A DNA stretch of 64,000 bases, taken from the NCBI RefSeq assembly GCF_002119525.1, contig NZ_CP017916.1, forward strand, positions 930,001-994,000. Reading direction: 5' to 3'. The position numbers were made by a program, and so were the translations under genes. The DNA is from Vibrio syngnathi (GTDB lineage Bacteria; Pseudomonadota; Gammaproteobacteria; Enterobacterales; Vibrionaceae). Of the stretch, positions 1 through 64,000 are shown in pieces; the stretch's first letter is position 1, and each line of letters begins with the position of its first letter. Below the pieces are notes generated by a model, which saw nothing but the letters and a program-made list of their open reading frames with translations, did not search any database and was not told the origin of the DNA.

Positions 1-51
1 ATTTAACAGTTCATCAATTTATTCGAATTTAAGCACCTAGCTGAGCCTTTT

Positions 52-4947
<4,896 letters not shown>

Positions 4948-4960
4948 ATTCAAAAAATTA

Positions 4961-4992
4961 TAAAGGGTAGCGTTGGCTACCCTTTATTTTTT
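4961..4992 (+). terminator. Rho-independent terminator after hubP
   Basis: The 11-bp stem TAAAGGGTAGC with its exact complement, loop GTTG, is followed by a T run, 13 bases after the hubP stop codon. Confidence 0.88.
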
Positions 4993-5143
4993 TGGGCGCA
5001 CCCAAGAGCCACTGTTTTATTTCGTTTTTTAAATCATAGTCTAGGGTGGTAGTGATTGTTTATTACAGTTTTAGCCCCTTCCTATTTGGGCTAATACGCA
5101 TTTCCGTATATACTTCTTGCCCATTTTCAAAGAGAACAAGAAC

Positions 5144-5938
5144 ATGAAAATTGCTTTAGGTATTGAATATAACGGTACCCACTACTTTGGTTGGCAGCGC
5201 CAACGAGACGTGAAAAGTGTCCAAGAAGAATTGGAAAAGGCTCTTTCAGTTGTCGCGAATCACCCTGTAGAAGTTATGTGTGCTGGTCGCACAGATGCCG
5301 GTGTTCACGGTACGGGACAAGTCGTTCACTTTGAAACTAATGTTGATCGTAAAATGGTGGCATGGACAATGGGCGCAAATGCCAACATGCCAAAAGATAT
5401 TGCCGTTCGTTGGGCAACAGAAGTGAATGAGGATTTCCATGCTCGCTTTTCTGCAACAGCACGCCGTTATCGCTATATTATCTTTAACCATGCACTACGT
5501 CCTGGCATCTTGAATTCAGGTGTGAGCCATTACCATGGTCACCTTGATGAGAAAAAGATGCATGAGGCGGGTCAGTACTTACTTGGTGAGAATGACTTTA
5601 CTTCGTTCAGGGCTACACATTGTCAATCTCGTAGCCCATGGAGAAATATGATTCACTTAAACGTGACTCGTCATGGACACTACATAGTGATCGATATTAA
5701 AGCGAATGCGTTTGTTCACCATATGGTGAGGAATATTACGGGTAGCCTAATTGCAGTAGGTAAAGGTGAGCAAAAACCAGAGTGGATCCAGTGGCTTTTA
5801 GAGTCTAAAGATCGAAAAGTGGCTGGCGCAACCGCCAAAGCGGAAGGCTTGTATCTGGTAGATGTTGATTATCCTGAACATTTTGAATTACCAAGAGAGC
5901 CTATTGGTCCTCTATTTCTGCCCGATAATTTGAACTAA
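5144..5938 (+). CDS. truA: tRNA pseudouridine(38-40) synthase TruA
   Basis: TruA isomerises uridines 38, 39 and 40 in the anticodon arm of many tRNAs. The 264-aa protein carries the family signature GRTDAGVHG with catalytic Asp51, and the FRATHCQS and FVHHMVRN motifs. An upstream TTG at 5117 would extend it by nine residues, but the ATG at 5144 fits the family N terminus ([11 protein letters not shown]) and has a purine-rich stretch before it. It sits between hubP and accD, the order also found in enterobacteria (hisT/truA before accD). Confidence 0.95.
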
Positions 5939-6113
5939 ATGTGAGACTTAGGTTCAAAAACTATTACGGTTTCGTGCGTAAAATAGTCACAGAAAATAGG
6001 TACAACCAGTTTTTTATCTACAGTCGTTGTTTTATGTGGTTTAATTCCCTGCATAATTCCCAAATTTATTTCTTTCGCAATCAAGCGGAGGAATCGAAAC
6101 AAAAAGGTCTTCC

Positions 6114-7040
6114 ATGAGTTGGCTTGAAAAGATTTTAGAAAAAAGCAACATCGTAACATCTCGTAAAGTGTCTATCCCTGAGGGTGTTTGGACTAAGTGT
6201 ACTTCTTGTGAGCAGGTTCTTTACCATGCTGAGCTAGAGCGTAACCTAGAAGTGTGTCCGAAATGTGACCATCACATGCGTATGAAAGCGCGCCGTCGTC
6301 TGGATACATTCCTAGACAAAGGCGAGCGTGTTGAACTAGGTACGGATCTTGAGCCACAAGACAAACTGAAGTTTAAAGATTCTAAGCGTTACAAAGAACG
6401 TATCTCTACTGCTCAGAAGAACAGTGGTGAAACCGATGCATTAGTTGCAATGAAAGGCGAACTGCTTGGTTTACCTATCGTAGCGTGTGCGTTTGAATTT
6501 TCATTCATGGGCGGCTCAATGGGTTCTGTTGTAGGTGCTCGTTTTGTGAAAGCGGTAGATGCGGCTATTGAGAACAACTGCGGTTTAGTTTGTTTCTCGG
6601 CAAGTGGTGGTGCTCGTATGCAAGAGGCATTGATGTCTCTCATGCAAATGGCAAAAACCAGTGCTGCTCTAGAGCGTTTATCTGCGAAAGGCCTACCGTT
6701 TGTTTCAGTTATGACTGACCCAACAATGGGTGGTGTTTCTGCAAGTTTGGCAATGCTTGGTGATATCAACATCGGCGAACCAAAAGCGCTTATCGGTTTT
6801 GCTGGACGTCGTGTAATCGAACAAACGGTACGTGAAGACCTTCCTGAAGGTTTCCAACGCAGTGAGTTCCTACTAGACCACGGCGCTATCGACATGATCG
6901 TTGACCGTCGTGAGATGCGTCAGCGCGTTGCAAGCCTTGTTGCTAAAATGACCAACCAGCCTTCACCATTAGTAGTTTCTGTGAACGATTCACCGAATGA
7001 AGCTACTTATGAAGTACCAGAAGCGCCAGAAAAAGGGTAA
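6114..7040 (+). CDS. accD: Acetyl-CoA carboxylase carboxyltransferase subunit beta
   Basis: AccD is the beta subunit of the carboxyltransferase that makes malonyl-CoA for fatty-acid synthesis, and it pairs with AccA. The 308-aa sequence has the N-terminal four-cysteine zinc ribbon (Cys29, 32, 48, 51) and the crotonase-like core with GGARMQEA and the glycine-rich oxyanion-hole region ([19 protein letters not shown]). Length and N terminus match the family. It is followed closely by folC on the same strand, as in E. coli. Confidence 0.97.
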
Positions 7041-7082
7041 AGTACCTTCTAACAAACCTACTTAATCATGGTTATGAGTTAG

Positions 7083-8345
7083 ATGAGTCAACAACCTATT
7101 CCTCAAGCCACATCCTCTTTGGAGATGTGGCTTGATTATTTATCAAACATCCACACAAGCGCTATTGATCTTGGATTAGACCGAGTTCAGGCCGTCGCCT
7201 CTAAGGCAAACCTCACCAAACCTGCTCAACACGTTATTACTGTTGCCGGAACTAATGGCAAAGGCTCAACGTGTGCACTAATGGAAGCTATTCTGTTGGA
7301 TGCAGGTTACTCAGTTGGTGTCTACAGTTCTCCTCACTTAATTCGCTATAACGAACGTGTTCGTATTAACGGACAAGATCTATCCGATGAAAAGATGGTT
7401 CAGTCTTTCAATTTCATTGAGAAAGAGCGTGGCGAGATCAGCCTTAGCTTTTTCGAATATGGGACTTTAGCGGCGTTACGTGCTTTTCAAACTGAAGCGG
7501 TTGATGTTGTGTTATTAGAAGTGGGTCTAGGTGGACGCCTAGATGCGACGAATATCGTTGAGCATGATGTTTCTGTGATTACCAGTTTGGCTGTCGACCA
7601 TGTTGACTGGCTAGGTGATGACATTAATGTGATCGGTTTTGAGAAAGCGGGCATTTATCGTAGCGGTAAACCGGCTATCTGTGGTCAACCTAAACCACCG
7701 GCTACAGTTGCGGCACACGCTGACGATATTAAGGCTGAGTTCTATCAAGTAGGTATTCAATACACTTATGATGTAGACGGCGATACTTGGAACTGGCGCA
7801 GCGGTGCATTCCAATTAGAATCGCTACCTATTCCAAGCTTACCACTGCCGAACGCAGCAACTGCATTGATGGCATTAGGCACTTCAGATCTAAGCATTAG
7901 TGATGTGAACGTTGTTAACGGCATGAAGAATGCGCAGCTTCCTGGGCGTATGCAGCAAATTAGCGAACAACCCGTGATTGTGCTTGATGTGGCACATAAC
8001 CCGCATTCTGCTGAGTACTTTGCGCAGCAAGTCGCGAAGAAGTATGCAGGCAAAAATTTACACGTTGTAGTCGCCATGCTTCATGACAAAGATATCCCCG
8101 CGACATTGGAAGTATTAGCACCAATAACAACACATTGGTACCCAGCTTCGCTGAACGGCCCACGAGCCGCAACAGCCGCTGAATTGTGTCAAAGCTTACC
8201 TCAAGGCGTAGAGCAGTATTCAAACCCTGTAATAGCGTTTGAAGCGGCTTTAACTTCTGTTAAAGGTGACGATGTTGTGTTGGTTGTCGGTTCTTTCCAT
8301 ACCGTGGGTGAAGTGTTGGAGCATTGGCAGAAAAAAGGAAACTAA
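7083..8345 (+). CDS. folC: Bifunctional folylpolyglutamate/dihydrofolate synthase
   Basis: FolC joins glutamate to dihydropteroate to make dihydrofolate and then adds further glutamates to tetrahydrofolates. The 420-aa protein has the Mur-ligase P-loop GTNGKGST (56-63), the ligase motif HVDWLGDD and the C-terminal substrate domain with DVAHNPHSAEYF. The stop codon abuts the ATG of dedD with no spacer, so translation of the two is probably coupled. Confidence 0.96.
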   Translation: MSQQPIPQATSSLEMWLDYLSNIHTSAIDLGLDRVQAVASKANLTKPAQHVITVAGTNGKGSTCALMEAILLDAGYSVGVYSSPHLIRYNERVRINGQDLSDEKMVQSFNFIEKERGEISLSFFEYGTLAALRAFQTEAVDVVLLEVGLGGRLDATNIVEHDVSVITSLAVDHVDWLGDDINVIGFEKAGIYRSGKPAICGQPKPPATVAAHADDIKAEFYQVGIQYTYDVDGDTWNWRSGAFQLESLPIPSLPLPNAATALMALGTSDLSISDVNVVNGMKNAQLPGRMQQISEQPVIVLDVAHNPHSAEYFAQQVAKKYAGKNLHVVVAMLHDKDIPATLEVLAPITTHWYPASLNGPRAATAAELCQSLPQGVEQYSNPVIAFEAALTSVKGDDVVLVVGSFHTVGEVLEHWQKKGN

Positions 8346-8921
8346 ATGGCAAGTAAATTCCAAAGCCGATTAGTCGGCACCATCATTTTAGTGGCCATTG
8401 GCGTGATTGTATTGCCTGATGTGCTGGATGGTAAGAAGCTCCACTATAAAGAAGAGTTTGCAAGCATTCCGATTAAGCCTGAGCTTGATAGTAATGTTGA
8501 AGTGTTTGAAGTACTAGACCCTGTTGAAGATCAGATTGCATTGCCGGATTCTCCGGTTGAGCAGGTGGTTGAAAGTGGTCCCACTGATAATTCAAACACG
8601 CAAACTGCGTCGGCTTCCAGTAACAAAGAAGCGGATAAAGTGGCAGTGGTGGTTAAGCCGGTACCCGAAAAAAATGAATACCAAGACAGTGCTTGGATTA
8701 TTCAATTGATGGCTTTAAAGAATGCTGACAACGCAAAAAACGTTGTTAAGGATTTACAGAAGCGTGGTTATCAGGCTCATACCAAGCAAGAAAAAACGTT
8801 TACGCGAGTAATTATTGGCCCGGATGTTTCTAAATCCAAACTTGAGCGACAAATTAAGGAATTAGAAAAAATTACGGGTTCAAAAGGCCAATTGCTCAAG
8901 TTTAAACCGTTAAATCCATAA
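8346..8921 (+). CDS. dedD: DedD-like SPOR-domain cell division protein
   Basis: This 191-aa protein has one N-terminal membrane span (about 8-25), a Pro/Ser/Gln-rich periplasmic linker, and a C-terminal SPOR domain (about 112-190), which binds denuded septal peptidoglycan. This is the arrangement of the septal-ring protein DedD. Its place between folC and cvpA is conserved in gammaproteobacteria. It starts directly at the folC stop codon, and the PurR-type box for the next genes overlaps its own stop codon. Confidence 0.9.
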   Translation: MASKFQSRLVGTIILVAIGVIVLPDVLDGKKLHYKEEFASIPIKPELDSNVEVFEVLDPVEDQIALPDSPVEQVVESGPTDNSNTQTASASSNKEADKVAVVVKPVPEKNEYQDSAWIIQLMALKNADNAKNVVKDLQKRGYQAHTKQEKTFTRVIIGPDVSKSKLERQIKELEKITGSKGQLLKFKPLNP

Positions 8922-8956
8922 GAAAACGTTTGCGTCAGCATTTTTTCTGTTAAAAT
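8920..8956 (+). promoter_or_regulatory. PurR-type operator and promoter for cvpA-purF
   Basis: Positions 8920-8935 read, on the minus strand, ACGCAAACGTTTTCTT, which differs by one base from the PurR consensus ACGCAAACGTTTTCGT. A -10-like TAAAAT lies at 8951-8956, with TTGCGT at 8930-8935 as a possible -35 inside the box. In E. coli, PurR with hypoxanthine or guanine represses cvpA-purF from the same place. Binding here is inferred. Confidence 0.82.
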
Positions 8957-8982
8957 GCGCGCCAACTTAAGATGAAGAATTC

Positions 8983-9474
8983 ATGAATTGGTTAGATTTT
9001 GTCATTTTAGGCGTGATCGGCTTCTCTGCCGTGATCAGTTTAGTTCGCGGTTTCGCTAAAGAAGCCTTGTCACTTGTTATTTGGTTTGGAGCATTTTTTA
9101 TTGCTAGCCAGTACTACGCTAAATTAGCTATGTACTTCACCAATATCGAAGATGAGATGTTTCGAAACGGAACGGCGATTGCAGCATTGTTTGTTGCAAC
9201 GTTAGTTGTTGGTGCCTTAGTTAACTATGTCATCGGTCAGCTAGTTCAGAAAACAGGCCTGTCGGGTACAGACAGAATCCTCGGTGTCGTCTTTGGCGGC
9301 TTACGTGGTGTTTTGATTGTTTCTGCAGTGTTGTTTTTCATGGATGCGTTTACTGCATTCCCAAGTTCTGAGTGGTGGAAGAATTCGCAATTGGTTCCGG
9401 AATTTAGTCGAATCATTGCGCCGTTCTTCGAGCATTTACAAGCAACATCTAGTTTCTTATCTGGCGCGCTTTAG
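8983..9474 (+). CDS. cvpA: CvpA family inner-membrane protein
   Basis: CvpA is a small polytopic inner-membrane protein, linked in E. coli to colicin V production and later to bile and envelope-stress tolerance. The 163-aa sequence shows four hydrophobic spans (about 3-22, 26-44, 62-83, 100-122) and the conserved opening NWLDFVILGVIG. It is co-transcribed with purF (33 bases apart) behind a PurR-type operator. Its molecular activity is unknown. Confidence 0.92.
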   Translation: MNWLDFVILGVIGFSAVISLVRGFAKEALSLVIWFGAFFIASQYYAKLAMYFTNIEDEMFRNGTAIAALFVATLVVGALVNYVIGQLVQKTGLSGTDRILGVVFGGLRGVLIVSAVLFFMDAFTAFPSSEWWKNSQLVPEFSRIIAPFFEHLQATSSFLSGAL

Positions 9475-9507
9475 CGCCAGTTAATGTCGAAAATCGAGGA
9501 TTAGGAC

Positions 9508-11022
9508 ATGTGTGGTATTGTTGGAATCGTGGGTTCAACACCTGTAAACCAGTCTATTTATGACGCTTTAACGGTATTGCAGCATCGTGGCCAAGATGCC
9601 GCTGGTATTTGTACCATAGAAAGCAATCGTTTCCGTCTGCGTAAGGCGAACGGTTTAGTTAAAGATGTTTTTGAAGCAAAACACATGCAACGCCTCCAAG
9701 GTAACGTGGGTATTGGTCATGTTCGTTATCCGACAGCGGGAAGTTCGAGTGCTTCTGAAGCTCAACCTTTCTACGTAAACTCTCCATTTGGCATCACGTT
9801 GGCGCACAACGGTAACCTAACGAATGCGAGTGAAGTTCGTGAGAAGTTGTTCGAAAAAGACCGTCGTCATGTCAACACAACTTCTGATTCTGAAGTTCTA
9901 CTGAACGTATTGGCTCATGAGATCGATACTGTTAAAGGCAATGTGACTTCAGAAGACGTATTCCGCGCGGTTGCAAACGTGCATCGTACTATTCGTGGTG
10001 CTTACGCAGTGACAGCGATGATCATCGGCCACGGTATGATTGCATTCCGTGACCCACATGGTATTCGCCCATTGTGTCTTGGTAAGCGTGAAATTAACGG
10101 TAAAACAGAGTACATGGTTGCGTCTGAGTCAGTAGCGTTAGACGCTGTTGGTTTTGATTTTATGCGCGATGTTGCTCCAGGTGAAGCTATCTACGCAACA
10201 TTCGAAGGTGAGCTTTTCACTAAACAATGTGCAGACAACCCACAATTAAACCCATGTATTTTTGAGTTTGTATACTTTGCACGCCCGGATTCATTCATCG
10301 ATAAAATTTCGGTTTACAGCGCACGCGTTGAGATGGGTGAGATGCTAGGTAAGCGTATTAAAGAAGAGTACGCAGACTTAGACATTGACGTGGTTATTCC
10401 AATTCCTGAAACGTCGAACGATATTGCGCTACGAATAGCTCAAGCGATTGATAAGCCATATCGTCAAGGTTTTGTGAAAAACCGTTATGTTGGCCGCACG
10501 TTCATCATGCCTGGTCAGCAACAACGTAAGAAGTCGGTTCGCCGTAAGCTCAACGCAATCCGTTCTGAGTTTAAAGGTAAGAACGTTCTATTGGTTGATG
10601 ACTCTATCGTTCGCGGCACAACATCAGAGCAGATCATTGAGATGGCTCGTGATTCTGGCGCAAGCAAAGTCTTCATGGTTTCTGCTGCTCCTGAGGTTCG
10701 TTTCCCGAACGTTTACGGTATCGATATGCCAAGCGCAACTGAGCTTATTGCTCATGGTCGTGATAACGAAACGATTTGTAAGCAAATTGGTGCAGACGCG
10801 TTGATTTTCCAAACGTTACCAGACCTGATTTCTGCAGTAGGTATGGGTAACCAAGACATCTCTCGTTTTGATACATCCGTATTTAACGGCGAATATGTAA
10901 CGGGCGATATCGACCAAGCGTACCTAGATTTCCTAGACTCTTTACGTAATGACGATTCAAAAGTTGAGCGCGAGATCCAACAAGACCTCGCTAACTTAGA
11001 GTTACATAACGAAGGTGCTTAG
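9508..11022 (+). CDS. purF: Amidophosphoribosyltransferase
   Basis: PurF makes 5-phosphoribosylamine from PRPP and glutamine, the committed step of purine synthesis. The 504-aa protein begins MCGIVGIVG, with Cys2 as the N-terminal nucleophile of the glutaminase domain, and no propeptide. The phosphoribosyltransferase PRPP motif [13 protein letters not shown] lies at about 360-372. A purine-rich GAGGATTAG precedes the ATG. It is the last gene before a strong bidirectional terminator. Confidence 0.97.
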
Positions 11023-11132
11023 CTTTTCACTCGTTATACATGTTTTGTTAGTAATAAAGCATTCTCGCTAATAATAAATCATCATTGTTAGCGGGTTGAA
11101 GCAATAGCGAGTAATAAAGACCTAAGTAATAA

Positions 11133-11160
11133 AAAAACCAGAGCATCGGCTCTGGTTTTT
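11133..11160. terminator. Bidirectional terminator between purF and aphB
   Basis: The 12-bp perfect stem AAAAACCAGAGC with loop ATCG has an A run on one side and a T run on the other. It can serve both purF (plus) and aphB (minus), which converge here. Confidence 0.9.
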
Positions 11161-11185
11161 TTGTTTTCGGAGAAGAGGATTAACC

Positions 11186-12061
11186 TTAATGAATGTGATA
11201 CGCGATCACAAAATCAATAAACAGCCTAACTTTCTCTGGCAGGTGGTCTTTGTGATTATAAAGCATGTAAATATCACGAGGGTTAGCGCTCCAATCTTCT
11301 AAGACTTGTACAAAGCTGCCATCTTCTATGTATTCACGGATCATCACGTCAGGCATTAGAGTAATACCTAGGCCTTCAGCACAGGCTTGTTTTACTACAT
11401 TGAGTGCGTTGGCGTTGAATCGACCCTGTTCGCTATTTACTACCGTCTCGTCATTCGAATTACTCAGCTGCCACTTAATCAATGGGTAGCCTTTGAGTAG
11501 CGAGTGGTTTGCTAACTCTTCAGCATGGCTTGGAGCAGGGTGCTTCGCCAAGTAGTCAGGGCTTGCGATAAGAATATCTTTTACTTCACTGATCTTTCTT
11601 GCGATTAAGCTTGAATCACGCTGAGGACCAACTCTGAAAATGACGTCCCACTCGGTCGGATCAAGCTGATCGGTTTGGTTGTTCATCATCAACTCAATAT
11701 TGATATCTGGGTATTGAGTCATAAAGTCGCTGAACATCGGCATCATCATGCGTTGGGTCAGGTTTGAAGGTGCCGTAATGCGAATCTTGCCTGAAGCCCC
11801 TTTGCACTCGTCAGTCAGCTCTTCTGCAGTTGAAGAGAGACGTTGCAGTAACGGAGAGCATTCGTTGAAGAAACGTTCGCCTGCCTCTGTTAAAGATAGT
11901 TTACGCGCGTGTCTATTGAGAAGCCTTAGGTTTAGTGAATCTTCTAAGGCTTGGATGCGTCGTGTAATGGTCGCAACCGGAATCATTGTCTTGCGCGATG
12001 TTGCGGTGTAGCTCCCATTTTCAACGACGAGTCGAAAGAGGTTTAAATCATCTAATTTCAT
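11186..12061 (-). CDS. aphB: LysR-type regulator AphB
   Basis: This 291-aa LysR-family activator closely matches my recollection of V. cholerae AphB, which with AphA switches on tcpPH and also controls pH- and anaerobiosis-response genes. The winged helix-turn-helix is at about 1-60 and the effector domain at about 90-290. Cysteines fall at 68, 86 and 227; the spacing (18 and 141) equals that of Cys76, Cys94 and Cys235 reported for the V. cholerae protein, where the last is redox-sensitive. The ATG at 12061 is preferred; a GTG at 12073 would add four residues. The divergent neighbour is the response regulator found beside aphB in vibrios. Confidence 0.88.
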   Translation of the reverse strand: MKLDDLNLFRLVVENGSYTATSRKTMIPVATITRRIQALEDSLNLRLLNRHARKLSLTEAGERFFNECSPLLQRLSSTAEELTDECKGASGKIRITAPSNLTQRMMMPMFSDFMTQYPDINIELMMNNQTDQLDPTEWDVIFRVGPQRDSSLIARKISEVKDILIASPDYLAKHPAPSHAEELANHSLLKGYPLIKWQLSNSNDETVVNSEQGRFNANALNVVKQACAEGLGITLMPDVMIREYIEDGSFVQVLEDWSANPRDIYMLYNHKDHLPEKVRLFIDFVIAYHIH

Positions 12062-12289
12062 AAATCCAGACACATTTGTTTACAATCTCAGCTAATTTAT
12101 ACGTAATACTGAGATCAATGTTTGCGTTAAGTCAACTCGTTGCACTATTTACCAGTATTCCAACCCTTGTCGCGAATTACCAGTAAAGAGTGCGCATTTG
12201 TGTATTTAGCAATTTGTTACTAAGTTTTATATTAGTTCTTAGAACAGATAACAATAATAATTCGACTTAGTTTTGTGAGGTTAGAGATT

Positions 12290-13393
12290 ATGTACAAAAC
12301 TCACAGTCAGCCAGTTATGACCTCGGCTCAGGAAGTTCTCAATCAAAAGTGCGTTATGTTGGTTGATGATGATCCTATTTTTCGCCGGATAACCAGCGCG
12401 TACTTAGACAAGATTGGTTATAAAGTGGTTGAGGCTGAAAATGGACTGGACGCTCTGCAAAAGCTTAGAGATTCAGCGCCAGATTTAATTGTGTGTGACT
12501 TATCAATGCCAATTCTGGATGGCATAGAACTTGTAGAAGAGCTCAGTTTAGAGTATCCGTCTCTGCCTATGATCGTTGTGTCTGGCACGGATGATATGTC
12601 TGATGTGGCGAAAGCATTGCGATTTGGTATCAAAGACTTTTTAGTTAAACCTCTGGAGGACCACGGTCACTTAGGAAGTGCGATTGCGAATACTTTGACA
12701 GATTCGTTCGATAACATCTCAGACCTGCGAGATTTTTCGAGCCAATGGTTCTGCGTTGATGATGGGGGAGAGATCCCTGAAGACCAAGAGCTGCATTGGC
12801 ATCTAAATTACCTGCAAGATAACCCTAGTGCTGCAAGAGATTTATTGCACGCGCTGCTTCCTGAGAAAGACACACGACAAGGCTCATGGCGTTGCAGTTA
12901 CCGCTTACTACAGTCAACGGAGATGATGCCACTTGTGTTTGATTATGCGTGGATGATGAATGGGCAGTTTGCTTTCTACCTTGTCGATTCGTCATCTTCT
13001 GATAACGGTGGCTCAGCGGCTACATTGTTGGTGAGAGCGTTATTCCACGATTACATAAGAAATCGAAAAGATTTTAACGTTGATCTCAAAGATATTGCGG
13101 AGATTTTGGAGAAGGGGATTCGTTGTTCTAAATGTTCAACCCCAGTGAATGCTTTGTTTGGTGTTGCTGACCTTGCTGTGGGAACCATCTCTATTTTGCC
13201 TGCGGGTTTGGATGGGCAATGGTCGAATGGTGAATTTAATCAACATATTGCTGCGGGAGAGCGCTTGGGTGAGAACTGTAAGAAGAACTTTATTACACGA
13301 GATCTACCGATTGAACAGGGCTGCCAGCTTTCGTTGAGCCTGCTTGGGTCGGCCAGTTTTAGTTTAGACATACACCAAGGGTCCACTGATTAA
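12290..13393 (+). CDS. RssB-like response regulator with PP2C-like tail
   Basis: This 367-aa protein has an N-terminal receiver domain (about 20-140) with acidic pocket DDD near 26-28, phospho-acceptor Asp70 (CDLSMP) and Lys in FLVKPL. The C-terminal half (about 185-365) looks like the SpoIIE/PP2C fold seen in RssB, but I see no clear metal-binding aspartates, so it is probably a pseudo-phosphatase. RssB proteins deliver sigma-S to ClpXP; whether this one does so is inference. The GTG at 12275 is part of the Shine-Dalgarno sequence GTGAGG, so the ATG at 12290 is the likely start. It is divergent from aphB. Confidence 0.75.
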   Translation: MYKTHSQPVMTSAQEVLNQKCVMLVDDDPIFRRITSAYLDKIGYKVVEAENGLDALQKLRDSAPDLIVCDLSMPILDGIELVEELSLEYPSLPMIVVSGTDDMSDVAKALRFGIKDFLVKPLEDHGHLGSAIANTLTDSFDNISDLRDFSSQWFCVDDGGEIPEDQELHWHLNYLQDNPSAARDLLHALLPEKDTRQGSWRCSYRLLQSTEMMPLVFDYAWMMNGQFAFYLVDSSSSDNGGSAATLLVRALFHDYIRNRKDFNVDLKDIAEILEKGIRCSKCSTPVNALFGVADLAVGTISILPAGLDGQWSNGEFNQHIAAGERLGENCKKNFITRDLPIEQGCQLSLSLLGSASFSLDIHQGSTD

Positions 13394-13541
13394 CCCTATA
13401 TTTCCTCGGTTTTTGTGAATAATTGATTAAGGTATAGTTGCGCAAATGGTGTGGCTATGCCTTTTTTGTTAAATGTCGATTTAGCAAAGTGGGTTTGGTT
13501 CGCCAGATACTTACCTTTACTAACAAAAACAAGAAGCAATC

Positions 13542-13679
13542 ATGGCAGATAACAAAGACTTTCAAGACCCGTTTAATGTATTCTACTTTTTAGGATTTTT
13601 AGCCGCATTTTTGGCGATTCCATTATTACCAGCAACCCTTACGTTGATCCGTGTATTCAATGGTTACGCAACATTTTAG
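13542..13679 (+). CDS. 45-aa single-span membrane microprotein
   Basis: An ATG with AAGAAG eight to ten bases upstream opens a 45-codon frame ending in TAG. The product begins MADNKDFQDPFNVFYFL, then has one hydrophobic span (about 14-38) and the tail RVFNGYATF. It lies just ahead of ybaN on the same strand, with 47 bases between them. I recognise no function; a single-pass inner-membrane microprotein is the likely class. The short acidic N terminus followed by a clean span and the ribosome site argue that it is real. Confidence 0.72.
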   Translation: MADNKDFQDPFNVFYFLGFLAAFLAIPLLPATLTLIRVFNGYATF

Positions 13680-13726
13680 TTAAGCTATCGTCGCCGATTG
13701 GTGATAGCTAACTCAAGGAGGCCACA

Positions 13727-14125
13727 ATTAGCGTTCGAGTTTTAAGCCTCAATATTGCTGGTGGCCTTTGTATATTTCTTGCAGTTTTAGGGATAGCTTT
13801 ACCCGTACTGCCAACTACGCCTTTTCTCCTTCTTGCCAGTGCATGTTTCATGCGAAGCAACCCCAAGGTACATAAATGGATGCATGAGCATAAAAAGCTC
13901 GGTCCCTTATTGAACAATTGGTATCAACACGGCGCTGTCACCAAACAAGTTAAAACGCGTGGCGTGTTTTTTATTTTGTTAAGTTTTGCGTTATCGATCT
14001 ACTTTGCCCCGATCATTTGGGTCAAGGCTTTCCTAATTTGTGTACTTGTTATTCTTCTCACATGGTTTATGCGACTTCCAACCCATGAGTTGGTTGCTGA
14101 CAGCAAAGAAAATCACTACCATTAA
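13727..14125 (+). CDS. ybaN: YbaN family (DUF454) membrane protein, apparent ATT start
   Basis: The 132-residue frame matches the DUF454/YbaN family: two or three membrane spans, the conserved motif LPVLPTTPFLLLA (about 28-40), then ACFMRSNPKVHKW and RGVFFILLSFALS. Function is unknown. The frame opens after an in-frame TAA at 13709 and holds no ATG, GTG or TTG until 13850, which would delete the first span and the signature motif. A full AAGGAGG lies at 13715-13721, five bases before an ATT codon at 13727, and the family N terminus aligns there. I therefore place the start at ATT. Confidence 0.8.
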   Translation: MSVRVLSLNIAGGLCIFLAVLGIALPVLPTTPFLLLASACFMRSNPKVHKWMHEHKKLGPLLNNWYQHGAVTKQVKTRGVFFILLSFALSIYFAPIIWVKAFLICVLVILLTWFMRLPTHELVADSKENHYH

Positions 14126-14286
14126 GCCAGTGTGCCTGCTTGTATAGCGGGCGTTTATTATTTCAGCAATTCGAGTTATGACTCTCGTTGCAATGAATAC
14201 CAATCGTACCTTTCCTTAATTCCGAGCGTTGATGTTTGATTCGTTGACGAGAGTTTGGAAAGCGGCCTAATGAAGTGCATAAGATT

Positions 14287-14832
14287 ATGAACACAGAAAA
14301 AATCTCTCTGATCAAAGCAAGCATCAAAAGCATTCCTGATTACCCTAAAGCGGGTATTTTGTTCCGTGACGTAACAAGCTTGATGGAAGATCCTACCGCT
14401 TACAAAGCGACAATCGACCTGTTAGTGGACACATATAAGGACATGGGCTTTACTAAGATCGTTGGTACTGAAGCTCGTGGTTTCCTATTTGGTGCACCTC
14501 TTGCTCTTGAGCTAGGTGTCGGCTTCATCCCTGTTCGTAAACCTGGCAAGTTGCCTCGTCAAACTTTGGCACAATCTTATGAGCTTGAGTACGGCACTGA
14601 TACGCTAGAAATCCATACCGATGCTATCGTTGAAGGCGATAAAGTGCTGATGGTTGATGATTTGCTAGCAACCGGCGGTACGATTGAAGCGACAACAAAG
14701 CTGATTCGTCAGCTTGGTGGTGTGGTAGAACACGCTGCATTTGTTATTAACCTTCCAGAAATCGGTGGTGACAAGCGCTTACAAGGCTTAGGTCTAGAAG
14801 TGTTTAGCATCTGCGAATTCGACGGTCACTAA
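14287..14832 (+). CDS. apt: Adenine phosphoribosyltransferase
   Basis: Apt salvages adenine with PRPP to form AMP. The 181-aa protein has the family motifs [29 protein letters not shown] and the PRPP loop [13 protein letters not shown]. An in-frame GTG at 14275 would add four residues, but the ATG at 14287 gives the usual length. It is followed by dnaX after 18 bases, as in E. coli. Confidence 0.96.
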
Positions 14833-14850
14833 TCCTTTTCGGAATTATTC

Positions 14851-17121
14851 ATGAGCTATCTTGCGTTAGCGCGAAAATGGCGACCAACCAAATTTAAAGA
14901 AGTGGTTGGTCAAGCCCATGTTTTAACAGCATTAGAGAATGCCCTTAGCCAAAATAGGTTGCATCACGCTTACCTATTCAGCGGTACTCGAGGTGTCGGT
15001 AAAACGACCATCGGCCGTTTGTTTGCTAAGGGTCTCAACTGTGAAACAGGCATTACTGCAACCCCTTGTGGTGAGTGTGCAACCTGTAAAGAGATCGATG
15101 AAGGTCGTTTTGTTGACCTGCTCGAGATCGATGCTGCCTCACGTACTAAGGTAGAAGATACCCGCGAGCTTCTGGACAATGTTCAGTACAAGCCTGCACG
15201 TGGTCGCTTCAAGGTTTACCTAATCGATGAAGTACACATGCTGTCTAGGCACAGCTTTAACGCACTTCTAAAGACCTTAGAAGAGCCGCCTGAGTATGTG
15301 AAGTTCTTGCTCGCAACGACGGATCCACAAAAGCTTCCTGTGACTATATTGTCGCGTTGTCTGCAATTCCATCTTAAGCCGATTAGCGTTGATAATATCC
15401 ACGAGCAACTCGATCATATTCTTGAACAAGAAAATGTGACGTCTGAATCTCGTGCGCTTGGAATGATTGCTCATGCCGCTGATGGCAGTATGCGTGACGC
15501 TCTTAGCCTAACAGACCAAGCTATCGCATTAGGTAATGGCAATGTAGTGACAGACACTGTTGCTCATATGCTTGGAACGTTGGATACAGACCAAGCGATT
15601 CATCTACTTGAAGCGATTAGCAGTAAACAGCCTCAGCAAGCGATGACTTGTATTCAAGCTCTTGCTGAAAATGGCGTTGAGTGGGATGGATTGCTGAGTC
15701 AACTTGCGACTCAATTACACCGTTTGGCGATGTATCAAGCTCTGCCGTCTACTTTAGACAAGGCCCAGCCTGATGCTGAAAGGCTAGAACTGCTGAGCAA
15801 AGCGTTAAGCCCTCAAGACATCCAACTCTACTACCAGATAGTGTTGAAAGGGCGTCAAGACTTACCATTATCACCAACCGCTCGTGTTGGCATTGAGATG
15901 GTGGTTCTGCGTATGTTGGCATTCAGACCTGCAGAGCAAACTGTTGCTACGGCAATCTCGACTCAGTCGACAAGCCCAGCGCCTGCTCCTGCTCCTGCTA
16001 CTCAGAATCAGAATCAGGTTCTGAGTGTTGCTCAGCCTGTGAATCAACCTGCGCCAGAGCCGAGACAGCCAACACAGGTTCAACAGCCCGTTCCGATGCA
16101 ACAACAGGCGCCTCAGCAGCAAGCTATACCGCAACAGTCGGTACAACAGCAACCACCGCAGAATCAGAGCCAATATTCAGATTCGCAAGGTTACGCTGAT
16201 CACTCAGGCAACCAAGGTTATCCAGAACAGGATTACCCGCACAGCCAGTATGATGCACCACCGGCTTATGATGAGCGTCCAAGCTACGGTGCAGAGCAGC
16301 CTCAGCAGCAACAAACGAATTATCAGAGCCAGAGTCCGGTTCAACAGCCAAGTACTGCACCTTCTGCTCCTACTGTTTCGCAAGAGCAACCAGCGCGCGC
16401 AACTTCGCCAGTGAGTGGTTTACGCCACCAATTGCGTTCTCAACGTAGGGGCGGGACGATAGCAGATAACAAAGGTTCGGCGCCAAAAAAGGCTAAAGCG
16501 ACACCAGCTAAAACTTCAGTTCTTGATCGAGTTGCTCAGCAACACGGTGGTTCTGAGCGGGTGTCGCCAGCTTCTTTATCCGCCTCTTCTGCAGAAAAGG
16601 TAACCAATGATAATGAACCTTATCGCTGGAAACCGTCTAAACCTGTAGTGAAAGAGGTGAGCAAAGAGCTTACACCTACTCAGATCAAGCGTGCGTTAGA
16701 GCATATTAAGACACCAGAAATGGTCGAAAAATTGCTTCAAGAGTCGATTGCTCAAGATGAATGGTCCGCCATGATTCAAAAGCTAGAGACAGCCAAGCTT
16801 GTAGAGCAGTTAGCATTGAACTCAGTGTTTGCTAAAAACGACACATCAATCACTTTAACGTTAAGAGCGAGCCAAGCTCACTTGAATACGGATCGTGCGC
16901 AGAGTGAGCTATTGCAGTCTCTCAATACTGTGCTTGGAGAAGAGTGTCATTTGAGTGTTGAAATCGGCGATGGTGGAGAAACGCCACTAGAACTACGAGA
17001 AAGATTGTATCAAGGTAAGTTGAAAGACGCGTTTACCGCTTTGGAAAACGATGCCAACGTACAGTTTATTGAAAGACGTTTTGCTGCAGAACTCGACAGA
17101 GACAGCGTTCGTCCTATCTAG
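14851..17121 (+). CDS. dnaX: DNA polymerase III subunits tau and gamma
   Basis: DnaX is the clamp-loader ATPase; full-length tau (756 aa here) also ties the loader to the polymerase and helicase. The AAA+ part holds Walker A GTRGVGKT (45-52), a four-cysteine zinc module (CETGITATPCGECATC), Walker B LIDEVHML and the SRC motif. A long Gln/Pro-rich linker (about 375-520) precedes the tau-specific C-terminal domains IV-V. A -1 frameshift site at 16485-16491 would yield a 548-aa gamma form. It is in an operon with apt upstream and ybaB-recR downstream. Confidence 0.96.
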   Translation: MSYLALARKWRPTKFKEVVGQAHVLTALENALSQNRLHHAYLFSGTRGVGKTTIGRLFAKGLNCETGITATPCGECATCKEIDEGRFVDLLEIDAASRTKVEDTRELLDNVQYKPARGRFKVYLIDEVHMLSRHSFNALLKTLEEPPEYVKFLLATTDPQKLPVTILSRCLQFHLKPISVDNIHEQLDHILEQENVTSESRALGMIAHAADGSMRDALSLTDQAIALGNGNVVTDTVAHMLGTLDTDQAIHLLEAISSKQPQQAMTCIQALAENGVEWDGLLSQLATQLHRLAMYQALPSTLDKAQPDAERLELLSKALSPQDIQLYYQIVLKGRQDLPLSPTARVGIEMVVLRMLAFRPAEQTVATAISTQSTSPAPAPAPATQNQNQVLSVAQPVNQPAPEPRQPTQVQQPVPMQQQAPQQQAIPQQSVQQQPPQNQSQYSDSQGYADHSGNQGYPEQDYPHSQYDAPPAYDERPSYGAEQPQQQQTNYQSQSPVQQPSTAPSAPTVSQEQPARATSPVSGLRHQLRSQRRGGTIADNKGSAPKKAKATPAKTSVLDRVAQQHGGSERVSPASLSASSAEKVTNDNEPYRWKPSKPVVKEVSKELTPTQIKRALEHIKTPEMVEKLLQESIAQDEWSAMIQKLETAKLVEQLALNSVFAKNDTSITLTLRASQAHLNTDRAQSELLQSLNTVLGEECHLSVEIGDGGETPLELRERLYQGKLKDAFTALENDANVQFIERRFAAELDRDSVRPI
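16485..16496 (+). promoter_or_regulatory. Predicted -1 ribosomal frameshift site in dnaX
   Basis: The heptamer A AAA AAG (16485-16491) lies in the right frame (CCA AAA AAG). After a -1 slip the next codons are GGC and TAA (16494-16496), so gamma would end with one extra Gly at residue 548. In E. coli dnaX the same heptamer gives one extra residue and a stop. A Shine-Dalgarno-like AAAGG (16471-16475) sits nine bases upstream. I do not see a strong downstream hairpin. Confidence 0.75.
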
Positions 17122-17273
17122 AACTTTTTCACGTTTAGTGACCGGCGTATCATCCCAGATAAGCAAATCTGAGAACTGAACATCGAGGGGTTGAATCACA
17201 CTGTTTTAGCCCCCATTTAAGCACGAATAGCTTAATTAATTTTAATAAACCAATTAGACCAGAGAGTAATAAC

Positions 17274-17603
17274 ATGTTTGGTAAAGGCGGTATGGGCAAC
17301 ATGATGAAGCAAGCCCAGCAAATGCAAGAACGCATGCAAAAGCTTCAAGAAGAAATCGCTAATATGGAAGTTACAGGTGAGTCAGGTGCTGGCCTTGTAA
17401 AAGTAACGATCACTGGTAGCCACAGCGTTCGCCGTGTTGATATCGATGAAAGCCTAATGGAAGACGATAAAGAGATGCTTGAAGATCTTATCGCAGCCGC
17501 TTTCAACGATGCAGCTCGTCGTGTTGAAGAGACTCAAAAAGAGAAAATGGCTGGCGTAACTGGTGGGATGCAACTTCCACCAGGTATGAAGATGCCTTTC
17601 TAA
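17274..17603 (+). CDS. ybaB: YbaB/EbfC nucleoid-associated protein
   Basis: This 109-aa protein of the YbaB/EbfC family forms a tweezer-like dimer that binds DNA. It has the Met/Gln-rich N-terminal helix ([16 protein letters not shown]), the GLVKVTITG strand and a C-terminal Met/Pro-rich tail ([11 protein letters not shown]). The dnaX-ybaB-recR order is widespread in bacteria and suggests a link to DNA repair or replication. Confidence 0.95.
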
Positions 17604-17681
17604 GTAACTTATTCTTAAAGGTTAATTCTAGTAGTGGTTTGTGTTGAACTGGCCACTGCTTGAAAATTAGAACGGTTAACT

Positions 17682-18281
17682 ATGCGTACCAGTCATATGC
17701 TGGAGCATTTGATGGAGGCCTTACGTTGTCTACCTGGGGTTGGCCCCAAGTCGGCACAGCGTATGGCCTTTCATTTGTTACAGCGCGATAGAAAAGGCGG
17801 CCTGCAGTTGGCTGAAGCTCTTAGCCAAGCAATGACAGAAATTGGTCATTGTAATGAGTGCCGTACTTTTACTGAAGAAGAGACCTGCCACATTTGTACC
17901 AATCCTAAACGTCAGGATAACGGTCAAATTTGTGTAGTAGAAAGCCCAGCCGACATTGCAGCTATTGAAGCAACGGGTCAATATTCCGGTCGTTACTTTG
18001 TGTTGATGGGCCACCTTTCACCACTTGATGGTATTGGTCCAAGTGACATCGGTCTCGATGTCTTGGATTACCGCTTACGTCGTGGTGATATCACTGAAGT
18101 TATTTTAGCGACTAACCCGACAGTAGAAGGGGAAGCGACAGCACATTACATTGCTGAGCTATGTAATGCCCATGAAGTGAACGCTAGTCGTATCGCCCAT
18201 GGTGTTCCTGTAGGTGGTGAGCTAGAGCTGGTGGATGGCACCACGCTTTCGCACTCGTTACTCGGTCGTCATAAGATCTAA
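17682..18281 (+). CDS. recR: Recombination mediator RecR
   Basis: RecR, with RecO and RecF, loads RecA onto SSB-coated gapped DNA. The 199-aa protein has a helix-hairpin-helix ([13 protein letters not shown]), a four-cysteine zinc finger (CNEC...CHIC), and a Toprim domain beginning [14 protein letters not shown] with the Walker-like GVPVGGELE tail. A strong terminator follows at once, so recR closes the dnaX operon. Confidence 0.97.
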
Positions 18282-18318
18282 AAAAGCCGCTTGGTGAACC
18301 ATCACCAAGCGGCTTTTT
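18281..18318 (+). terminator. Terminator after recR
   Basis: The 16-bp perfect stem AAAAAGCCGCTTGGTG has a six-base loop and ends in a T run. It starts at the recR stop codon. Confidence 0.92.
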
Positions 18319-18376
18319 CTTCTTTTGTTATAAAGCTTTGTTCTTGAACGTGTCTATTCTAAAACCTTTCAAACGA

Positions 18377-19066
18377 TTAATCAGAGCCGCGCACGGCTTT
18401 GTAAATCGCAGCCCCAATCACGGCACCAATAATCGGTGCAATCCAGAACAGCCATAATTGCGAAACAGCCCAATCACCGACAAACACAGCCACACCGGTA
18501 CTTCGAGCCGGGTTCACAGAAGTGTTAGTCACCGGAATACTGATAAGGTGAATCAAGGTCAAGCAAAGCCCAATTGCGATAGGTGCAAACCCAGCCGGTG
18601 CTTTCGAATCAGTCGCACCCATGATCACGAACAGGAACACCATGGTCATGACCACTTCACAGACCAGAGCCGCAGTGAGCGAGTAACCGCCCGGTGAGTG
18701 TTCACCGTAACCATTGGAAGCAAAGCCAGATGCCGCAGCGTCAAAGCCAGCTTGGCCTGAAGCAATCACAAACAACACACCACCTGCGATAATACCGCCA
18801 ATCACCTGAGCGATAATATAAGGCGCAACATCTTTAGCATCAAAGCGGCCTCCGCTCCAAAGTCCGATAGTGACCGCTGGATTAAGGTGGCAACCGGATA
18901 TATGACCAATAGCGAAAGCCATGGTGAGTACGGTTAAACCGAAGGCGAGAGAAACCCCGAGTAGACCAATTCCCACATCGGGGAAAGCTGCGGCTAAGAC
19001 AGCACTACCACAGCCACCTAACACCAACCAAAACGTACCAAACATTTCTGCGATATACCTATTCAT
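18377..19066 (-). CDS. aqpZ: Aquaporin Z
   Basis: AqpZ is the water channel of the inner membrane. The 229-aa protein has six spans and two half-helices, each with an NPA motif: HLNPAVTIG (Asn62) and SVNPARSTG (near 183), with the Arg of the selectivity filter after the second. It also has the family opening [22 protein letters not shown]. It stands alone on the minus strand, downstream of the ykgJ-like gene. Confidence 0.95.
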
Positions 19067-19159
19067 AACGATCCTTATTAATCTTTACCAGTATCAATAA
19101 GATAGTTTAGATCTATCAAAGTTGTGAAATCTTGGGCATATATAGGAAGAAAAGTATTG

Positions 19160-19408
19160 TTAGGTTATTGCTTCGAGCTCAATAAGGTTATCAAGCGCTT
19201 CTTGGTCTGTTTTACCACAGATGATAGGGCAGGCTTTGAATTGGTGACATACCTTCGGGCGTGAAGGTTGACCAAATAATTTGCATAGATCTTGCTCATT
19301 TAATTGAATGCAGCGTACGCCAGCAGGCTTACCATTAGGCATTCCAGGAATAGCAGATGTAATACTTGGAGCGATACAACAAGCTCCACAACCTAGGCGA
19401 CATTCCAT
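19160..19408 (-). CDS. YkgJ family cysteine-cluster protein
   Basis: This 82-aa protein begins MECRLGCGACCIAPS and contains eight cysteines in the CxxxCGxCC...C...C...C pattern of the YkgJ/UPF0153 family, thought to bind zinc or an iron-sulfur cluster. Its function is not established. The frame is open for 60 more codons upstream, but those residues resemble no family member and the extension would overlap the next gene; the ATG at 19408 aligns with the family start. It is divergent from ycgN, a second, distinct cysteine-cluster gene. Confidence 0.85.
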   Translation of the reverse strand: MECRLGCGACCIAPSITSAIPGMPNGKPAGVRCIQLNEQDLCKLFGQPSRPKVCHQFKACPIICGKTDQEALDNLIELEAIT

Positions 19409-19567
19409 CAAATTAAACTCACTAAATAACAGGGTGCGCGATAGTAGCAAAAAATGATGAGAGTGACAGCTGTTGATTGAATCAAAGAATGAACAATTAT
19501 TATCCTTGAACTTTTTATGGGCTAGCGGTATAACACGCACCCCAGTAAAAGAGTAAGAAGTAATCCT

Positions 19568-20005
19568 ATGACGATTCCATTTTGGCAAGAAAAGACACTA
19601 GAGCAAATGACCGAGAATGAGTGGGAATCACTGTGTGACGGTTGTGGTAAGTGTTGCCTGCATAAACTTATGGATGAAGATAGCGATGAAGTTTACTACA
19701 CCAATGTGGCGTGTAGCTGGTTAAACGACAAAACATGTTCGTGTAAAGATTACCCGAACCGATTCACTTCAGGTGAAGAGTGTTTGAAGCTGACTCGTGA
19801 CAAGATTCATGAATTCCATTGGCTACCAGACACTTGTGCTTACCGACTGTTATCAGAATCCAAGTCGATTCCTGAGTGGCACCCATTGATTACGGGGTCT
19901 AAATCAGAAATGCACGCTGCTGGTGAAAGCGTTCGTAACAAAGTGGTCTACGAAATCGATGTTGTCGATTGGGAAGACCACATCTTGAATCATCCAAATC
20001 GCTAA
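19568..20005 (+). CDS. ycgN: YcgN family (UPF0260) cysteine-cluster protein
   Basis: This 145-aa protein matches UPF0260/Ycg[16 protein letters not shown] near the N terminus, then the motifs [17 protein letters not shown] and [10 protein letters not shown], with conserved cysteines likely to hold a metal. The biochemical role is unknown. The ATG at 19568 gives the normal length. It ends at a hairpin terminator facing the alkaline phosphatase gene. Confidence 0.92.
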
Positions 20006-20012
20006 GTATTAT

Positions 20013-20040
20013 AAAACAGTCGCTCTTGAGCGGCTGTTTT
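20013..20040 (+). terminator. Terminator after ycgN
   Basis: A stem AAAACAGTCGCTC/GAGCGGCTGTTTT (one T-G pair) with a two-base loop is followed by TGCTATTT, a few bases after the ycgN stop codon. Confidence 0.8.
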
Positions 20041-20068
20041 GCTATTTGGCGTCGCCTAAATTTAAAAC

Positions 20069-20132
20069 TTACTTAATTACTTAATTACTTAATTCTTTAA
20101 CTTAAAGGCTTAAAGGCTTAAACGCTTAAAAC
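20069..20132. repeat. 8-bp periodic tandem array
   Basis: Between convergent ycgN and the phosphatase gene, ACTTAATT is repeated three times (20071-20094), and CTTAAAGG, CTTAAAGG, CTTAAACG, CTTAAAAC follow at 20101-20132. The two blocks share CTTAA at eight-base spacing. It is non-coding and very AT-rich. Confidence 0.9.
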
Positions 20133-20138
20133 AAAAAA

Positions 20139-20153
20139 ACGCCCCGTAGGGCG
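20139..20153 (-). terminator. Terminator of the alkaline phosphatase gene
   Basis: On the minus strand a CGCCC/GGGCG stem with a four-base loop is followed by a run of T (A run at 20133-20139 on the plus strand), downstream of the phosphatase stop codon. Confidence 0.75.
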
Positions 20154-20182
20154 CTAAGTAAAACGAGTAAAAAAGATTCAGG

Positions 20183-21760
20183 CTAGTTTACTTGTTGTTT
20201 AATGTACTCACCCAGTTCTGAGTGGTGCATGATTTTCGAAACTGGCAATATCTTTTCAGCAGGGCCCCAAGCAAACACGTTCACTGGTGTGTGAGTATGT
20301 GTACCTGTACCCCAAACGATGTTTTGACTTGTTGCTTGTTCACGGGCAAGCAGGTTGCCACGGTCGTTATAAGGGAAGAATGCATCGAAATCGTTGATAG
20401 CAGGCACTTCTTCTGCCGACAAGTATTTGTGTTGAGCCAATCGGTATGGGTTCGGCTTACTGGCTAATACATTTTTTGCTTGTTCAGCTGTAATAGCGAA
20501 CTCACTATTCTTGTTGACGATCTCAGCCAGTTTTTCTGGTGTCTGCAGCGCCTTACCCAACTTTTGAAATTCGCTGATCATGCCGTAGTAGCTTTGCTTC
20601 TGATTGTATAGACCATCAAGAATATCGAATGCGCCAAAGTTAAAATTGGGTGCATATTCGCGATCGGCGAAGGCTTCGCCAGAACGTTTCTGTGGTTTTG
20701 GTAGGTCGTTAGAAGAGTAGCTGAAACCGAAAGATCCTGTTTCGTGGTCTGCAGTTACAATTACGATCGTATCTTCACGATCTTTTGCCCATTCATATAC
20801 CGTTTGGATCGCTTCATCAAATTTGAGCAGTTCATGCAGCATCGTGCCTGCATCGTTACTGTGTCCTGCCCAGTCGATTTGGCCACCCTCGACCATTAGG
20901 AAAAAGCCGTCTTCATCTTTGGATAGGATGTTGAGCGCTTTTTGTGTCATCTCTTTCAGGCTTGGCTGAGTTCGTTCGCCACTCTTTTTCTTGTTGCTGT
21001 AAGCGATGCCATCATCCATGCCTGAGTAGGCGAATAGGCCAAGTAGTTTATCGCCCTTAGCATCGTCTAGCATGTCGCGATTAAACGCCAGCTTGTAGCC
21101 GTCTTTCTCTGCTTCAGTCAGCAGGTTACGGTCGTCTTTACGCTTCGATTTTAGGTAAACATCACCTTGAGTCAGTTTCTCAAGTTGCTTATAGGTTTCA
21201 CCTTTGTCGTTGGTTGATTTTGGGATCCAATGACGTAGCCCTCCAGAGAGCATCACATCAGCACCCGTTGCTAACATATCAGATGCAATTTGATTCTCTA
21301 AAGAACGGTGAGGTTGGTGAGCGGCGAAAGAAGCAGGAGTCGCGTGAGTTAAGCGCGTATCGGACACGAGCCCTGTTGCTTTACCTGCCTTTTTAGCTTT
21401 CTCTAGAACTGTCTCAACATGATTGCCCTGAGAATCAATGCCAATCACTTCTGAACCACTGTAGATACCCGTTGCAAGCATGGTGGCTGAACAAGCAGAA
21501 TCGACCACAATTGCATCTTCTGGGTGAGTCAGGGATGAACCAATAACCCCTTCTTGAGCAAGTTGATAAATGGCCGTTTTGGTCCCTTTATAGATGGAAT
21601 TTGGCGCTTGGTTTGCGTAGGTTTCCAATAAGCCAACTTGCTGAGGTCCCATGCCGTCGCCGATCATCAGAATGACGTTTTTGATTTCTGAGGAAAGTAC
21701 GTTGAATGAAAGTGTTGAGGTTGCCACTGCGGCAATGATTGGTTTTATAATGTGCTTCAT
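20183..21760 (-). CDS. phoA: Periplasmic alkaline phosphatase (Vibrio VAP type)
   Basis: This 525-aa alkaline phosphatase hydrolyses phosphomonoesters in the periplasm. A signal peptide (about 1-24) precedes the metal-binding start VILMIGDGMGP; the nucleophile is Ser88 in DSACSAT. Further metal ligands are seen in VEGGQIDWAGHSND and TADHETGSFG, and THTHTPVNVFAWG. The long insertions and overall style fit the cold-active Vibrio alkaline phosphatase group rather than E. coli PhoA, so the symbol is by function. It is monocistronic between two terminators. Confidence 0.92.
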   Translation of the reverse strand: MKHIIKPIIAAVATSTLSFNVLSSEIKNVILMIGDGMGPQQVGLLETYANQAPNSIYKGTKTAIYQLAQEGVIGSSLTHPEDAIVVDSACSATMLATGIYSGSEVIGIDSQGNHVETVLEKAKKAGKATGLVSDTRLTHATPASFAAHQPHRSLENQIASDMLATGADVMLSGGLRHWIPKSTNDKGETYKQLEKLTQGDVYLKSKRKDDRNLLTEAEKDGYKLAFNRDMLDDAKGDKLLGLFAYSGMDDGIAYSNKKKSGERTQPSLKEMTQKALNILSKDEDGFFLMVEGGQIDWAGHSNDAGTMLHELLKFDEAIQTVYEWAKDREDTIVIVTADHETGSFGFSYSSNDLPKPQKRSGEAFADREYAPNFNFGAFDILDGLYNQKQSYYGMISEFQKLGKALQTPEKLAEIVNKNSEFAITAEQAKNVLASKPNPYRLAQHKYLSAEEVPAINDFDAFFPYNDRGNLLAREQATSQNIVWGTGTHTHTPVNVFAWGPAEKILPVSKIMHHSELGEYIKQQVN

Positions 21761-21794
21761 TGGTTATCCCTTTTTATATAAGCGGGATGATTAG

Positions 21795-21812
21795 AACATC
21801 GATTTATGTCAA
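21795..21812 (-). promoter_or_regulatory. Possible PhoB (Pho) box
   Basis: On the minus strand, TTGACATAAATCGATGTT resembles the 18-bp Pho box (two CTGTCAT repeats around AAAT): the first half matches 5 of 7, the second is weaker. It ends 35 bases before the phosphatase start, a plausible place for PhoB control. The resemblance is partial. Confidence 0.35.
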
Positions 21813-21879
21813 AGTCGTTTCATATTTATTTCATCAATGTGAAATTGAGCAATAACTCCAATTTTTTAAAAGCATAAAA

Positions 21880-21905
21880 AAAGGCTCACATTTCTGTGAG
21901 CCTTT
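21880..21905 (-). terminator. Terminator after the BCCT transporter
   Basis: The 11-bp perfect stem AAAGGCTCACA with loop TTTC is followed by seven T on the minus strand, 47 bases past the stop codon. Confidence 0.9.
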
Positions 21906-21952
21906 GTCGTATTTAGGAGGGTCCAAATCAATGGACTGCGTCATGGCTAATG

Positions 21953-23839
21953 TCAAGCAAGCGGTAAGTCTGCAACCACCTGGTTGAACGTGATACGAGC
22001 ATTCTGAGCTTGCTCAGATAACTCGATTTTTTTCGCTTGTGCGGCACTAAGATTACTCTCGGCCTGCTCAAGTGCTTGTTGTAGGTTCTCTGGTAACTCG
22101 TGAGTTTCCATTTGTGAACCTTGTTCTAACACATAAGCGCGAATTTCTTTTTTCACTGCGGCAAGTTCTGTGTAGGCAACTCGCTCAAGTTCTGCGGCCT
22201 CTTGTGCAGCATCTTTTTCTTTCTCAAATTGAGCTAGCGCCATACCTTCTGCAGACCAAGGATCCATATCTGGTAGTTCTTCGATGTTGATCGTTGGCTC
22301 GATGTACGCGTCTTGATGGCGTAGGTCGAGGCTCGTTGCACGAACCGCTGAAATCATCAGCATCACAGAGATCACCAGTAGCGGTAAGCCACCAACTATT
22401 GCTGCCGTTTGTAGCGTACTTAGACCACCCAAGAACATCAGAATCGTTGGCAAGAACGACAGAGTGAATGCCCAGAACATACGGTTCCAACGCATTGGCT
22501 CTTCGGTCACGTTGTTTTGCACAACAGACGCTAGGATGTATGAGATTGAGTCAAATGTAGTTGCAGTGAAAATAATACACAGCAAGGTGAACACAGCGAT
22601 CACTAATGTGCTCATTGGCAGTTGCGCAAGCATCGAGAAGATAGCTTTGGTAGCGCCTTCTGCATTCAAAATCGCTACTACATCCAGTTCACCAGAAAGT
22701 TGCAGTGATAGGCCATAGTTACCTAAGATCATGAAGAACAAGAAACAACCTAGAGAGCCAAAGAAAATTGAACCTGACACCATTTGTTTGATGGTTCTTC
22801 CGCGAGAGATACGCGCAACAAACAGGCCCATACTTGGTGCAAATACTAGCCACCATGCCCAGTAGAAAATGGTCCAGTCTTGTGGGAAGTGCGTGTTCTC
22901 AAAGGTACCGTAACCACCAAATGGTTCAGCCCACGTTGCCATCACGAAGAAGTTAGACAGTAGACGACCAATCGAGTCTAGGCCTGTTTCAAGCATGAAG
23001 ATCGTCGGGTCAGCAATCAGAACGAAAGTCAGTAGACCCATTGCACCCCAGAAATTGATGTTACTCAGGATCTTGATGCCTTTTTCCAAGCCAGCATAAG
23101 AAGAGTAAGCAAAAATTGCCGTACAAACTAAAAGAACCATTGCTTGCGTAAGGTTGTTTTTAGGTAGACCGAATAGATGATTCAGGCCTTCAGTGATGAG
23201 AGGTGCGGCTAAACCTAGTGTTGTCGCAGCGCCACCCAGTAGACCGAAAATGAATAGGATATCGACGATTTTCCCTGGTACGCCTTTACTGCGGTGTTCA
23301 CCAAGAACAGGCATTAACGCACTAGAGATCTTTAGAACAGGCTGTTTACGCACATAAAAGAAGTAGGCGATAGGAATTGCTGGGATCAGGTAGATAGACC
23401 AAGCAATTGGTCCCCAGTGAAACAAACCATAAGTTGCCGCCCAACGAACCGCTTCTTCACTGCCGGGTTCTAGTTGGAAAGGCGGTGATTGGTAGTAGTA
23501 AGCCCACTCAATACAGCCCCAGTACAAGATACTTGCGCCAATGCCACCACAGAAAAGCATTGCAGCCCATGATGCTGTTTTGAATTCAGGCTCTTCATCG
23601 GCTTCGCCCAGTTTAATTTGTCCCATGTCACTGAATACAACGTAAACCATGAAGGCACAAGCAGCGAGGCCTAGAGCAAGATATAGAAATCCAAGTTGAT
23701 CCGTCATGAACGTTTTCGCAACCGCAATCCAGTGTGCGCCCTGAGCCGGGAACAAAATGAGCGGGAAAACTATCGTGAGTAGGAGTGCAATAGCACCAAA
23801 GAAGGTAGGCTTATCAATAAGCTCAAAAGTGTTTTTCAC
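21953..23839 (-). CDS. BCCT family betaine/choline-type transporter
   Basis: This 628-aa carrier belongs to the betaine/choline/carnitine transporter family, which imports compatible solutes with Na+ or H+. It has about twelve spans, the substrate-site region CGGIGASILYWGCIEWAYY, a glycine-rich GLLGGAATTLGLA stretch on the first core helix and the family signature YWAWWLVFAPSMGLFVARISRGRT. A charged C-terminal tail of roughly 110 residues looks like a coiled coil and may sense osmotic state, as reported for BetP. The exact substrate is not readable. The gene is alone, with a palindromic site upstream. Confidence 0.88.
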   Translation of the reverse strand: MKNTFELIDKPTFFGAIALLLTIVFPLILFPAQGAHWIAVAKTFMTDQLGFLYLALGLAACAFMVYVVFSDMGQIKLGEADEEPEFKTASWAAMLFCGGIGASILYWGCIEWAYYYQSPPFQLEPGSEEAVRWAATYGLFHWGPIAWSIYLIPAIPIAYFFYVRKQPVLKISSALMPVLGEHRSKGVPGKIVDILFIFGLLGGAATTLGLAAPLITEGLNHLFGLPKNNLTQAMVLLVCTAIFAYSSYAGLEKGIKILSNINFWGAMGLLTFVLIADPTIFMLETGLDSIGRLLSNFFVMATWAEPFGGYGTFENTHFPQDWTIFYWAWWLVFAPSMGLFVARISRGRTIKQMVSGSIFFGSLGCFLFFMILGNYGLSLQLSGELDVVAILNAEGATKAIFSMLAQLPMSTLVIAVFTLLCIIFTATTFDSISYILASVVQNNVTEEPMRWNRMFWAFTLSFLPTILMFLGGLSTLQTAAIVGGLPLLVISVMLMISAVRATSLDLRHQDAYIEPTINIEELPDMDPWSAEGMALAQFEKEKDAAQEAAELERVAYTELAAVKKEIRAYVLEQGSQMETHELPENLQQALEQAESNLSAAQAKKIELSEQAQNARITFNQVVADLPLA

Positions 23840-23891
23840 GAGTATTATTCCATTAAAATGAGAGCGGAATTATGGAATGAACTCGTTTTTT

Positions 23892-23923
23892 AGACCAAAT
23901 CGGGTCTGTTGTCGTGACGACAA
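23892..23923. promoter_or_regulatory. Palindromic operator candidate upstream of the BCCT gene
   Basis: A perfect 7-1-7 palindrome TTGTCGTGACGACAA (23909-23923) lies 70 bases before the transporter start. An AGACC...GGTCT inverted repeat (23892-23907) directly abuts it on the gene-proximal side. The arrangement looks like an operator; I do not recognise the regulator. Confidence 0.55.
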
Positions 23924-23982
23924 ATTGCTTCTATTCGATAAAAGATAGGTAATGAAAGAATAGAGAAGCGGAGCCGTAAAGT

Positions 23983-24072
23983 TAGCCTAAAGCGATAAAT
24001 TAGGCCAATGCTATAAATTAGACCAAGGCGATAAGTTAAACCAAGGCGATAAGTTAAACCAAGGCGATAAGG
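23983..24072. repeat. Five 18-bp tandem repeats overlapping a gene end
   Basis: Five consecutive 18-bp units run from 23983 to 24072. The three nearest the gene are almost identical (TAAACCAAGGCGATAAGT type); the outer two have diverged. The innermost unit covers the last codons and the stop of the 117-aa gene, and each unit repeats those codons and a TAA in the same frame. Confidence 0.92.
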
Positions 24073-24407
24073 ATGCCACCTACGGTCAACGCTGCGGACA
24101 AGAATTGCCCCGCTGAATATGAGCCATCGTTCTCTTCTTCCACCTTGTCTGGATGATCCATACCTAGTGCGCCGTGAGCGAACGATTCAACTTTATCGGT
24201 AACGGTTGCATTTTCCGCCTCGACTTTCTTCGCTTCGTTATCGATTTGTTTAAGAGCAAATAATAGCGCTTTTCCTTCATCAGAAAGCTTAACGGTATTT
24301 TGTTCAATCTTGAGTGGAGCAGGCTTTTCAGCCTCAGTGCTTTTATTCTGTGCGTTCATTTTCGCAGGTGAATACAGCTGAGTATTACTCGTTCCTACTG
24401 GTGTCAT
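24054..24407 (-). CDS. Hypothetical protein with C-terminal hydrophobic segment
   Basis: I do not recognise this 117-aa protein. It starts MTPVGTSNTQLYSP, has a Lys/Glu-rich, probably helical middle (about 30-85, including LSDEGKALLFALKQID), an acidic stretch (HPDKVEEENDG) and a glycine/alanine hydrophobic end (AGQFLSAALTVGGILIALV) that could be a tail anchor. The ATG at 24407 follows a strong TAAGGAG, which rules out the 20-residue upstream extension. Its stop codon lies inside an 18-bp tandem repeat. It stands alone on the minus strand. Confidence 0.7.
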   Translation of the reverse strand: MTPVGTSNTQLYSPAKMNAQNKSTEAEKPAPLKIEQNTVKLSDEGKALLFALKQIDNEAKKVEAENATVTDKVESFAHGALGMDHPDKVEEENDGSYSAGQFLSAALTVGGILIALV

Positions 24408-24660
24408 ATCGCTCTCCTTACCTATCCTTAAATATAGTATCGGCAGAGGTGTGAAAAACTTGTGCATTTAATCACCGTGGTGATGTTTTTTTATTCGCAC
24501 ATTGTTTTTTCGTCTGCTTAGTCAAACCGTCTAGTTATTAAGCAAATCTTGTGCCGATAAGGGATTCGAACGTTACATAAAGATAGGGGGAGTGATAGGA
24601 TCTAATGAAGTTCTGTCGATGGGCTAGTTATCTTGGGTTAGCCCATCGTTTCGTGCTTTT

Positions 24661-24690
24661 ATAAGAATGGATAAGAATGGATAAGAATGG
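24661..24690. repeat. Three perfect 10-bp tandem repeats
   Basis: ATAAGAATGG occurs three times in a row, immediately after the stop codon of the ChaN-like gene (minus strand). An inverted repeat CGATGGGCTA/TAGCCCATCG (24617-24648) lies beyond it and may be the transcript end, although no T run follows on the minus strand. Confidence 0.85.
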
Positions 24691-24691
24691 G

Positions 24692-25651
24692 TTAGTCGCA
24701 CTCTAGGCTAGCACCGCGCTTAGACAGATGTTTGTATGCCTTCATTCTGTTCTCTTTTTTAACAAAACGAGCGGGTGGAGAAAGCACTTTTAACTGATAG
24801 TCACTGCTATCTGATGAGATATCTTCAACTGGGCTGATGATGGCAATTTTCAAATCGGGATTACGACGTAAAATTGATGCCGCTGTGCCTAAACCACCTT
24901 CGGTGTGGAATTTACCTGCCACATGAATCACTTGTTGGTTTGGGTTTGATGCGAGGTAGTCAACAATTGACTCCGCCATGGTTTCGTCCCAGGTGACTTG
25001 AGCGGCAAACTGCTTTTCTGTTTGCTCTGGCGTGCCGTGATGCATCGAAGCCATGAATTTTTCTTTGTAGGGGCTATCGCCAGTATCCACTTCTGAAGCA
25101 ATCCATTGACGCTGTTCCGTCGTTAGCTGATCTAGATAAGGTAATCCCTTACGGCCAATGCATTGTACGAAGGGTTTTGGTGCGTTTGCCGCAATGATAT
25201 CGACGTCATTGGCTTTAGCGAACTCAACTAAAGCGCGATAATCACTTTCGTAGTTTGGCCAAGCAGCCGCTTGAGACATAAGAATTTGTTCGCCAATTTC
25301 ATCATTGAGATATTGGTTTAATGTGTCTTGATGTTCTCGAGTGAATTGTTCCATTGAAAGTGCGATGTTTGAAGTTGCGTTGCGGCGCGCTTTTAAGAAA
25401 TCGGTTTGGAAGCGGTGGATTGCCGAGTGAGTGTGCCATTCGCCAATAAGAACCACATCAGCGCCAATCAGCTGTTTAGGTAATGCATTGAGAGACAGCG
25501 TTTCGCCTTGTGGAGAAGCAAACTGGTAATCATAGAATGTGGAAACGGTTTCCGTTTGCGTGTTAGCCACTTTTTGAGAAGTGTTGTTTGAAGGTTGATT
25601 AGTACAAGCCGTGAGCAGGGTTGCTAATCCGATAAGAATAATACGTTGCAT
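24692..25651 (-). CDS. ChaN family heme-binding-type lipoprotein
   Basis: This 319-aa protein has a lipoprotein signal ending LLTAC (Cys16) and a ChaN-like (DUF399) domain: VVLIGEWHTHSAIHRFQ near 66-82, SMEQFTREHQD, and a late HVAGKFHTEGGLG. ChaN-family proteins are surface or periplasmic lipoproteins; the Campylobacter member binds heme between two subunits. A role in iron or heme handling is therefore possible but not shown. No Fur box was seen upstream. It is monocistronic on the minus strand. Confidence 0.82.
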   Translation of the reverse strand: MQRIILIGLATLLTACTNQPSNNTSQKVANTQTETVSTFYDYQFASPQGETLSLNALPKQLIGADVVLIGEWHTHSAIHRFQTDFLKARRNATSNIALSMEQFTREHQDTLNQYLNDEIGEQILMSQAAAWPNYESDYRALVEFAKANDVDIIAANAPKPFVQCIGRKGLPYLDQLTTEQRQWIASEVDTGDSPYKEKFMASMHHGTPEQTEKQFAAQVTWDETMAESIVDYLASNPNQQVIHVAGKFHTEGGLGTAASILRRNPDLKIAIISPVEDISSDSSDYQLKVLSPPARFVKKENRMKAYKHLSKRGASLECD

Positions 25652-25726
25652 GAAATGCCTCCTTGAAGAACACGCATACTAAAGGAGGCAAGATGATATT
25701 TCAATGCAAACGATAATCAATACCAA

Positions 25727-26542
25727 TTAAATCTGTTTGCGGTACACTCGCAGCATAAAGTCCGCTTCACAGTTGAATTGCTCAGCATCAATGAGTTGTT
25801 GTTTAAACTCTTCACTCGCTTTCCAAGCAAACGGCGTCATCTGTAGCAGGTCGAATGCGTCTGACCCCGATAGTTCCATCATATAGTTTAGTTGCTCTTG
25901 GTGCTCAAGAGTAAAACCTTCAATCATTTCTGGATCTTCATCGTGCAAGCGAACACCATCATAAATTGCATCACGCAGCTGATATAGGTGTCGGCTAGCC
26001 GGTGTCACGGTGATTACCACGCCATTGTCTTTGATGGTGCGCTGCAGTTCTTCAGCCTTGCAAGGCGCGTAAATGCGTAGAATGCCGTCTAAGCTGTTTT
26101 CCGCAAAGGGTAGGCGATGGCTAGAAGCGACTGAGAAGTCGACAGCAGGGTAGCGTTTAGCGGCGTATTTGATAGCAATCTTAGAAATGTCTAGTCCAAA
26201 AGTAGCGCCACTCTTTTCTTGAAGGTTTACCGCAATTTCATTGGTGTAATAACCTTCACCACAACCGATATCCAATAGGCTAGGGGCGGTTGCTGGCAGA
26301 TAGCTAGCGCATAAACCAACAGCGGCTTGACGCATTGGATCGTAGTGGTTGCCTTCAAGGAAGCGGCGGCGAGCTTGCATCATCTCTTTGTTGTCACCTG
26401 GATCTTTTGAGCGTTTGTGGTGTGCTGGCATCAAATTAACATAGCCTTCTTTTGCTAGGTCGAACTGATGGTTCTTTTCACACTTAAACGTACGATCGTT
26501 TTGAGATAAAGGTTGGTGACACAAAGGGCATTGGTAAGTCAT
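25727..26542 (-). CDS. rlmA: 23S rRNA (guanine-745-N1)-methyltransferase
   Basis: RlmA methylates G745 of 23S rRNA. The 271-aa protein has the N-terminal zinc site Cys5, Cys8, Cys21, His25 and then a class I SAM-dependent methyltransferase fold with motif I LLDIGCGEGYYT (near 93) and GLDISKIAIKYA. The family phrase AHHKRSKDPGDNKEMMQARRRFL identifies it. It lies downstream of a chemoreceptor gene on the same strand, separated by a hairpin. Confidence 0.94.
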   Translation of the reverse strand: MTYQCPLCHQPLSQNDRTFKCEKNHQFDLAKEGYVNLMPAHHKRSKDPGDNKEMMQARRRFLEGNHYDPMRQAAVGLCASYLPATAPSLLDIGCGEGYYTNEIAVNLQEKSGATFGLDISKIAIKYAAKRYPAVDFSVASSHRLPFAENSLDGILRIYAPCKAEELQRTIKDNGVVITVTPASRHLYQLRDAIYDGVRLHDEDPEMIEGFTLEHQEQLNYMMELSGSDAFDLLQMTPFAWKASEEFKQQLIDAEQFNCEADFMLRVYRKQI

Positions 26543-26666
26543 TGCGAACTCGAGGTAGAAATTTCAAGTCCAAAATTTTAACAGGAAGCATTGTGGGGCG
26601 CTAGAATAAACGCAGCTGTCTTGGTTTACGGCAATTAGTGAAGATACAGAGGCTGTCAGTGAAGAG

Positions 26667-26693
26667 ATAGAGCCAACGTATGGTTGGCTCTAT
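26667..26693 (-). terminator. Hairpin after the chemoreceptor gene
   Basis: An 11-bp perfect stem ATAGAGCCAAC/GTTGGCTCTAT with a five-base loop lies 43 bases past the stop codon of the minus-strand chemoreceptor gene. The T run on that strand is poor (CTCTTC), so it is a weak or Rho-assisted terminator. Confidence 0.55.
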
Positions 26694-26735
26694 TGGTCAT
26701 GAGCAAGTCACTGATAGAAAAAGTGAACTCGGCTT

Positions 26736-28772
26736 TTAGCTAAAGAAGTTAACTTGGTTCTTTAACGACTCAGCTTGTTTTTGAAGTTCATCAGCACTGT
26801 GAGAAGTCTTAGCGCTGGTTTCACGGCTTTGCTGGTTCAAATCGCTGATCGCATGCGCGTTCGCTGCTATTTCTTGAGAAACCTGAGCTTGCTCTTCTGA
26901 TGTCGCAGCAATGGTTTCAGCTTGAGAAGCAATAGATTCAACTTGAGAGGCTATCGACTCTAGGGCTGTACCTGCTTCTTGCGCTTTATCAAGTACTTGG
27001 TTGGCATTTGATTGGCTTTGTGTCATCAGGTTCACGGCATTGTTAGTTGAAGATTTTAACTTCTCGATGATGCTCACTACGTCTTGTACTGACGTTTGTG
27101 TACGATGAGCCAATGTTCTTACTTCGTCAGCGACCACGGCAAAACCACGACCCTGATCACCCGCTCGTGCTGCTTCTATTGCAGCGTTCAACGCAAGTAA
27201 GTTGGTTTGTTCGGCTATGTCATCAATCATCTTGGTGACGGTTTGAATGCTTTCGCTATCAGAACTCACTTGCTCGATGGCCGATGCTGACTTGTCTAAT
27301 TGATCATTCAGCTGGGCCACATCAATACACACACCTTCAACGACTTCTAAACCTTTCTGGCTGTCTTCATTTGCAAGGCGAACATTTTCAGCAATGCTGT
27401 TCACTTGCTGTGCCACTGATTCAGCAGAGGTGGCCATCTCTTCAATGGCCGTAACGACTTGCTCAACCTGTGCTTGCTGGCGGTCAGATTGGCTCAGATT
27501 GTGGCTAGCATCCTGTGACACACTGCTAGAGCTGTTTTGTACTTGATCACTGGTCGTACGAATTTCTCCAACGAGTGTATTCAATTGAGCAGCCATATTC
27601 GCAACGCCGGTATTTAGGTTGCTGATTTCATTCTTAGTCTGTTTACCGTTGTTTGGAATATGTAAGCTGACTTCGCCTTTTCCTAAGCGCATCATGTATT
27701 CGTTTAAAGTCGTTAACGGCGTCAAGGTACGGTTCAATACGAGCGTTAACACGACGATGGTAGCGGCGGCAATCAAGGTCGCGATTATCGCGATAAGTTT
27801 CAGCAGTTCGTCGCTGCCTTTAGTGACTTCATTAATAAATGTGCCGCCAAGTAGTTTCCAATTCCACCCCGGGACTTCGGTATAGACGAGGTATTTTTCG
27901 CCCACTGTTCCTTGATACTCAAAAGGGTAGAGAATCAAGCCGGATGGCTGCTCAAAGAGCTGATAGAAAGGTTTGTTACCGTCGTAGTCGGCAACATCCA
28001 CAATAGATTTATCACCTCCAGCATTAGTAGGGTGCAGTAAGTACTGGCCTTGATGCTCTTCTTCATTGTCAACGATGATGGTATAGCCAGTATCGCCCCA
28101 TGAGACAGAACGCAATGACTCGAACAGGTTTTGTGTCGCCTCTTCTACGGGTAGACCAATGAAAGAGACACCGTTAACTTTGCCTTGTGCATTCGTTAAA
28201 GGCGCGTAGTAGGTAATGTAGCGTTGGCCGAAGAGCTTCACTTGCGCGTAATAAGCTTCGCCATTTTTGAGTTTGTTATAGCCAGGATGATCCTTGCCTA
28301 ACGTTGTGGCAACAACACGTTCCCCTGACGGTTTTTTAAGAGAAGTAGACACGCGAATAAAGTCATCGCCAAATGGGGCAAATAGGGTTGCTACAGCGCC
28401 GGTGTCGCGAGTAAAGCTATCAACGAGTTTAGTGTCGTTGATTAGGCTCTCACCATATTGAGTCAGGTTAGGAATGGAATGACCGTTGAACTCAACGTCG
28501 TAATTCTCAACATAAACACCTGCTAGGTAACCGTTACGAAAGGTGGATTCTAAAACTTTGGCGGTATGCAGGTAGGCATCGAATTGGCCAGATATGGTTT
28601 TGGCCATTGCTTCTACTTTGGATTGGTGTTCCCTTAACGTGTTGTCTAATAATACTTGTGAGGCATTGCGATACACGAGCGTTGCGATAGAGCCAAAGGC
28701 GATAAGTAAGCACAGCAAAATGACCAACTTAAGTTGGAAGCCAACACTTTGATTTTTGTATTTCTCGAACAT
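26736..28772 (-). CDS. Methyl-accepting chemotaxis protein with Cache sensor
   Basis: This 678-aa chemoreceptor has a first span (about 12-33), a large periplasmic Cache-type sensor (about 40-310; [23 protein letters not shown] and [14 protein letters not shown] are typical), a second span (about 325-347), a HAMP linker and a long signalling helix bundle. The hairpin tip [20 protein letters not shown] contacts CheA/CheW. Glu/Gln-rich methylation helices flank it. The ligand cannot be read from sequence. It appears monocistronic. No sigma-28 type promoter was evident upstream. Confidence 0.93.
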
Positions 28773-29079
28773 GAATTCATTATCCTGTCTTCATTGAGGT
28801 GTTGTTAAGTGGTTTTAGATAAGTTTGTTATTGAGCCTCCTATCATAAGAACTTATTCATAGGCAGTAATTGATAAGAATTAATGAATTGATAGTTATAT
28901 TTATAAATTATGGCGTATGAGATATGAAATGAAATTTGGAATGTATTAAATCAGAGTAGATAGACTTTACTGAGAGTTAAATGACAAGTTGGTCATGGTT
29001 ATGGGAATAGAGAAGGTTAGGGGCAATAAAAATGCAGCTCATGGCTGCATTTTCGTTTCTAATTGGCGTTGCTTTAAGC
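28773..29079. other. Intergenic gap between chemoreceptor gene and yeaD
   Basis: This AT-rich stretch of 307 bases carries the chemoreceptor promoter region and the yeaD terminator at 29029-29053 (described separately). I see no gene in it. Confidence 0.7.
29029..29053 (-). terminator. Terminator after yeaD
   Basis: A perfect 10-bp stem AAAATGCAGC/GCTGCATTTT with loop TCATG lies 27 bases past the yeaD stop codon, followed on the minus strand by TATTGC. Confidence 0.82.
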
Positions 29080-29964
29080 TTATTTCGAAGCTAGCACCGT
29101 AATCAGCTGGTGGCTTTCGCCAGGCTGTAGCGTTTTACCTGCTTCTAGGCTCGGGGCGTGCAGTGTTGACTCTACACACATCATGGTTAGGTAACCGTCG
29201 TCTTGCATGTCGCCCATCGCTGCTGCGCCTTCCGCCCACGGGTTCCACAATACTGCAGAGTTATGACCGTGGTTTTCAACCGTTAGTGTGCGATCCAGCT
29301 TTTTGTCAGCTACAAATATTTGCGCTTCTGGTTGCGTGTAAACGCGGTCAATCGTGTCAGTCAGTACCAGTTCAGCACCACCTTGGCAGATCTTGCCACC
29401 TTGCAGGCTATCAATGTACTCAGCACCCATACCGGTTGTGGTTGTGTTGTGAATATCACCAACGTTTAGGTAAGTGTGTAGGGCTCCAGAGAAAGTCCAT
29501 GGTTGTGAATCTGCGTTCTTCACATCCAAAGTTACTTTCAGTTGGTCACCAATCTCAACATTCAGTCGAGCATCGAACTGATGCGGCCATACTGCTAGCG
29601 TTTCTTCGTTAGGTTTTAAACCTAAGCTAACGATTACGCCTGCTTCGCTTTCACGGTGCTCAACCAATTGCCATTCGCTTGAACGTGCAAAACCATGTGC
29701 CGGTGCTGCAATACGACCAAACCAAGGCCAACATACTGGAATACCACCGCGCAGAGCTGTCTTTCCATCGAACTTAGCTTGCTGACTCATCCAAATTAAG
29801 TCTTCCTGACCTTGCGGCTGGAATGACACCACATGGCCGCCAAACAATGAAATGGCTGCGTTTGCTTTATCGTGGATAACGCGAACCAATTTTACACCTT
29901 CGTGTTCAACGATAGTCACATTATCAGAAAGTACAGTCAGTGCCGGTAGAGTAGATAAATCCAT
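29080..29964 (-). CDS. yeaD: D-hexose-6-phosphate mutarotase YeaD
   Basis: This 294-aa aldose-1-epimerase-like protein interconverts the alpha and beta anomers of glucose 6-phosphate and related sugar phosphates. It shows GGIPVCWPWFGR, AHGFARSSEW, GALHTYLNVGDI and WNPWAEGAAAMGDM, all typical of the YeaD/YMR099C group. It lies downstream of gapA on the same strand, the same pairing as in E. coli, but each has its own terminator. Confidence 0.93.
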   Translation of the reverse strand: MDLSTLPALTVLSDNVTIVEHEGVKLVRVIHDKANAAISLFGGHVVSFQPQGQEDLIWMSQQAKFDGKTALRGGIPVCWPWFGRIAAPAHGFARSSEWQLVEHRESEAGVIVSLGLKPNEETLAVWPHQFDARLNVEIGDQLKVTLDVKNADSQPWTFSGALHTYLNVGDIHNTTTTGMGAEYIDSLQGGKICQGGAELVLTDTIDRVYTQPEAQIFVADKKLDRTLTVENHGHNSAVLWNPWAEGAAAMGDMQDDGYLTMMCVESTLHAPSLEAGKTLQPGESHQLITVLASK

Positions 29965-30117
29965 TACATGATCCTTCTAAGGAAATTGAATTCAAATGCT
30001 GGCTAGAACAGTGCTTGTGATTTTATGAGTGACAAGCAGAGCCAGTATTGGAATTGAATTTCAGTGTTTTGGTGATTGGGATTGAAGTCGGGAGCTGTTT
30101 AAAAGATAGCAGGTATT

Positions 30118-30145
30118 AAAAAGGCGACACTAAGGTCGCCTTTTT
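30118..30145 (-). terminator. Terminator after gapA
   Basis: An 11-bp stem AAAAAGGCGAC/GTCGCCTTTTT with a six-base loop and a short T run on the minus strand, 60 bases past the gapA stop codon. Confidence 0.88.
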
Positions 30146-30204
30146 CAAAGTCTGCTCAAAACAGTCTTTGCTAATGCTTATCTAAAGCGATTTCTAAAAA
30201 GAAA

Positions 30205-31558
<1,354 letters not shown>

Positions 31559-31957
31559 ATGATAAAGCCTGATGAATACTGGCGTGAGCACCTAACGGAT
31601 GACGAATTTGCTGTGTGTCGTCAGCGTGGTACTGAAGCCCCTTATAGCGGTAAGTTGCTGCACAACCATAAGACGGGTGTCTATAGCTGCACATGCTGCG
31701 AAAGCCCTTTGTTTCTGTCGGATAACAAATATGACTCTGGGTGCGGTTGGCCAAGCTTTGATGCCCCAGTGAATGATCAAGCAGTGCGCTATATAGAAGA
31801 TCTAAGTCACGGAATGAAGCGTGTCGAGATCCGTTGTACCGCTTGTGATAGCCATTTAGGTCACGTTTTTCCTGATGGCCCCAAGACAACAGGTGAACGG
31901 TTCTGTGTGAATTCCGTGTCGTTAGTTTTCAACAAAAATGACGAAAGTACGAAATAA
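31559..31957 (+). CDS. msrB: Peptide-methionine (R)-S-oxide reductase
   Basis: MsrB reduces methionine-R-sulfoxide in oxidised proteins. The 132-aa enzyme has two CxxC zinc pairs (Cys44/47 and Cys93/96), the GCGWPSF motif with Cys62, and the catalytic Cys116 in [10 protein letters not shown] near-perfect Shine-Dalgarno GGGAGGAG directs initiation at 31559. It is divergent from gapA, preserving the E. coli msrB/gapA neighbourhood. Confidence 0.96.
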
Positions 31958-32055
31958 CTTGTCACAATTGTCTAATCCTTACAGGTTGTATTTGTTGATT
32001 GAGTGGTACTGAACGGTCTAAAACTTAGGTATTTCCTAGTTAAATCTAGTCAAAC

Positions 32056-32088
32056 AAAAACAGCTACCATGATGGTAGCTGTTTTTTT
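32056..32088. terminator. Bidirectional terminator between msrB and the DUF2989 gene
   Basis: An AAAAACAGCTACC/GGTAGCTGTTTTT stem with loop ATGAT has A and T runs on either side, between two convergent genes. Confidence 0.88.
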
Positions 32089-32136
32089 GAAAGCTTGTGA
32101 ATAGGACGTTTGGACTAGAACACGAGAACCGTGCGA

Positions 32137-32952
32137 TCAGTAACGAGGGACGATTGAAGGGCTGTAAACCTCATCTTCAATAGCTTCTACTATATTGTCC
32201 GCGTCTTGATTCAGTTGTTCGTATGTTGACTCATCGAAACGGTACAACACGGTAAGTTCTGCTTCCGAAGCAATAGGTACATCAAACTCTTTCGCTACCA
32301 TGGCCCACACGTACGCCTTTTCCATATGCCCAAGGCTGTGGTTGATACTCGCCATCGATTTGAAGATCTCGGTGTTGACCTTCGAACCATTAGAAAGCGT
32401 TAACGCATTGTTGAGTAGCTTAAGCGTTTTTTCATGGTCACGGGTAGTATAAAAAGTGGCTAGCGCATATTGCATCTCTGCTGTGTTTAATGCTTCTGTC
32501 CCTTCTAATTGCAGGAAACTGCGTCTTGCGTTGGTATCCCCAGTTTGTGACCACATAAAATAAAGCGTTTCCGGGGTATTTGATCGCGAGAGTTCATCAA
32601 CAATACGCTCAGACTCTTCGATACTATTCATTAACGAGGTGAAGCGACGTTCTTGAAGTTTGGATTGATCGATCGTTTCAATTTGTGCTGCAAGTTCTAA
32701 ACACTTTTTGTAGGCAGAGACTAATTCGAACTCTTTAATCTTATTGGTATCGCTGGGTTTTTCTTTTGCTTCAAATCGATGCCAGACGAGGTCGGTACGT
32801 GCGACACGGCACTGTCCGTCATTCATATTTAACTTTTCACACTGAAGCCACGGGTTGCTTTCGCACAATTGAGCGGTATTTTTGTTCCCGTCAAAACACC
32901 CAACCAGAGTGAAAGGCAATAGGCTTAGTACCAACCATTTCATAATTTTCAT
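32137..32952 (-). CDS. DUF2989 family lipoprotein
   Basis: This 271-aa protein has a lipoprotein signal ending LVGC (Cys19), a cysteine-containing N-terminal region (LCESNPWLQCEK, GQCRVARTDLVW) and a helical repeat-like remainder (about 60-250), consistent with the DUF2989 family found in vibrios and relatives. The helices (for example EALNTAEMQYALATFYTTRDHEKTL, TPR- or Sel1-like) suggest a protein-interaction scaffold. No function is known to me. It is divergent from yeaC. Confidence 0.75.
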   Translation of the reverse strand: MKIMKWLVLSLLPFTLVGCFDGNKNTAQLCESNPWLQCEKLNMNDGQCRVARTDLVWHRFEAKEKPSDTNKIKEFELVSAYKKCLELAAQIETIDQSKLQERRFTSLMNSIEESERIVDELSRSNTPETLYFMWSQTGDTNARRSFLQLEGTEALNTAEMQYALATFYTTRDHEKTLKLLNNALTLSNGSKVNTEIFKSMASINHSLGHMEKAYVWAMVAKEFDVPIASEAELTVLYRFDESTYEQLNQDADNIVEAIEDEVYSPSIVPRY

Positions 32953-33056
32953 ATTCCTTCACTTGTGATCAAATACACTTATTTTCAGTCAGGTTCTTGA
33001 CTCAATTCTGATACGGGTTATTTTCTGGTGAAAATTGTTAAAACTAAGGCCTTACC

Positions 33057-33338
33057 ATGGATGCAGAACAACTTCTTAGCGCAATGACCCCCGAGGTCTA
33101 CGAACGTTTAAACTATGCAGTTGAAACGGGGAAATGGCCAGAAGGAACGGCGCTCTCTAAAGAACAGCGCGACTCGTGTATGCAGGCGGTTATGTTGTAT
33201 CAATCGAAACATAACTCTGAAGCTCAACATATGACAATTGCAGCCGGCGGAGAAATTAGCTTTAAATCAAAGTCTGAACTAAAGAAGCAGTTTAAGTCCG
33301 ACCAAGAAGATATTGTTAGAGTTAATCCTAATCATTAG
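33057..33338 (+). CDS. yeaC: YeaC family (DUF1315) protein
   Basis: This 93-aa protein belongs to the DUF1315/YeaC family: MTPEVYERLNYAVETGKWPEG and LSKEQRDSCMQAVMLYQ are its hallmarks. It is small, soluble and of unknown function. In E. coli yeaC also lies near msrB and gapA. A strong terminator follows. Confidence 0.88.
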   Translation: MDAEQLLSAMTPEVYERLNYAVETGKWPEGTALSKEQRDSCMQAVMLYQSKHNSEAQHMTIAAGGEISFKSKSELKKQFKSDQEDIVRVNPNH

Positions 33339-33352
33339 GCTTAAATTACAAC

Positions 33353-33382
33353 AAAGGGGTGGCACTGTGCCACCCCTTTTTT
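33353..33382 (+). terminator. Terminator after yeaC
   Basis: The 12-bp perfect stem AAAGGGGTGGCA with loop CTG ends in a T run, 14 bases past the yeaC stop codon. Confidence 0.92.
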
Positions 33383-33487
33383 ACTGTTAAGCTGTTTATT
33401 TATAAACAATAATACGATTTAGTTCAGGTTTACGTGAGGGGGCTTGATTAAAGGTAAGCCCTTGGCTAAACGAATCGCAGGATAGGC

Positions 33488-34504
33488 TTATAAGCTCATC
33501 TCACCGCGTAACACTTGTTGCATTTGAGCCTTCACTTCTTCGTAGCTTAAATCTTGGCTCAATAGATAATGTAATTTCGCCAGTGCTGCTTCTGGTGTCA
33601 TATCGTAACCACTGATAACGCCCGATTCTGCTAGTGCACAACCCGTCGCGTAACCACCCATGTTGACTTTACCCGCCAAACACTGAGTTAGGTTCACTAC
33701 AATCACACCTCGTTCAGAGGCATCTTTTAAGTGCTGAAGTAGCTCTTGATTTTGTGGTGCGTTACCAACCCCAAAAGTAAGCAGGATCATTGCATTTACA
33801 GGTTGTAGTAGCGTGTTGCGAATCACTTCATGTGAGATGCCTGGGTACATAGTGATTACGCCGATGGGTTGCGGAGTAATGTTATGAACCTTGAAAGCAC
33901 CTTCAGGTTGTTCGTTTACCTTAACGTTATTGCTGATCTGGATATTGATACCCGCTTCTAGCAATGGGGTTAGGTTTGGAGAGGTAAACGCATTGAAGCC
34001 ATCTGCGTGTGATTTTGTGCTGCGGTTACCACGCATCAACTTGTTGTTGAAAAACAGTGTCACTTCGTTGATCGGGTAGTTCGCTGCAATGTGCAGAGCA
34101 TTTAGCAGGTTCGCTTGTCCGTCTGAACGTAGCTCTGCCAATGGGATCTGAGAGCCCGTAACAATCACAGGTTTGCCGAGGTTTTCCAGCATGAAAGACA
34201 GAGCAGAGGCGGTGTAAGCCATTGTGTCTGTACCGTGTAGGATAACGAAACCATCGTACTTATCGTAGTTCGCGCGAATATCATCAGCGATAGTCTGCCA
34301 ATCAAGTGGCGTCATATCTGAAGAGTCCATCAATGGAGAGTATTCATGAATGGTGTACTCAGGCATTTCTGGGCGATGGAATTCAGGCATGCCAGCTAGC
34401 TGCTTATCCATAAAACCTGCGACTGGGACATAGCCGTGGTCCAAAGACTTCTGCATGCCAATTGTGCCGCCGGTATACGCGATATAGATGTGTTTTCTTT
34501 CCAT
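33488..34504 (-). CDS. ansA: Type I (cytoplasmic) L-asparaginase
   Basis: AnsA hydrolyses L-asparagine to aspartate and ammonia in the cytoplasm. The 338-aa enzyme shows the first active-site motif IAYTGGTIGMQ, the second VILHGTDTMAYTA and the lysine-containing NKLMRGNRSTKSHADGF. There is no signal peptide, unlike type II enzymes. It lies downstream of sppA on the same strand, as in E. coli, separated by a terminator. Confidence 0.95.
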   Translation of the reverse strand: MERKHIYIAYTGGTIGMQKSLDHGYVPVAGFMDKQLAGMPEFHRPEMPEYTIHEYSPLMDSSDMTPLDWQTIADDIRANYDKYDGFVILHGTDTMAYTASALSFMLENLGKPVIVTGSQIPLAELRSDGQANLLNALHIAANYPINEVTLFFNNKLMRGNRSTKSHADGFNAFTSPNLTPLLEAGINIQISNNVKVNEQPEGAFKVHNITPQPIGVITMYPGISHEVIRNTLLQPVNAMILLTFGVGNAPQNQELLQHLKDASERGVIVVNLTQCLAGKVNMGGYATGCALAESGVISGYDMTPEAALAKLHYLLSQDLSYEEVKAQMQQVLRGEMSL

Positions 34505-34570
34505 GGCGATTAATACTTAGTGTGATATAGGGAACAGGGGGGCGATTATAGCGAATTATCATGCAATAAA

Positions 34571-34599
34571 AAGAGGCGCCTCACACAGAGGCGCCTCTT
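34571..34599 (-). terminator. Terminator between sppA and ansA
   Basis: A 12-bp perfect stem AAGAGGCGCCTC/GAGGCGCCTCTT, loop ACACA, is followed on the minus strand by TTTTATTG. Confidence 0.9.
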
Positions 34600-34622
34600 G
34601 ATAACAAAGCGTTGAGATTATC

Positions 34623-36473
34623 TTATTGAACTTGGCAGTTTAAGCAAAAAGCGTATCGGCCTTGTGGGTCGTTAAAGTTACCTAACAGCTGGCTATCTTG
34701 AGCTAACTGCTGAGTAACAGGCTGTAAACTACTTGGAATCATTGATTGAATATCAAAGCCTATCGACATCTGAACTTGATTCATAAATTCTTGAATAAAT
34801 TGTTCAGTCGTTGAAAGTGGCTCTTCTACCCAGTAGATGTTGTAGGTTTCTAGCTCTGCAAGTGAAGCCGCTACTGCGATCGCATCATCAAAATCACCAA
34901 TTTCATCGACTAGACCTTTCTGGATTGCATCTTGGCCAGTCCATACTCGGCCTTGAGCGATCTTGTCGACGGCATCGACTTCCATGCCGCGATTCGCTCC
35001 AACTAGGCTGATGAAACGGCGGTAGCCATTTTCAATGCCCATTTGGAACGCATCTTTCGCGCCGTCGCTAAGCCCAGTTGTAATACCAAGACCAGAGAAA
35101 GGTGACGTACCAACGCCATCAGTGTAAACACCAATATCGTTCAACCCCTTTTCGAAGGTTGTGATAACACTGAAGATGCCAATCGAACCGGTTAAGGTTG
35201 TTGGTTGAGCTAGGATCTTGTCCGCACCCATCGAGATCCAGTAACCACCAGAAGCAGCAAGGCTAGACATGGAAACCACAACCGGTTTGCCGGCTTCTTT
35301 AAGCGCTTCGACTTCGTTGCGAATCACTTCTGAAGCAAAGGCACTGCCGCCCGGGCTGTCTACACGAAGTACAACGGCTTTTACTTGATCGTCATTACGA
35401 GCTTGGCGAAGTAGGGCTGCTGTGGTATCACCACCAACGGTGCCGCGTGGCTGCTTACCATCCATAATTGCTCCGCTAGCAACAATCACAGCAACATCGT
35501 GCGATTCACTTGTTAGGTCAGGAAGCATGGTTGTACGGTACTCGTAGTACCCCAACGCGTTATAGCTGTCTTGGCCGTCACTGCCGAAGACGTCTGCGAG
35601 CTTTAGGCGAACTTGTTGGCGAGTTGCTAACTCATCCACTAAGCCAAGTTTCTCAGCCAGTTTTGCGATATCGCCATCAACCGACTCAAGATCTTTTAAG
35701 AAAGAGTCCATGCTTGGGTTCAGCGTTTTCGCGTCGATCTGACGGTTGTTGCTTACGTCATCAACGTATGCGCCCCACAGTTGGCTTAACCAACGAGAAG
35801 CAGATTCTTTCGCTGCGTCTGACATGTCGTCGCGAATGAAAGGTTCGATTGCAGACTTGTAAGTACCGACGCGGAATACATGTGTGTTGACGTCTAGCTT
35901 CTCTAATAACGTTTTGTAGTAAAGCGAGTAGGCGCTGTAACCTTTAAGAAGAACGCCACCATCTGGTGATAGGAAGACTTTAGTTGCGTAGCTGGCTAGG
36001 TAGTATTGGCTTTGGTTATAAAAGTCACCTACCGCATAAATTGGTTTGCCAGTTGCTTTGAACTCGTTAAGTGCTTTAGCTATGTAGCGCAGCTTGGTCA
36101 GATTGGTTTCTGGCAACTCTTTGAGTGCTAAAACGATACCAGTAACCTTGTCATCGTCTTTGGCGTAGCGAATTGTTTCAACAATATCAAACAGGACGTT
36201 CTCTTTTGGAAGGTCTTTGCCAAGCAGTGAACCCGTGACCGAATCCATCGGATTGATATAGCGACTTTGCTCCACGATAGGACCAGACAGGTTAAGTACT
36301 AAAGCCGATTCCTGTGGAACAGTGGGTTGAGTTGTGTCTGAGTGGAAGTATACAAAGTAGATGATGGCGATACTGAGTAAAAAGAAAAGGTTAACCAGCG
36401 CAAGACGCACAAACGTGATGAGCTTCCAAATCCCTTTAAAGATCGTACCTATAAATTTGAATATCTTTTTCAT
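34623..36473 (-). CDS. sppA: Signal peptide peptidase SppA, 67K type
   Basis: SppA cleaves leftover signal peptides within and at the inner membrane. The 616-aa protein has an N-terminal anchor (about 22-45) and the tandem S49 peptidase halves of the long form; the catalytic pair is Lys206 (GTYKSAIEPF) in the first half and Ser408 (LAASGGYW) in the second. Length matches the E. coli enzyme (618 aa). The C terminus ends in FCLNCQVQ. It is the first gene of the sppA-ansA pair. Confidence 0.96.
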   Translation of the reverse strand: MKKIFKFIGTIFKGIWKLITFVRLALVNLFFLLSIAIIYFVYFHSDTTQPTVPQESALVLNLSGPIVEQSRYINPMDSVTGSLLGKDLPKENVLFDIVETIRYAKDDDKVTGIVLALKELPETNLTKLRYIAKALNEFKATGKPIYAVGDFYNQSQYYLASYATKVFLSPDGGVLLKGYSAYSLYYKTLLEKLDVNTHVFRVGTYKSAIEPFIRDDMSDAAKESASRWLSQLWGAYVDDVSNNRQIDAKTLNPSMDSFLKDLESVDGDIAKLAEKLGLVDELATRQQVRLKLADVFGSDGQDSYNALGYYEYRTTMLPDLTSESHDVAVIVASGAIMDGKQPRGTVGGDTTAALLRQARNDDQVKAVVLRVDSPGGSAFASEVIRNEVEALKEAGKPVVVSMSSLAASGGYWISMGADKILAQPTTLTGSIGIFSVITTFEKGLNDIGVYTDGVGTSPFSGLGITTGLSDGAKDAFQMGIENGYRRFISLVGANRGMEVDAVDKIAQGRVWTGQDAIQKGLVDEIGDFDDAIAVAASLAELETYNIYWVEEPLSTTEQFIQEFMNQVQMSIGFDIQSMIPSSLQPVTQQLAQDSQLLGNFNDPQGRYAFCLNCQVQ

Positions 36474-36691
36474 TATGTCTCCGCAGTGAGATCACGTGGC
36501 TTTAACAAGCAACAGTACTATTAATCTCAATAATATGAACTGCTTAGTATCCTACGATAATTCCCTAGCTCAAACTACACCAAGAATTGTTAATCGATAT
36601 ATATTCTCATTAAGTGTAGACAAATTAAGGGTTTCTGAACGATTAATACCTTCAGCATTATGATCAGTGTTACAAAAATGTAAACGGTTGT

Positions 36692-38762
<2,071 letters not shown>

Positions 38763-38829
38763 AATCAGCGATTAACTGTAATTTTATCGGTAGATATTAT
38801 TACTTAATTTGCTGAGTTAGATTTTAAAC

Positions 38830-38860
38830 AAGGCTCCTAAGTCATAGATTTAGGAGCCTT
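38830..38860 (+). terminator. Terminator after fadH
   Basis: An 11-bp stem AAGGCTCCTAA/TTAGGAGCCTT with a nine-base loop is followed by TATTGTTT. Confidence 0.82.
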
Positions 38861-38980
38861 TATTGTTTCCAGTATTGTTTGAACTATAGTGTCAATTGGA
38901 CAGCCGTTGAGATTTATTATCGTTTGTATTCTGTGCTACAGTTCAACTATACAAACAATAAAAATTAGTAAGGACTTCAA

Positions 38981-39529
38981 ATGGATGCTTTGGATCTATT
39001 GCTCAACAGACGCTCAATCGCAAAACTCTCTGATCCAGCACCTGAAGGTGTGGCGTTAGAAAACATCATCAAAGCGGGCTTACGAGCTCCAGACCACGGC
39101 GCATTGACACCATGGCGCTTTGTTATCGCACAAGGCTCAGGGTTACAGAAGCTCTCTGATATTTTGGTTCGTGCGGCACAAGCTGACGAGAGCGAAGAAG
39201 CGGTCATTGAGAAAGTTAAAAAAGCGCCGTTTCGAGCTCCGATGGTGATCACTATCATCGCAAAGGTAACTGAGCACGAAAAAGTGCCCGCGTTCGAACA
39301 ACACTTATCTGCGGGTTGCGCTGCACAGGCGATGCAAATGGCAGCCGTCGCTCAAGGTTTCCAAGGGTTTTGGCGCTCAGGTAAGTGGATGTTCCACCCT
39401 GAAGTTCACCAAGCTTTCGGCCTAGAAGGCGACGACGAAATCGTTGGTTTCCTATATTTGGGTACTCCGGGCTGTACGCCAATGAAAGCGCCAGAACGTG
39501 ACTTCTCAAAGTTCGTCGAGTTCTTGTAA
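38981..39529 (+). CDS. ydjA: YdjA-like nitroreductase family protein
   Basis: This 182-aa FMN-dependent nitroreductase-fold protein matches YdjA: it opens with LLLNRRSIAKLSDPAPE, has APDHGALTPWRFVIAQG and a late GFLYLGTP segment. Such small members bind FMN in a dimer and reduce nitro compounds or quinones weakly; the physiological substrate is unknown. In E. coli the order is ydjA-selD-topB; here topB follows directly and selD is absent. Confidence 0.9.
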   Translation: MDALDLLLNRRSIAKLSDPAPEGVALENIIKAGLRAPDHGALTPWRFVIAQGSGLQKLSDILVRAAQADESEEAVIEKVKKAPFRAPMVITIIAKVTEHEKVPAFEQHLSAGCAAQAMQMAAVAQGFQGFWRSGKWMFHPEVHQAFGLEGDDEIVGFLYLGTPGCTPMKAPERDFSKFVEFL

Positions 39530-39593
39530 AGAAAGCTGAAGCTTGAATAGTGGATGCTAACTGTATAAACAACCAGTTTTCCTTGATTTCTAG

Positions 39594-39625
39594 GGGCCAC
39601 ATTAGATAATGTGGCCCTAATTGTT
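39594..39625 (+). terminator. Terminator between ydjA and topB
   Basis: The perfect 11-bp inverted repeat GGGCCACATTA/TAATGTGGCCC, loop GA, is followed by TAATTGTTT and ends about 20 bases before the topB ATG. It may end ydjA transcripts or shape the topB leader. Confidence 0.65.
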
Positions 39626-39643
39626 TGTAGCATCTGGAAAAAC

Positions 39644-41605
39644 ATGTCTCGTCTTATCATTGCTGAAAAACCAAGCCTCGGCCGCGCGATTGCCGCTGCA
39701 CTACCTAATCCACAGAAGAAAGACCAAGGGTTTATCAAATGTGGTAATGGAGATGTGGTGACTTGGTGTATTGGACACTTATTGGAGCAGGTTGAGCCGG
39801 ACGCTTATGACGACCGTTATAAGAAGTGGAACTTAGCCGATCTTCCTATTGTGCCAGAGCAATGGCAACTAAGACCTCGTAAGACGTCAAGCAAACAGCT
39901 CACAGTGATCCGAAAGCTATTGAAGGACGCGACCCAAATTGTCCATGCGGGTGACCCGGATAGAGAAGGGCAGCTGCTGGTGGATGAAGTGATCGATTAC
40001 TGCAAGGTGTCTAAGGCCAAGAAAGAGTCGATGGACAGGCTGCTGATCAGCGATTTGAACTTACCAGCCGTGAAGCGTGCGCTCTCTCAAATGCGCAGTA
40101 ACCGAGACTTTATTCCATTGTCTATTTCTGCTTTAGCACGCTCTAGAGCCGATTGGCTGTATGGCATGAACATGACCCGAGCTTACACCTTGCTTGGTCA
40201 AAAGGCGGGTTACCAAGGCGTGTTGTCGGTAGGGCGAGTGCAAACGCCAGTGCTTGGTTTGGTTGTAAGACGTGATGAAGAAATCGAGAATTTCATTCCT
40301 AAAGATTACTTCACTCTGCACGCTTTGATCCCTTATCAAAACAACGGCCAGAGCTTTGATATTCGAGCGCGTTGGAAACCAAGCGAAGCATGTAAACCAT
40401 GGCAAGATGAAGAAGGCCGAGTGCTCAATCGAAAGCTGGTTGAGAACGTGGCTAACCGAATTGCGAATCAACCTGCAACCGTGACGGAATCAGAGCAAAA
40501 GCAAAGTAAACAAGCTGCGCCACTGCCTTATTCGTTGTCAGCACTGCAGATTGATGCGTCTAAGCGTTTTGGTATGAGTGCTCAGCAGGTTCTCGACACT
40601 TGTCAGTCGTTGTACGAGAAACACAAACTCATCACTTACCCGCGTTCTGATAGCCGCTACCTACCTAAAGATCATTACTCGCAAAGAGAGTCGGTCGTGG
40701 ATGCTATCGCTAACAATGCGAAAGAGCTGCAAAGTGGTGCTCAAGGTGCGGATCTTTCTCTTAAATCCAAAGCATGGAACGACAGCAAGGTCGATGCTCA
40801 CCACGCGATAATTCCTACTCCGAAAAAGTCATCGGTGAACGGCCTGTCTGCCAACGAGATGAAAATCTATCAGCAAATCGCTCGTCAGTATCTAATGCAA
40901 TTCTATCCACCTGCGGTTTTTGCCGATGCCAAGTTAGTCTTTGATATTGCTGGTGGTGTGTTCATCGCAAAAGGGCGTCAGCTTATCAACCCCGGTTGGA
41001 AGGTGTTGATGGGGAAAACGGATACCGAAGAAAAAGGTGATGGCACGGATACGGTTCCACCGCTGGATAAAGGGACTGTGCTCACCTGTCGTGAGGGTTT
41101 GATTGGCGATAAGAAAACTGAACCACCAAAGCACTTCACGGAAGCTACGTTGCTTCAAGCGATGACAGGTATCGCGCGTTTTGTTGCTAACAAAGACCTC
41201 AAAGCTATCTTGAAAGAGACCGATGGCCTTGGAACGGAAGCAACCCGAGCGGGTATTCTAGATACTTTGTTCAAGAGACAACTGTTAACGCGACAAGGTA
41301 AAAGCATCCATAGTAGCCCTGCAGGCAGAGGTTTGATTAATGCTTTACCTGAGGACTCGACCTTTCCCGACATGACGGCTCACTGGGAGCATCAGTTGCA
41401 AGGCATGGCTGAACGAAACCAAGCGTATCAACCCTTCATGCAAGCGCTAGAAAGTAAGATCGATGGCTTGATGGGTAAGGTAAAAACAGGTGAAGTCCCT
41501 GAATCTCTGCGTCATCTTCCTAAAGTTGAAAGACCAGCATTCAAGCGCCGTAAAGGTGGTGGGACAAGGAAGAAGACTTACGCGAAGAAAGGCGCTAAAA
41601 GTTAA
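39644..41605 (+). CDS. topB: DNA topoisomerase III
   Basis: TopB is a type IA topoisomerase that decatenates DNA and resolves recombination intermediates with RecQ. The 653-aa enzyme has the Toprim motifs [13 protein letters not shown] (Glu near 7) and [15 protein letters not shown], and catalytic Tyr332 in [12 protein letters not shown]. The C terminus is short and Lys/Arg-rich ([15 protein letters not shown]), suited to DNA binding. An in-frame upstream start at 39611 lies inside the hairpin and is rejected; ATG 39644 matches the family. Confidence 0.96.
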
Positions 41606-41658
41606 TCAGTTAGAAACTGAAAGCTAACAACACCCATTATTGATATTGGGAATCAATA

Positions 41659-42660
41659 TTAACGACCGACCTTGCGCCCACAACGTTTAAACAGCTGCTG
41701 CCAATAATCAACATGGCGGCGAGTTGATGCTCGAAAAGCTTGATGTGCATCTTGGATGGGAAAGTAATAACTGTGCAGTTCAGGTTGCGCGTCAAACATC
41801 CCAAGTTGCGGGGCTAACTGCTGAAAATAGCCATCCAGCTGCGCCATGTAAGGCTGAACCTTACCAATGTATTGCTGCTCGAACACATTGTTGAGATAAC
41901 GAAACTTAGTGGTGTCTCGCTGCTTCCCGCAGATGATGTTGGCATCAAAAGTAGTGAGTTGCTTGGTGATGGTATCAAGCTCAACCGAAGCACGAGCCAG
42001 CGAGTAGTATAAATCCCCGAGCGTAGAGCTCTTCTCTAATACTTCTTGTACCTCAGTGGTTTTGCCGGAAACGAGCGGCGCGTTTAACGCTTGGTTGAGA
42101 TGTTCTAAGGCGCCACTGGTTTGTCGTACCTGATCACCGATATCAGCGTGTAACCACCGACTACCACGCATCTGAGACTGCATCGCATCGCTGGCATAGA
42201 TTAGATTCCACTGGTGCCGCGGAAACTGTGCGAGCTTCTGCTGCTCGATTTCTTTCAGTAGCTCTACGACCTCAGGGTCTAATTCGCTACCGGATAAGCA
42301 TCTCCCGACACCTGCAAGTAGGGCGACTTGATAATCGTAATTGCGAAACTCATCCGCGACTTTCCCAAGAACCGAATTTCTTTCTGCAATCAGATTGAAC
42401 AATCCACACTGACGAAGCTGGTAACTGTCGATGAGACCGATAGAAAGCGAGGGCACGTCAAGCAGCAGTTCTCGTTTTCTCGGTAGGCTTTCAAATTCCC
42501 ATTCCTCTTTTATCTCGTCAGCATCTTGTACTCTGGCTATCTTGGTTTGGTAGTCGTCGAACAAGTCTCCGGGGCCATCACTGAAACAGCCAGCCAGCAT
42601 CACCGTCAGACAAAACATTGTTGAGTGCTTAACTAGGTTTGAGAGAGGGGCATCACTCAT
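41659..42660 (-). CDS. DUF3080 family lipoprotein
   Basis: This 333-aa protein has a lipobox at MLAGC (Cys25) after a slightly long N region; a shorter start at Met15 would give a normal signal. The rest is mostly helical with the motif LPRKRELLLDVPSLSIGLIDSYQLRQCGLF split over the mature N terminus, as in the DUF3080 family of vibrios. Function is unknown. It begins seven bases after the stop of an SDR gene and so is the third gene of a minus-strand operon that starts at a Fur-type box. Confidence 0.78.
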   Translation of the reverse strand: MSDAPLSNLVKHSTMFCLTVMLAGCFSDGPGDLFDDYQTKIARVQDADEIKEEWEFESLPRKRELLLDVPSLSIGLIDSYQLRQCGLFNLIAERNSVLGKVADEFRNYDYQVALLAGVGRCLSGSELDPEVVELLKEIEQQKLAQFPRHQWNLIYASDAMQSQMRGSRWLHADIGDQVRQTSGALEHLNQALNAPLVSGKTTEVQEVLEKSSTLGDLYYSLARASVELDTITKQLTTFDANIICGKQRDTTKFRYLNNVFEQQYIGKVQPYMAQLDGYFQQLAPQLGMFDAQPELHSYYFPIQDAHQAFRASTRRHVDYWQQLFKRCGRKVGR

Positions 42661-42667
42661 CTACGGG

Positions 42668-43354
42668 TTACCAGTCTATTTCGCTGCCATCGAAATTGAA
42701 GAAGTGACCACTTACTTCGGTATTCGATGACTCGATGACTTTAATCAGGCCAGAAGCTGAGGTGTTGGTGTCGATCAGAGCATTAGGGCCGCCCATTTCA
42801 GTCTGTACCCAACCAGGATGCAGAGCTAACACCGTAACGCCGTTATCGGTTAAGTCGTTACTTAGGCTCTTCACAACGGAGTTTAGAGCGGCTTTGGAGG
42901 AGCGATAGATGTAGCCGCCTCCTGAGGTGTTCTCGGACATGCTACCGACTCTAGAAGACAGGCAGGCGATCTTTTTGACGTCACTAATTTCTATAAGAGG
43001 TAATAGAGTCTCGACAAGCTTCAATGGCGCAATGGTGTTGACTTCGAATACACGGCGCCACTCTTCGACATCTGTATTACCCAGACCATAACCTTTTGGA
43101 CCATAGTAGCCAGCGTTGTTGATCAAGATATCAATCGACTCTATTTGCGAAGTGAGGTGGCTCACCGCTTGGTAATCGGTTATCTCTAATTGAATGCAGG
43201 TCAGGTTGCTGTTGTGGTCTGCGAGAGAGAGCAGTTCTTTTGCTGAGTTGGCATCACGATAAGTCGCGTACACCTTGTGGCTACCTTCCAAGTATTGTTG
43301 AGTCAGGCTTAAGCCAATGCCGCGATTTGCTCCAGTAATGAAAATAACGCTCAT
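42668..43354 (-). CDS. Short-chain dehydrogenase/reductase
   Basis: This 228-aa classical SDR has the nucleotide-binding motif FITGANRGIGLSL at the N terminus, NNAG near 86, the catalytic Ser in CLSSRVGSM and the YIYRSSKAA motif with Tyr and Lys. The short loop and sequence style fit the C-factor-like/carbonyl-reductase group. The substrate is unknown. It lies between a 41-aa membrane peptide and a DUF3080 lipoprotein, with 25- and 7-base spacings, in one probable iron-regulated operon. Confidence 0.88.
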   Translation of the reverse strand: MSVIFITGANRGIGLSLTQQYLEGSHKVYATYRDANSAKELLSLADHNSNLTCIQLEITDYQAVSHLTSQIESIDILINNAGYYGPKGYGLGNTDVEEWRRVFEVNTIAPLKLVETLLPLIEISDVKKIACLSSRVGSMSENTSGGGYIYRSSKAALNSVVKSLSNDLTDNGVTVLALHPGWVQTEMGGPNALIDTNTSASGLIKVIESSNTEVSGHFFNFDGSEIDW

Positions 43355-43379
43355 GGTGATTCCTTTTTAGTTCAATTAG

Positions 43380-43505
43380 TTAAGTTTGATGGCTTAACAC
43401 GAGAAAATCAACGCTCCACCAACTGGCCATTAGCATTCCTACAAAAATCATTACTGCCGCCATTGAGCCGCAGATCACCCCAAAGATGAGTATTAGGTTT
43501 TTCAT
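43380..43505 (-). CDS. 41-aa membrane peptide downstream of a Fur-type box
   Basis: A 41-codon frame starts with ATG at 43505 behind AGAGACAGC and ends in TAA. The product is almost entirely hydrophobic: MKNLILIFGVICGSMAAVMI, then FVGMLMASWWSVDFLVL and a short polar end (SHQT). One or two membrane spans are likely. I do not recognise it. It sits 26 bases downstream of a perfect 10-3-10 Fur-type palindrome and 25 bases ahead of the SDR gene. Confidence 0.68.
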   Translation of the reverse strand: MKNLILIFGVICGSMAAVMIFVGMLMASWWSVDFLVLSHQT

Positions 43506-43530
43506 TGCTGTCTCTTTTTGAAAATCAAGT

Positions 43531-43553
43531 TTAATGATAACTATTATCATTAA
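43531..43553. promoter_or_regulatory. Fur box
   Basis: TTAATGATAA, spacer CTA, TTATCATTAA forms a perfect 10-3-10 inverted repeat and carries the Fur hexamer core (GATAAT-like repeats; ATGATAA...TTATCAT). It lies between a 41-aa peptide gene (minus) and an HDAC-like gene (plus), 26 and 64 bases from their starts, so it may control either or both. Confidence 0.83.
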
Positions 43554-43616
43554 TTAAGGTTGTCGCCTAGGCTGAGACTGTTATGATTTTGAGAAAGATA
43601 CGCAATTAACCTGATT

Positions 43617-44537
43617 ATGATTCCTTTAATTTACCACCCAATCTATTCGCAGTTACCTTTACCAGAAGGTCACCGTTACCCGATTAACAAATATCAGTTG
43701 TTACACAGTGCTGTTGAAGCATTAATGGATAGAGAGCCTCTATGGAAGCGTCAGTTTGAAATCTTCCAACCAACGCCGGTTTCGGTTGAACAGGTAAAGC
43801 AGGTGCACGATGGTGAATATGTCGATTTGCTGGTTTCTGGAAATTTGCCTGCAGCAAAAATGAGACGTATCGGTTTTCCGTGGAGCGGACAGCTTATAGA
43901 AAGAACACTCTATTCAAGTGGTGGAACCTGCTTGGCCGCAGAAATGGCAATAGAGAGTGGTTTAGCGATTCATTTGAGTGGTGGTTATCATCACGCACAC
44001 CATGATTTTGGTAGCGGCTTTTGTTTGTTGAATGATCTGGTTTTGGCGGCTAAGCATGCGCTGACCTTTGAACATATAGATAAAGTGTTGATCGTCGACA
44101 GCGATGTTCATCATGGTGATGGCACAGCGACTCTTTGCCAAGAGAATGACGACATCATTACTTTGTCGTTCCACTGCGACAAAAACTTCCCTGCACGAAA
44201 ACCACTGTCTGACTTAGATGTGCCGCTAAGCCGTGAAACGGAAGATGAAGAATTTCTACGTTGTTTTGAACAAGTCACTAAGCTGGCGATCGCACACCAT
44301 CAACCTGATCTGATTATTTATGATGCGGGGATCGATATCCATCAAGACGATGAACTGGGTTATTTGAATGTCTCGACAAAAGGGATATTTGAACGCGACT
44401 GTTTGATGATTGAATTAGCGAAATCAGAGTCTATTCCGATGGCCTGCGTAGTCGGTGGCGGATATCGAACTCAGCACCAAGATCTGGTTCCAATTCACAT
44501 GCAGTTATTGAAGGCCGCATTTGCTGTTAGCAGTTGA
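43617..44537 (+). CDS. Histone deacetylase-like (class IV type) amidohydrolase
   Basis: This 306-aa protein has the arginase/deacetylase fold: catalytic HH dyad in GGYHHAHHDFGSGFCLLND (about 122-140), zinc ligands in VDSDVHHGDGT and YDAGIDIHQDDELG, and GGGY near 283. The sequence resembles the HDAC11-type bacterial group. Bacterial members remove acetyl groups from small amines, acetoin-linked targets or lysines; the substrate here is not known. It faces the SDR operon across a Fur-type box and shares a terminator with the downstream tRNA gene. Confidence 0.88.
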   Translation: MIPLIYHPIYSQLPLPEGHRYPINKYQLLHSAVEALMDREPLWKRQFEIFQPTPVSVEQVKQVHDGEYVDLLVSGNLPAAKMRRIGFPWSGQLIERTLYSSGGTCLAAEMAIESGLAIHLSGGYHHAHHDFGSGFCLLNDLVLAAKHALTFEHIDKVLIVDSDVHHGDGTATLCQENDDIITLSFHCDKNFPARKPLSDLDVPLSRETEDEEFLRCFEQVTKLAIAHHQPDLIIYDAGIDIHQDDELGYLNVSTKGIFERDCLMIELAKSESIPMACVVGGGYRTQHQDLVPIHMQLLKAAFAVSS

Positions 44538-44569
44538 GCGGTGAGCTTGTGTGATCTCCAGATACAAAA

Positions 44570-44594
44570 AAGCCGCTGATTTCTCAGCGGCTTT
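44570..44594. terminator. Bidirectional terminator between HDAC-like gene and tRNA-Ser
   Basis: An 11-bp perfect stem AAAGCCGCTGA/TCAGCGGCTTT with loop TTC has an A run on one side and CTTT on the other. It serves convergent genes and is nearly repeated beside the second tRNA-Ser copy. Confidence 0.88.
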
Positions 44595-44602
44595 CTTTAA
44601 TG

Positions 44603-44693
44603 TGGTGGAGGGATAGGGATTTGAACCCTAGAACCGCTATTAACGGTTGCCGGTTTTCAAGACCGGTGCTTTCGACCACTCAGCCATCCCTCC
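44603..44693 (-). tRNA. tRNA-Ser (UGA), copy 1
   Basis: On the minus strand the sequence folds as a class II tRNA: acceptor GGAGGGA/TCCCTCC, anticodon stem CCGGT/ACCGG around loop CTTGAAA (anticodon TGA), a long variable arm (CAACCGTTAATAGCGGTT region), and T-loop GGTTCAAATCC. CCA is encoded. The gene is identical to the copy at 47339-47429. Confidence 0.96.
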
Positions 44694-44703
44694 AGTGCTG
44701 CGA

Positions 44704-44732
44704 ATAATATAGTGGGGCTATTCGCTTGTAAA
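44704..44732 (-). promoter_or_regulatory. Promoter of tRNA-Ser copy 1
   Basis: On the minus strand TTTACA (44727-44732) and TATTAT (44704-44709) are spaced by 17 bases and lie 10 bases before the mature tRNA 5' end. Confidence 0.75.
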
Positions 44733-44959
44733 TACCCTTATCAACTGACTGCTTTTTTTATGAACAGGTTTGCGTGTTTTTATATAGCCAGAGTGAAAAT
44801 ATATCGAAAAATGTTCCTGATCGTTTCGATTTAGAGGAATAGATATCGTTTGAGAAAGGAAGGTGGAGAAAGGGTTTCATATAACAGATGTGAAAAACGT
44901 CATTAAGATGGACGCCTTCGCTTGTTGGTGCTTAGCCATCACTCCTCATTAGGGTCAAC

Positions 44960-44999
44960 TTGCCTTTGTTGTCCATAAGATTCATAATAAATACATCTT
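44960..44999 (+). promoter_or_regulatory. nsrR promoter with NsrR box
   Basis: Half-sites AAGATTCATAA and AAATACATCTT separated by one base (44977-44999) match the NsrR consensus (AAGATGCATTT-N-AAATGCATCTT) at 18 of 22 positions, or 19 counting the A/G alternative. TTGCCT (44960-44965) and CATAAT (44983-44988) with 17-bp spacing make a promoter that the box covers, implying self-repression. Confidence 0.8.
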
Positions 45000-45018
45000 A
45001 TAGAGTGAAATATCCAAC

Positions 45019-45462
45019 ATGCATATCACACGTTACACTGATTATTCCCTACGCGTTCTGATCTATTTAGCGATCAACAACCAATCTCTTAGCACCATCG
45101 GCGACATTGCTAACAGTTATGGCATTTCTAAAAACCATTTAATGAAGATCGTTCAACAACTTAACCTAAAAGGTCACCTGATCGCCACAAGAGGAAAAAA
45201 TGGTGGTTTGAAGCTCAGTTGCCATCCAAGTCAGATCAACATAGGTACGTTAGTTCGAGAGTTAGAAGACAAGCGTAACTTGGTTGAGTGTTTTGGCGAG
45301 GATAATAGCTGTGTTATTACACCAAATTGCCAATTAAAAACTATCTTTGCTGAAGCCCAAGAGTGTTTTTACAAAAGCTTAGACGCTTATAGCTTGCAAG
45401 ATCTCCTCGGCGAAGGGCACAGCTACAAACTAGGGCAACTTTTGGCGGTTGACGTTATTTAA
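45019..45462 (+). CDS. nsrR: Nitric oxide-sensing repressor NsrR (Rrf2 family)
   Basis: NsrR is an iron-sulfur repressor that loses DNA binding when its cluster reacts with NO. The 147-aa Rrf2 protein starts MHITRYTDYSLRVLIYLA, has the winged helix (about 10-65, with recognition region YGISKNHLMKIVQQL and wing RGKNGGLKL) and three cluster cysteines at 91, 98 and 104. E. coli NsrR has Cys91, 96 and 102. An NsrR box lies over its own promoter, and nnrS follows after 33 bases. Confidence 0.92.
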   Translation: MHITRYTDYSLRVLIYLAINNQSLSTIGDIANSYGISKNHLMKIVQQLNLKGHLIATRGKNGGLKLSCHPSQINIGTLVRELEDKRNLVECFGEDNSCVITPNCQLKTIFAEAQECFYKSLDAYSLQDLLGEGHSYKLGQLLAVDVI

Positions 45463-45495
45463 GCAAGCAAGTTTTGTTTACTCACTAGGTTTACG

Positions 45496-46683
45496 ATGAT
45501 GAAAGATTTAAATCACTCCTCTAACAATGGCGTTTCAATGACGGCATTTTTTGAGCTCGCGTTTCGACCGTTTTTTTTGTTTGCATCACTTTTTAGTATT
45601 GCTGCTCTAGTTGGTTGGGCCGCGTTTTGGAATGGCAGCGCAACTCTGAATGTTTATGGCGGAGCAATGTGGTGGCATATTCATGAAATGTTATTTGGCT
45701 TTGCAGCCACTGTCGTGGTTGGCTTTCTACTGACGGCCGTACAAAACTGGACGGGTGTCCGCAGTATTAACGGACGCGGGCTAATGATACTTCTGGCTAT
45801 CTGGTTGTGTGCGAGAATAGCCATGTTCCTGCCTAATGTCTTTAGCCCTTGGTTGGTGGCTGGGCTCGATTTACTGTTTTTACCTATCGCTGTCATTTAT
45901 CTTGCTCACAATATTGTCAGTGTGAAGCTTTGGCGAAACCTGTTGTTCGTCCCCATTTTATTGCTAATGACTTTTGCCAATGCGGCGATGCACTATGGTG
46001 TTCTATTTCAGCAGCCAATCTTAATTTCACAAGCTAGCACAAGCATGGTGCTGTTGGTGACCCTAGTCATGTGCATTATGGGTGGACGAGTCTTTCCTAT
46101 GTTTACCGCGAATGGCACACAGACTCCACGAACTCCTGCATTACCATGGCTCGAAAAGCTGAGCATAGTGAGCACGATTTTCGCCGTTGTGTTGAGCTTT
46201 AAGATAGTTCTGGTTCCACAAGATATCGTTGCTACCGTGTTTATTGTCAGTGGCTTGGCAAATGCGGTTAGGGCGGTAAGGTGGAAAATATGGGTCGCTT
46301 TTAAGACTCCTCTAGTGTGGTCTTTACACTTAAGCTACTGGGCCATTTCGTTAGGATTGGTCTTGTATGGCGTTTCGATCATTTCGCCATTGGTCACGCA
46401 ATCACAAGCGATTCATGCGCTAACCGTGGGTGGAATGGGAGTGATGATCTTATCAATGATTTCACGTGTGTCGCTAGGACATACAGGTCGAACTATCGCG
46501 ATTGGCAAAATAATGACTGCGGCGTTAATTGCCATTGTTTTTGCCTTTATTGTTCGAGTGTTTGGTGGATACTTTACCAATAATATTGTCTCTATCATCA
46601 CCTTATCCAGTGCTCTGTGGGTTGTCGCGTACAGTTGTTTCGTTGTGTTGTACTTACCAATTTTAATAAAACCCAAAGCTTAA
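45496..46683 (+). CDS. nnrS: NnrS family heme-copper membrane protein
   Basis: NnrS is a polytopic heme- and copper-containing membrane protein that protects cells during nitric oxide stress. The 395-aa sequence has about twelve spans and the family features FELAFRPFFLFASLF at the start, WWHIHEMLFGF (possible metal ligands), GGRVFPMFTANG and MGVMILSMISRVSLGHTGR near the end. It is the second gene after nsrR and is probably cotranscribed. No terminator is seen before the next NsrR box. Confidence 0.93.
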   Translation: MMKDLNHSSNNGVSMTAFFELAFRPFFLFASLFSIAALVGWAAFWNGSATLNVYGGAMWWHIHEMLFGFAATVVVGFLLTAVQNWTGVRSINGRGLMILLAIWLCARIAMFLPNVFSPWLVAGLDLLFLPIAVIYLAHNIVSVKLWRNLLFVPILLLMTFANAAMHYGVLFQQPILISQASTSMVLLVTLVMCIMGGRVFPMFTANGTQTPRTPALPWLEKLSIVSTIFAVVLSFKIVLVPQDIVATVFIVSGLANAVRAVRWKIWVAFKTPLVWSLHLSYWAISLGLVLYGVSIISPLVTQSQAIHALTVGGMGVMILSMISRVSLGHTGRTIAIGKIMTAALIAIVFAFIVRVFGGYFTNNIVSIITLSSALWVVAYSCFVVLYLPILIKPKA

Positions 46684-46710
46684 ATTACTACAAGTTGCGA
46701 ATGTTCAATA

Positions 46711-46746
46711 TTGACGATTTTAAAGTTGCATTTAAAATGCATCTTT
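46711..46746 (+). promoter_or_regulatory. Second NsrR box and promoter
   Basis: Half-sites AAGTTGCATTT and AAATGCATCTT separated by one base (46723-46745) match the NsrR consensus at 21 of 22 positions. TTGACG (46711-46716) and TAAAAT (46733-46738), 16 bases apart, form a promoter whose -10 lies inside the box. The only gene downstream is the 35-aa cysteine-rich peptide. Confidence 0.88.
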
Positions 46747-46797
46747 AATATTATGTCTGCAGTGAATGACTTAAATACAATCAAAGAGAGCATGATT

Positions 46798-46905
46798 ATG
46801 AGCTGTTGTGGCGGATGTGGTGGTTCAAACCACGAAGAAAAAGCAAAAGAAGCTGAACAAAAGAAACAAGCAGAGCAGCAAGAGACTAAGCAAGAAAACG
46901 CTTAA
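46798..46905 (+). CDS. 35-aa CCGGCGG peptide under NsrR-type control
   Basis: The 35-codon frame starts at ATG 46798, seven bases after AAAGAGAG; an ATG two codons earlier is too close to that site. The product begins MSCCGGCGGSNHEE and continues as a charged Lys/Glu/Gln helix ending KQENA. Three cysteines in CCxxC with many glycines suggest metal, iron-nitrosyl or thiol chemistry; this is inference. It has its own promoter under a near-perfect NsrR box and its own terminator, so it is expressed as a separate NO-responsive unit. I do not recognise a characterised family. Confidence 0.8.
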   Translation: MSCCGGCGGSNHEEKAKEAEQKKQAEQQETKQENA

Positions 46906-46933
46906 TTAAAGCAACGCTCAAGTAAAATTTAAG

Positions 46934-46970
46934 AATCCAGAGACTTCGATGAAGCCTCTGGATTTTTTTG
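46934..46970 (+). terminator. Terminator after the CCGGCGG peptide gene
   Basis: Stem AATCCAGAG/CTCTGGATT with an inner ACTTC/GAAG-like extension is followed by seven T. Confidence 0.9.
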
Positions 46971-47300
46971 TTTTTATGGCTTCATGACGAGAGTTTAGAC
47001 ACGACTAGATCACTTCATTGAATTCGACCCTTTCAAGTGAACTTCTGTACTTGAATGACATTCATTGTTAGCTTGCTCATATCTTTCAGTACGTAGCGCC
47101 GAATTGGCTTAATGCTTAAGTCTGTGGTTTGAATACGAAGAATATTTATTACGTTGGAGTTAGTGACATTCAAATAATAATATATTGATGACAGGTTTCA
47201 GGTAGTGAGGAACAGGTTTCAATCAGTTAACTAAAATGCGGTTTCGGGAATGGTTAGTGGTTAGACTCAAACGTTAGGTTCGATGACCATACGCTAGATG
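46971..47300. other. Gene-free stretch between peptide gene and tRNA-Ser copy 2
   Basis: About 330 bases of AT-rich sequence hold no convincing open frame, RNA or palindrome. It includes two CAGGTTTCA copies (47194-47202 and 47211-47219), of unknown meaning. Confidence 0.6.
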
Positions 47301-47304
47301 CAAA

Positions 47305-47330
47305 AAAGCCGCTGATTTCTCAGCGGCTTT
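47305..47330 (-). terminator. Terminator after tRNA-Ser copy 2
   Basis: The same AAAGCCGCTGA/TCAGCGGCTTT stem as beside copy 1, but with a four-base loop TTTC, followed on the minus strand by a T run. Confidence 0.88.
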
Positions 47331-47338
47331 CTTTAATG

Positions 47339-47429
47339 TGGTGGAGGGATAGGGATTTGAACCCTAGAACCGCTATTAACGGTTGCCGGTTTTCAAGACC
47401 GGTGCTTTCGACCACTCAGCCATCCCTCC
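47339..47429 (-). tRNA. tRNA-Ser (UGA), copy 2
   Basis: This gene is base-for-base identical to the tRNA-Ser at 44603-44693, with the same anticodon TGA, long variable arm and encoded CCA. Its promoter on the minus strand is TTTACA (47463-47468) and TATTAT (47440-47445) with a 17-base spacer; the spacer and further upstream sequence differ from copy 1. Confidence 0.96.
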
Positions 47430-47525
47430 ATTGGCGTGAATAATATAAGGGGGAGAGTGCCTTGTAAACCCTTAATTATCATAATCTTGTTTGGTTGCTT
47501 GTTTTCTAGTCATTAGCGGCAATAA

Positions 47526-47552
47526 AAAAGGGAAGCCATTAGCTTCCCTTTT
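47526..47552 (-). terminator. Terminator after yejM
   Basis: The stem AAAAGGGAAGC/GCTTCCCTTTT with loop CATTA lies 16 bases past the yejM stop codon, with TTATTG following on the minus strand. Confidence 0.88.
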
Positions 47553-47567
47553 CTGTTTGATGACTAT

Positions 47568-49376
47568 TTAGTCATTTTTTGTGTAGAAACGCTGTAGCTC
47601 AGTCAGGCCTTGCATTAATACTGGTAAGCGAGGGCTTACATCTTTTAGGCGTTTGTAGTTTTGGTCATACAACTTGTAGTTACCAAATTTATCTAACACA
47701 GTGGTTTGCTGCTCGGTAACAAGGGCAAGTTCACGTGAGTCACCCGCGAGAATCCACTTTCTTTTACGCTCATTAAACAGGCTGCGACCGCTACTGAAAT
47801 CCGTTGGGTTTGAAGATACGCCCAATAGTTCTTGCATCAACGTTACGGACACGTCTAGATGACTAGAACGGTGAGTATATTCAGAAGCAGACTTACCAGG
47901 CCAGCTGATAAACAGTGGCACTTGTAACTGATAACGACTGTAGTTGGAGTTTGCGCCCCAGCTGTTGGTCTTAGTTTCGTTAAACTCGCTACCGTGATTA
48001 GAGGTAATGATAACCACCGTGTTGTCGGTTAGCTCTAAGCGTTCCAGTTCAGCGTAGATTGTTGCTAGCTGAGCATCGGCTGCTTGAGCAGACTTTTGAT
48101 AGTCTGCAGCAAAACGTTCTGCTGTCGTTAACGTTGAGTCTGACTCTGAACTTGAATCGTAGCTAGAGAAGTTATCCAGCGTGGTCAGCTCAATGAAGTT
48201 AAACCAAGGACGTTTAGCTTGTGGTGATTGAATCCAGTTAGACCAAGCTTGTATCGCGCTTTTGTCATCATAAGTTGCTTGCTCTGGCATAACATCACGG
48301 CCTCGGAAGATGATTTCCGAGTAAAGTGCATCGTCAAAGTTGTCGCCACTGAAAGCCGCAAACTTATAATTGTGATTATCTAATACATCTAACAGTACTG
48401 CACTTGAACCCTGAGCTTCGATGCTGCTTGCGTAGCTGCTTGGAAGGCCATAGAACAAACCGAAGATACCAAACATGTCGTTACTTGAACTGTAGTGATT
48501 GGTGAAGTTGATCGATTGTTGTGAGTATGCGTAGCTGTTTGGCATCGCTGTGGCATTGAGTGCATCAGAGCGAAGGTTGTTTACACTCACCATCAGGATA
48601 TTAAGATCATCACTGCGGCGGTTGTATTGAATTTTTTCGAGCGGGTAGCTAACTAAGTTTACGTTCTCTTTGTTGGCTTCTAAACGCTGTAGATACTCTT
48701 CACGGTCTAACAGACCATGTTTTTCCATAAAGCTTTTCGCTGTCATTGGGTATGACAGTGGGAAGTTCGCTTTCTGGCTAGTAATTGGGTTGTAGAAATA
48801 CGCATCAGCCCACATGTAGGTCAAGTGGCTGCTGATAAAACACAAGAAGAAGACGGCAGTAATCGGACGGCCAATGTGTTTATGAGACAGTTTACGTTGC
48901 TTACGCCAAACCCACTCAGACAGACCTAGCTGTAATAAGAAGATAAGTGGCATAACAATGAAGAGGTGTTGCAAATCAGATGTGAATGCAGACTCCTCTC
49001 CACTGAATAAAACCTCCCACACGACAGGTGTCAGGTGGAGGTTTATATTTTGATACGTTTGGGTATCAATCAGTAGGACAGTTAAACCTATGGTTGCGAA
49101 GATAACGGCAACCAAACGTAATAACTTCCTCGACGGAAGAATAAAAGTGAGTGGGAACAGCACTAATAGATAGAGCGCGAACACCAAAAATCCAAAATGA
49201 CCAACCCATGATGCAGCCAAATAGAATTGACCCAATAGGGTTTCCGGCCAAGCAGATTGAGTAATATAACGAGTACCAATCAACATCGCAGCAATGATGT
49301 TGAAAAATGCAAACCAGTGGCCCCAACCTACCAGTCGAGATACACGATCGCTATATGAGTTTGCGCTGTCTACCAT
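47568..49376 (-). CDS. yejM: YejM/PbgA (LapC)-like inner-membrane sulfatase-fold protein
   Basis: This 602-aa protein matches YejM (DUF3413 plus sulfatase-like domain), which in E. coli senses lipopolysaccharide and restrains LapB/FtsH degradation of LpxC. It has five N-terminal spans (about 15-185) starting LVGWGHWFAFFNIIAAMLIG, then a periplasmic alkaline-phosphatase-fold domain (about 250-560) with VSVNNLRSDALN and TSNHGSEFNE. The usual sulfatase nucleophile is not evident, consistent with a non-enzymatic sensor. It follows yejL by 27 bases on the minus strand, as in E. coli. Confidence 0.92.
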   Translation of the reverse strand: MVDSANSYSDRVSRLVGWGHWFAFFNIIAAMLIGTRYITQSAWPETLLGQFYLAASWVGHFGFLVFALYLLVLFPLTFILPSRKLLRLVAVIFATIGLTVLLIDTQTYQNINLHLTPVVWEVLFSGEESAFTSDLQHLFIVMPLIFLLQLGLSEWVWRKQRKLSHKHIGRPITAVFFLCFISSHLTYMWADAYFYNPITSQKANFPLSYPMTAKSFMEKHGLLDREEYLQRLEANKENVNLVSYPLEKIQYNRRSDDLNILMVSVNNLRSDALNATAMPNSYAYSQQSINFTNHYSSSNDMFGIFGLFYGLPSSYASSIEAQGSSAVLLDVLDNHNYKFAAFSGDNFDDALYSEIIFRGRDVMPEQATYDDKSAIQAWSNWIQSPQAKRPWFNFIELTTLDNFSSYDSSSESDSTLTTAERFAADYQKSAQAADAQLATIYAELERLELTDNTVVIITSNHGSEFNETKTNSWGANSNYSRYQLQVPLFISWPGKSASEYTHRSSHLDVSVTLMQELLGVSSNPTDFSSGRSLFNERKRKWILAGDSRELALVTEQQTTVLDKFGNYKLYDQNYKRLKDVSPRLPVLMQGLTELQRFYTKND

Positions 49377-49403
49377 TTATAATTCTTTTTCCGTCAATCA
49401 AAC

Positions 49404-49631
49404 TTAGTGAGACTTTTTATCTTCAAGAGAAGAAATTAAAGCTTCGGCAAATTTTTCAGCAATTCCTTTGCGTTGTGAAGCAGCAACGTTCTGATTTAAG
49501 ACATTGGTTGCGATATTTCCAGCGATCATCAATGAAAGCTCAGGTGAAGCTTTGTGCTTAGTCAGTACAGCACCTACTTCAGCTAGGATTTTTTCAACTT
49601 GATCATCTGTGTATTTAGATATAATCGGCAT
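49404..49631 (-). CDS. yejL: YejL family (UPF0352) protein
   Basis: This 75-aa protein of UPF0352 begins [19 protein letters not shown] and is wholly helical with [13 protein letters not shown] and [12 protein letters not shown]. Function is unknown. It is the first gene of the yejL-yejM pair and is divergent from yejK, the same arrangement as in enterobacteria. Confidence 0.93.
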
Positions 49632-49715
49632 AAGGACTCTAATAATGATAGTAAAAGCGGCTTATGATAACCTACTATGCACAACAACTGAAACCTGAAC
49701 GGTAATATTTTCGCT

Positions 49716-50720
49716 ATGAGCCTTCACCTTTCCAACGTAATTTTACACCAGCTAAGCAAGAACGATCAGGAAGAGCTGATTGTTAACTATCGTGCTGAAT
49801 CTCTAGAAAACGATACTGCATCTGAAAACCTAGTCGCTGAACTTCACCGAGTTTTTAATTCAAAAGCAGGTAAAGGATTTGGTTCTTTCAAATCCGACAG
49901 CGAATTCCAGCAGTCGTTGCATGAATTTCGAGCTGGAGAACAAAGTTTTTATGATTTCTCTCAAAAAAGTGCGCTACGTCTAAAAGATGAGCTTTCAAAG
50001 TATCCTTTTGCTGATGAAGGCACTTTGGTACTGGCTGAATATCAATCACTGGCGACAGACTACCTTTTCATCGGACTACTGCCTTCTAACCAAAGTTTGA
50101 AAGTGACCGAAGGGCTAGATATTAGTGCGACGGATTACCTTGATATCTCGAAGATGGATATTGTTGCGCGCCTTGATCTTTCAACATACGACACAGACAA
50201 AGAGTCAAACCGTTACCTTACTTATATTAAAGGGCGCGTTGGTCGTAAAGTCGCTGACTTCTTCTTAGACTTCCTTCAAGCAGAAGTAGGCTTGGATGCT
50301 AAGCAGCAAAACCAAGTATTGATGCAAGCGGTAGAAGACTTTGTTTCTGACTCTAAGTTAGAGAAAGAAGAAGCGATCAGCTATAAAAAACAAGTTGCGG
50401 ATTACTGTAACGAACAGCTTAAAGCGGGTGATGAAGTTCAAGTTCGTGAACTTTCTGGAGAATTGCCAGCAAGCACAGATGGTACAAGCTTCTTTGACTA
50501 TACTAGTGAGCAAGGCTACGAGTTAGAAGACAGCTTCCCAGCAGACCGCGCAACTATGCGTAAACTAACAAAATTTGTTGGTGCTGGTGGCGGTTTGAAT
50601 GTTAGTTTTGATAGTCTGCTTTTAGGTGAGCGTATCTTCTACGATCCAGAGACAGACACGCTAACCATTAAAGGGACGCCACCGAACTTACGTGATCAAC
50701 TGACTCGCAATAAGTCATAG
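49716..50720 (+). CDS. yejK: Nucleoid-associated protein YejK/NdpA
   Basis: YejK (NdpA, 37-kDa nucleoid-associated protein) is a DNA-binding protein found on the nucleoid, reported to interact with type II topoisomerases. The 334-aa sequence opens MSLHLSNVILHQLSKNDQEEL, has ESNRYLTYIKGRVGRKVADFF near the middle and ends TIKGTPPNLRDQL. Length and ends match the family. It is divergent from yejL. Confidence 0.95.
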   Translation: MSLHLSNVILHQLSKNDQEELIVNYRAESLENDTASENLVAELHRVFNSKAGKGFGSFKSDSEFQQSLHEFRAGEQSFYDFSQKSALRLKDELSKYPFADEGTLVLAEYQSLATDYLFIGLLPSNQSLKVTEGLDISATDYLDISKMDIVARLDLSTYDTDKESNRYLTYIKGRVGRKVADFFLDFLQAEVGLDAKQQNQVLMQAVEDFVSDSKLEKEEAISYKKQVADYCNEQLKAGDEVQVRELSGELPASTDGTSFFDYTSEQGYELEDSFPADRATMRKLTKFVGAGGGLNVSFDSLLLGERIFYDPETDTLTIKGTPPNLRDQLTRNKS

Positions 50721-50739
50721 TCCGAAGTTATTAGGTAGC

Positions 50740-50764
50740 AAGCGACAGCAGTTTGTTGTCGCTT
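50740..50764 (+). terminator. Hairpin after yejK
   Basis: An 8-bp stem AAGCGACA/TGTCGCTT with a nine-base loop is followed by GTTTATGTTT. It ends about 50 bases before the next start codon. Confidence 0.65.
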
Positions 50765-50816
50765 GTTTATGTTTAGCAACATAATGGTTTAGAGTTCGCA
50801 TGAACAAGGAATATCG

Positions 50817-52361
50817 ATGGAACAATCAGTAGCAAAGCCCAATCGCTTTAAAAGACCCGCAACTTTTTTGGTTGCACTCTTGGCTCTGTGGCTACTTCCT
50901 TCACTGGCTCTCCTTAATCTAAGCCGTTCTTACTCTCACTCACTCGCTCAAATTGAAGAACTCGGTATTCGTGTTAATGAACTGAGGCAATCGCTTTATT
51001 TCTCTGAGCCGCTGCGAGTCTCTCGTATTAATGATTTAGCACTCGATGCTCAGTTGGTTTATTCGATCCGACTGCAGATAGAATCTGATTTCCAACACGC
51101 CTTGTTTCGTCCTGATGTGAACCAACTGCTTTACGTTGCCGATCAATTTTTAGAAAAATTTGATGAATTCATTCCGATAGAAAGTCAGGTGCAAGATATC
51201 GTCGATAACATCAAAGTGTTACGCACAGATACTGAGCTTTCCCCTAAGTTAAAGCCGCTACTCAACGAATTTGGTGTCGTCGTTTTTGAAGCGATGTATT
51301 CCGATAACCAAAGTTCATCAGCAACTTATCGCGCCTTTGATTCTATACTTGAAAAATCTTATTCATTAAAATCCGAAGAGCAAGATGCACTCCAACAATT
51401 ACTGGCTGATGCTTCAGCATTGCTGAGTGATTACGCTCAGCTCAATTATTTAGTCGATAAAATTAAGAAGAATTCAGTAAACGAACAGATCATTAAACTT
51501 GAAGCTGAGTTCCATGATCGTCAATACAACCTATTATTGATCATGCTAGGTTTAAGCTTAGTGGCAATGATTGCGTTACTGTTGTGGAGCGTTAGGTCCC
51601 AAAAATCGAAGAAAGAAGTAGACCAAGAACTCAAACAGGAACCAGTCATCGATTCAAGTCAGGACGATGCTCTCTCTACTTCCAACAAAGATACGTCTTC
51701 TCGTAACGATACTGCTGCTCGCAATAATATTGTTTCTCATAGCGATACTGTTTCTCACAGCGATATTGCTTCTTCCGCGGTGACGCCACCAAGTAATCCC
51801 CCATCAGTATTAGATATTACGCCAGCGAGTCAACATTCTGATATCCAACCTCAGCAGAGTGTTTGTGCGACAAGCCCGCAAGCTATTTCACAAGAACCGA
51901 TTTTGCAAGAACCTATTCCACAAGTTCCGGTTCAGCAAAATTCTATTCAGCAACCCCCAACTCAGCGAACACCAGAACAAGTGCAAGAGCCAGAGAAGCA
52001 CATTGCCAGTGTGACGGATTCAAAGCCAGCGATTGATATTGAAGAGATGCTAGAGACTCTCGATGGCGATACCGAATCTGTTGAATTGTTGCTCGGGGTC
52101 TTTGTCGAAGATCACGCTGATGACTACACCAGATTCAAATCTCTACTCATCAAGGATGAAACCTCTGCGGCTCGCATTGTGCACAGCTTAAAAGGTGTGG
52201 CTGGCAGCATCAAAGCGTCTCGGTTAGCGATCATCGCAGCGACTATTGAAATGACAATGAAGCAGTCCAGAGCCATCAGCGAGCACGATTTAGCTGAACT
52301 AGAGCTGGCAATAAAAGCCTCTGTGGATTCTGCTCATGACTATTTAAATACCCAACGTTAA
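50817..52361 (+). CDS. Membrane-anchored orphan Hpt (histidine phosphotransfer) protein
   Basis: This 514-aa protein has a first span (about 15-34), a periplasmic helical domain (about 35-235), a second span (about 237-258), a low-complexity Gln/Pro/Ser/Asp linker (about 262-400) and a C-terminal Hpt domain (about 405-510) with phospho-accepting His456 in the canonical HSLKGVAGSI. There is no kinase or receiver domain, so it must take phosphate from a partner encoded elsewhere. The periplasmic part resembles sensor-kinase input domains but matches none I know. The linker holds degenerate repeats (SHSDTVSHSD, QEPILQEPIP). It precedes a coiled-coil lipoprotein gene. Confidence 0.75.
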   Translation: MEQSVAKPNRFKRPATFLVALLALWLLPSLALLNLSRSYSHSLAQIEELGIRVNELRQSLYFSEPLRVSRINDLALDAQLVYSIRLQIESDFQHALFRPDVNQLLYVADQFLEKFDEFIPIESQVQDIVDNIKVLRTDTELSPKLKPLLNEFGVVVFEAMYSDNQSSSATYRAFDSILEKSYSLKSEEQDALQQLLADASALLSDYAQLNYLVDKIKKNSVNEQIIKLEAEFHDRQYNLLLIMLGLSLVAMIALLLWSVRSQKSKKEVDQELKQEPVIDSSQDDALSTSNKDTSSRNDTAARNNIVSHSDTVSHSDIASSAVTPPSNPPSVLDITPASQHSDIQPQQSVCATSPQAISQEPILQEPIPQVPVQQNSIQQPPTQRTPEQVQEPEKHIASVTDSKPAIDIEEMLETLDGDTESVELLLGVFVEDHADDYTRFKSLLIKDETSAARIVHSLKGVAGSIKASRLAIIAATIEMTMKQSRAISEHDLAELELAIKASVDSAHDYLNTQR

Positions 52362-52436
52362 CTTTTGTAATTTTTTGACAATACTCTGACGAAGCGCTCA
52401 TACAATCCGCGCCCTTAGTCTTTGTCAGAGGTTTAT

Positions 52437-53615
52437 ATGTTACGAGTTTCGAGTCGAAGTTGGATGGTGTTGGTGCTTAGCATAGTTCTAAGTGGTTGTT
52501 CTCTCTTAGAAGTTAAGCTAGATAGTCAAACGACGCCTCTTACTCAGCAAGAGTTACAGGCTCGGATCATGACGCGTGAATACGCCAAGATATTTTTTAC
52601 AAGAGTAGAAGACTCGGCCGATCTCATTGCGCAATCTTACCCTGCTGATGACACCTTACATCAATCTTATGTGTTGCTTTGGAAGATCCATGCTGAGCAG
52701 GGCTTACAGCAAGCCGCCTATCAAACGTCACCTATGTCTGCCTTAATCGACTCCTGGGTTTTTACCGCTCAAATGAATCAGTTTTATAGCCAAGGTGATG
52801 GTGCTGTCCTGTTCGCGACGGATGATGCGGTAAAAACGGCTCACTTTCTGGAACAAGAAGCAGAGAAACTGGCAAAGGGTGTATTGAGCTCAAGTGATTT
52901 CAAAAAGAGCAAAGCATTCGTCGCAGAGTTCGCCGCGAGCAATCCTTTTAAAGATCTTACCTTCAGAAGCACACCCGCTTACCGTGAATGGCTAAGTTAC
53001 CTTGGTAAAGACGAATCTCAAATCGTTCAAAGCCTAGGTACCATGCCGGAGGCGATGGGCGATGCATCAGACCGCTTAAGCCTCATGGCTGACCAAACAC
53101 CGAAATTGATGACGTGGAAAGCTGAGTTGGTGGCGATGAATAGCTCGCTAACGGGTGAAGACCTATCGATGACGCTGGAAAGCCTTTGTCAAACATCAGC
53201 AAGCATACAGGACTTCATTGAGAATAACCCTGAGTACATGCAAACATTGGCTTCTATTATGTCGACAGAAATGCAGCCTCTGCTCAACGACCTAAGTGAT
53301 AATACAGATCAAAAATTGGCGATGCTCACTGAAGAACGTGTAGCCTTAGAAAAAATGGTGACACGAGAGAGAGAAGCTCTGGTCGCGATGATTGCGAAAG
53401 AGCGTATTGAAATTGCAGGCATTGTGACTTCTGAAAGGGAACTGTTTACACAAGATCTTGATCGCGTCTCTCAAGAGGTGGTGGTACTCGCTATTGATAA
53501 ACTGATGGACTTAATCAAAGGTGTGATTATTTACTTCATCCTGTTTATCTTGGTGGTGTTCTTTGCACCGTTAGGCATCGGTTATTGGTTGGGTAAGCGA
53601 ACCATAAATAATTGA
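52437..53615 (+). CDS. Lipoprotein with coiled coil and C-terminal membrane span
   Basis: This 392-aa protein has a lipobox LSGC (Cys21), a helical periplasmic region, a coiled coil (about 285-350, with repeated REALVAMIAKERIEIAGIV-type heptads) and a C-terminal span (about 358-382). It is thus tethered to the membrane at both ends, an uncommon design. I do not recognise it. ATG 52437 with CAGAGG six bases before it is preferred to the TTG at 52422. It follows the Hpt gene by 75 bases; TTGACA (52375-52380) and TACAAT (52401-52406), spaced rather widely at 20 bases, may give it its own promoter. Confidence 0.72.
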   Translation: MLRVSSRSWMVLVLSIVLSGCSLLEVKLDSQTTPLTQQELQARIMTREYAKIFFTRVEDSADLIAQSYPADDTLHQSYVLLWKIHAEQGLQQAAYQTSPMSALIDSWVFTAQMNQFYSQGDGAVLFATDDAVKTAHFLEQEAEKLAKGVLSSSDFKKSKAFVAEFAASNPFKDLTFRSTPAYREWLSYLGKDESQIVQSLGTMPEAMGDASDRLSLMADQTPKLMTWKAELVAMNSSLTGEDLSMTLESLCQTSASIQDFIENNPEYMQTLASIMSTEMQPLLNDLSDNTDQKLAMLTEERVALEKMVTREREALVAMIAKERIEIAGIVTSERELFTQDLDRVSQEVVVLAIDKLMDLIKGVIIYFILFILVVFFAPLGIGYWLGKRTINN

Positions 53616-53640
53616 ACAAATAGATAAATCAGTAGATAAG

Positions 53641-53665
53641 AAAAGAGCGCCCAGGGCGCTCTTTT
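53641..53665. terminator. Bidirectional terminator between lipoprotein gene and nhaC
   Basis: Stem AAAAGAGCGCC/GGCGCTCTTTT with loop CAG lies between two convergent genes. Confidence 0.9.
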
Positions 53666-53713
53666 GGCATTTATATCATCAACATTTTTGTGCTTACGCA
53701 CTAAAGCCTTAGC

Positions 53714-55150
53714 TTAAGCTTGTTGCTTGCTCAGTTCAGCTGCTTCTTCAGTTTCAAGCGCTGGTGCTGTTGGTTCACATTTATCCACGAACCAACCCAT
53801 GTAAGACGTTACGATAGTCACGAGGATACAGATGAAGCTCAACCACATGAACGGAGCGTAAGAGAGCGTTGCGACACCAAGAATACTCGCCATGTAGATA
53901 CCGTTATCACTCCAAGGAACCATGCCTGAAGTTAACGTGCCACCGAACTCAGCGTTACGAGATAGATTTTTACGTTGATAACCTAAACGGTCGTAGTTTT
54001 TCGCACAGATTTTTGGCGTTAGGATTAACGATACGTACATTGCAGAACCGAATACGTTACCCATGAAGGCCGTGCCGATCGTGCTTGTTGCTAGAGAGCC
54101 TGCGCTATTTACTCGGCGCTCGAACACCTTAGCGATCGTCTCTAGTACGCCCACTTTATCCAGTAAGCCACCAAAACCTAAACCAAACACAATTACCGCT
54201 ACCGAACCAAGCATTGAAGACATGCCGCCACGGTTAAGAATCGAGTCAATAAACTCTACGCCAGAGGAGATAGAGAACGGTGCCCAAGCAGTATTGAATG
54301 CCGTTAGGAAATCGATATCTTGGATCATGACTGCCCAGATAATACCTAGCAGAGAACCGAAGCTGATTACCGGGAATGAAGGCATGCGGAAAGCCAACAG
54401 ACCAAGCACGATCAGTACTGGGACAAATGAGTAAGGCGTGATGTAGAACTGAACTTCCATTGCTTTAATGACAGAATCTACTTGGCTCATGTCAACGTTA
54501 CCTGCGTAGTGAAAACCAAACGCAGTAAACATGATGCCAGTAATCACGTAGCTGATTAACGCAACTGGCAGCATGCCCTTGATGTGCTCAACCACTTCAA
54601 CACCAGACATTGAAGAAGCCAGAATCACTGAATCAGAAAGTGGAGACATCTTGTCGCCGAAGTAACAACCTGACAGCACTGCACCTGCAGTAATCGGTGC
54701 TGGAACACCTAGGCCTTGGCCAATACCCATCATCGCGATACCTGCTGTACCCGCAGCGCCCCAAGAAGTACCAGTTGCCAATGCGGTTAGAGAACAGATA
54801 ATCATGGTCGCTAAAAGGAAGATAGAAGGGTGGATAGCTTTCAGACCATAGTAAATGATAGTAGGTACGATCCCGCCTGAGATCCAAGTACCAACAAGAG
54901 CGCCAACGGCTAAAAGTATTAAAACCGCGCCTAAGCCATTGGATATTCCTTTGAGTGCTGCTTTTTCTAAGTCTTTGTATTCGTGGCCAAGGCGAATACC
55001 AAGAACCATGATAATGAACCAACCAATATACAAGGCAAGTTGAATTGGAAGGTCAAGCTTTGCTGTAAAGGAAAAAGCAAGGGATAGAAATAATCCTAAC
55101 GCGATGAATACCTGCAATAGGTTCGGTAGGCGAGTTTTACTCTGCTTCAT
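53714..55150 (-). CDS. nhaC: NhaC family Na+/H+ antiporter
   Basis: This 478-aa protein has about eleven spans and the NhaC signatures: ALATGTSWGAAGTAGIAMMGIG (cut here by span ends), SGCYFGDKMSPLSDSVILASS, and the late GGTLTSGMVPWSDNGIYMA. NhaC carriers expel sodium in exchange for protons, which suits a marine organism. The exact ions and stoichiometry cannot be read. It is monocistronic, with a long gap before asd. Confidence 0.9.
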   Translation of the reverse strand: MKQSKTRLPNLLQVFIALGLFLSLAFSFTAKLDLPIQLALYIGWFIIMVLGIRLGHEYKDLEKAALKGISNGLGAVLILLAVGALVGTWISGGIVPTIIYYGLKAIHPSIFLLATMIICSLTALATGTSWGAAGTAGIAMMGIGQGLGVPAPITAGAVLSGCYFGDKMSPLSDSVILASSMSGVEVVEHIKGMLPVALISYVITGIMFTAFGFHYAGNVDMSQVDSVIKAMEVQFYITPYSFVPVLIVLGLLAFRMPSFPVISFGSLLGIIWAVMIQDIDFLTAFNTAWAPFSISSGVEFIDSILNRGGMSSMLGSVAVIVFGLGFGGLLDKVGVLETIAKVFERRVNSAGSLATSTIGTAFMGNVFGSAMYVSLILTPKICAKNYDRLGYQRKNLSRNAEFGGTLTSGMVPWSDNGIYMASILGVATLSYAPFMWLSFICILVTIVTSYMGWFVDKCEPTAPALETEEAAELSKQQA

Positions 55151-55650
55151 AAAAGCCTCTTGTGATTTCGAGCATTTATAGTGCTTCGTTATGGTGTGTG
55201 GTGCAAAACGGACACTACAGTAATTAGTTTATTATATCGAAAAAATACGCCCAAGTTGTGATATTTGACTGCTAACGCATTCAATTATGGTTTCATTATC
55301 TGAAATGTTGTTAAATTCATGGTTATTACATGTTGAAACTTGTCGCACGTTGTTTTCGTTTTGTGAAGTATTATTCTGAATAGTATTGGTTAAAAAGAGG
55401 GATTTACTGTTTGTGACGCGAGTGGGATTAAGCTGTTTTGACGATGCAAATGTTTGAATTTGAGGATAATGGGCGTTTTATCAATGAGGTGGATATTAAA
55501 TGTCGATACAGAGATAACTGCACGATTCATTGCGTTCACTTAAAAGAAACGAAAAAGTTACACTTTTTGACAAAAAGCACTTGAGTTCTGTTTCTGAAAA
55601 ACTTATAGATGGGGGAGAGCAATTTTTAATTTATACATGGAGAGTGAGCG
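55151..55650. other. Long nhaC/asd intergenic region
   Basis: Five hundred bases separate divergent nhaC and asd. I looked for a lysine riboswitch or attenuator ahead of asd and saw no matching core or GC-rich hairpin. A 46-codon frame (55444-55584) exists but lacks a ribosome site. The region presumably carries both promoters. Confidence 0.6.
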
Positions 55651-56769
55651 ATGAGAGTAGGTCTAGTTGGTTGGCGCGGTATGGTTGGTTCTGTATTGAT
55701 GCAACGTATGGTTGAAGAGAAAGATTTCGACTTGATTGAACCTGTTTATTACAGTACGTCTCAGATTGGTATTCCTGGCCCTGTTTTAGGTGGTAAAGAT
55801 GCGGGTCTACTTCAAGACGCTTTTGATATTGATAGCCTAAAACAGCTTGATGCGGTGATTACCTGTCAAGGCGGAGACTACACCTCAAAAGTATACCCAG
55901 CACTGCGTCAAGCAGGTTGGAAAGGCTATTGGATTGATGCGGCTTCTACCTTACGTATGGACGCGGATTCTATCATCACTCTTGATCCTGTTAACTTGGC
56001 TCAAATCCAACAAGGCATCCACGGCGGTACTAACACTTTCGTCGGCGGTAACTGTACTGTGAGCTTAATGCTTATGGCTTTGGGTGGTCTATACGAGAAA
56101 GGCATGGTTGAGTGGATGAGTGCCATGACTTACCAAGCCGCTTCAGGTGCGGGCGCTAAGAACATGCGTGAACTGATCTCACAAATGGGTGTTATCAACG
56201 ATAGCGTAAGTTCAGAGCTAGCAAACCCTTCAAGTTCCATTCTTGATATCGATAAGAAAGTCGCTGAAACCATTCGTTCATCTTCATTTCCAACCGATCA
56301 GTTCGGTGCTCCGCTTGCGGGCTCACTGATTCCTTGGATCGATGTGAAGCGCGAAAACGGTCAAAGTAAAGAAGAGTGGAAAGCCGGCGTTGAAGCGAAC
56401 AAGATTCTTGGCCTAGATGGCCAGCCAATCCCAATTGATGGTACTTGTGTAAGAATCGGTGCAATGCGTTGTCACGCTCAAGCACTAACTATTAAGCTTA
56501 AGCAAGACGTGCCAATGGATGAGATCGAAGAGATCATCGCGACGCACAATGATTGGGTTAAAGTGATTCCTAATGACCGCGACATCACGGCACAGGAACT
56601 AACACCAGCGAAAGTAACAGGCACAATGTCTGTACCAGTCGGTCGTCTGCGTAAGATGTCGATGGGTAACGATTTCCTGAATGCGTTTACTGTAGGTGAC
56701 CAACTGCTTTGGGGTGCTGCAGAGCCATTACGCCGTACGCTGCGCATTATCTTAGCTGAGAAAGCGTAA
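55651..56769 (+). CDS. asd: Aspartate-semialdehyde dehydrogenase
   Basis: Asd reduces aspartyl phosphate to aspartate semialdehyde, the branch point to lysine, diaminopimelate, threonine and methionine. The 372-aa enzyme is of the enterobacterial type: [20 protein letters not shown], catalytic Cys135 in GGNCTVSLM, and the late [16 protein letters not shown] with the active-site His. GAGAGTGAGCG precedes the ATG. Vibrios often carry a second, diverged asd elsewhere. It stands alone before a strong terminator. Confidence 0.96.
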
Positions 56770-56794
56770 TACTTGTTTTTGAGAATAATTAACG

Positions 56795-56821
56795 AAAAAG
56801 CGCCTTAGGGCGCTTTTTTTG
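56795..56821 (+). terminator. Terminator after asd
   Basis: Stem AAAAAGCGCC/GGCGCTTTTT with loop TTAG and a T run; it also faces the convergent K+ channel gene. Confidence 0.92.
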
Positions 56822-56824
56822 TTT

Positions 56825-57670
56825 TTATTCTGTCTCGTCGGTCACGACACGCTTGTCGGGGTCTGCCAATTCACTCGCACAGTGTTTGCAATACAGAGCA
56901 TCTGAATCATGACCTGCGCGGTTACAGTTTGGGCACTTAACCAACTCTTTGTGCGAGTTCATCTCATTACTGAGCTCTGCGGTAATAATTCCTGTCGGCA
57001 CCGCCAAGATTGAGTAACCCAGCAACATGGTAAGCGAAGCGATCGCTTTACCCAGCGCGGTTTGAGGGATCATGTCACCGTAGCCAACCGTAGTAATGGT
57101 CACTATTGCCCAATAAATACTGTGGGGAATGCTTGTGAAGCCATTTTCTGGGCCTTCAATGACAAAGATCAGAGAGCCGAAGATAACGACCAAGATGCCG
57201 ACTGTGCTAAAGAATATGAGTACCTTTCGTCTTGCCATTAATAATGAGCGCAACAAAATATTGGAATCTTGTAGGTAACGAACCAGTTTTAGGATTCGGA
57301 AGATACGCATGACTCGTAATAGCCTAACAACGCCCATAAACGAAGCTCCAGGGAAGATGATCGCTAGGTAGGTCGGAAGAATCGCCAATAGGTCAACAAC
57401 ACCATAGAAGCTGGTGGCGTAAGATTTCGGATTTGGAGAGCAATAAAGCCTTAATAAGTACTCTAGTGTGAATAGTGCTGTGAAGCTGTACTCGATGTAA
57501 CGTAGCTGCTGTGACCATTCGACCATCACGCTAGGGATAGACTCTAAGATAAGCACGATAAGTGAAACCACAATCGCAACGATTAGTGATATATCGAATG
57601 CACGGCCGGCCGGCGTGTGAGTACCAAAGATAATGACGTATAAATGATGCTTTAGAGGCTGACGTGACAT
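56825..57670 (-). CDS. Voltage-gated-type K+ channel with zinc-ribbon tail
   Basis: This 281-aa protein is a six-span ion channel of the Kv/KvAP type. The S4 voltage-sensor helix carries regularly spaced arginines (VVRLLRVMRIFRILKLVRYL), the pore has the K+ filter TTVGYGD, and S6 follows. After S6 a short cytoplasmic tail ends in a zinc-ribbon-like module, CPNC and CKHC (about 244-263). The physiological role of such channels in bacteria is unclear. It is convergent with asd and downstream of the marC-family gene. Confidence 0.9.
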   Translation of the reverse strand: MSRQPLKHHLYVIIFGTHTPAGRAFDISLIVAIVVSLIVLILESIPSVMVEWSQQLRYIEYSFTALFTLEYLLRLYCSPNPKSYATSFYGVVDLLAILPTYLAIIFPGASFMGVVRLLRVMRIFRILKLVRYLQDSNILLRSLLMARRKVLIFFSTVGILVVIFGSLIFVIEGPENGFTSIPHSIYWAIVTITTVGYGDMIPQTALGKAIASLTMLLGYSILAVPTGIITAELSNEMNSHKELVKCPNCNRAGHDSDALYCKHCASELADPDKRVVTDETE

Positions 57671-57823
57671 AAGGGGAGGTTCATCTTCTGTTAAAGTTCT
57701 TAACAGTCATTATACAAGCTTCATAATAACGAGGCGAGTTAAAGCCTATTTCGCTTCACTCGCCTCGTTGATAAAGCTGTACAGGCTGGCTTTGAATCGC
57801 CAGAATCCGGTTTAGGTTTAGCG

Positions 57824-58462
57824 CTATGCTAATCCTGGGAATAGGTTACGTAAGCCGTTGGCGATGAACTCGATGCCCAGCGCGCCAAGAATCAAACCCA
57901 TGATACGTGTGATCACGTTGATACCTGTTTGACCTAAAAAGCGAACGATAACCGGCGCCGAACGGAATAGAAGCCAAGAGCAGGTTGCAAACGCGATGAT
58001 GCTAATACCAATTCCCACAGTATCAATGGCTGCAGGGTAACGAGATCCGTAAACAATGGTAGAGCTGATTGCCCCGGGGCCCGCCATTAAGGGCATAGCA
58101 AGAGGAACGACTCCGATTTGCTCTTTACTGATGTATTCAGATTTCTCTTGTTTATTCTGCTTATCTTCACCGAGCTTACCGCTCATCATCGAAAACGCGA
58201 TGCTCAGTAATAGCAACCCACCTGCAACTCGGAATGAGTCTAGCGATATGCTAAACATATCAAGCAGCATTTGCCCCGCAACAAGCGACACTATTAGGAT
58301 AACGGCAACAGCAATGTTGGCTTGTAAGGCTGTCCTGTTCCTCTCTTCTGGTGGCATATGTGCAGTAAGAGAAACAAAAACAGGCATGATGCCGATTGGG
58401 TTTACGGCAGCAACAAGCCCAAGGAAGAATTGCATAAAAATAGCGAGTTCTAAGCCTTGCAT
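57824..58462 (-). CDS. ychE: MarC/YchE family integral membrane protein
   Basis: This 212-aa protein has six spans and the MarC-family phrases AAVNPIGIMPVFVSLTAHM at the start, AFSMMSGK, and PLMAGPGAISSTIVYG. The family was once linked to antibiotic resistance, which was later withdrawn; function is unknown. As in E. coli, the ychE-type gene is divergent from adhE. Confidence 0.88.
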   Translation of the reverse strand: MQGLELAIFMQFFLGLVAAVNPIGIMPVFVSLTAHMPPEERNRTALQANIAVAVILIVSLVAGQMLLDMFSISLDSFRVAGGLLLLSIAFSMMSGKLGEDKQNKQEKSEYISKEQIGVVPLAMPLMAGPGAISSTIVYGSRYPAAIDTVGIGISIIAFATCSWLLFRSAPVIVRFLGQTGINVITRIMGLILGALGIEFIANGLRNLFPGLA

Positions 58463-59102
58463 GAGAGCGATCTCCAGTTAGCGAATTTTAAGGTTGAAGG
58501 TTTGATTCTGTGAATAGTCAGAGCGCGTAATGTAAGGGACAAATTGGATTTGCACGAATGAAAAAAACTAACCTGAAATAGGGGATTATTTTTAGAAAAA
58601 CTAATTGAATATCGCTTTTGTATTGGCCTTGTTGCAAGTTGGTCGTTAGTGTTTCATTTTGTAATTTATTATCGAGTAACTGTTAACCATCGCACGAATT
58701 TAATAAAAATTATGTCAAAATCTAGCCCGTGCAACGGTATGGATATACTCTCAGTAGCACGAATATAGCTGTATACATGTAATTTAACTGACTAAAAATG
58801 AAACTTTTTTACAGTTTGTTACGCAATGTAGAAAAAATTTGTCTGTTTGCTTGTTTTTTGAACTAACTAAAAGTGTGATTTTAATCTATATAAATCATGA
58901 TCTTAAGTCGGTTTTTGCGATTGCCTTACTACTTTTTGGTTAATTCTTTTTGGGTAACTGATCTGGGTCAATTTTTTTCACACAGTGAAATAATATACTC
59001 AGCCCTGAAAGCAATTTACTAAGAACGTTGTTGTTTGAGGTTAAAAGCAAGCAGCGAAATTAATAAAAAGTTTTTAATATTTATTATTTTAGGAGATCCA
59101 CC
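58463..59102. promoter_or_regulatory. Long ychE/adhE regulatory region
   Basis: This 640-base AT-rich gap holds no gene I can support. Close to adhE it contains CTGATCTGGGTCAA (58958-58971), which fits the FNR/CRP-fold layout TTGAT-N4-ATCAA with two mismatches. TTTCACACAGTGAAA (58976-58990) is a perfect 6-3-6 palindrome, and TAATAT at 58991-58996 is a -10-like element. That leaves an untranslated leader of about 100 bases before AGGAGATCCACC and the adhE ATG. Redox control of adhE is expected; the factors are inferred. Confidence 0.55.
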
Positions 59103-61808
59103 ATGCCTGTAACTAACTTAGCGGAACTTGATGCTCTAGTAGCACGCGTTAAAGCAGCACAAGAAGAGTTTGCAACATTCTCTCAAGAGAAAGTAGACGC
59201 AATCTTCCGCGCAGCTTCTCTTGCTGCTAACCACGCTCGTATTCCACTTGCTCAACAAGCAGTTGCTGAATCTGGAATGGGTATTGTTGAAGATAAGGTT
59301 ATCAAAAACCACTTTGCATCTGAATTTATCTACAACAAATACAAAGACGAAAAAACATGTGGCATTCTTGATGAAGATGAAAGCCTAGGCACAATGACTA
59401 TCGCTGAGCCTGTAGGTATCATTTGTGGTATCGTTCCAACAACGAACCCAACTTCTACAGCAATCTTCAAATCTCTAATCTCTCTTAAAACACGTAACGG
59501 CATCATCTTCTCGCCACACCCACGTGCAAAGAACTCAACGAACGATGCAGCTAAACTGGTTCTAGACGCAGCAGTAGCAGCGGGCGCTCCAAAAGACATC
59601 ATCGGTTGGATTGACCAACCATCTGTAGAACTTTCTAACGCGCTGATGAAGCACGACGGTATTGCACTTATCCTTGCTACTGGTGGTCCAGGCATGGTTA
59701 AAGCGGCATACTCTTCTGGTAAGCCTGCTATCGGTGTTGGTGCTGGTAACGTTCCTGTAGTTATCGATGAAACAGCTGACATCAAACGTGCTGTAGCATC
59801 TATCCTTATGTCTAAAACATTCGATAACGGCGTTGTATGTGCTTCTGAGCAAGCAGCAATCGTTGTTAGCGAAGTATATGACGAAGTTAAAGAGCGTTTC
59901 GCTTCTCACAAAGCTCACGTTTTATCTAAAGCTGACGCTGATAAAGTACGTAAAGTACTGCTTATCGACGGCAACCTAAACGCTAAAATCGTAGGTCAAC
60001 CTGCTCCAGCAATCGCTGAAATGGCGGGTGTTAAAGTTCCTGCTGATACAAAAGTACTTGTAGGTGAAGGTCTTGGTAAAGTTTCTTACGATGACGAATT
60101 CGCTCACGAGAAACTGTCTCCTACTCTAGGTCTATTCCGTGCAGACGACTTCGAAGATGCTGTTGCTCAAGCGGTAACGATGGTTGAAATCGGTGGTATC
60201 GGTCACACGTCTGGTCTTTACACCAACCAAGACGTAAACGCAGATCGTATTCGTTACTTCGGTGACAAGATGAAGACGGCTCGTATCCTAATCAACATCC
60301 CTACTACTCACGGTGGTATCGGTGACCTGTACAACTTCAACGTTGCACCTTCTCTAACTCTAGGTTGTGGTTCATGGGGTGGTAACTCTATCTCTGAGAA
60401 CGTAGGTCCTAAGCACCTTATCAACAAGAAAACTGTAGCGAAGCGAGCTGAAAACATGTTGTGGCACAAACTACCTAAGTCTATCTACTTCCGTCGTGGT
60501 AGCCTTCCAATCGCAATGAGCGACCTAGAAGGTAAGAAACGCGCATTCCTAGTAACTGACCGTTTCCTATTCAACAACGGTTACGCAGATGACGTAGTAC
60601 AAATCCTGAAAGCACAGGGTATTGAAGTTCAAGTATTCTTCGATGTAGAAGCGGATCCAACACTGTCTGTTGTTGAGAAAGGCGCTGAAGCAATGAAGAG
60701 CTTCCAACCTGACGTAATCCTTGCTCTAGGTGGCGGTTCTCCAATGGATGCTGCTAAGATCATGTGGGTTATGTACGAGCACCCAGAAACTCACTTCGAA
60801 GAACTAGCAATGCGCTTTATGGACATCCGTAAACGTATCTACAAGTTCCCTAAAATGGGTCAGAAAGCTGAGCTAGTATGTATCACTACTACTTCAGGTA
60901 CGGGTTCAGAAGTTACTCCATTCGCAGTTGTTACTGACGACAAGACTGGTGCTAAGTACCCACTAGCGGATTACGAAATCACGCCTAACATGGCTGTTGT
61001 TGATGCTAACCTAGTTATGAACATGCCTAAGTCTCTAACAGCGTTCGGTGGTTACGATGCAGTAACTCACGCACTAGAAGCTTACGTATCTGTTCTTGCG
61101 AATGAATACTCAGATGGTCAAGCTCTTCAAGCGCTTAAGATGCTTAAAGAATACCTACCATCAAGCTACAAAAATGGTTCAGCAGACCCAATCGCTCGTG
61201 AGAAAGTACACAACGCAGCAACTATCGCTGGTATTGCTTTTGCGAACGCATTCCTAGGTGTGTGTCACTCAATGGCTCACAAAATTGGTGCTGAGTTCCA
61301 CCTACCACACGGTCTTGCTAACGCACTACTTATCTCTAACGTTGTACGTTACAACGCGAACGATAACCCAACTAAGCAGACTGCATTCTCTCAGTACGAC
61401 CGTCCACAAGCACGTCGTCGTTACGCTGAAGTTGCTGACCACCTAGGCCTAAGCCAAGCTGGTGACCGTACTGCTCAGAAGATTGAACGTCTACTGACTT
61501 GGTTAGAAGAGCTTAAAGTTGACTTAGACATCCCACTGTCTATCCAAGCGGCGGGTGTTAACGAGTCTGACTTCATCGCGAAACTAGACGAGCTAGCTGT
61601 AGAAGCGTTCGATGACCAGTGTACAGGTGCTAACCCACGTTACCCTCTAATCACTGAGCTTAAAGAAGTTCTAACAACGTCTTACTTCGGCCAACCATAC
61701 GTTGAAGGTGAAACTTTCGAAGGTACTACAGTTATCCTTAAGAAAGCAGATCAAAAGCCAGCTGACGCGAAAGCGCCAAAAGCTAAAAAAGAAAAAGCTA
61801 ACGCATAA
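59103..61808 (+). CDS. adhE: Bifunctional acetaldehyde-CoA/alcohol dehydrogenase
   Basis: AdhE reduces acetyl-CoA to acetaldehyde and then ethanol, regenerating NAD+ during fermentation; it forms long filaments called spirosomes. The 901-aa protein has an N-terminal aldehyde dehydrogenase domain (about 1-440) with catalytic Cys246 (GVVCASEQ), then an iron-dependent alcohol dehydrogenase domain (about 450-870) with the GGGSPMDAAK NAD site and iron-binding histidines in the region CHSMAHKIGAEFHLPHGLAN. The Lys/Ala-rich tail (about 875-901) extends past the E. coli length of 891. Codon bias is strong, implying high expression. AGGAGA lies seven bases before the ATG. Confidence 0.97.
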   Translation: MPVTNLAELDALVARVKAAQEEFATFSQEKVDAIFRAASLAANHARIPLAQQAVAESGMGIVEDKVIKNHFASEFIYNKYKDEKTCGILDEDESLGTMTIAEPVGIICGIVPTTNPTSTAIFKSLISLKTRNGIIFSPHPRAKNSTNDAAKLVLDAAVAAGAPKDIIGWIDQPSVELSNALMKHDGIALILATGGPGMVKAAYSSGKPAIGVGAGNVPVVIDETADIKRAVASILMSKTFDNGVVCASEQAAIVVSEVYDEVKERFASHKAHVLSKADADKVRKVLLIDGNLNAKIVGQPAPAIAEMAGVKVPADTKVLVGEGLGKVSYDDEFAHEKLSPTLGLFRADDFEDAVAQAVTMVEIGGIGHTSGLYTNQDVNADRIRYFGDKMKTARILINIPTTHGGIGDLYNFNVAPSLTLGCGSWGGNSISENVGPKHLINKKTVAKRAENMLWHKLPKSIYFRRGSLPIAMSDLEGKKRAFLVTDRFLFNNGYADDVVQILKAQGIEVQVFFDVEADPTLSVVEKGAEAMKSFQPDVILALGGGSPMDAAKIMWVMYEHPETHFEELAMRFMDIRKRIYKFPKMGQKAELVCITTTSGTGSEVTPFAVVTDDKTGAKYPLADYEITPNMAVVDANLVMNMPKSLTAFGGYDAVTHALEAYVSVLANEYSDGQALQALKMLKEYLPSSYKNGSADPIAREKVHNAATIAGIAFANAFLGVCHSMAHKIGAEFHLPHGLANALLISNVVRYNANDNPTKQTAFSQYDRPQARRRYAEVADHLGLSQAGDRTAQKIERLLTWLEELKVDLDIPLSIQAAGVNESDFIAKLDELAVEAFDDQCTGANPRYPLITELKEVLTTSYFGQPYVEGETFEGTTVILKKADQKPADAKAPKAKKEKANA

Positions 61809-61869
61809 TAAGTAAGCATTAGTTTGAGATAGGTTTTCGCTAGCACGATACTTATCTATCGGGAAATTC

Positions 61870-61904
61870 AAAGCCCCAACCGAAAGGTTGGGGCTTTTTT
61901 TGTA
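61870..61904 (+). terminator. Terminator after adhE
   Basis: A 12-bp perfect stem AAAGCCCCAACC with GAAA tetraloop and a T run, 61 bases past the adhE stop codon. Confidence 0.95.
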
Positions 61905-61955
61905 TGAATTGGAATAGGTTTGTTTTTTATTCTCCACTTACATCTCCGCAGACGC

Positions 61956-62639
61956 TTACACCTCTGCAGCGACAACCCGCCCACTAAAGTAATCATTAGA
62001 GACGATGTATTCCGTTGTTCTGGTCAGTTCGTCTTGAAGTTGTGCCCAGTGACACCCATTGAGCTTGCCTTCGGAGTTATGGACGGCAGGGACAACACCG
62101 CCGACTCGAATACCAAATGGCGTTAGCTCTTTCGCCCAGCTATGGGTAAAGCCGGTAATCATGGAGTTTGCGCTCTCTAAGCCTGACACATCATGAAAGT
62201 CATCGTGAGATATCACATTCACAATCACGCCTTCTTTGTCTTGCTCTCGTAATCTCTCTGCACTGATTTGCCCAAAAGAGAAAAGGGTCGATGCCATAGC
62301 TGACAGATCATTGATAAAGCTACCGACAGGTTGATCGCCAATTAGACTAGGCATTGGGGAGCTTATCCAGTTATTGACCAGAACATCGGGTGTCGTGTTG
62401 AAGGTGGCTTGAATAAAATCAAATACGCTGAGAATAGCTTGGTTGTCATTCCCTGCGAGCGTGTAATGGTAAACAGAGTCGGAGAAGCGGGCGCATTGTA
62501 AATAAGTCGCCTGAAGTGCTTCTGCGTCTTTATCACAAAGGATGACAGTGGCTCCAAGGTTAACAAAGTGATTCGCAATCGTTCCTCCCAATCGCGAGCC
62601 AGCAGATGTTACCAATATAATTGAGCTTTTTATTTCCAT
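61956..62639 (-). CDS. SDR-like protein lacking the YxxxK motif
   Basis: This 227-aa protein has the SDR Rossmann opening ILVTSAGSRLGGTIANHF (an altered TGxxxGxG) and NN in DVLVNNWISS, but the usual catalytic Ser-Tyr-x-x-x-Lys is not present. The matching region reads NVISHDDFHDVSGLESANSM, with no Tyr or Lys in place. It is probably a non-catalytic or re-purposed SDR that may bind a nucleotide. It is convergent with adhE and stands alone on the minus strand. Confidence 0.72.
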   Translation of the reverse strand: MEIKSSIILVTSAGSRLGGTIANHFVNLGATVILCDKDAEALQATYLQCARFSDSVYHYTLAGNDNQAILSVFDFIQATFNTTPDVLVNNWISSPMPSLIGDQPVGSFINDLSAMASTLFSFGQISAERLREQDKEGVIVNVISHDDFHDVSGLESANSMITGFTHSWAKELTPFGIRVGGVVPAVHNSEGKLNGCHWAQLQDELTRTTEYIVSNDYFSGRVVAAEV

Positions 62640-62914
62640 CCCAGTACCTAAGCAAATCGTCCATGTTGGATAAGAATGGGTTAAATTTCATACAGCGGGT
62701 GTGAATTGGCTCAAACTAAGGTGTACCCATTGATAACTTTCTATGAACTTTGTGGCAGGTCACATTTTGCAGTAACTTCAAGTGGTAACCGACATCTTCG
62801 GTTTGATGACGACCAAAGGTGATGGTTCATATTGCTTATATCAATCATTCAAACAGCGAGATTGAACAAAGAATAGTCGTGAATATTGAGCGAGAGAGGA
62901 ATGCTAGGCAGCAG

Positions 62915-63418
62915 TTATACTTGCGCCTGAATCTGATACTGACGTTGAGCTGTCGATAGCTCGTTGTAGAGCGTCGCATTTGGTAAATCAGGCAGCTGTT
63001 TATTTGCGAGTTTACGCCGGTCATGACCAGAAAGGTTTTGGTAAACCTCTTCGGGGAAGTCGGCCGTATCTTCAGGCATGAAAGCAAGTGCTTCAGGTTT
63101 CAAATAGTGGCTTAGTTTGGCGCTGGCAAGGCTAGCTTGATGAAAGTGATTCGATTGTTTCGCTGAAATTTCATACGACGATTGATTCGAACGCAGTTGT
63201 TGCGGCTCTGCTACGCCAAATTGCTTGCGTAGGCGATCTTCAGTCGTTTCAGTGACGTCAATCGTGTCGATGGGAGTACAATCGCGAACATCATTAGAAA
63301 ACATAGATAACAGCAACGCAAAATCTGCACGGCGACCTTGCTCAACCGCTTGGCTGATCCCGATGCCGAACTTCAGTTCGTTAATGATTCCTGCTTTGTC
63401 TAAAGTATGTATTTGCAT
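62915..63418 (-). CDS. VC2046/SO_2500 family protein
   Basis: This 167-aa protein resembles the VC2046/SO_2500 family of small uncharacterised proteins from vibrios and Shewanella: MQIHTLDKAGIINELKFGIGISQAVEQGRRADFALLLSMFSND is its conserved start (split here by helix ends). The rest is helical with a variable Gln-rich middle and NLSGHDRRKLANKQLPDLP near the end. Function is unknown. GAGAGG five to six bases before the ATG at 63418 supports that start over three in-frame upstream options. Confidence 0.75.
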   Translation of the reverse strand: MQIHTLDKAGIINELKFGIGISQAVEQGRRADFALLLSMFSNDVRDCTPIDTIDVTETTEDRLRKQFGVAEPQQLRSNQSSYEISAKQSNHFHQASLASAKLSHYLKPEALAFMPEDTADFPEEVYQNLSGHDRRKLANKQLPDLPNATLYNELSTAQRQYQIQAQV

Positions 63419-63598
63419 GTTGCCTCTCATTGGATACATCTTTAACGGCATGGAATCGGCAAACTTTAGAGTTTAATCACAGGCAAATAAATAATTTATG
63501 CAGAGAGAGGAAGAGCGCAAGGAATAGGTAGCGAAGTAAGCACTTTAGGCTCATTGGCTCAGAAAGGTTTAGATTTTATGGAATACGACAGATACAAA

Positions 63599-63624
63599 AA
63601 AGCTCACGCCGAGGCATGAGCTTT
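63599..63624 (-). terminator. Terminator after sodB
   Basis: Stem AAAGCTCA/TGAGCTTT with an inner imperfect extension is followed on the minus strand by TTTTTTGT. Confidence 0.85.
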
Positions 63625-63665
63625 CATTAGATAACTCGCTATAAATAGCGCAGCGTAAGTAATAA

Positions 63666-64000
63666 TTACTTAGCTAGGTTCTCTTCTACGAAAGACCAGT
63701 TTACTAGGTTCCAGAATGCAGCCATGTAGTCAGGGCGAACATTGCGGAAATCGATGTAGTAAGCGTGTTCCCATAGGTCAACAGTTAGAAGTGGAGTAAC
63801 ACCTTCTTCTGTTAGAGGAGTAGCAGCGTTAGAAGTGTTAACGATGTCTAGAGAACCGTCAGCTTTCTTCACTAACCAAGTCCAAGAAGAACCGAAGTTG
63901 TTGATTGCAGAATCAGTGAATTTCGCTTTGAATTCTTCGAAAGAACCGAATGCAGCGTTGATAGCTTCTGCAACAGCGCCTGTTGGTTCGCCGCCTGCTT
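63666..64000 (-). CDS. sodB: Iron superoxide dismutase, C-terminal part (cut by window end)
   Basis: The frame runs off the right edge, so only the last 111 codons are present. Visible are GEPTGAVAEAINAAFGSFEEF, split by secondary structure, NNFGSSWTWLV, the metal-binding DLWEHAYYIDFRN (Asp and His ligands) and the end FWNLVNWSFVEENLAK. This is the Fe-type SodB pattern. SodB removes superoxide in the cytoplasm. The promoter and N terminus lie outside the window. Confidence 0.95.
   Translation of the reverse strand, partial: AGGEPTGAVAEAINAAFGSFEEFKAKFTDSAINNFGSSWTWLVKKADGSLDIVNTSNAATPLTEEGVTPLLTVDLWEHAYYIDFRNVRPDYMAAFWNLVNWSFVEENLAK

Follow-up and report, generated by a model that had tools for sequence, protein, structure and literature searches.

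A small three-cysteine protein beside nsrR and nnrS in Vibrio syngnathi and its probable link to nitric oxide regulation

The nsrR-nnrS-microprotein locus

The window, that is, the whole stretch of 64,000 nucleotides of Vibrio syngnathi DNA that was analysed, contains a gene for a protein of only 35 residues behind nsrR and nnrS (Table 1). The start codon lies 114 bp beyond the nnrS stop codon and is preceded by a Shine-Dalgarno-like AGAGAG at 46785-46790 (by eye). A first-pass annotation of this DNA had described the frame, with its CCxxC motif and charged tail, and it is borne out as a real conserved gene. A 64-residue frame that opens at TTG 46711 and runs through the NsrR box was rejected, since the conserved part and the Shine-Dalgarno-like stretch fit the ATG; three database entries (P0019, P0026 and P0028) have a long start similar to that of the rejected frame. 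For the NsrR of the window, the nearest solved protein is S. coelicolor NsrR (5n07, E 1.3e-19), with which its three cluster cysteines align, and its score against the NCBIfam NsrR model is 126 bits, below the cut-off of 182 bits.

The three genes are bracketed by direct repeats of 173 nucleotides, each of which includes a tRNA gene, and it is plausible from this arrangement that nsrR, nnrS and the microprotein gene form an islet or cassette that arrived at a tRNA gene. Two tRNA-Ser(TGA) genes also occur at the V. splendidus locus (L123), and one occurs within 8 kb at that of V. lentus (L138).

Table 1. Features of the nsrR-nnrS-microprotein locus, with positions counted in the window
Feature	Position	Strand	Basis or remark
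173-nt repeat, left copy, with tRNA-Ser(TGA)	44560..44732		sequence repeat
NsrR box AAGATTCATAATAAATACATCTT, nsrR promoter region	44977..44999	+	sole 1-mismatch place of AAGNTGYATN5ATRCANCTT in the genome, among the matches listed
nsrR, Rrf2-family repressor, 147 aa	45019..45462	+	Pfam Rrf2, E 9.1e-33
nnrS, 395 aa	45496..46683	+	Pfam NnrS, E 4.9e-106
NsrR box AAGTTGCATTTAAAATGCATCTT before the microprotein	46723..46745	+	best place in the genome, among the matches listed
Possible promoter TTGCAT-17-TATTAT, overlapping the NsrR box	46726..46754	+	by eye; absent from the list of the scan
Microprotein MSCCGGCGGSNHEEKAKEAEQKKQAEQQETKQENA, 35 aa	46798..46905	+	ATG 46798, 35 codons, stop 46903-46905
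Intrinsic terminator, hairpin and T run	about 46934..46970	+	fold z-score -4.73
173-nt repeat, right copy, 93% identical, with tRNA-Ser(TGA)	47296..47468		sequence repeat

The box in front of the microprotein agrees at 13 of 14 letters (by eye) with gATGyAT-N5-ATrCATc, the NsrR consensus published in the part of PMC1274295 consulted, and at 17 of 18 positions with AAGATGYAT-N5-ATRCATCTT, so that the box predicted by the first-pass annotation stands. The first pattern used in the genome was composed with the site in view, which makes its zero mismatches partly circular; with it, neither the window nor the rest of the genome had another place with three mismatches or fewer. The looser AAGNTGYATN5ATRCANCTT yielded, among the matches listed in the 4.89-Mb genome, a single place free of mismatches, the microprotein box itself, and five places with two mismatches. 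Four of these five, all but the one on C2, were inspected; none precedes an NO gene by eye and all four overlap longer open frames. Up to three mismatches, 88 matches per strand were counted vs 68 with a reversed control pattern, hence sites of this quality are near background. Judged by sequence, the clear NsrR targets of this genome would be nsrR-nnrS and the microprotein, and there may be weaker sites besides; for so small an NsrR regulon PMC4432287, in the part consulted, offers a precedent. The box before nsrR is itself conserved: the form AAGAT[G/T]-N11-CATCTT was read by eye in all 17 rows of relatives, which correspond to 13 distinct genomes or records.

A separate promoter had also been claimed for the microprotein. 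By eye, a -35 element TTGCAT (46726-46731) and a -10 element TATTAT (46749-46754) are separated by 17 nucleotides, in which case the NsrR box would cover the -35 element and the spacer. A mechanical scan preferred TTGACG/TAAAAT at 46711-46738, and the number of promoter-like sites in this region was not above that in shuffled sequences (6 found vs 5.8 expected). The position of the promoter is thus only putative. The terminator proposed for the gene was recovered: none of 200 shuffles folded as stably, and the stem also appears in the list of the mechanical scan, but on the minus strand.

A gammaproteobacterial family under purifying selection

By its sequence, the frame is a member of an unnamed family of gammaproteobacterial microproteins that combine M[S/G]CCGxCGG with a tail rich in E, K and Q. 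A protein search of 61 genomes gave matches at E <=10 in ten, of which five belong clearly to the family (that of the window, L003, L004, L005 and L006); one of these five lies behind nnrS in another family of bacteria. DNA patterns matched 28 of 394 genomes of the order, 27 of them family members by their tails and one (L027) a chance frame, and 4 of 369 genomes of the class, where the window, L178 and L179 are family and L180 is a chance frame. In a larger genome collection 106 stretches matched, and 55 passed a tail filter (start MSCCG, 22-65 residues, more than 35% E/K/Q/D in the tail); 51 were dropped, and the ones inspected among them resemble chance frames, often from genomes of high G+C content. 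Members were found in Vibrio, Psychromonas, Moritella, Shewanella, Pseudoalteromonas, Thalassotalea and Colwellia, as well as in Endozoicomonas, Motiliproteus, Oleiphilaceae, Hahellaceae, Oceanospirillaceae and gammaproteobacterial MAGs, with one record titled only Proteobacteria. The microprotein therefore spans many genera; homologues do occur in Vibrionaceae, and the family extends beyond them.

Because the DNA patterns demand the cysteines, cysteine conservation is built into the sets obtained with them. A profile search, which is less strict and needs shared five-residue words, retrieved 60 database relatives at E <=10 with the starts MSSCC, MSGSCC, MSDSCC, MGCC and, once, MSFCG. None of the 60 carries a Pfam domain. 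The few names attached to them are 'hypothetical' or 'unknown function', with the exception of 'FdhD' on P0026, the letters of which are those of the microprotein. The window microprotein matched no family in Pfam and NCBIfam, scans of 24 members against both gave weak single matches only (best E 0.03), a PDB search gave no match up to E 10, and among the open-licence papers listed none was recognised as being about this peptide.

The microprotein is under purifying selection. In comparisons that left out pairs of unequal length, pN/pS was 0.11 among six distinct coding sequences of the splendidus clade, 0.12 among ten distinct Moritella sequences, and 0.23, 0.27 and 0.28 in sets of three, three and two; for the tail by itself, a part on which the pattern places no demand, it ranged from 0.11 to 0.33. 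Between members the tails diverge strongly in sequence while their charge is kept, and the CCxxC spacing is fixed. A chance frame was rejected on account of this selection together with the family. Cargo of phages or plasmids was also considered and rejected, as the peptide had no tblastn match in the phage and plasmid collections and the region had no blastn match among plasmids.

Neighbouring genes and promoter boxes of the relatives

The most frequent neighbour is nnrS: 20 of the 55 members start 62-122 bp past an nnrS stop codon, and nsrR is also in the locus for 10 of these 20. Among the 54 members scored for boxes (L133 has too little upstream sequence), 34 are not directly behind nnrS. 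The 20 do not include L142, which lies some 860 bp past NnrS, or L125 (Shewanella insulae), a stand-alone member with an NnrS homologue in its 8-kb locus, more than 3.5 kb from the microprotein. NnrS is thus not the sole neighbour, as a copy that heads a nor-nirK cluster (see below) illustrates.

In a tree of 60 NnrS rows, from which a truncated NnrS (L173) was left out, the linkage falls into two clades. In the first (Vibrio, Psychromonas, Thalassotalea and f7; support 100/100) the microprotein follows NnrS in 21 of 23 cases, the exceptions being L186, which has none, and L194, where inserted sequence interrupts the frame and a remnant of it lies further along. In the second (support 100/100) it follows 7 of 8, and the eighth is L142. 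None of the other 29 rows has a microprotein within 700 bp. The linkage label changes four times on the tree vs 20.3 times in shuffles, none of 500 being as low, a statistic that overstates the association because many clade rows were fetched via the peptide and near-copies cluster by descent. Among NnrS proteins of the first clade fetched independently of the peptide, a small check, L181 and L185 have the microprotein, L194 is the broken case and L186 is without. A class-wide search with the NnrS of L118 gave three best matches (72, 69 and 63% identity), all with the microprotein behind; two (L240 and L241) are genomes known already, and L242, where 106 bp separate the NnrS match from the start of the microprotein, is new. 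Across the other 27 loci of that search it was seen only at the locus of the window itself. Mere co-occurrence with nnrS was discarded as evidence, since nnrS matches turn up in 53 of the 56 genomes selected, whether these have the microprotein or lack it, and do not discriminate.

Five second nnrS copies were examined in microprotein-bearing genomes (L197, L211, L213, L216 and L228), and no microprotein lies behind any of them. That of V. syngnathi (C1:712778-713896; L211:2234-3418) is preceded, by eye, by a sigma-54-like GG-N10-GC element and by GT-N7-AC repeats, which would fit NorR/sigma-54 control, and the two nnrS copies of this genome may be controlled separately by NorR and NsrR. A further observation concerns another genome of the genus (G022 C2; L006 and L212), whose nsrR-nnrS-microprotein cluster groups with Psychromonas in the NnrS tree and not with the splendidus clade, a placement that suggests horizontal transfer.

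Strong NsrR boxes precede the microprotein in the splendidus clade, another Vibrio (L106), Colwellia (L135), Thalassotalea (L130), f7 (L014) and the nor-linked copy of a Psychromonas genome (G240), so that homologues under NsrR boxes are found in other species, V. splendidus and V. lentus included. Such boxes are not general. Among the eight nnrS-linked Psychromonas members from named records, seven lack a good NsrR box (L066, L068, L078, L081, L086, L140 and L143) and L137 has a partial one; none precedes the microprotein of Thalassotalea L088 either. The nsrR promoters of the nnrS-linked Psychromonas loci and of L088 carry full boxes where read. Six of the seven box-poor Psychromonas members (all but L081) contain CACCTTAAG, which resembles half an NsrR site. 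This element lies some 50-80 nt before the microprotein start and is also seen in Vibrio L006. At 14 of 18 letters, an NsrR box was scored for 5 of 20 nnrS-linked members vs 7 of 329 control upstreams, the latter taken from other genes of the same loci. The weak boxes among nnrS-linked members imply that NsrR control is not uniform or that the box has drifted.

The stand-alone members display another element. A dyad of the type TTGATNNNNATCAA, which corresponds to the FNR box and, with an outer C and G, to the DNR motif (PMC1274295, in the part consulted), is present at 9 of 10 letters or better, at a distance of 57-79 nt from the ATG, in 15 of the 34 stand-alone members vs 14 of the 329 control upstreams (4.3%; Fisher 4.8e-10) and 1.5% of shuffles. 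The sequences scored are the very ones in which the dyad had been spotted by eye. At 8 of 10 letters it is found in 22 of 34 vs 30% of controls and 17% of shuffles, and 19 of the 34 remain below the 9-letter threshold. None of the ten members with nsrR adjacent has the dyad at 9 of 10 letters. Several relatives thus have a strong NsrR box, and many have an FNR/DNR-type box instead. Depending on the genome, nnrS itself is placed under NsrR, DNR, NnrR or NorR (PMC1274295, in the part consulted). Most neighbours of stand-alone members that were examined look unrelated to NO. The upstream region of the stand-alone Endozoicomonas member L083 scores for both an NsrR box and an FNR-type dyad, at overlapping positions. 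In two MAGs (L099 and L141) the microprotein is preceded on its own strand, at a distance of 81-287 bp, by the end of a gene for a winged-helix regulator that has a cysteine motif at its C-terminus and looks SufR-like by eye.

In the Psychromonas genome G240, which carries the broken nnrS-linked copy (L194), a whole relative, MGCCGGCGGSGHQEDKKVEEQTQQQEKSTQE, is encoded elsewhere. By eye, an NsrR box, AACTTGCATTTAAAATGCATCTT, precedes its ATG by 48 nt, and a repeat resembling a terminator follows the gene. Downstream on the same strand follow genes for a COX3-family protein, a CbbQ/NirQ/NorQ ATPase, a second COX3-family protein, a cytochrome c, a COX1-family protein and a VWA protein; the names NorE, NorQ, NorC, NorB and NorD are deduced from Pfam domains and the order of the genes, and NCBIfam gave no NorB-specific match in this cluster, only ccoN, far below its cut-off. 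NirK is encoded 9 kb further on (482 bits, cut-off 296).

Denitrification genes were compared in 19 Psychromonas and 16 Shewanella genomes, a part of the sample in which related species are not independent. nosZ is present in five of nine Psychromonas genomes with the microprotein vs one of ten without (Fisher 0.057), and in two of three vs 1 of 13 for Shewanella (Fisher 0.071); a stratified permutation over both gave p 0.005. Absence of the microprotein from the 23 genomes 'without' was checked by profile, a stray match in G236 (E 0.79) being uncounted. nirK over its cut-off accompanies the microprotein in Shewanella (3/3 vs 1/13; 0.007) and is no commoner with it in Psychromonas (1/9 vs 0/10). 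All 11 sampled Moritella genomes have the microprotein, seven have nosZ and none has nirK over the cut-off. Five genomes of the splendidus clade have neither nosZ nor nirK over the cut-off, hence denitrification is not required for the microprotein.

Possible function and relation to known systems

Taken together, these data make it very probable that a real microprotein is tied to the regulation of NO or denitrification, and its wiring to NO regulation is well supported by the genes and boxes described above. Its chemistry is another matter. Three cysteines within five residues, glycines that would allow them a flexible geometry, a hydrophilic charged tail and no evident signal sequence suggest a soluble metal-thiolate peptide, and from these features we infer induction by NO, binding of a metal or an iron-nitrosyl, a cytosolic location and a protective role. 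In V. syngnathi the microprotein would be made once NO relieves repression by NsrR, and in other lineages it is apparently switched on via an FNR/DNR-type activator. The closely spaced cysteines of the glycine-rich N-terminus would bind a soft metal centre; Met1 is probably removed, and the amino terminus could then serve as a ligand too. The likeliest ligand would be iron released or nitrosylated by NO, in the form of a thiolate-ligated iron-nitrosyl complex, or Cu(I). Since three cysteines cannot fill a four-cysteine site, dimerization or further ligands may be required. The charged tail would provide solubility.

In an excerpt of PMC9246220 that cites another work, NnrS is said to shield the iron pool against dinitrosyl iron complexes and not to remove NO itself. 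A thiolate peptide would be a natural acceptor of such complexes, and the microprotein may buffer damage of the kind that NnrS limits by keeping NO/metal species off other proteins. In the part consulted of PMC10399457, Cup1, a yeast metallothionein, confers increased tolerance of NO, and Cup1-rich lysates are better at degrading it. Regarded as a whole, with its chemistry, the picture of a three-cysteine peptide linked to NO or low O2 that binds iron-nitrosyl or Cu(I)/Fe is a tentative one, to which we give a little under an even chance.

The main rival, which we consider unlikely, holds that the peptide is not a scavenger and instead delivers Cu(I) or Fe to heme-copper NnrS or to NO and nitrite reductases. 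It draws on nnrS as the commonest neighbour in two NnrS clades, on the copy that heads nor-nirK, on the association with nosZ and, in Shewanella, nirK, and on the description of NnrS as a heme-copper-containing membrane protein (PMC1274295, in the part consulted). A delivery peptide fits less well with a gene that has its own terminator and probably its own promoter, with the 34 of 54 members that are not right behind nnrS and with the five second nnrS copies that have no microprotein behind them. Less probable again is an Fe-S or NO-sensing peptide or a protein-protein adaptor, acting as a dimer, that modulates a regulator or enzyme via its cysteines: small size, three invariant cysteines, the monocistronic appearance of both loci read in detail (the window and the G240 copy) and the SufR-like regulator next to it in two MAGs would suit this role, but strongly diverging tails do not suggest one conserved partner surface, and no conserved partner is seen outside the nnrS-linked clades. 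Cysteines behind NO-linked promoters could also act as a plain thiol sink, taking up NO as S-nitrosothiol without a metal, which we rate marginally lower than a sensor; the fixed CCxxC spacing suggests a site, and three thiols in a peptide of 35 residues add little to cell thiols, which are millimolar. That there is no protein gene, only a small regulatory RNA or a chance frame, would be in line with the short transcript predicted and its strong terminator and is very improbable, as pN/pS is 0.11-0.28 across the five sets and the frame recurs in many genera although its flanks differ.

If the peptide does bind iron-nitrosyl or Cu(I)/Fe under NO-linked control, a broader claim could follow, one that we put forward as doubtful: an unrecognised and widespread class of dedicated microproteins for iron-nitrosyl, or for NO-reactive Cu(I), would be a standard element in the defence of marine Gammaproteobacteria against NO, alongside flavohemoglobin, NnrS and NO reductase. 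Such microproteins would pass from NsrR to FNR/DNR control or back, and would change places between nnrS and nor-nir clusters. A microprotein that is found behind NnrS and before nor-nirK, and that switches regulators as nnrS does, offers a handle on the fate of iron-nitrosyls or copper. It also points to a small-protein layer in denitrification and NO defence that is annotated as hypothetical or missed, and it is short enough for synthesis and EPR.

Several known systems resemble the microprotein in part. The NCBIfam Cys-rich peptide TIGR04165 and the HypB prefix have comparable short Cys-rich N-termini, and each matched one of the 24 members scanned (E 0.03 and 0.67), which we take as chance. 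Metallothioneins, such as the plant type 2 proteins and yeast Cup1, are likewise small, have cysteine motifs and share the likely metal thiolate, but they contain many cysteines vs three here. The N-terminus of plant type 2 metallothioneins reads MSCCGG, letters in common with the microprotein that are probably convergent; no metallothionein match was obtained in the Pfam scans of 24 members or in the PDB up to E 10. NnrS shares with the microprotein its position as a neighbour in two clades and its NO-linked control, and differs as a membrane protein of about 400 residues without sequence relation. The NsrR regulon (hmp, hcp-hcr, dnrN/ytfE and nnrS) differs by the cysteine microprotein itself, such a protein being absent from the part of the text of PMC1274295 consulted. 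The resemblance to this regulon lies in the NsrR box next to nsrR-nnrS and in the exchange of NsrR for FNR/DNR-type control, which the same part of PMC1274295 describes for nnrS and other genes.
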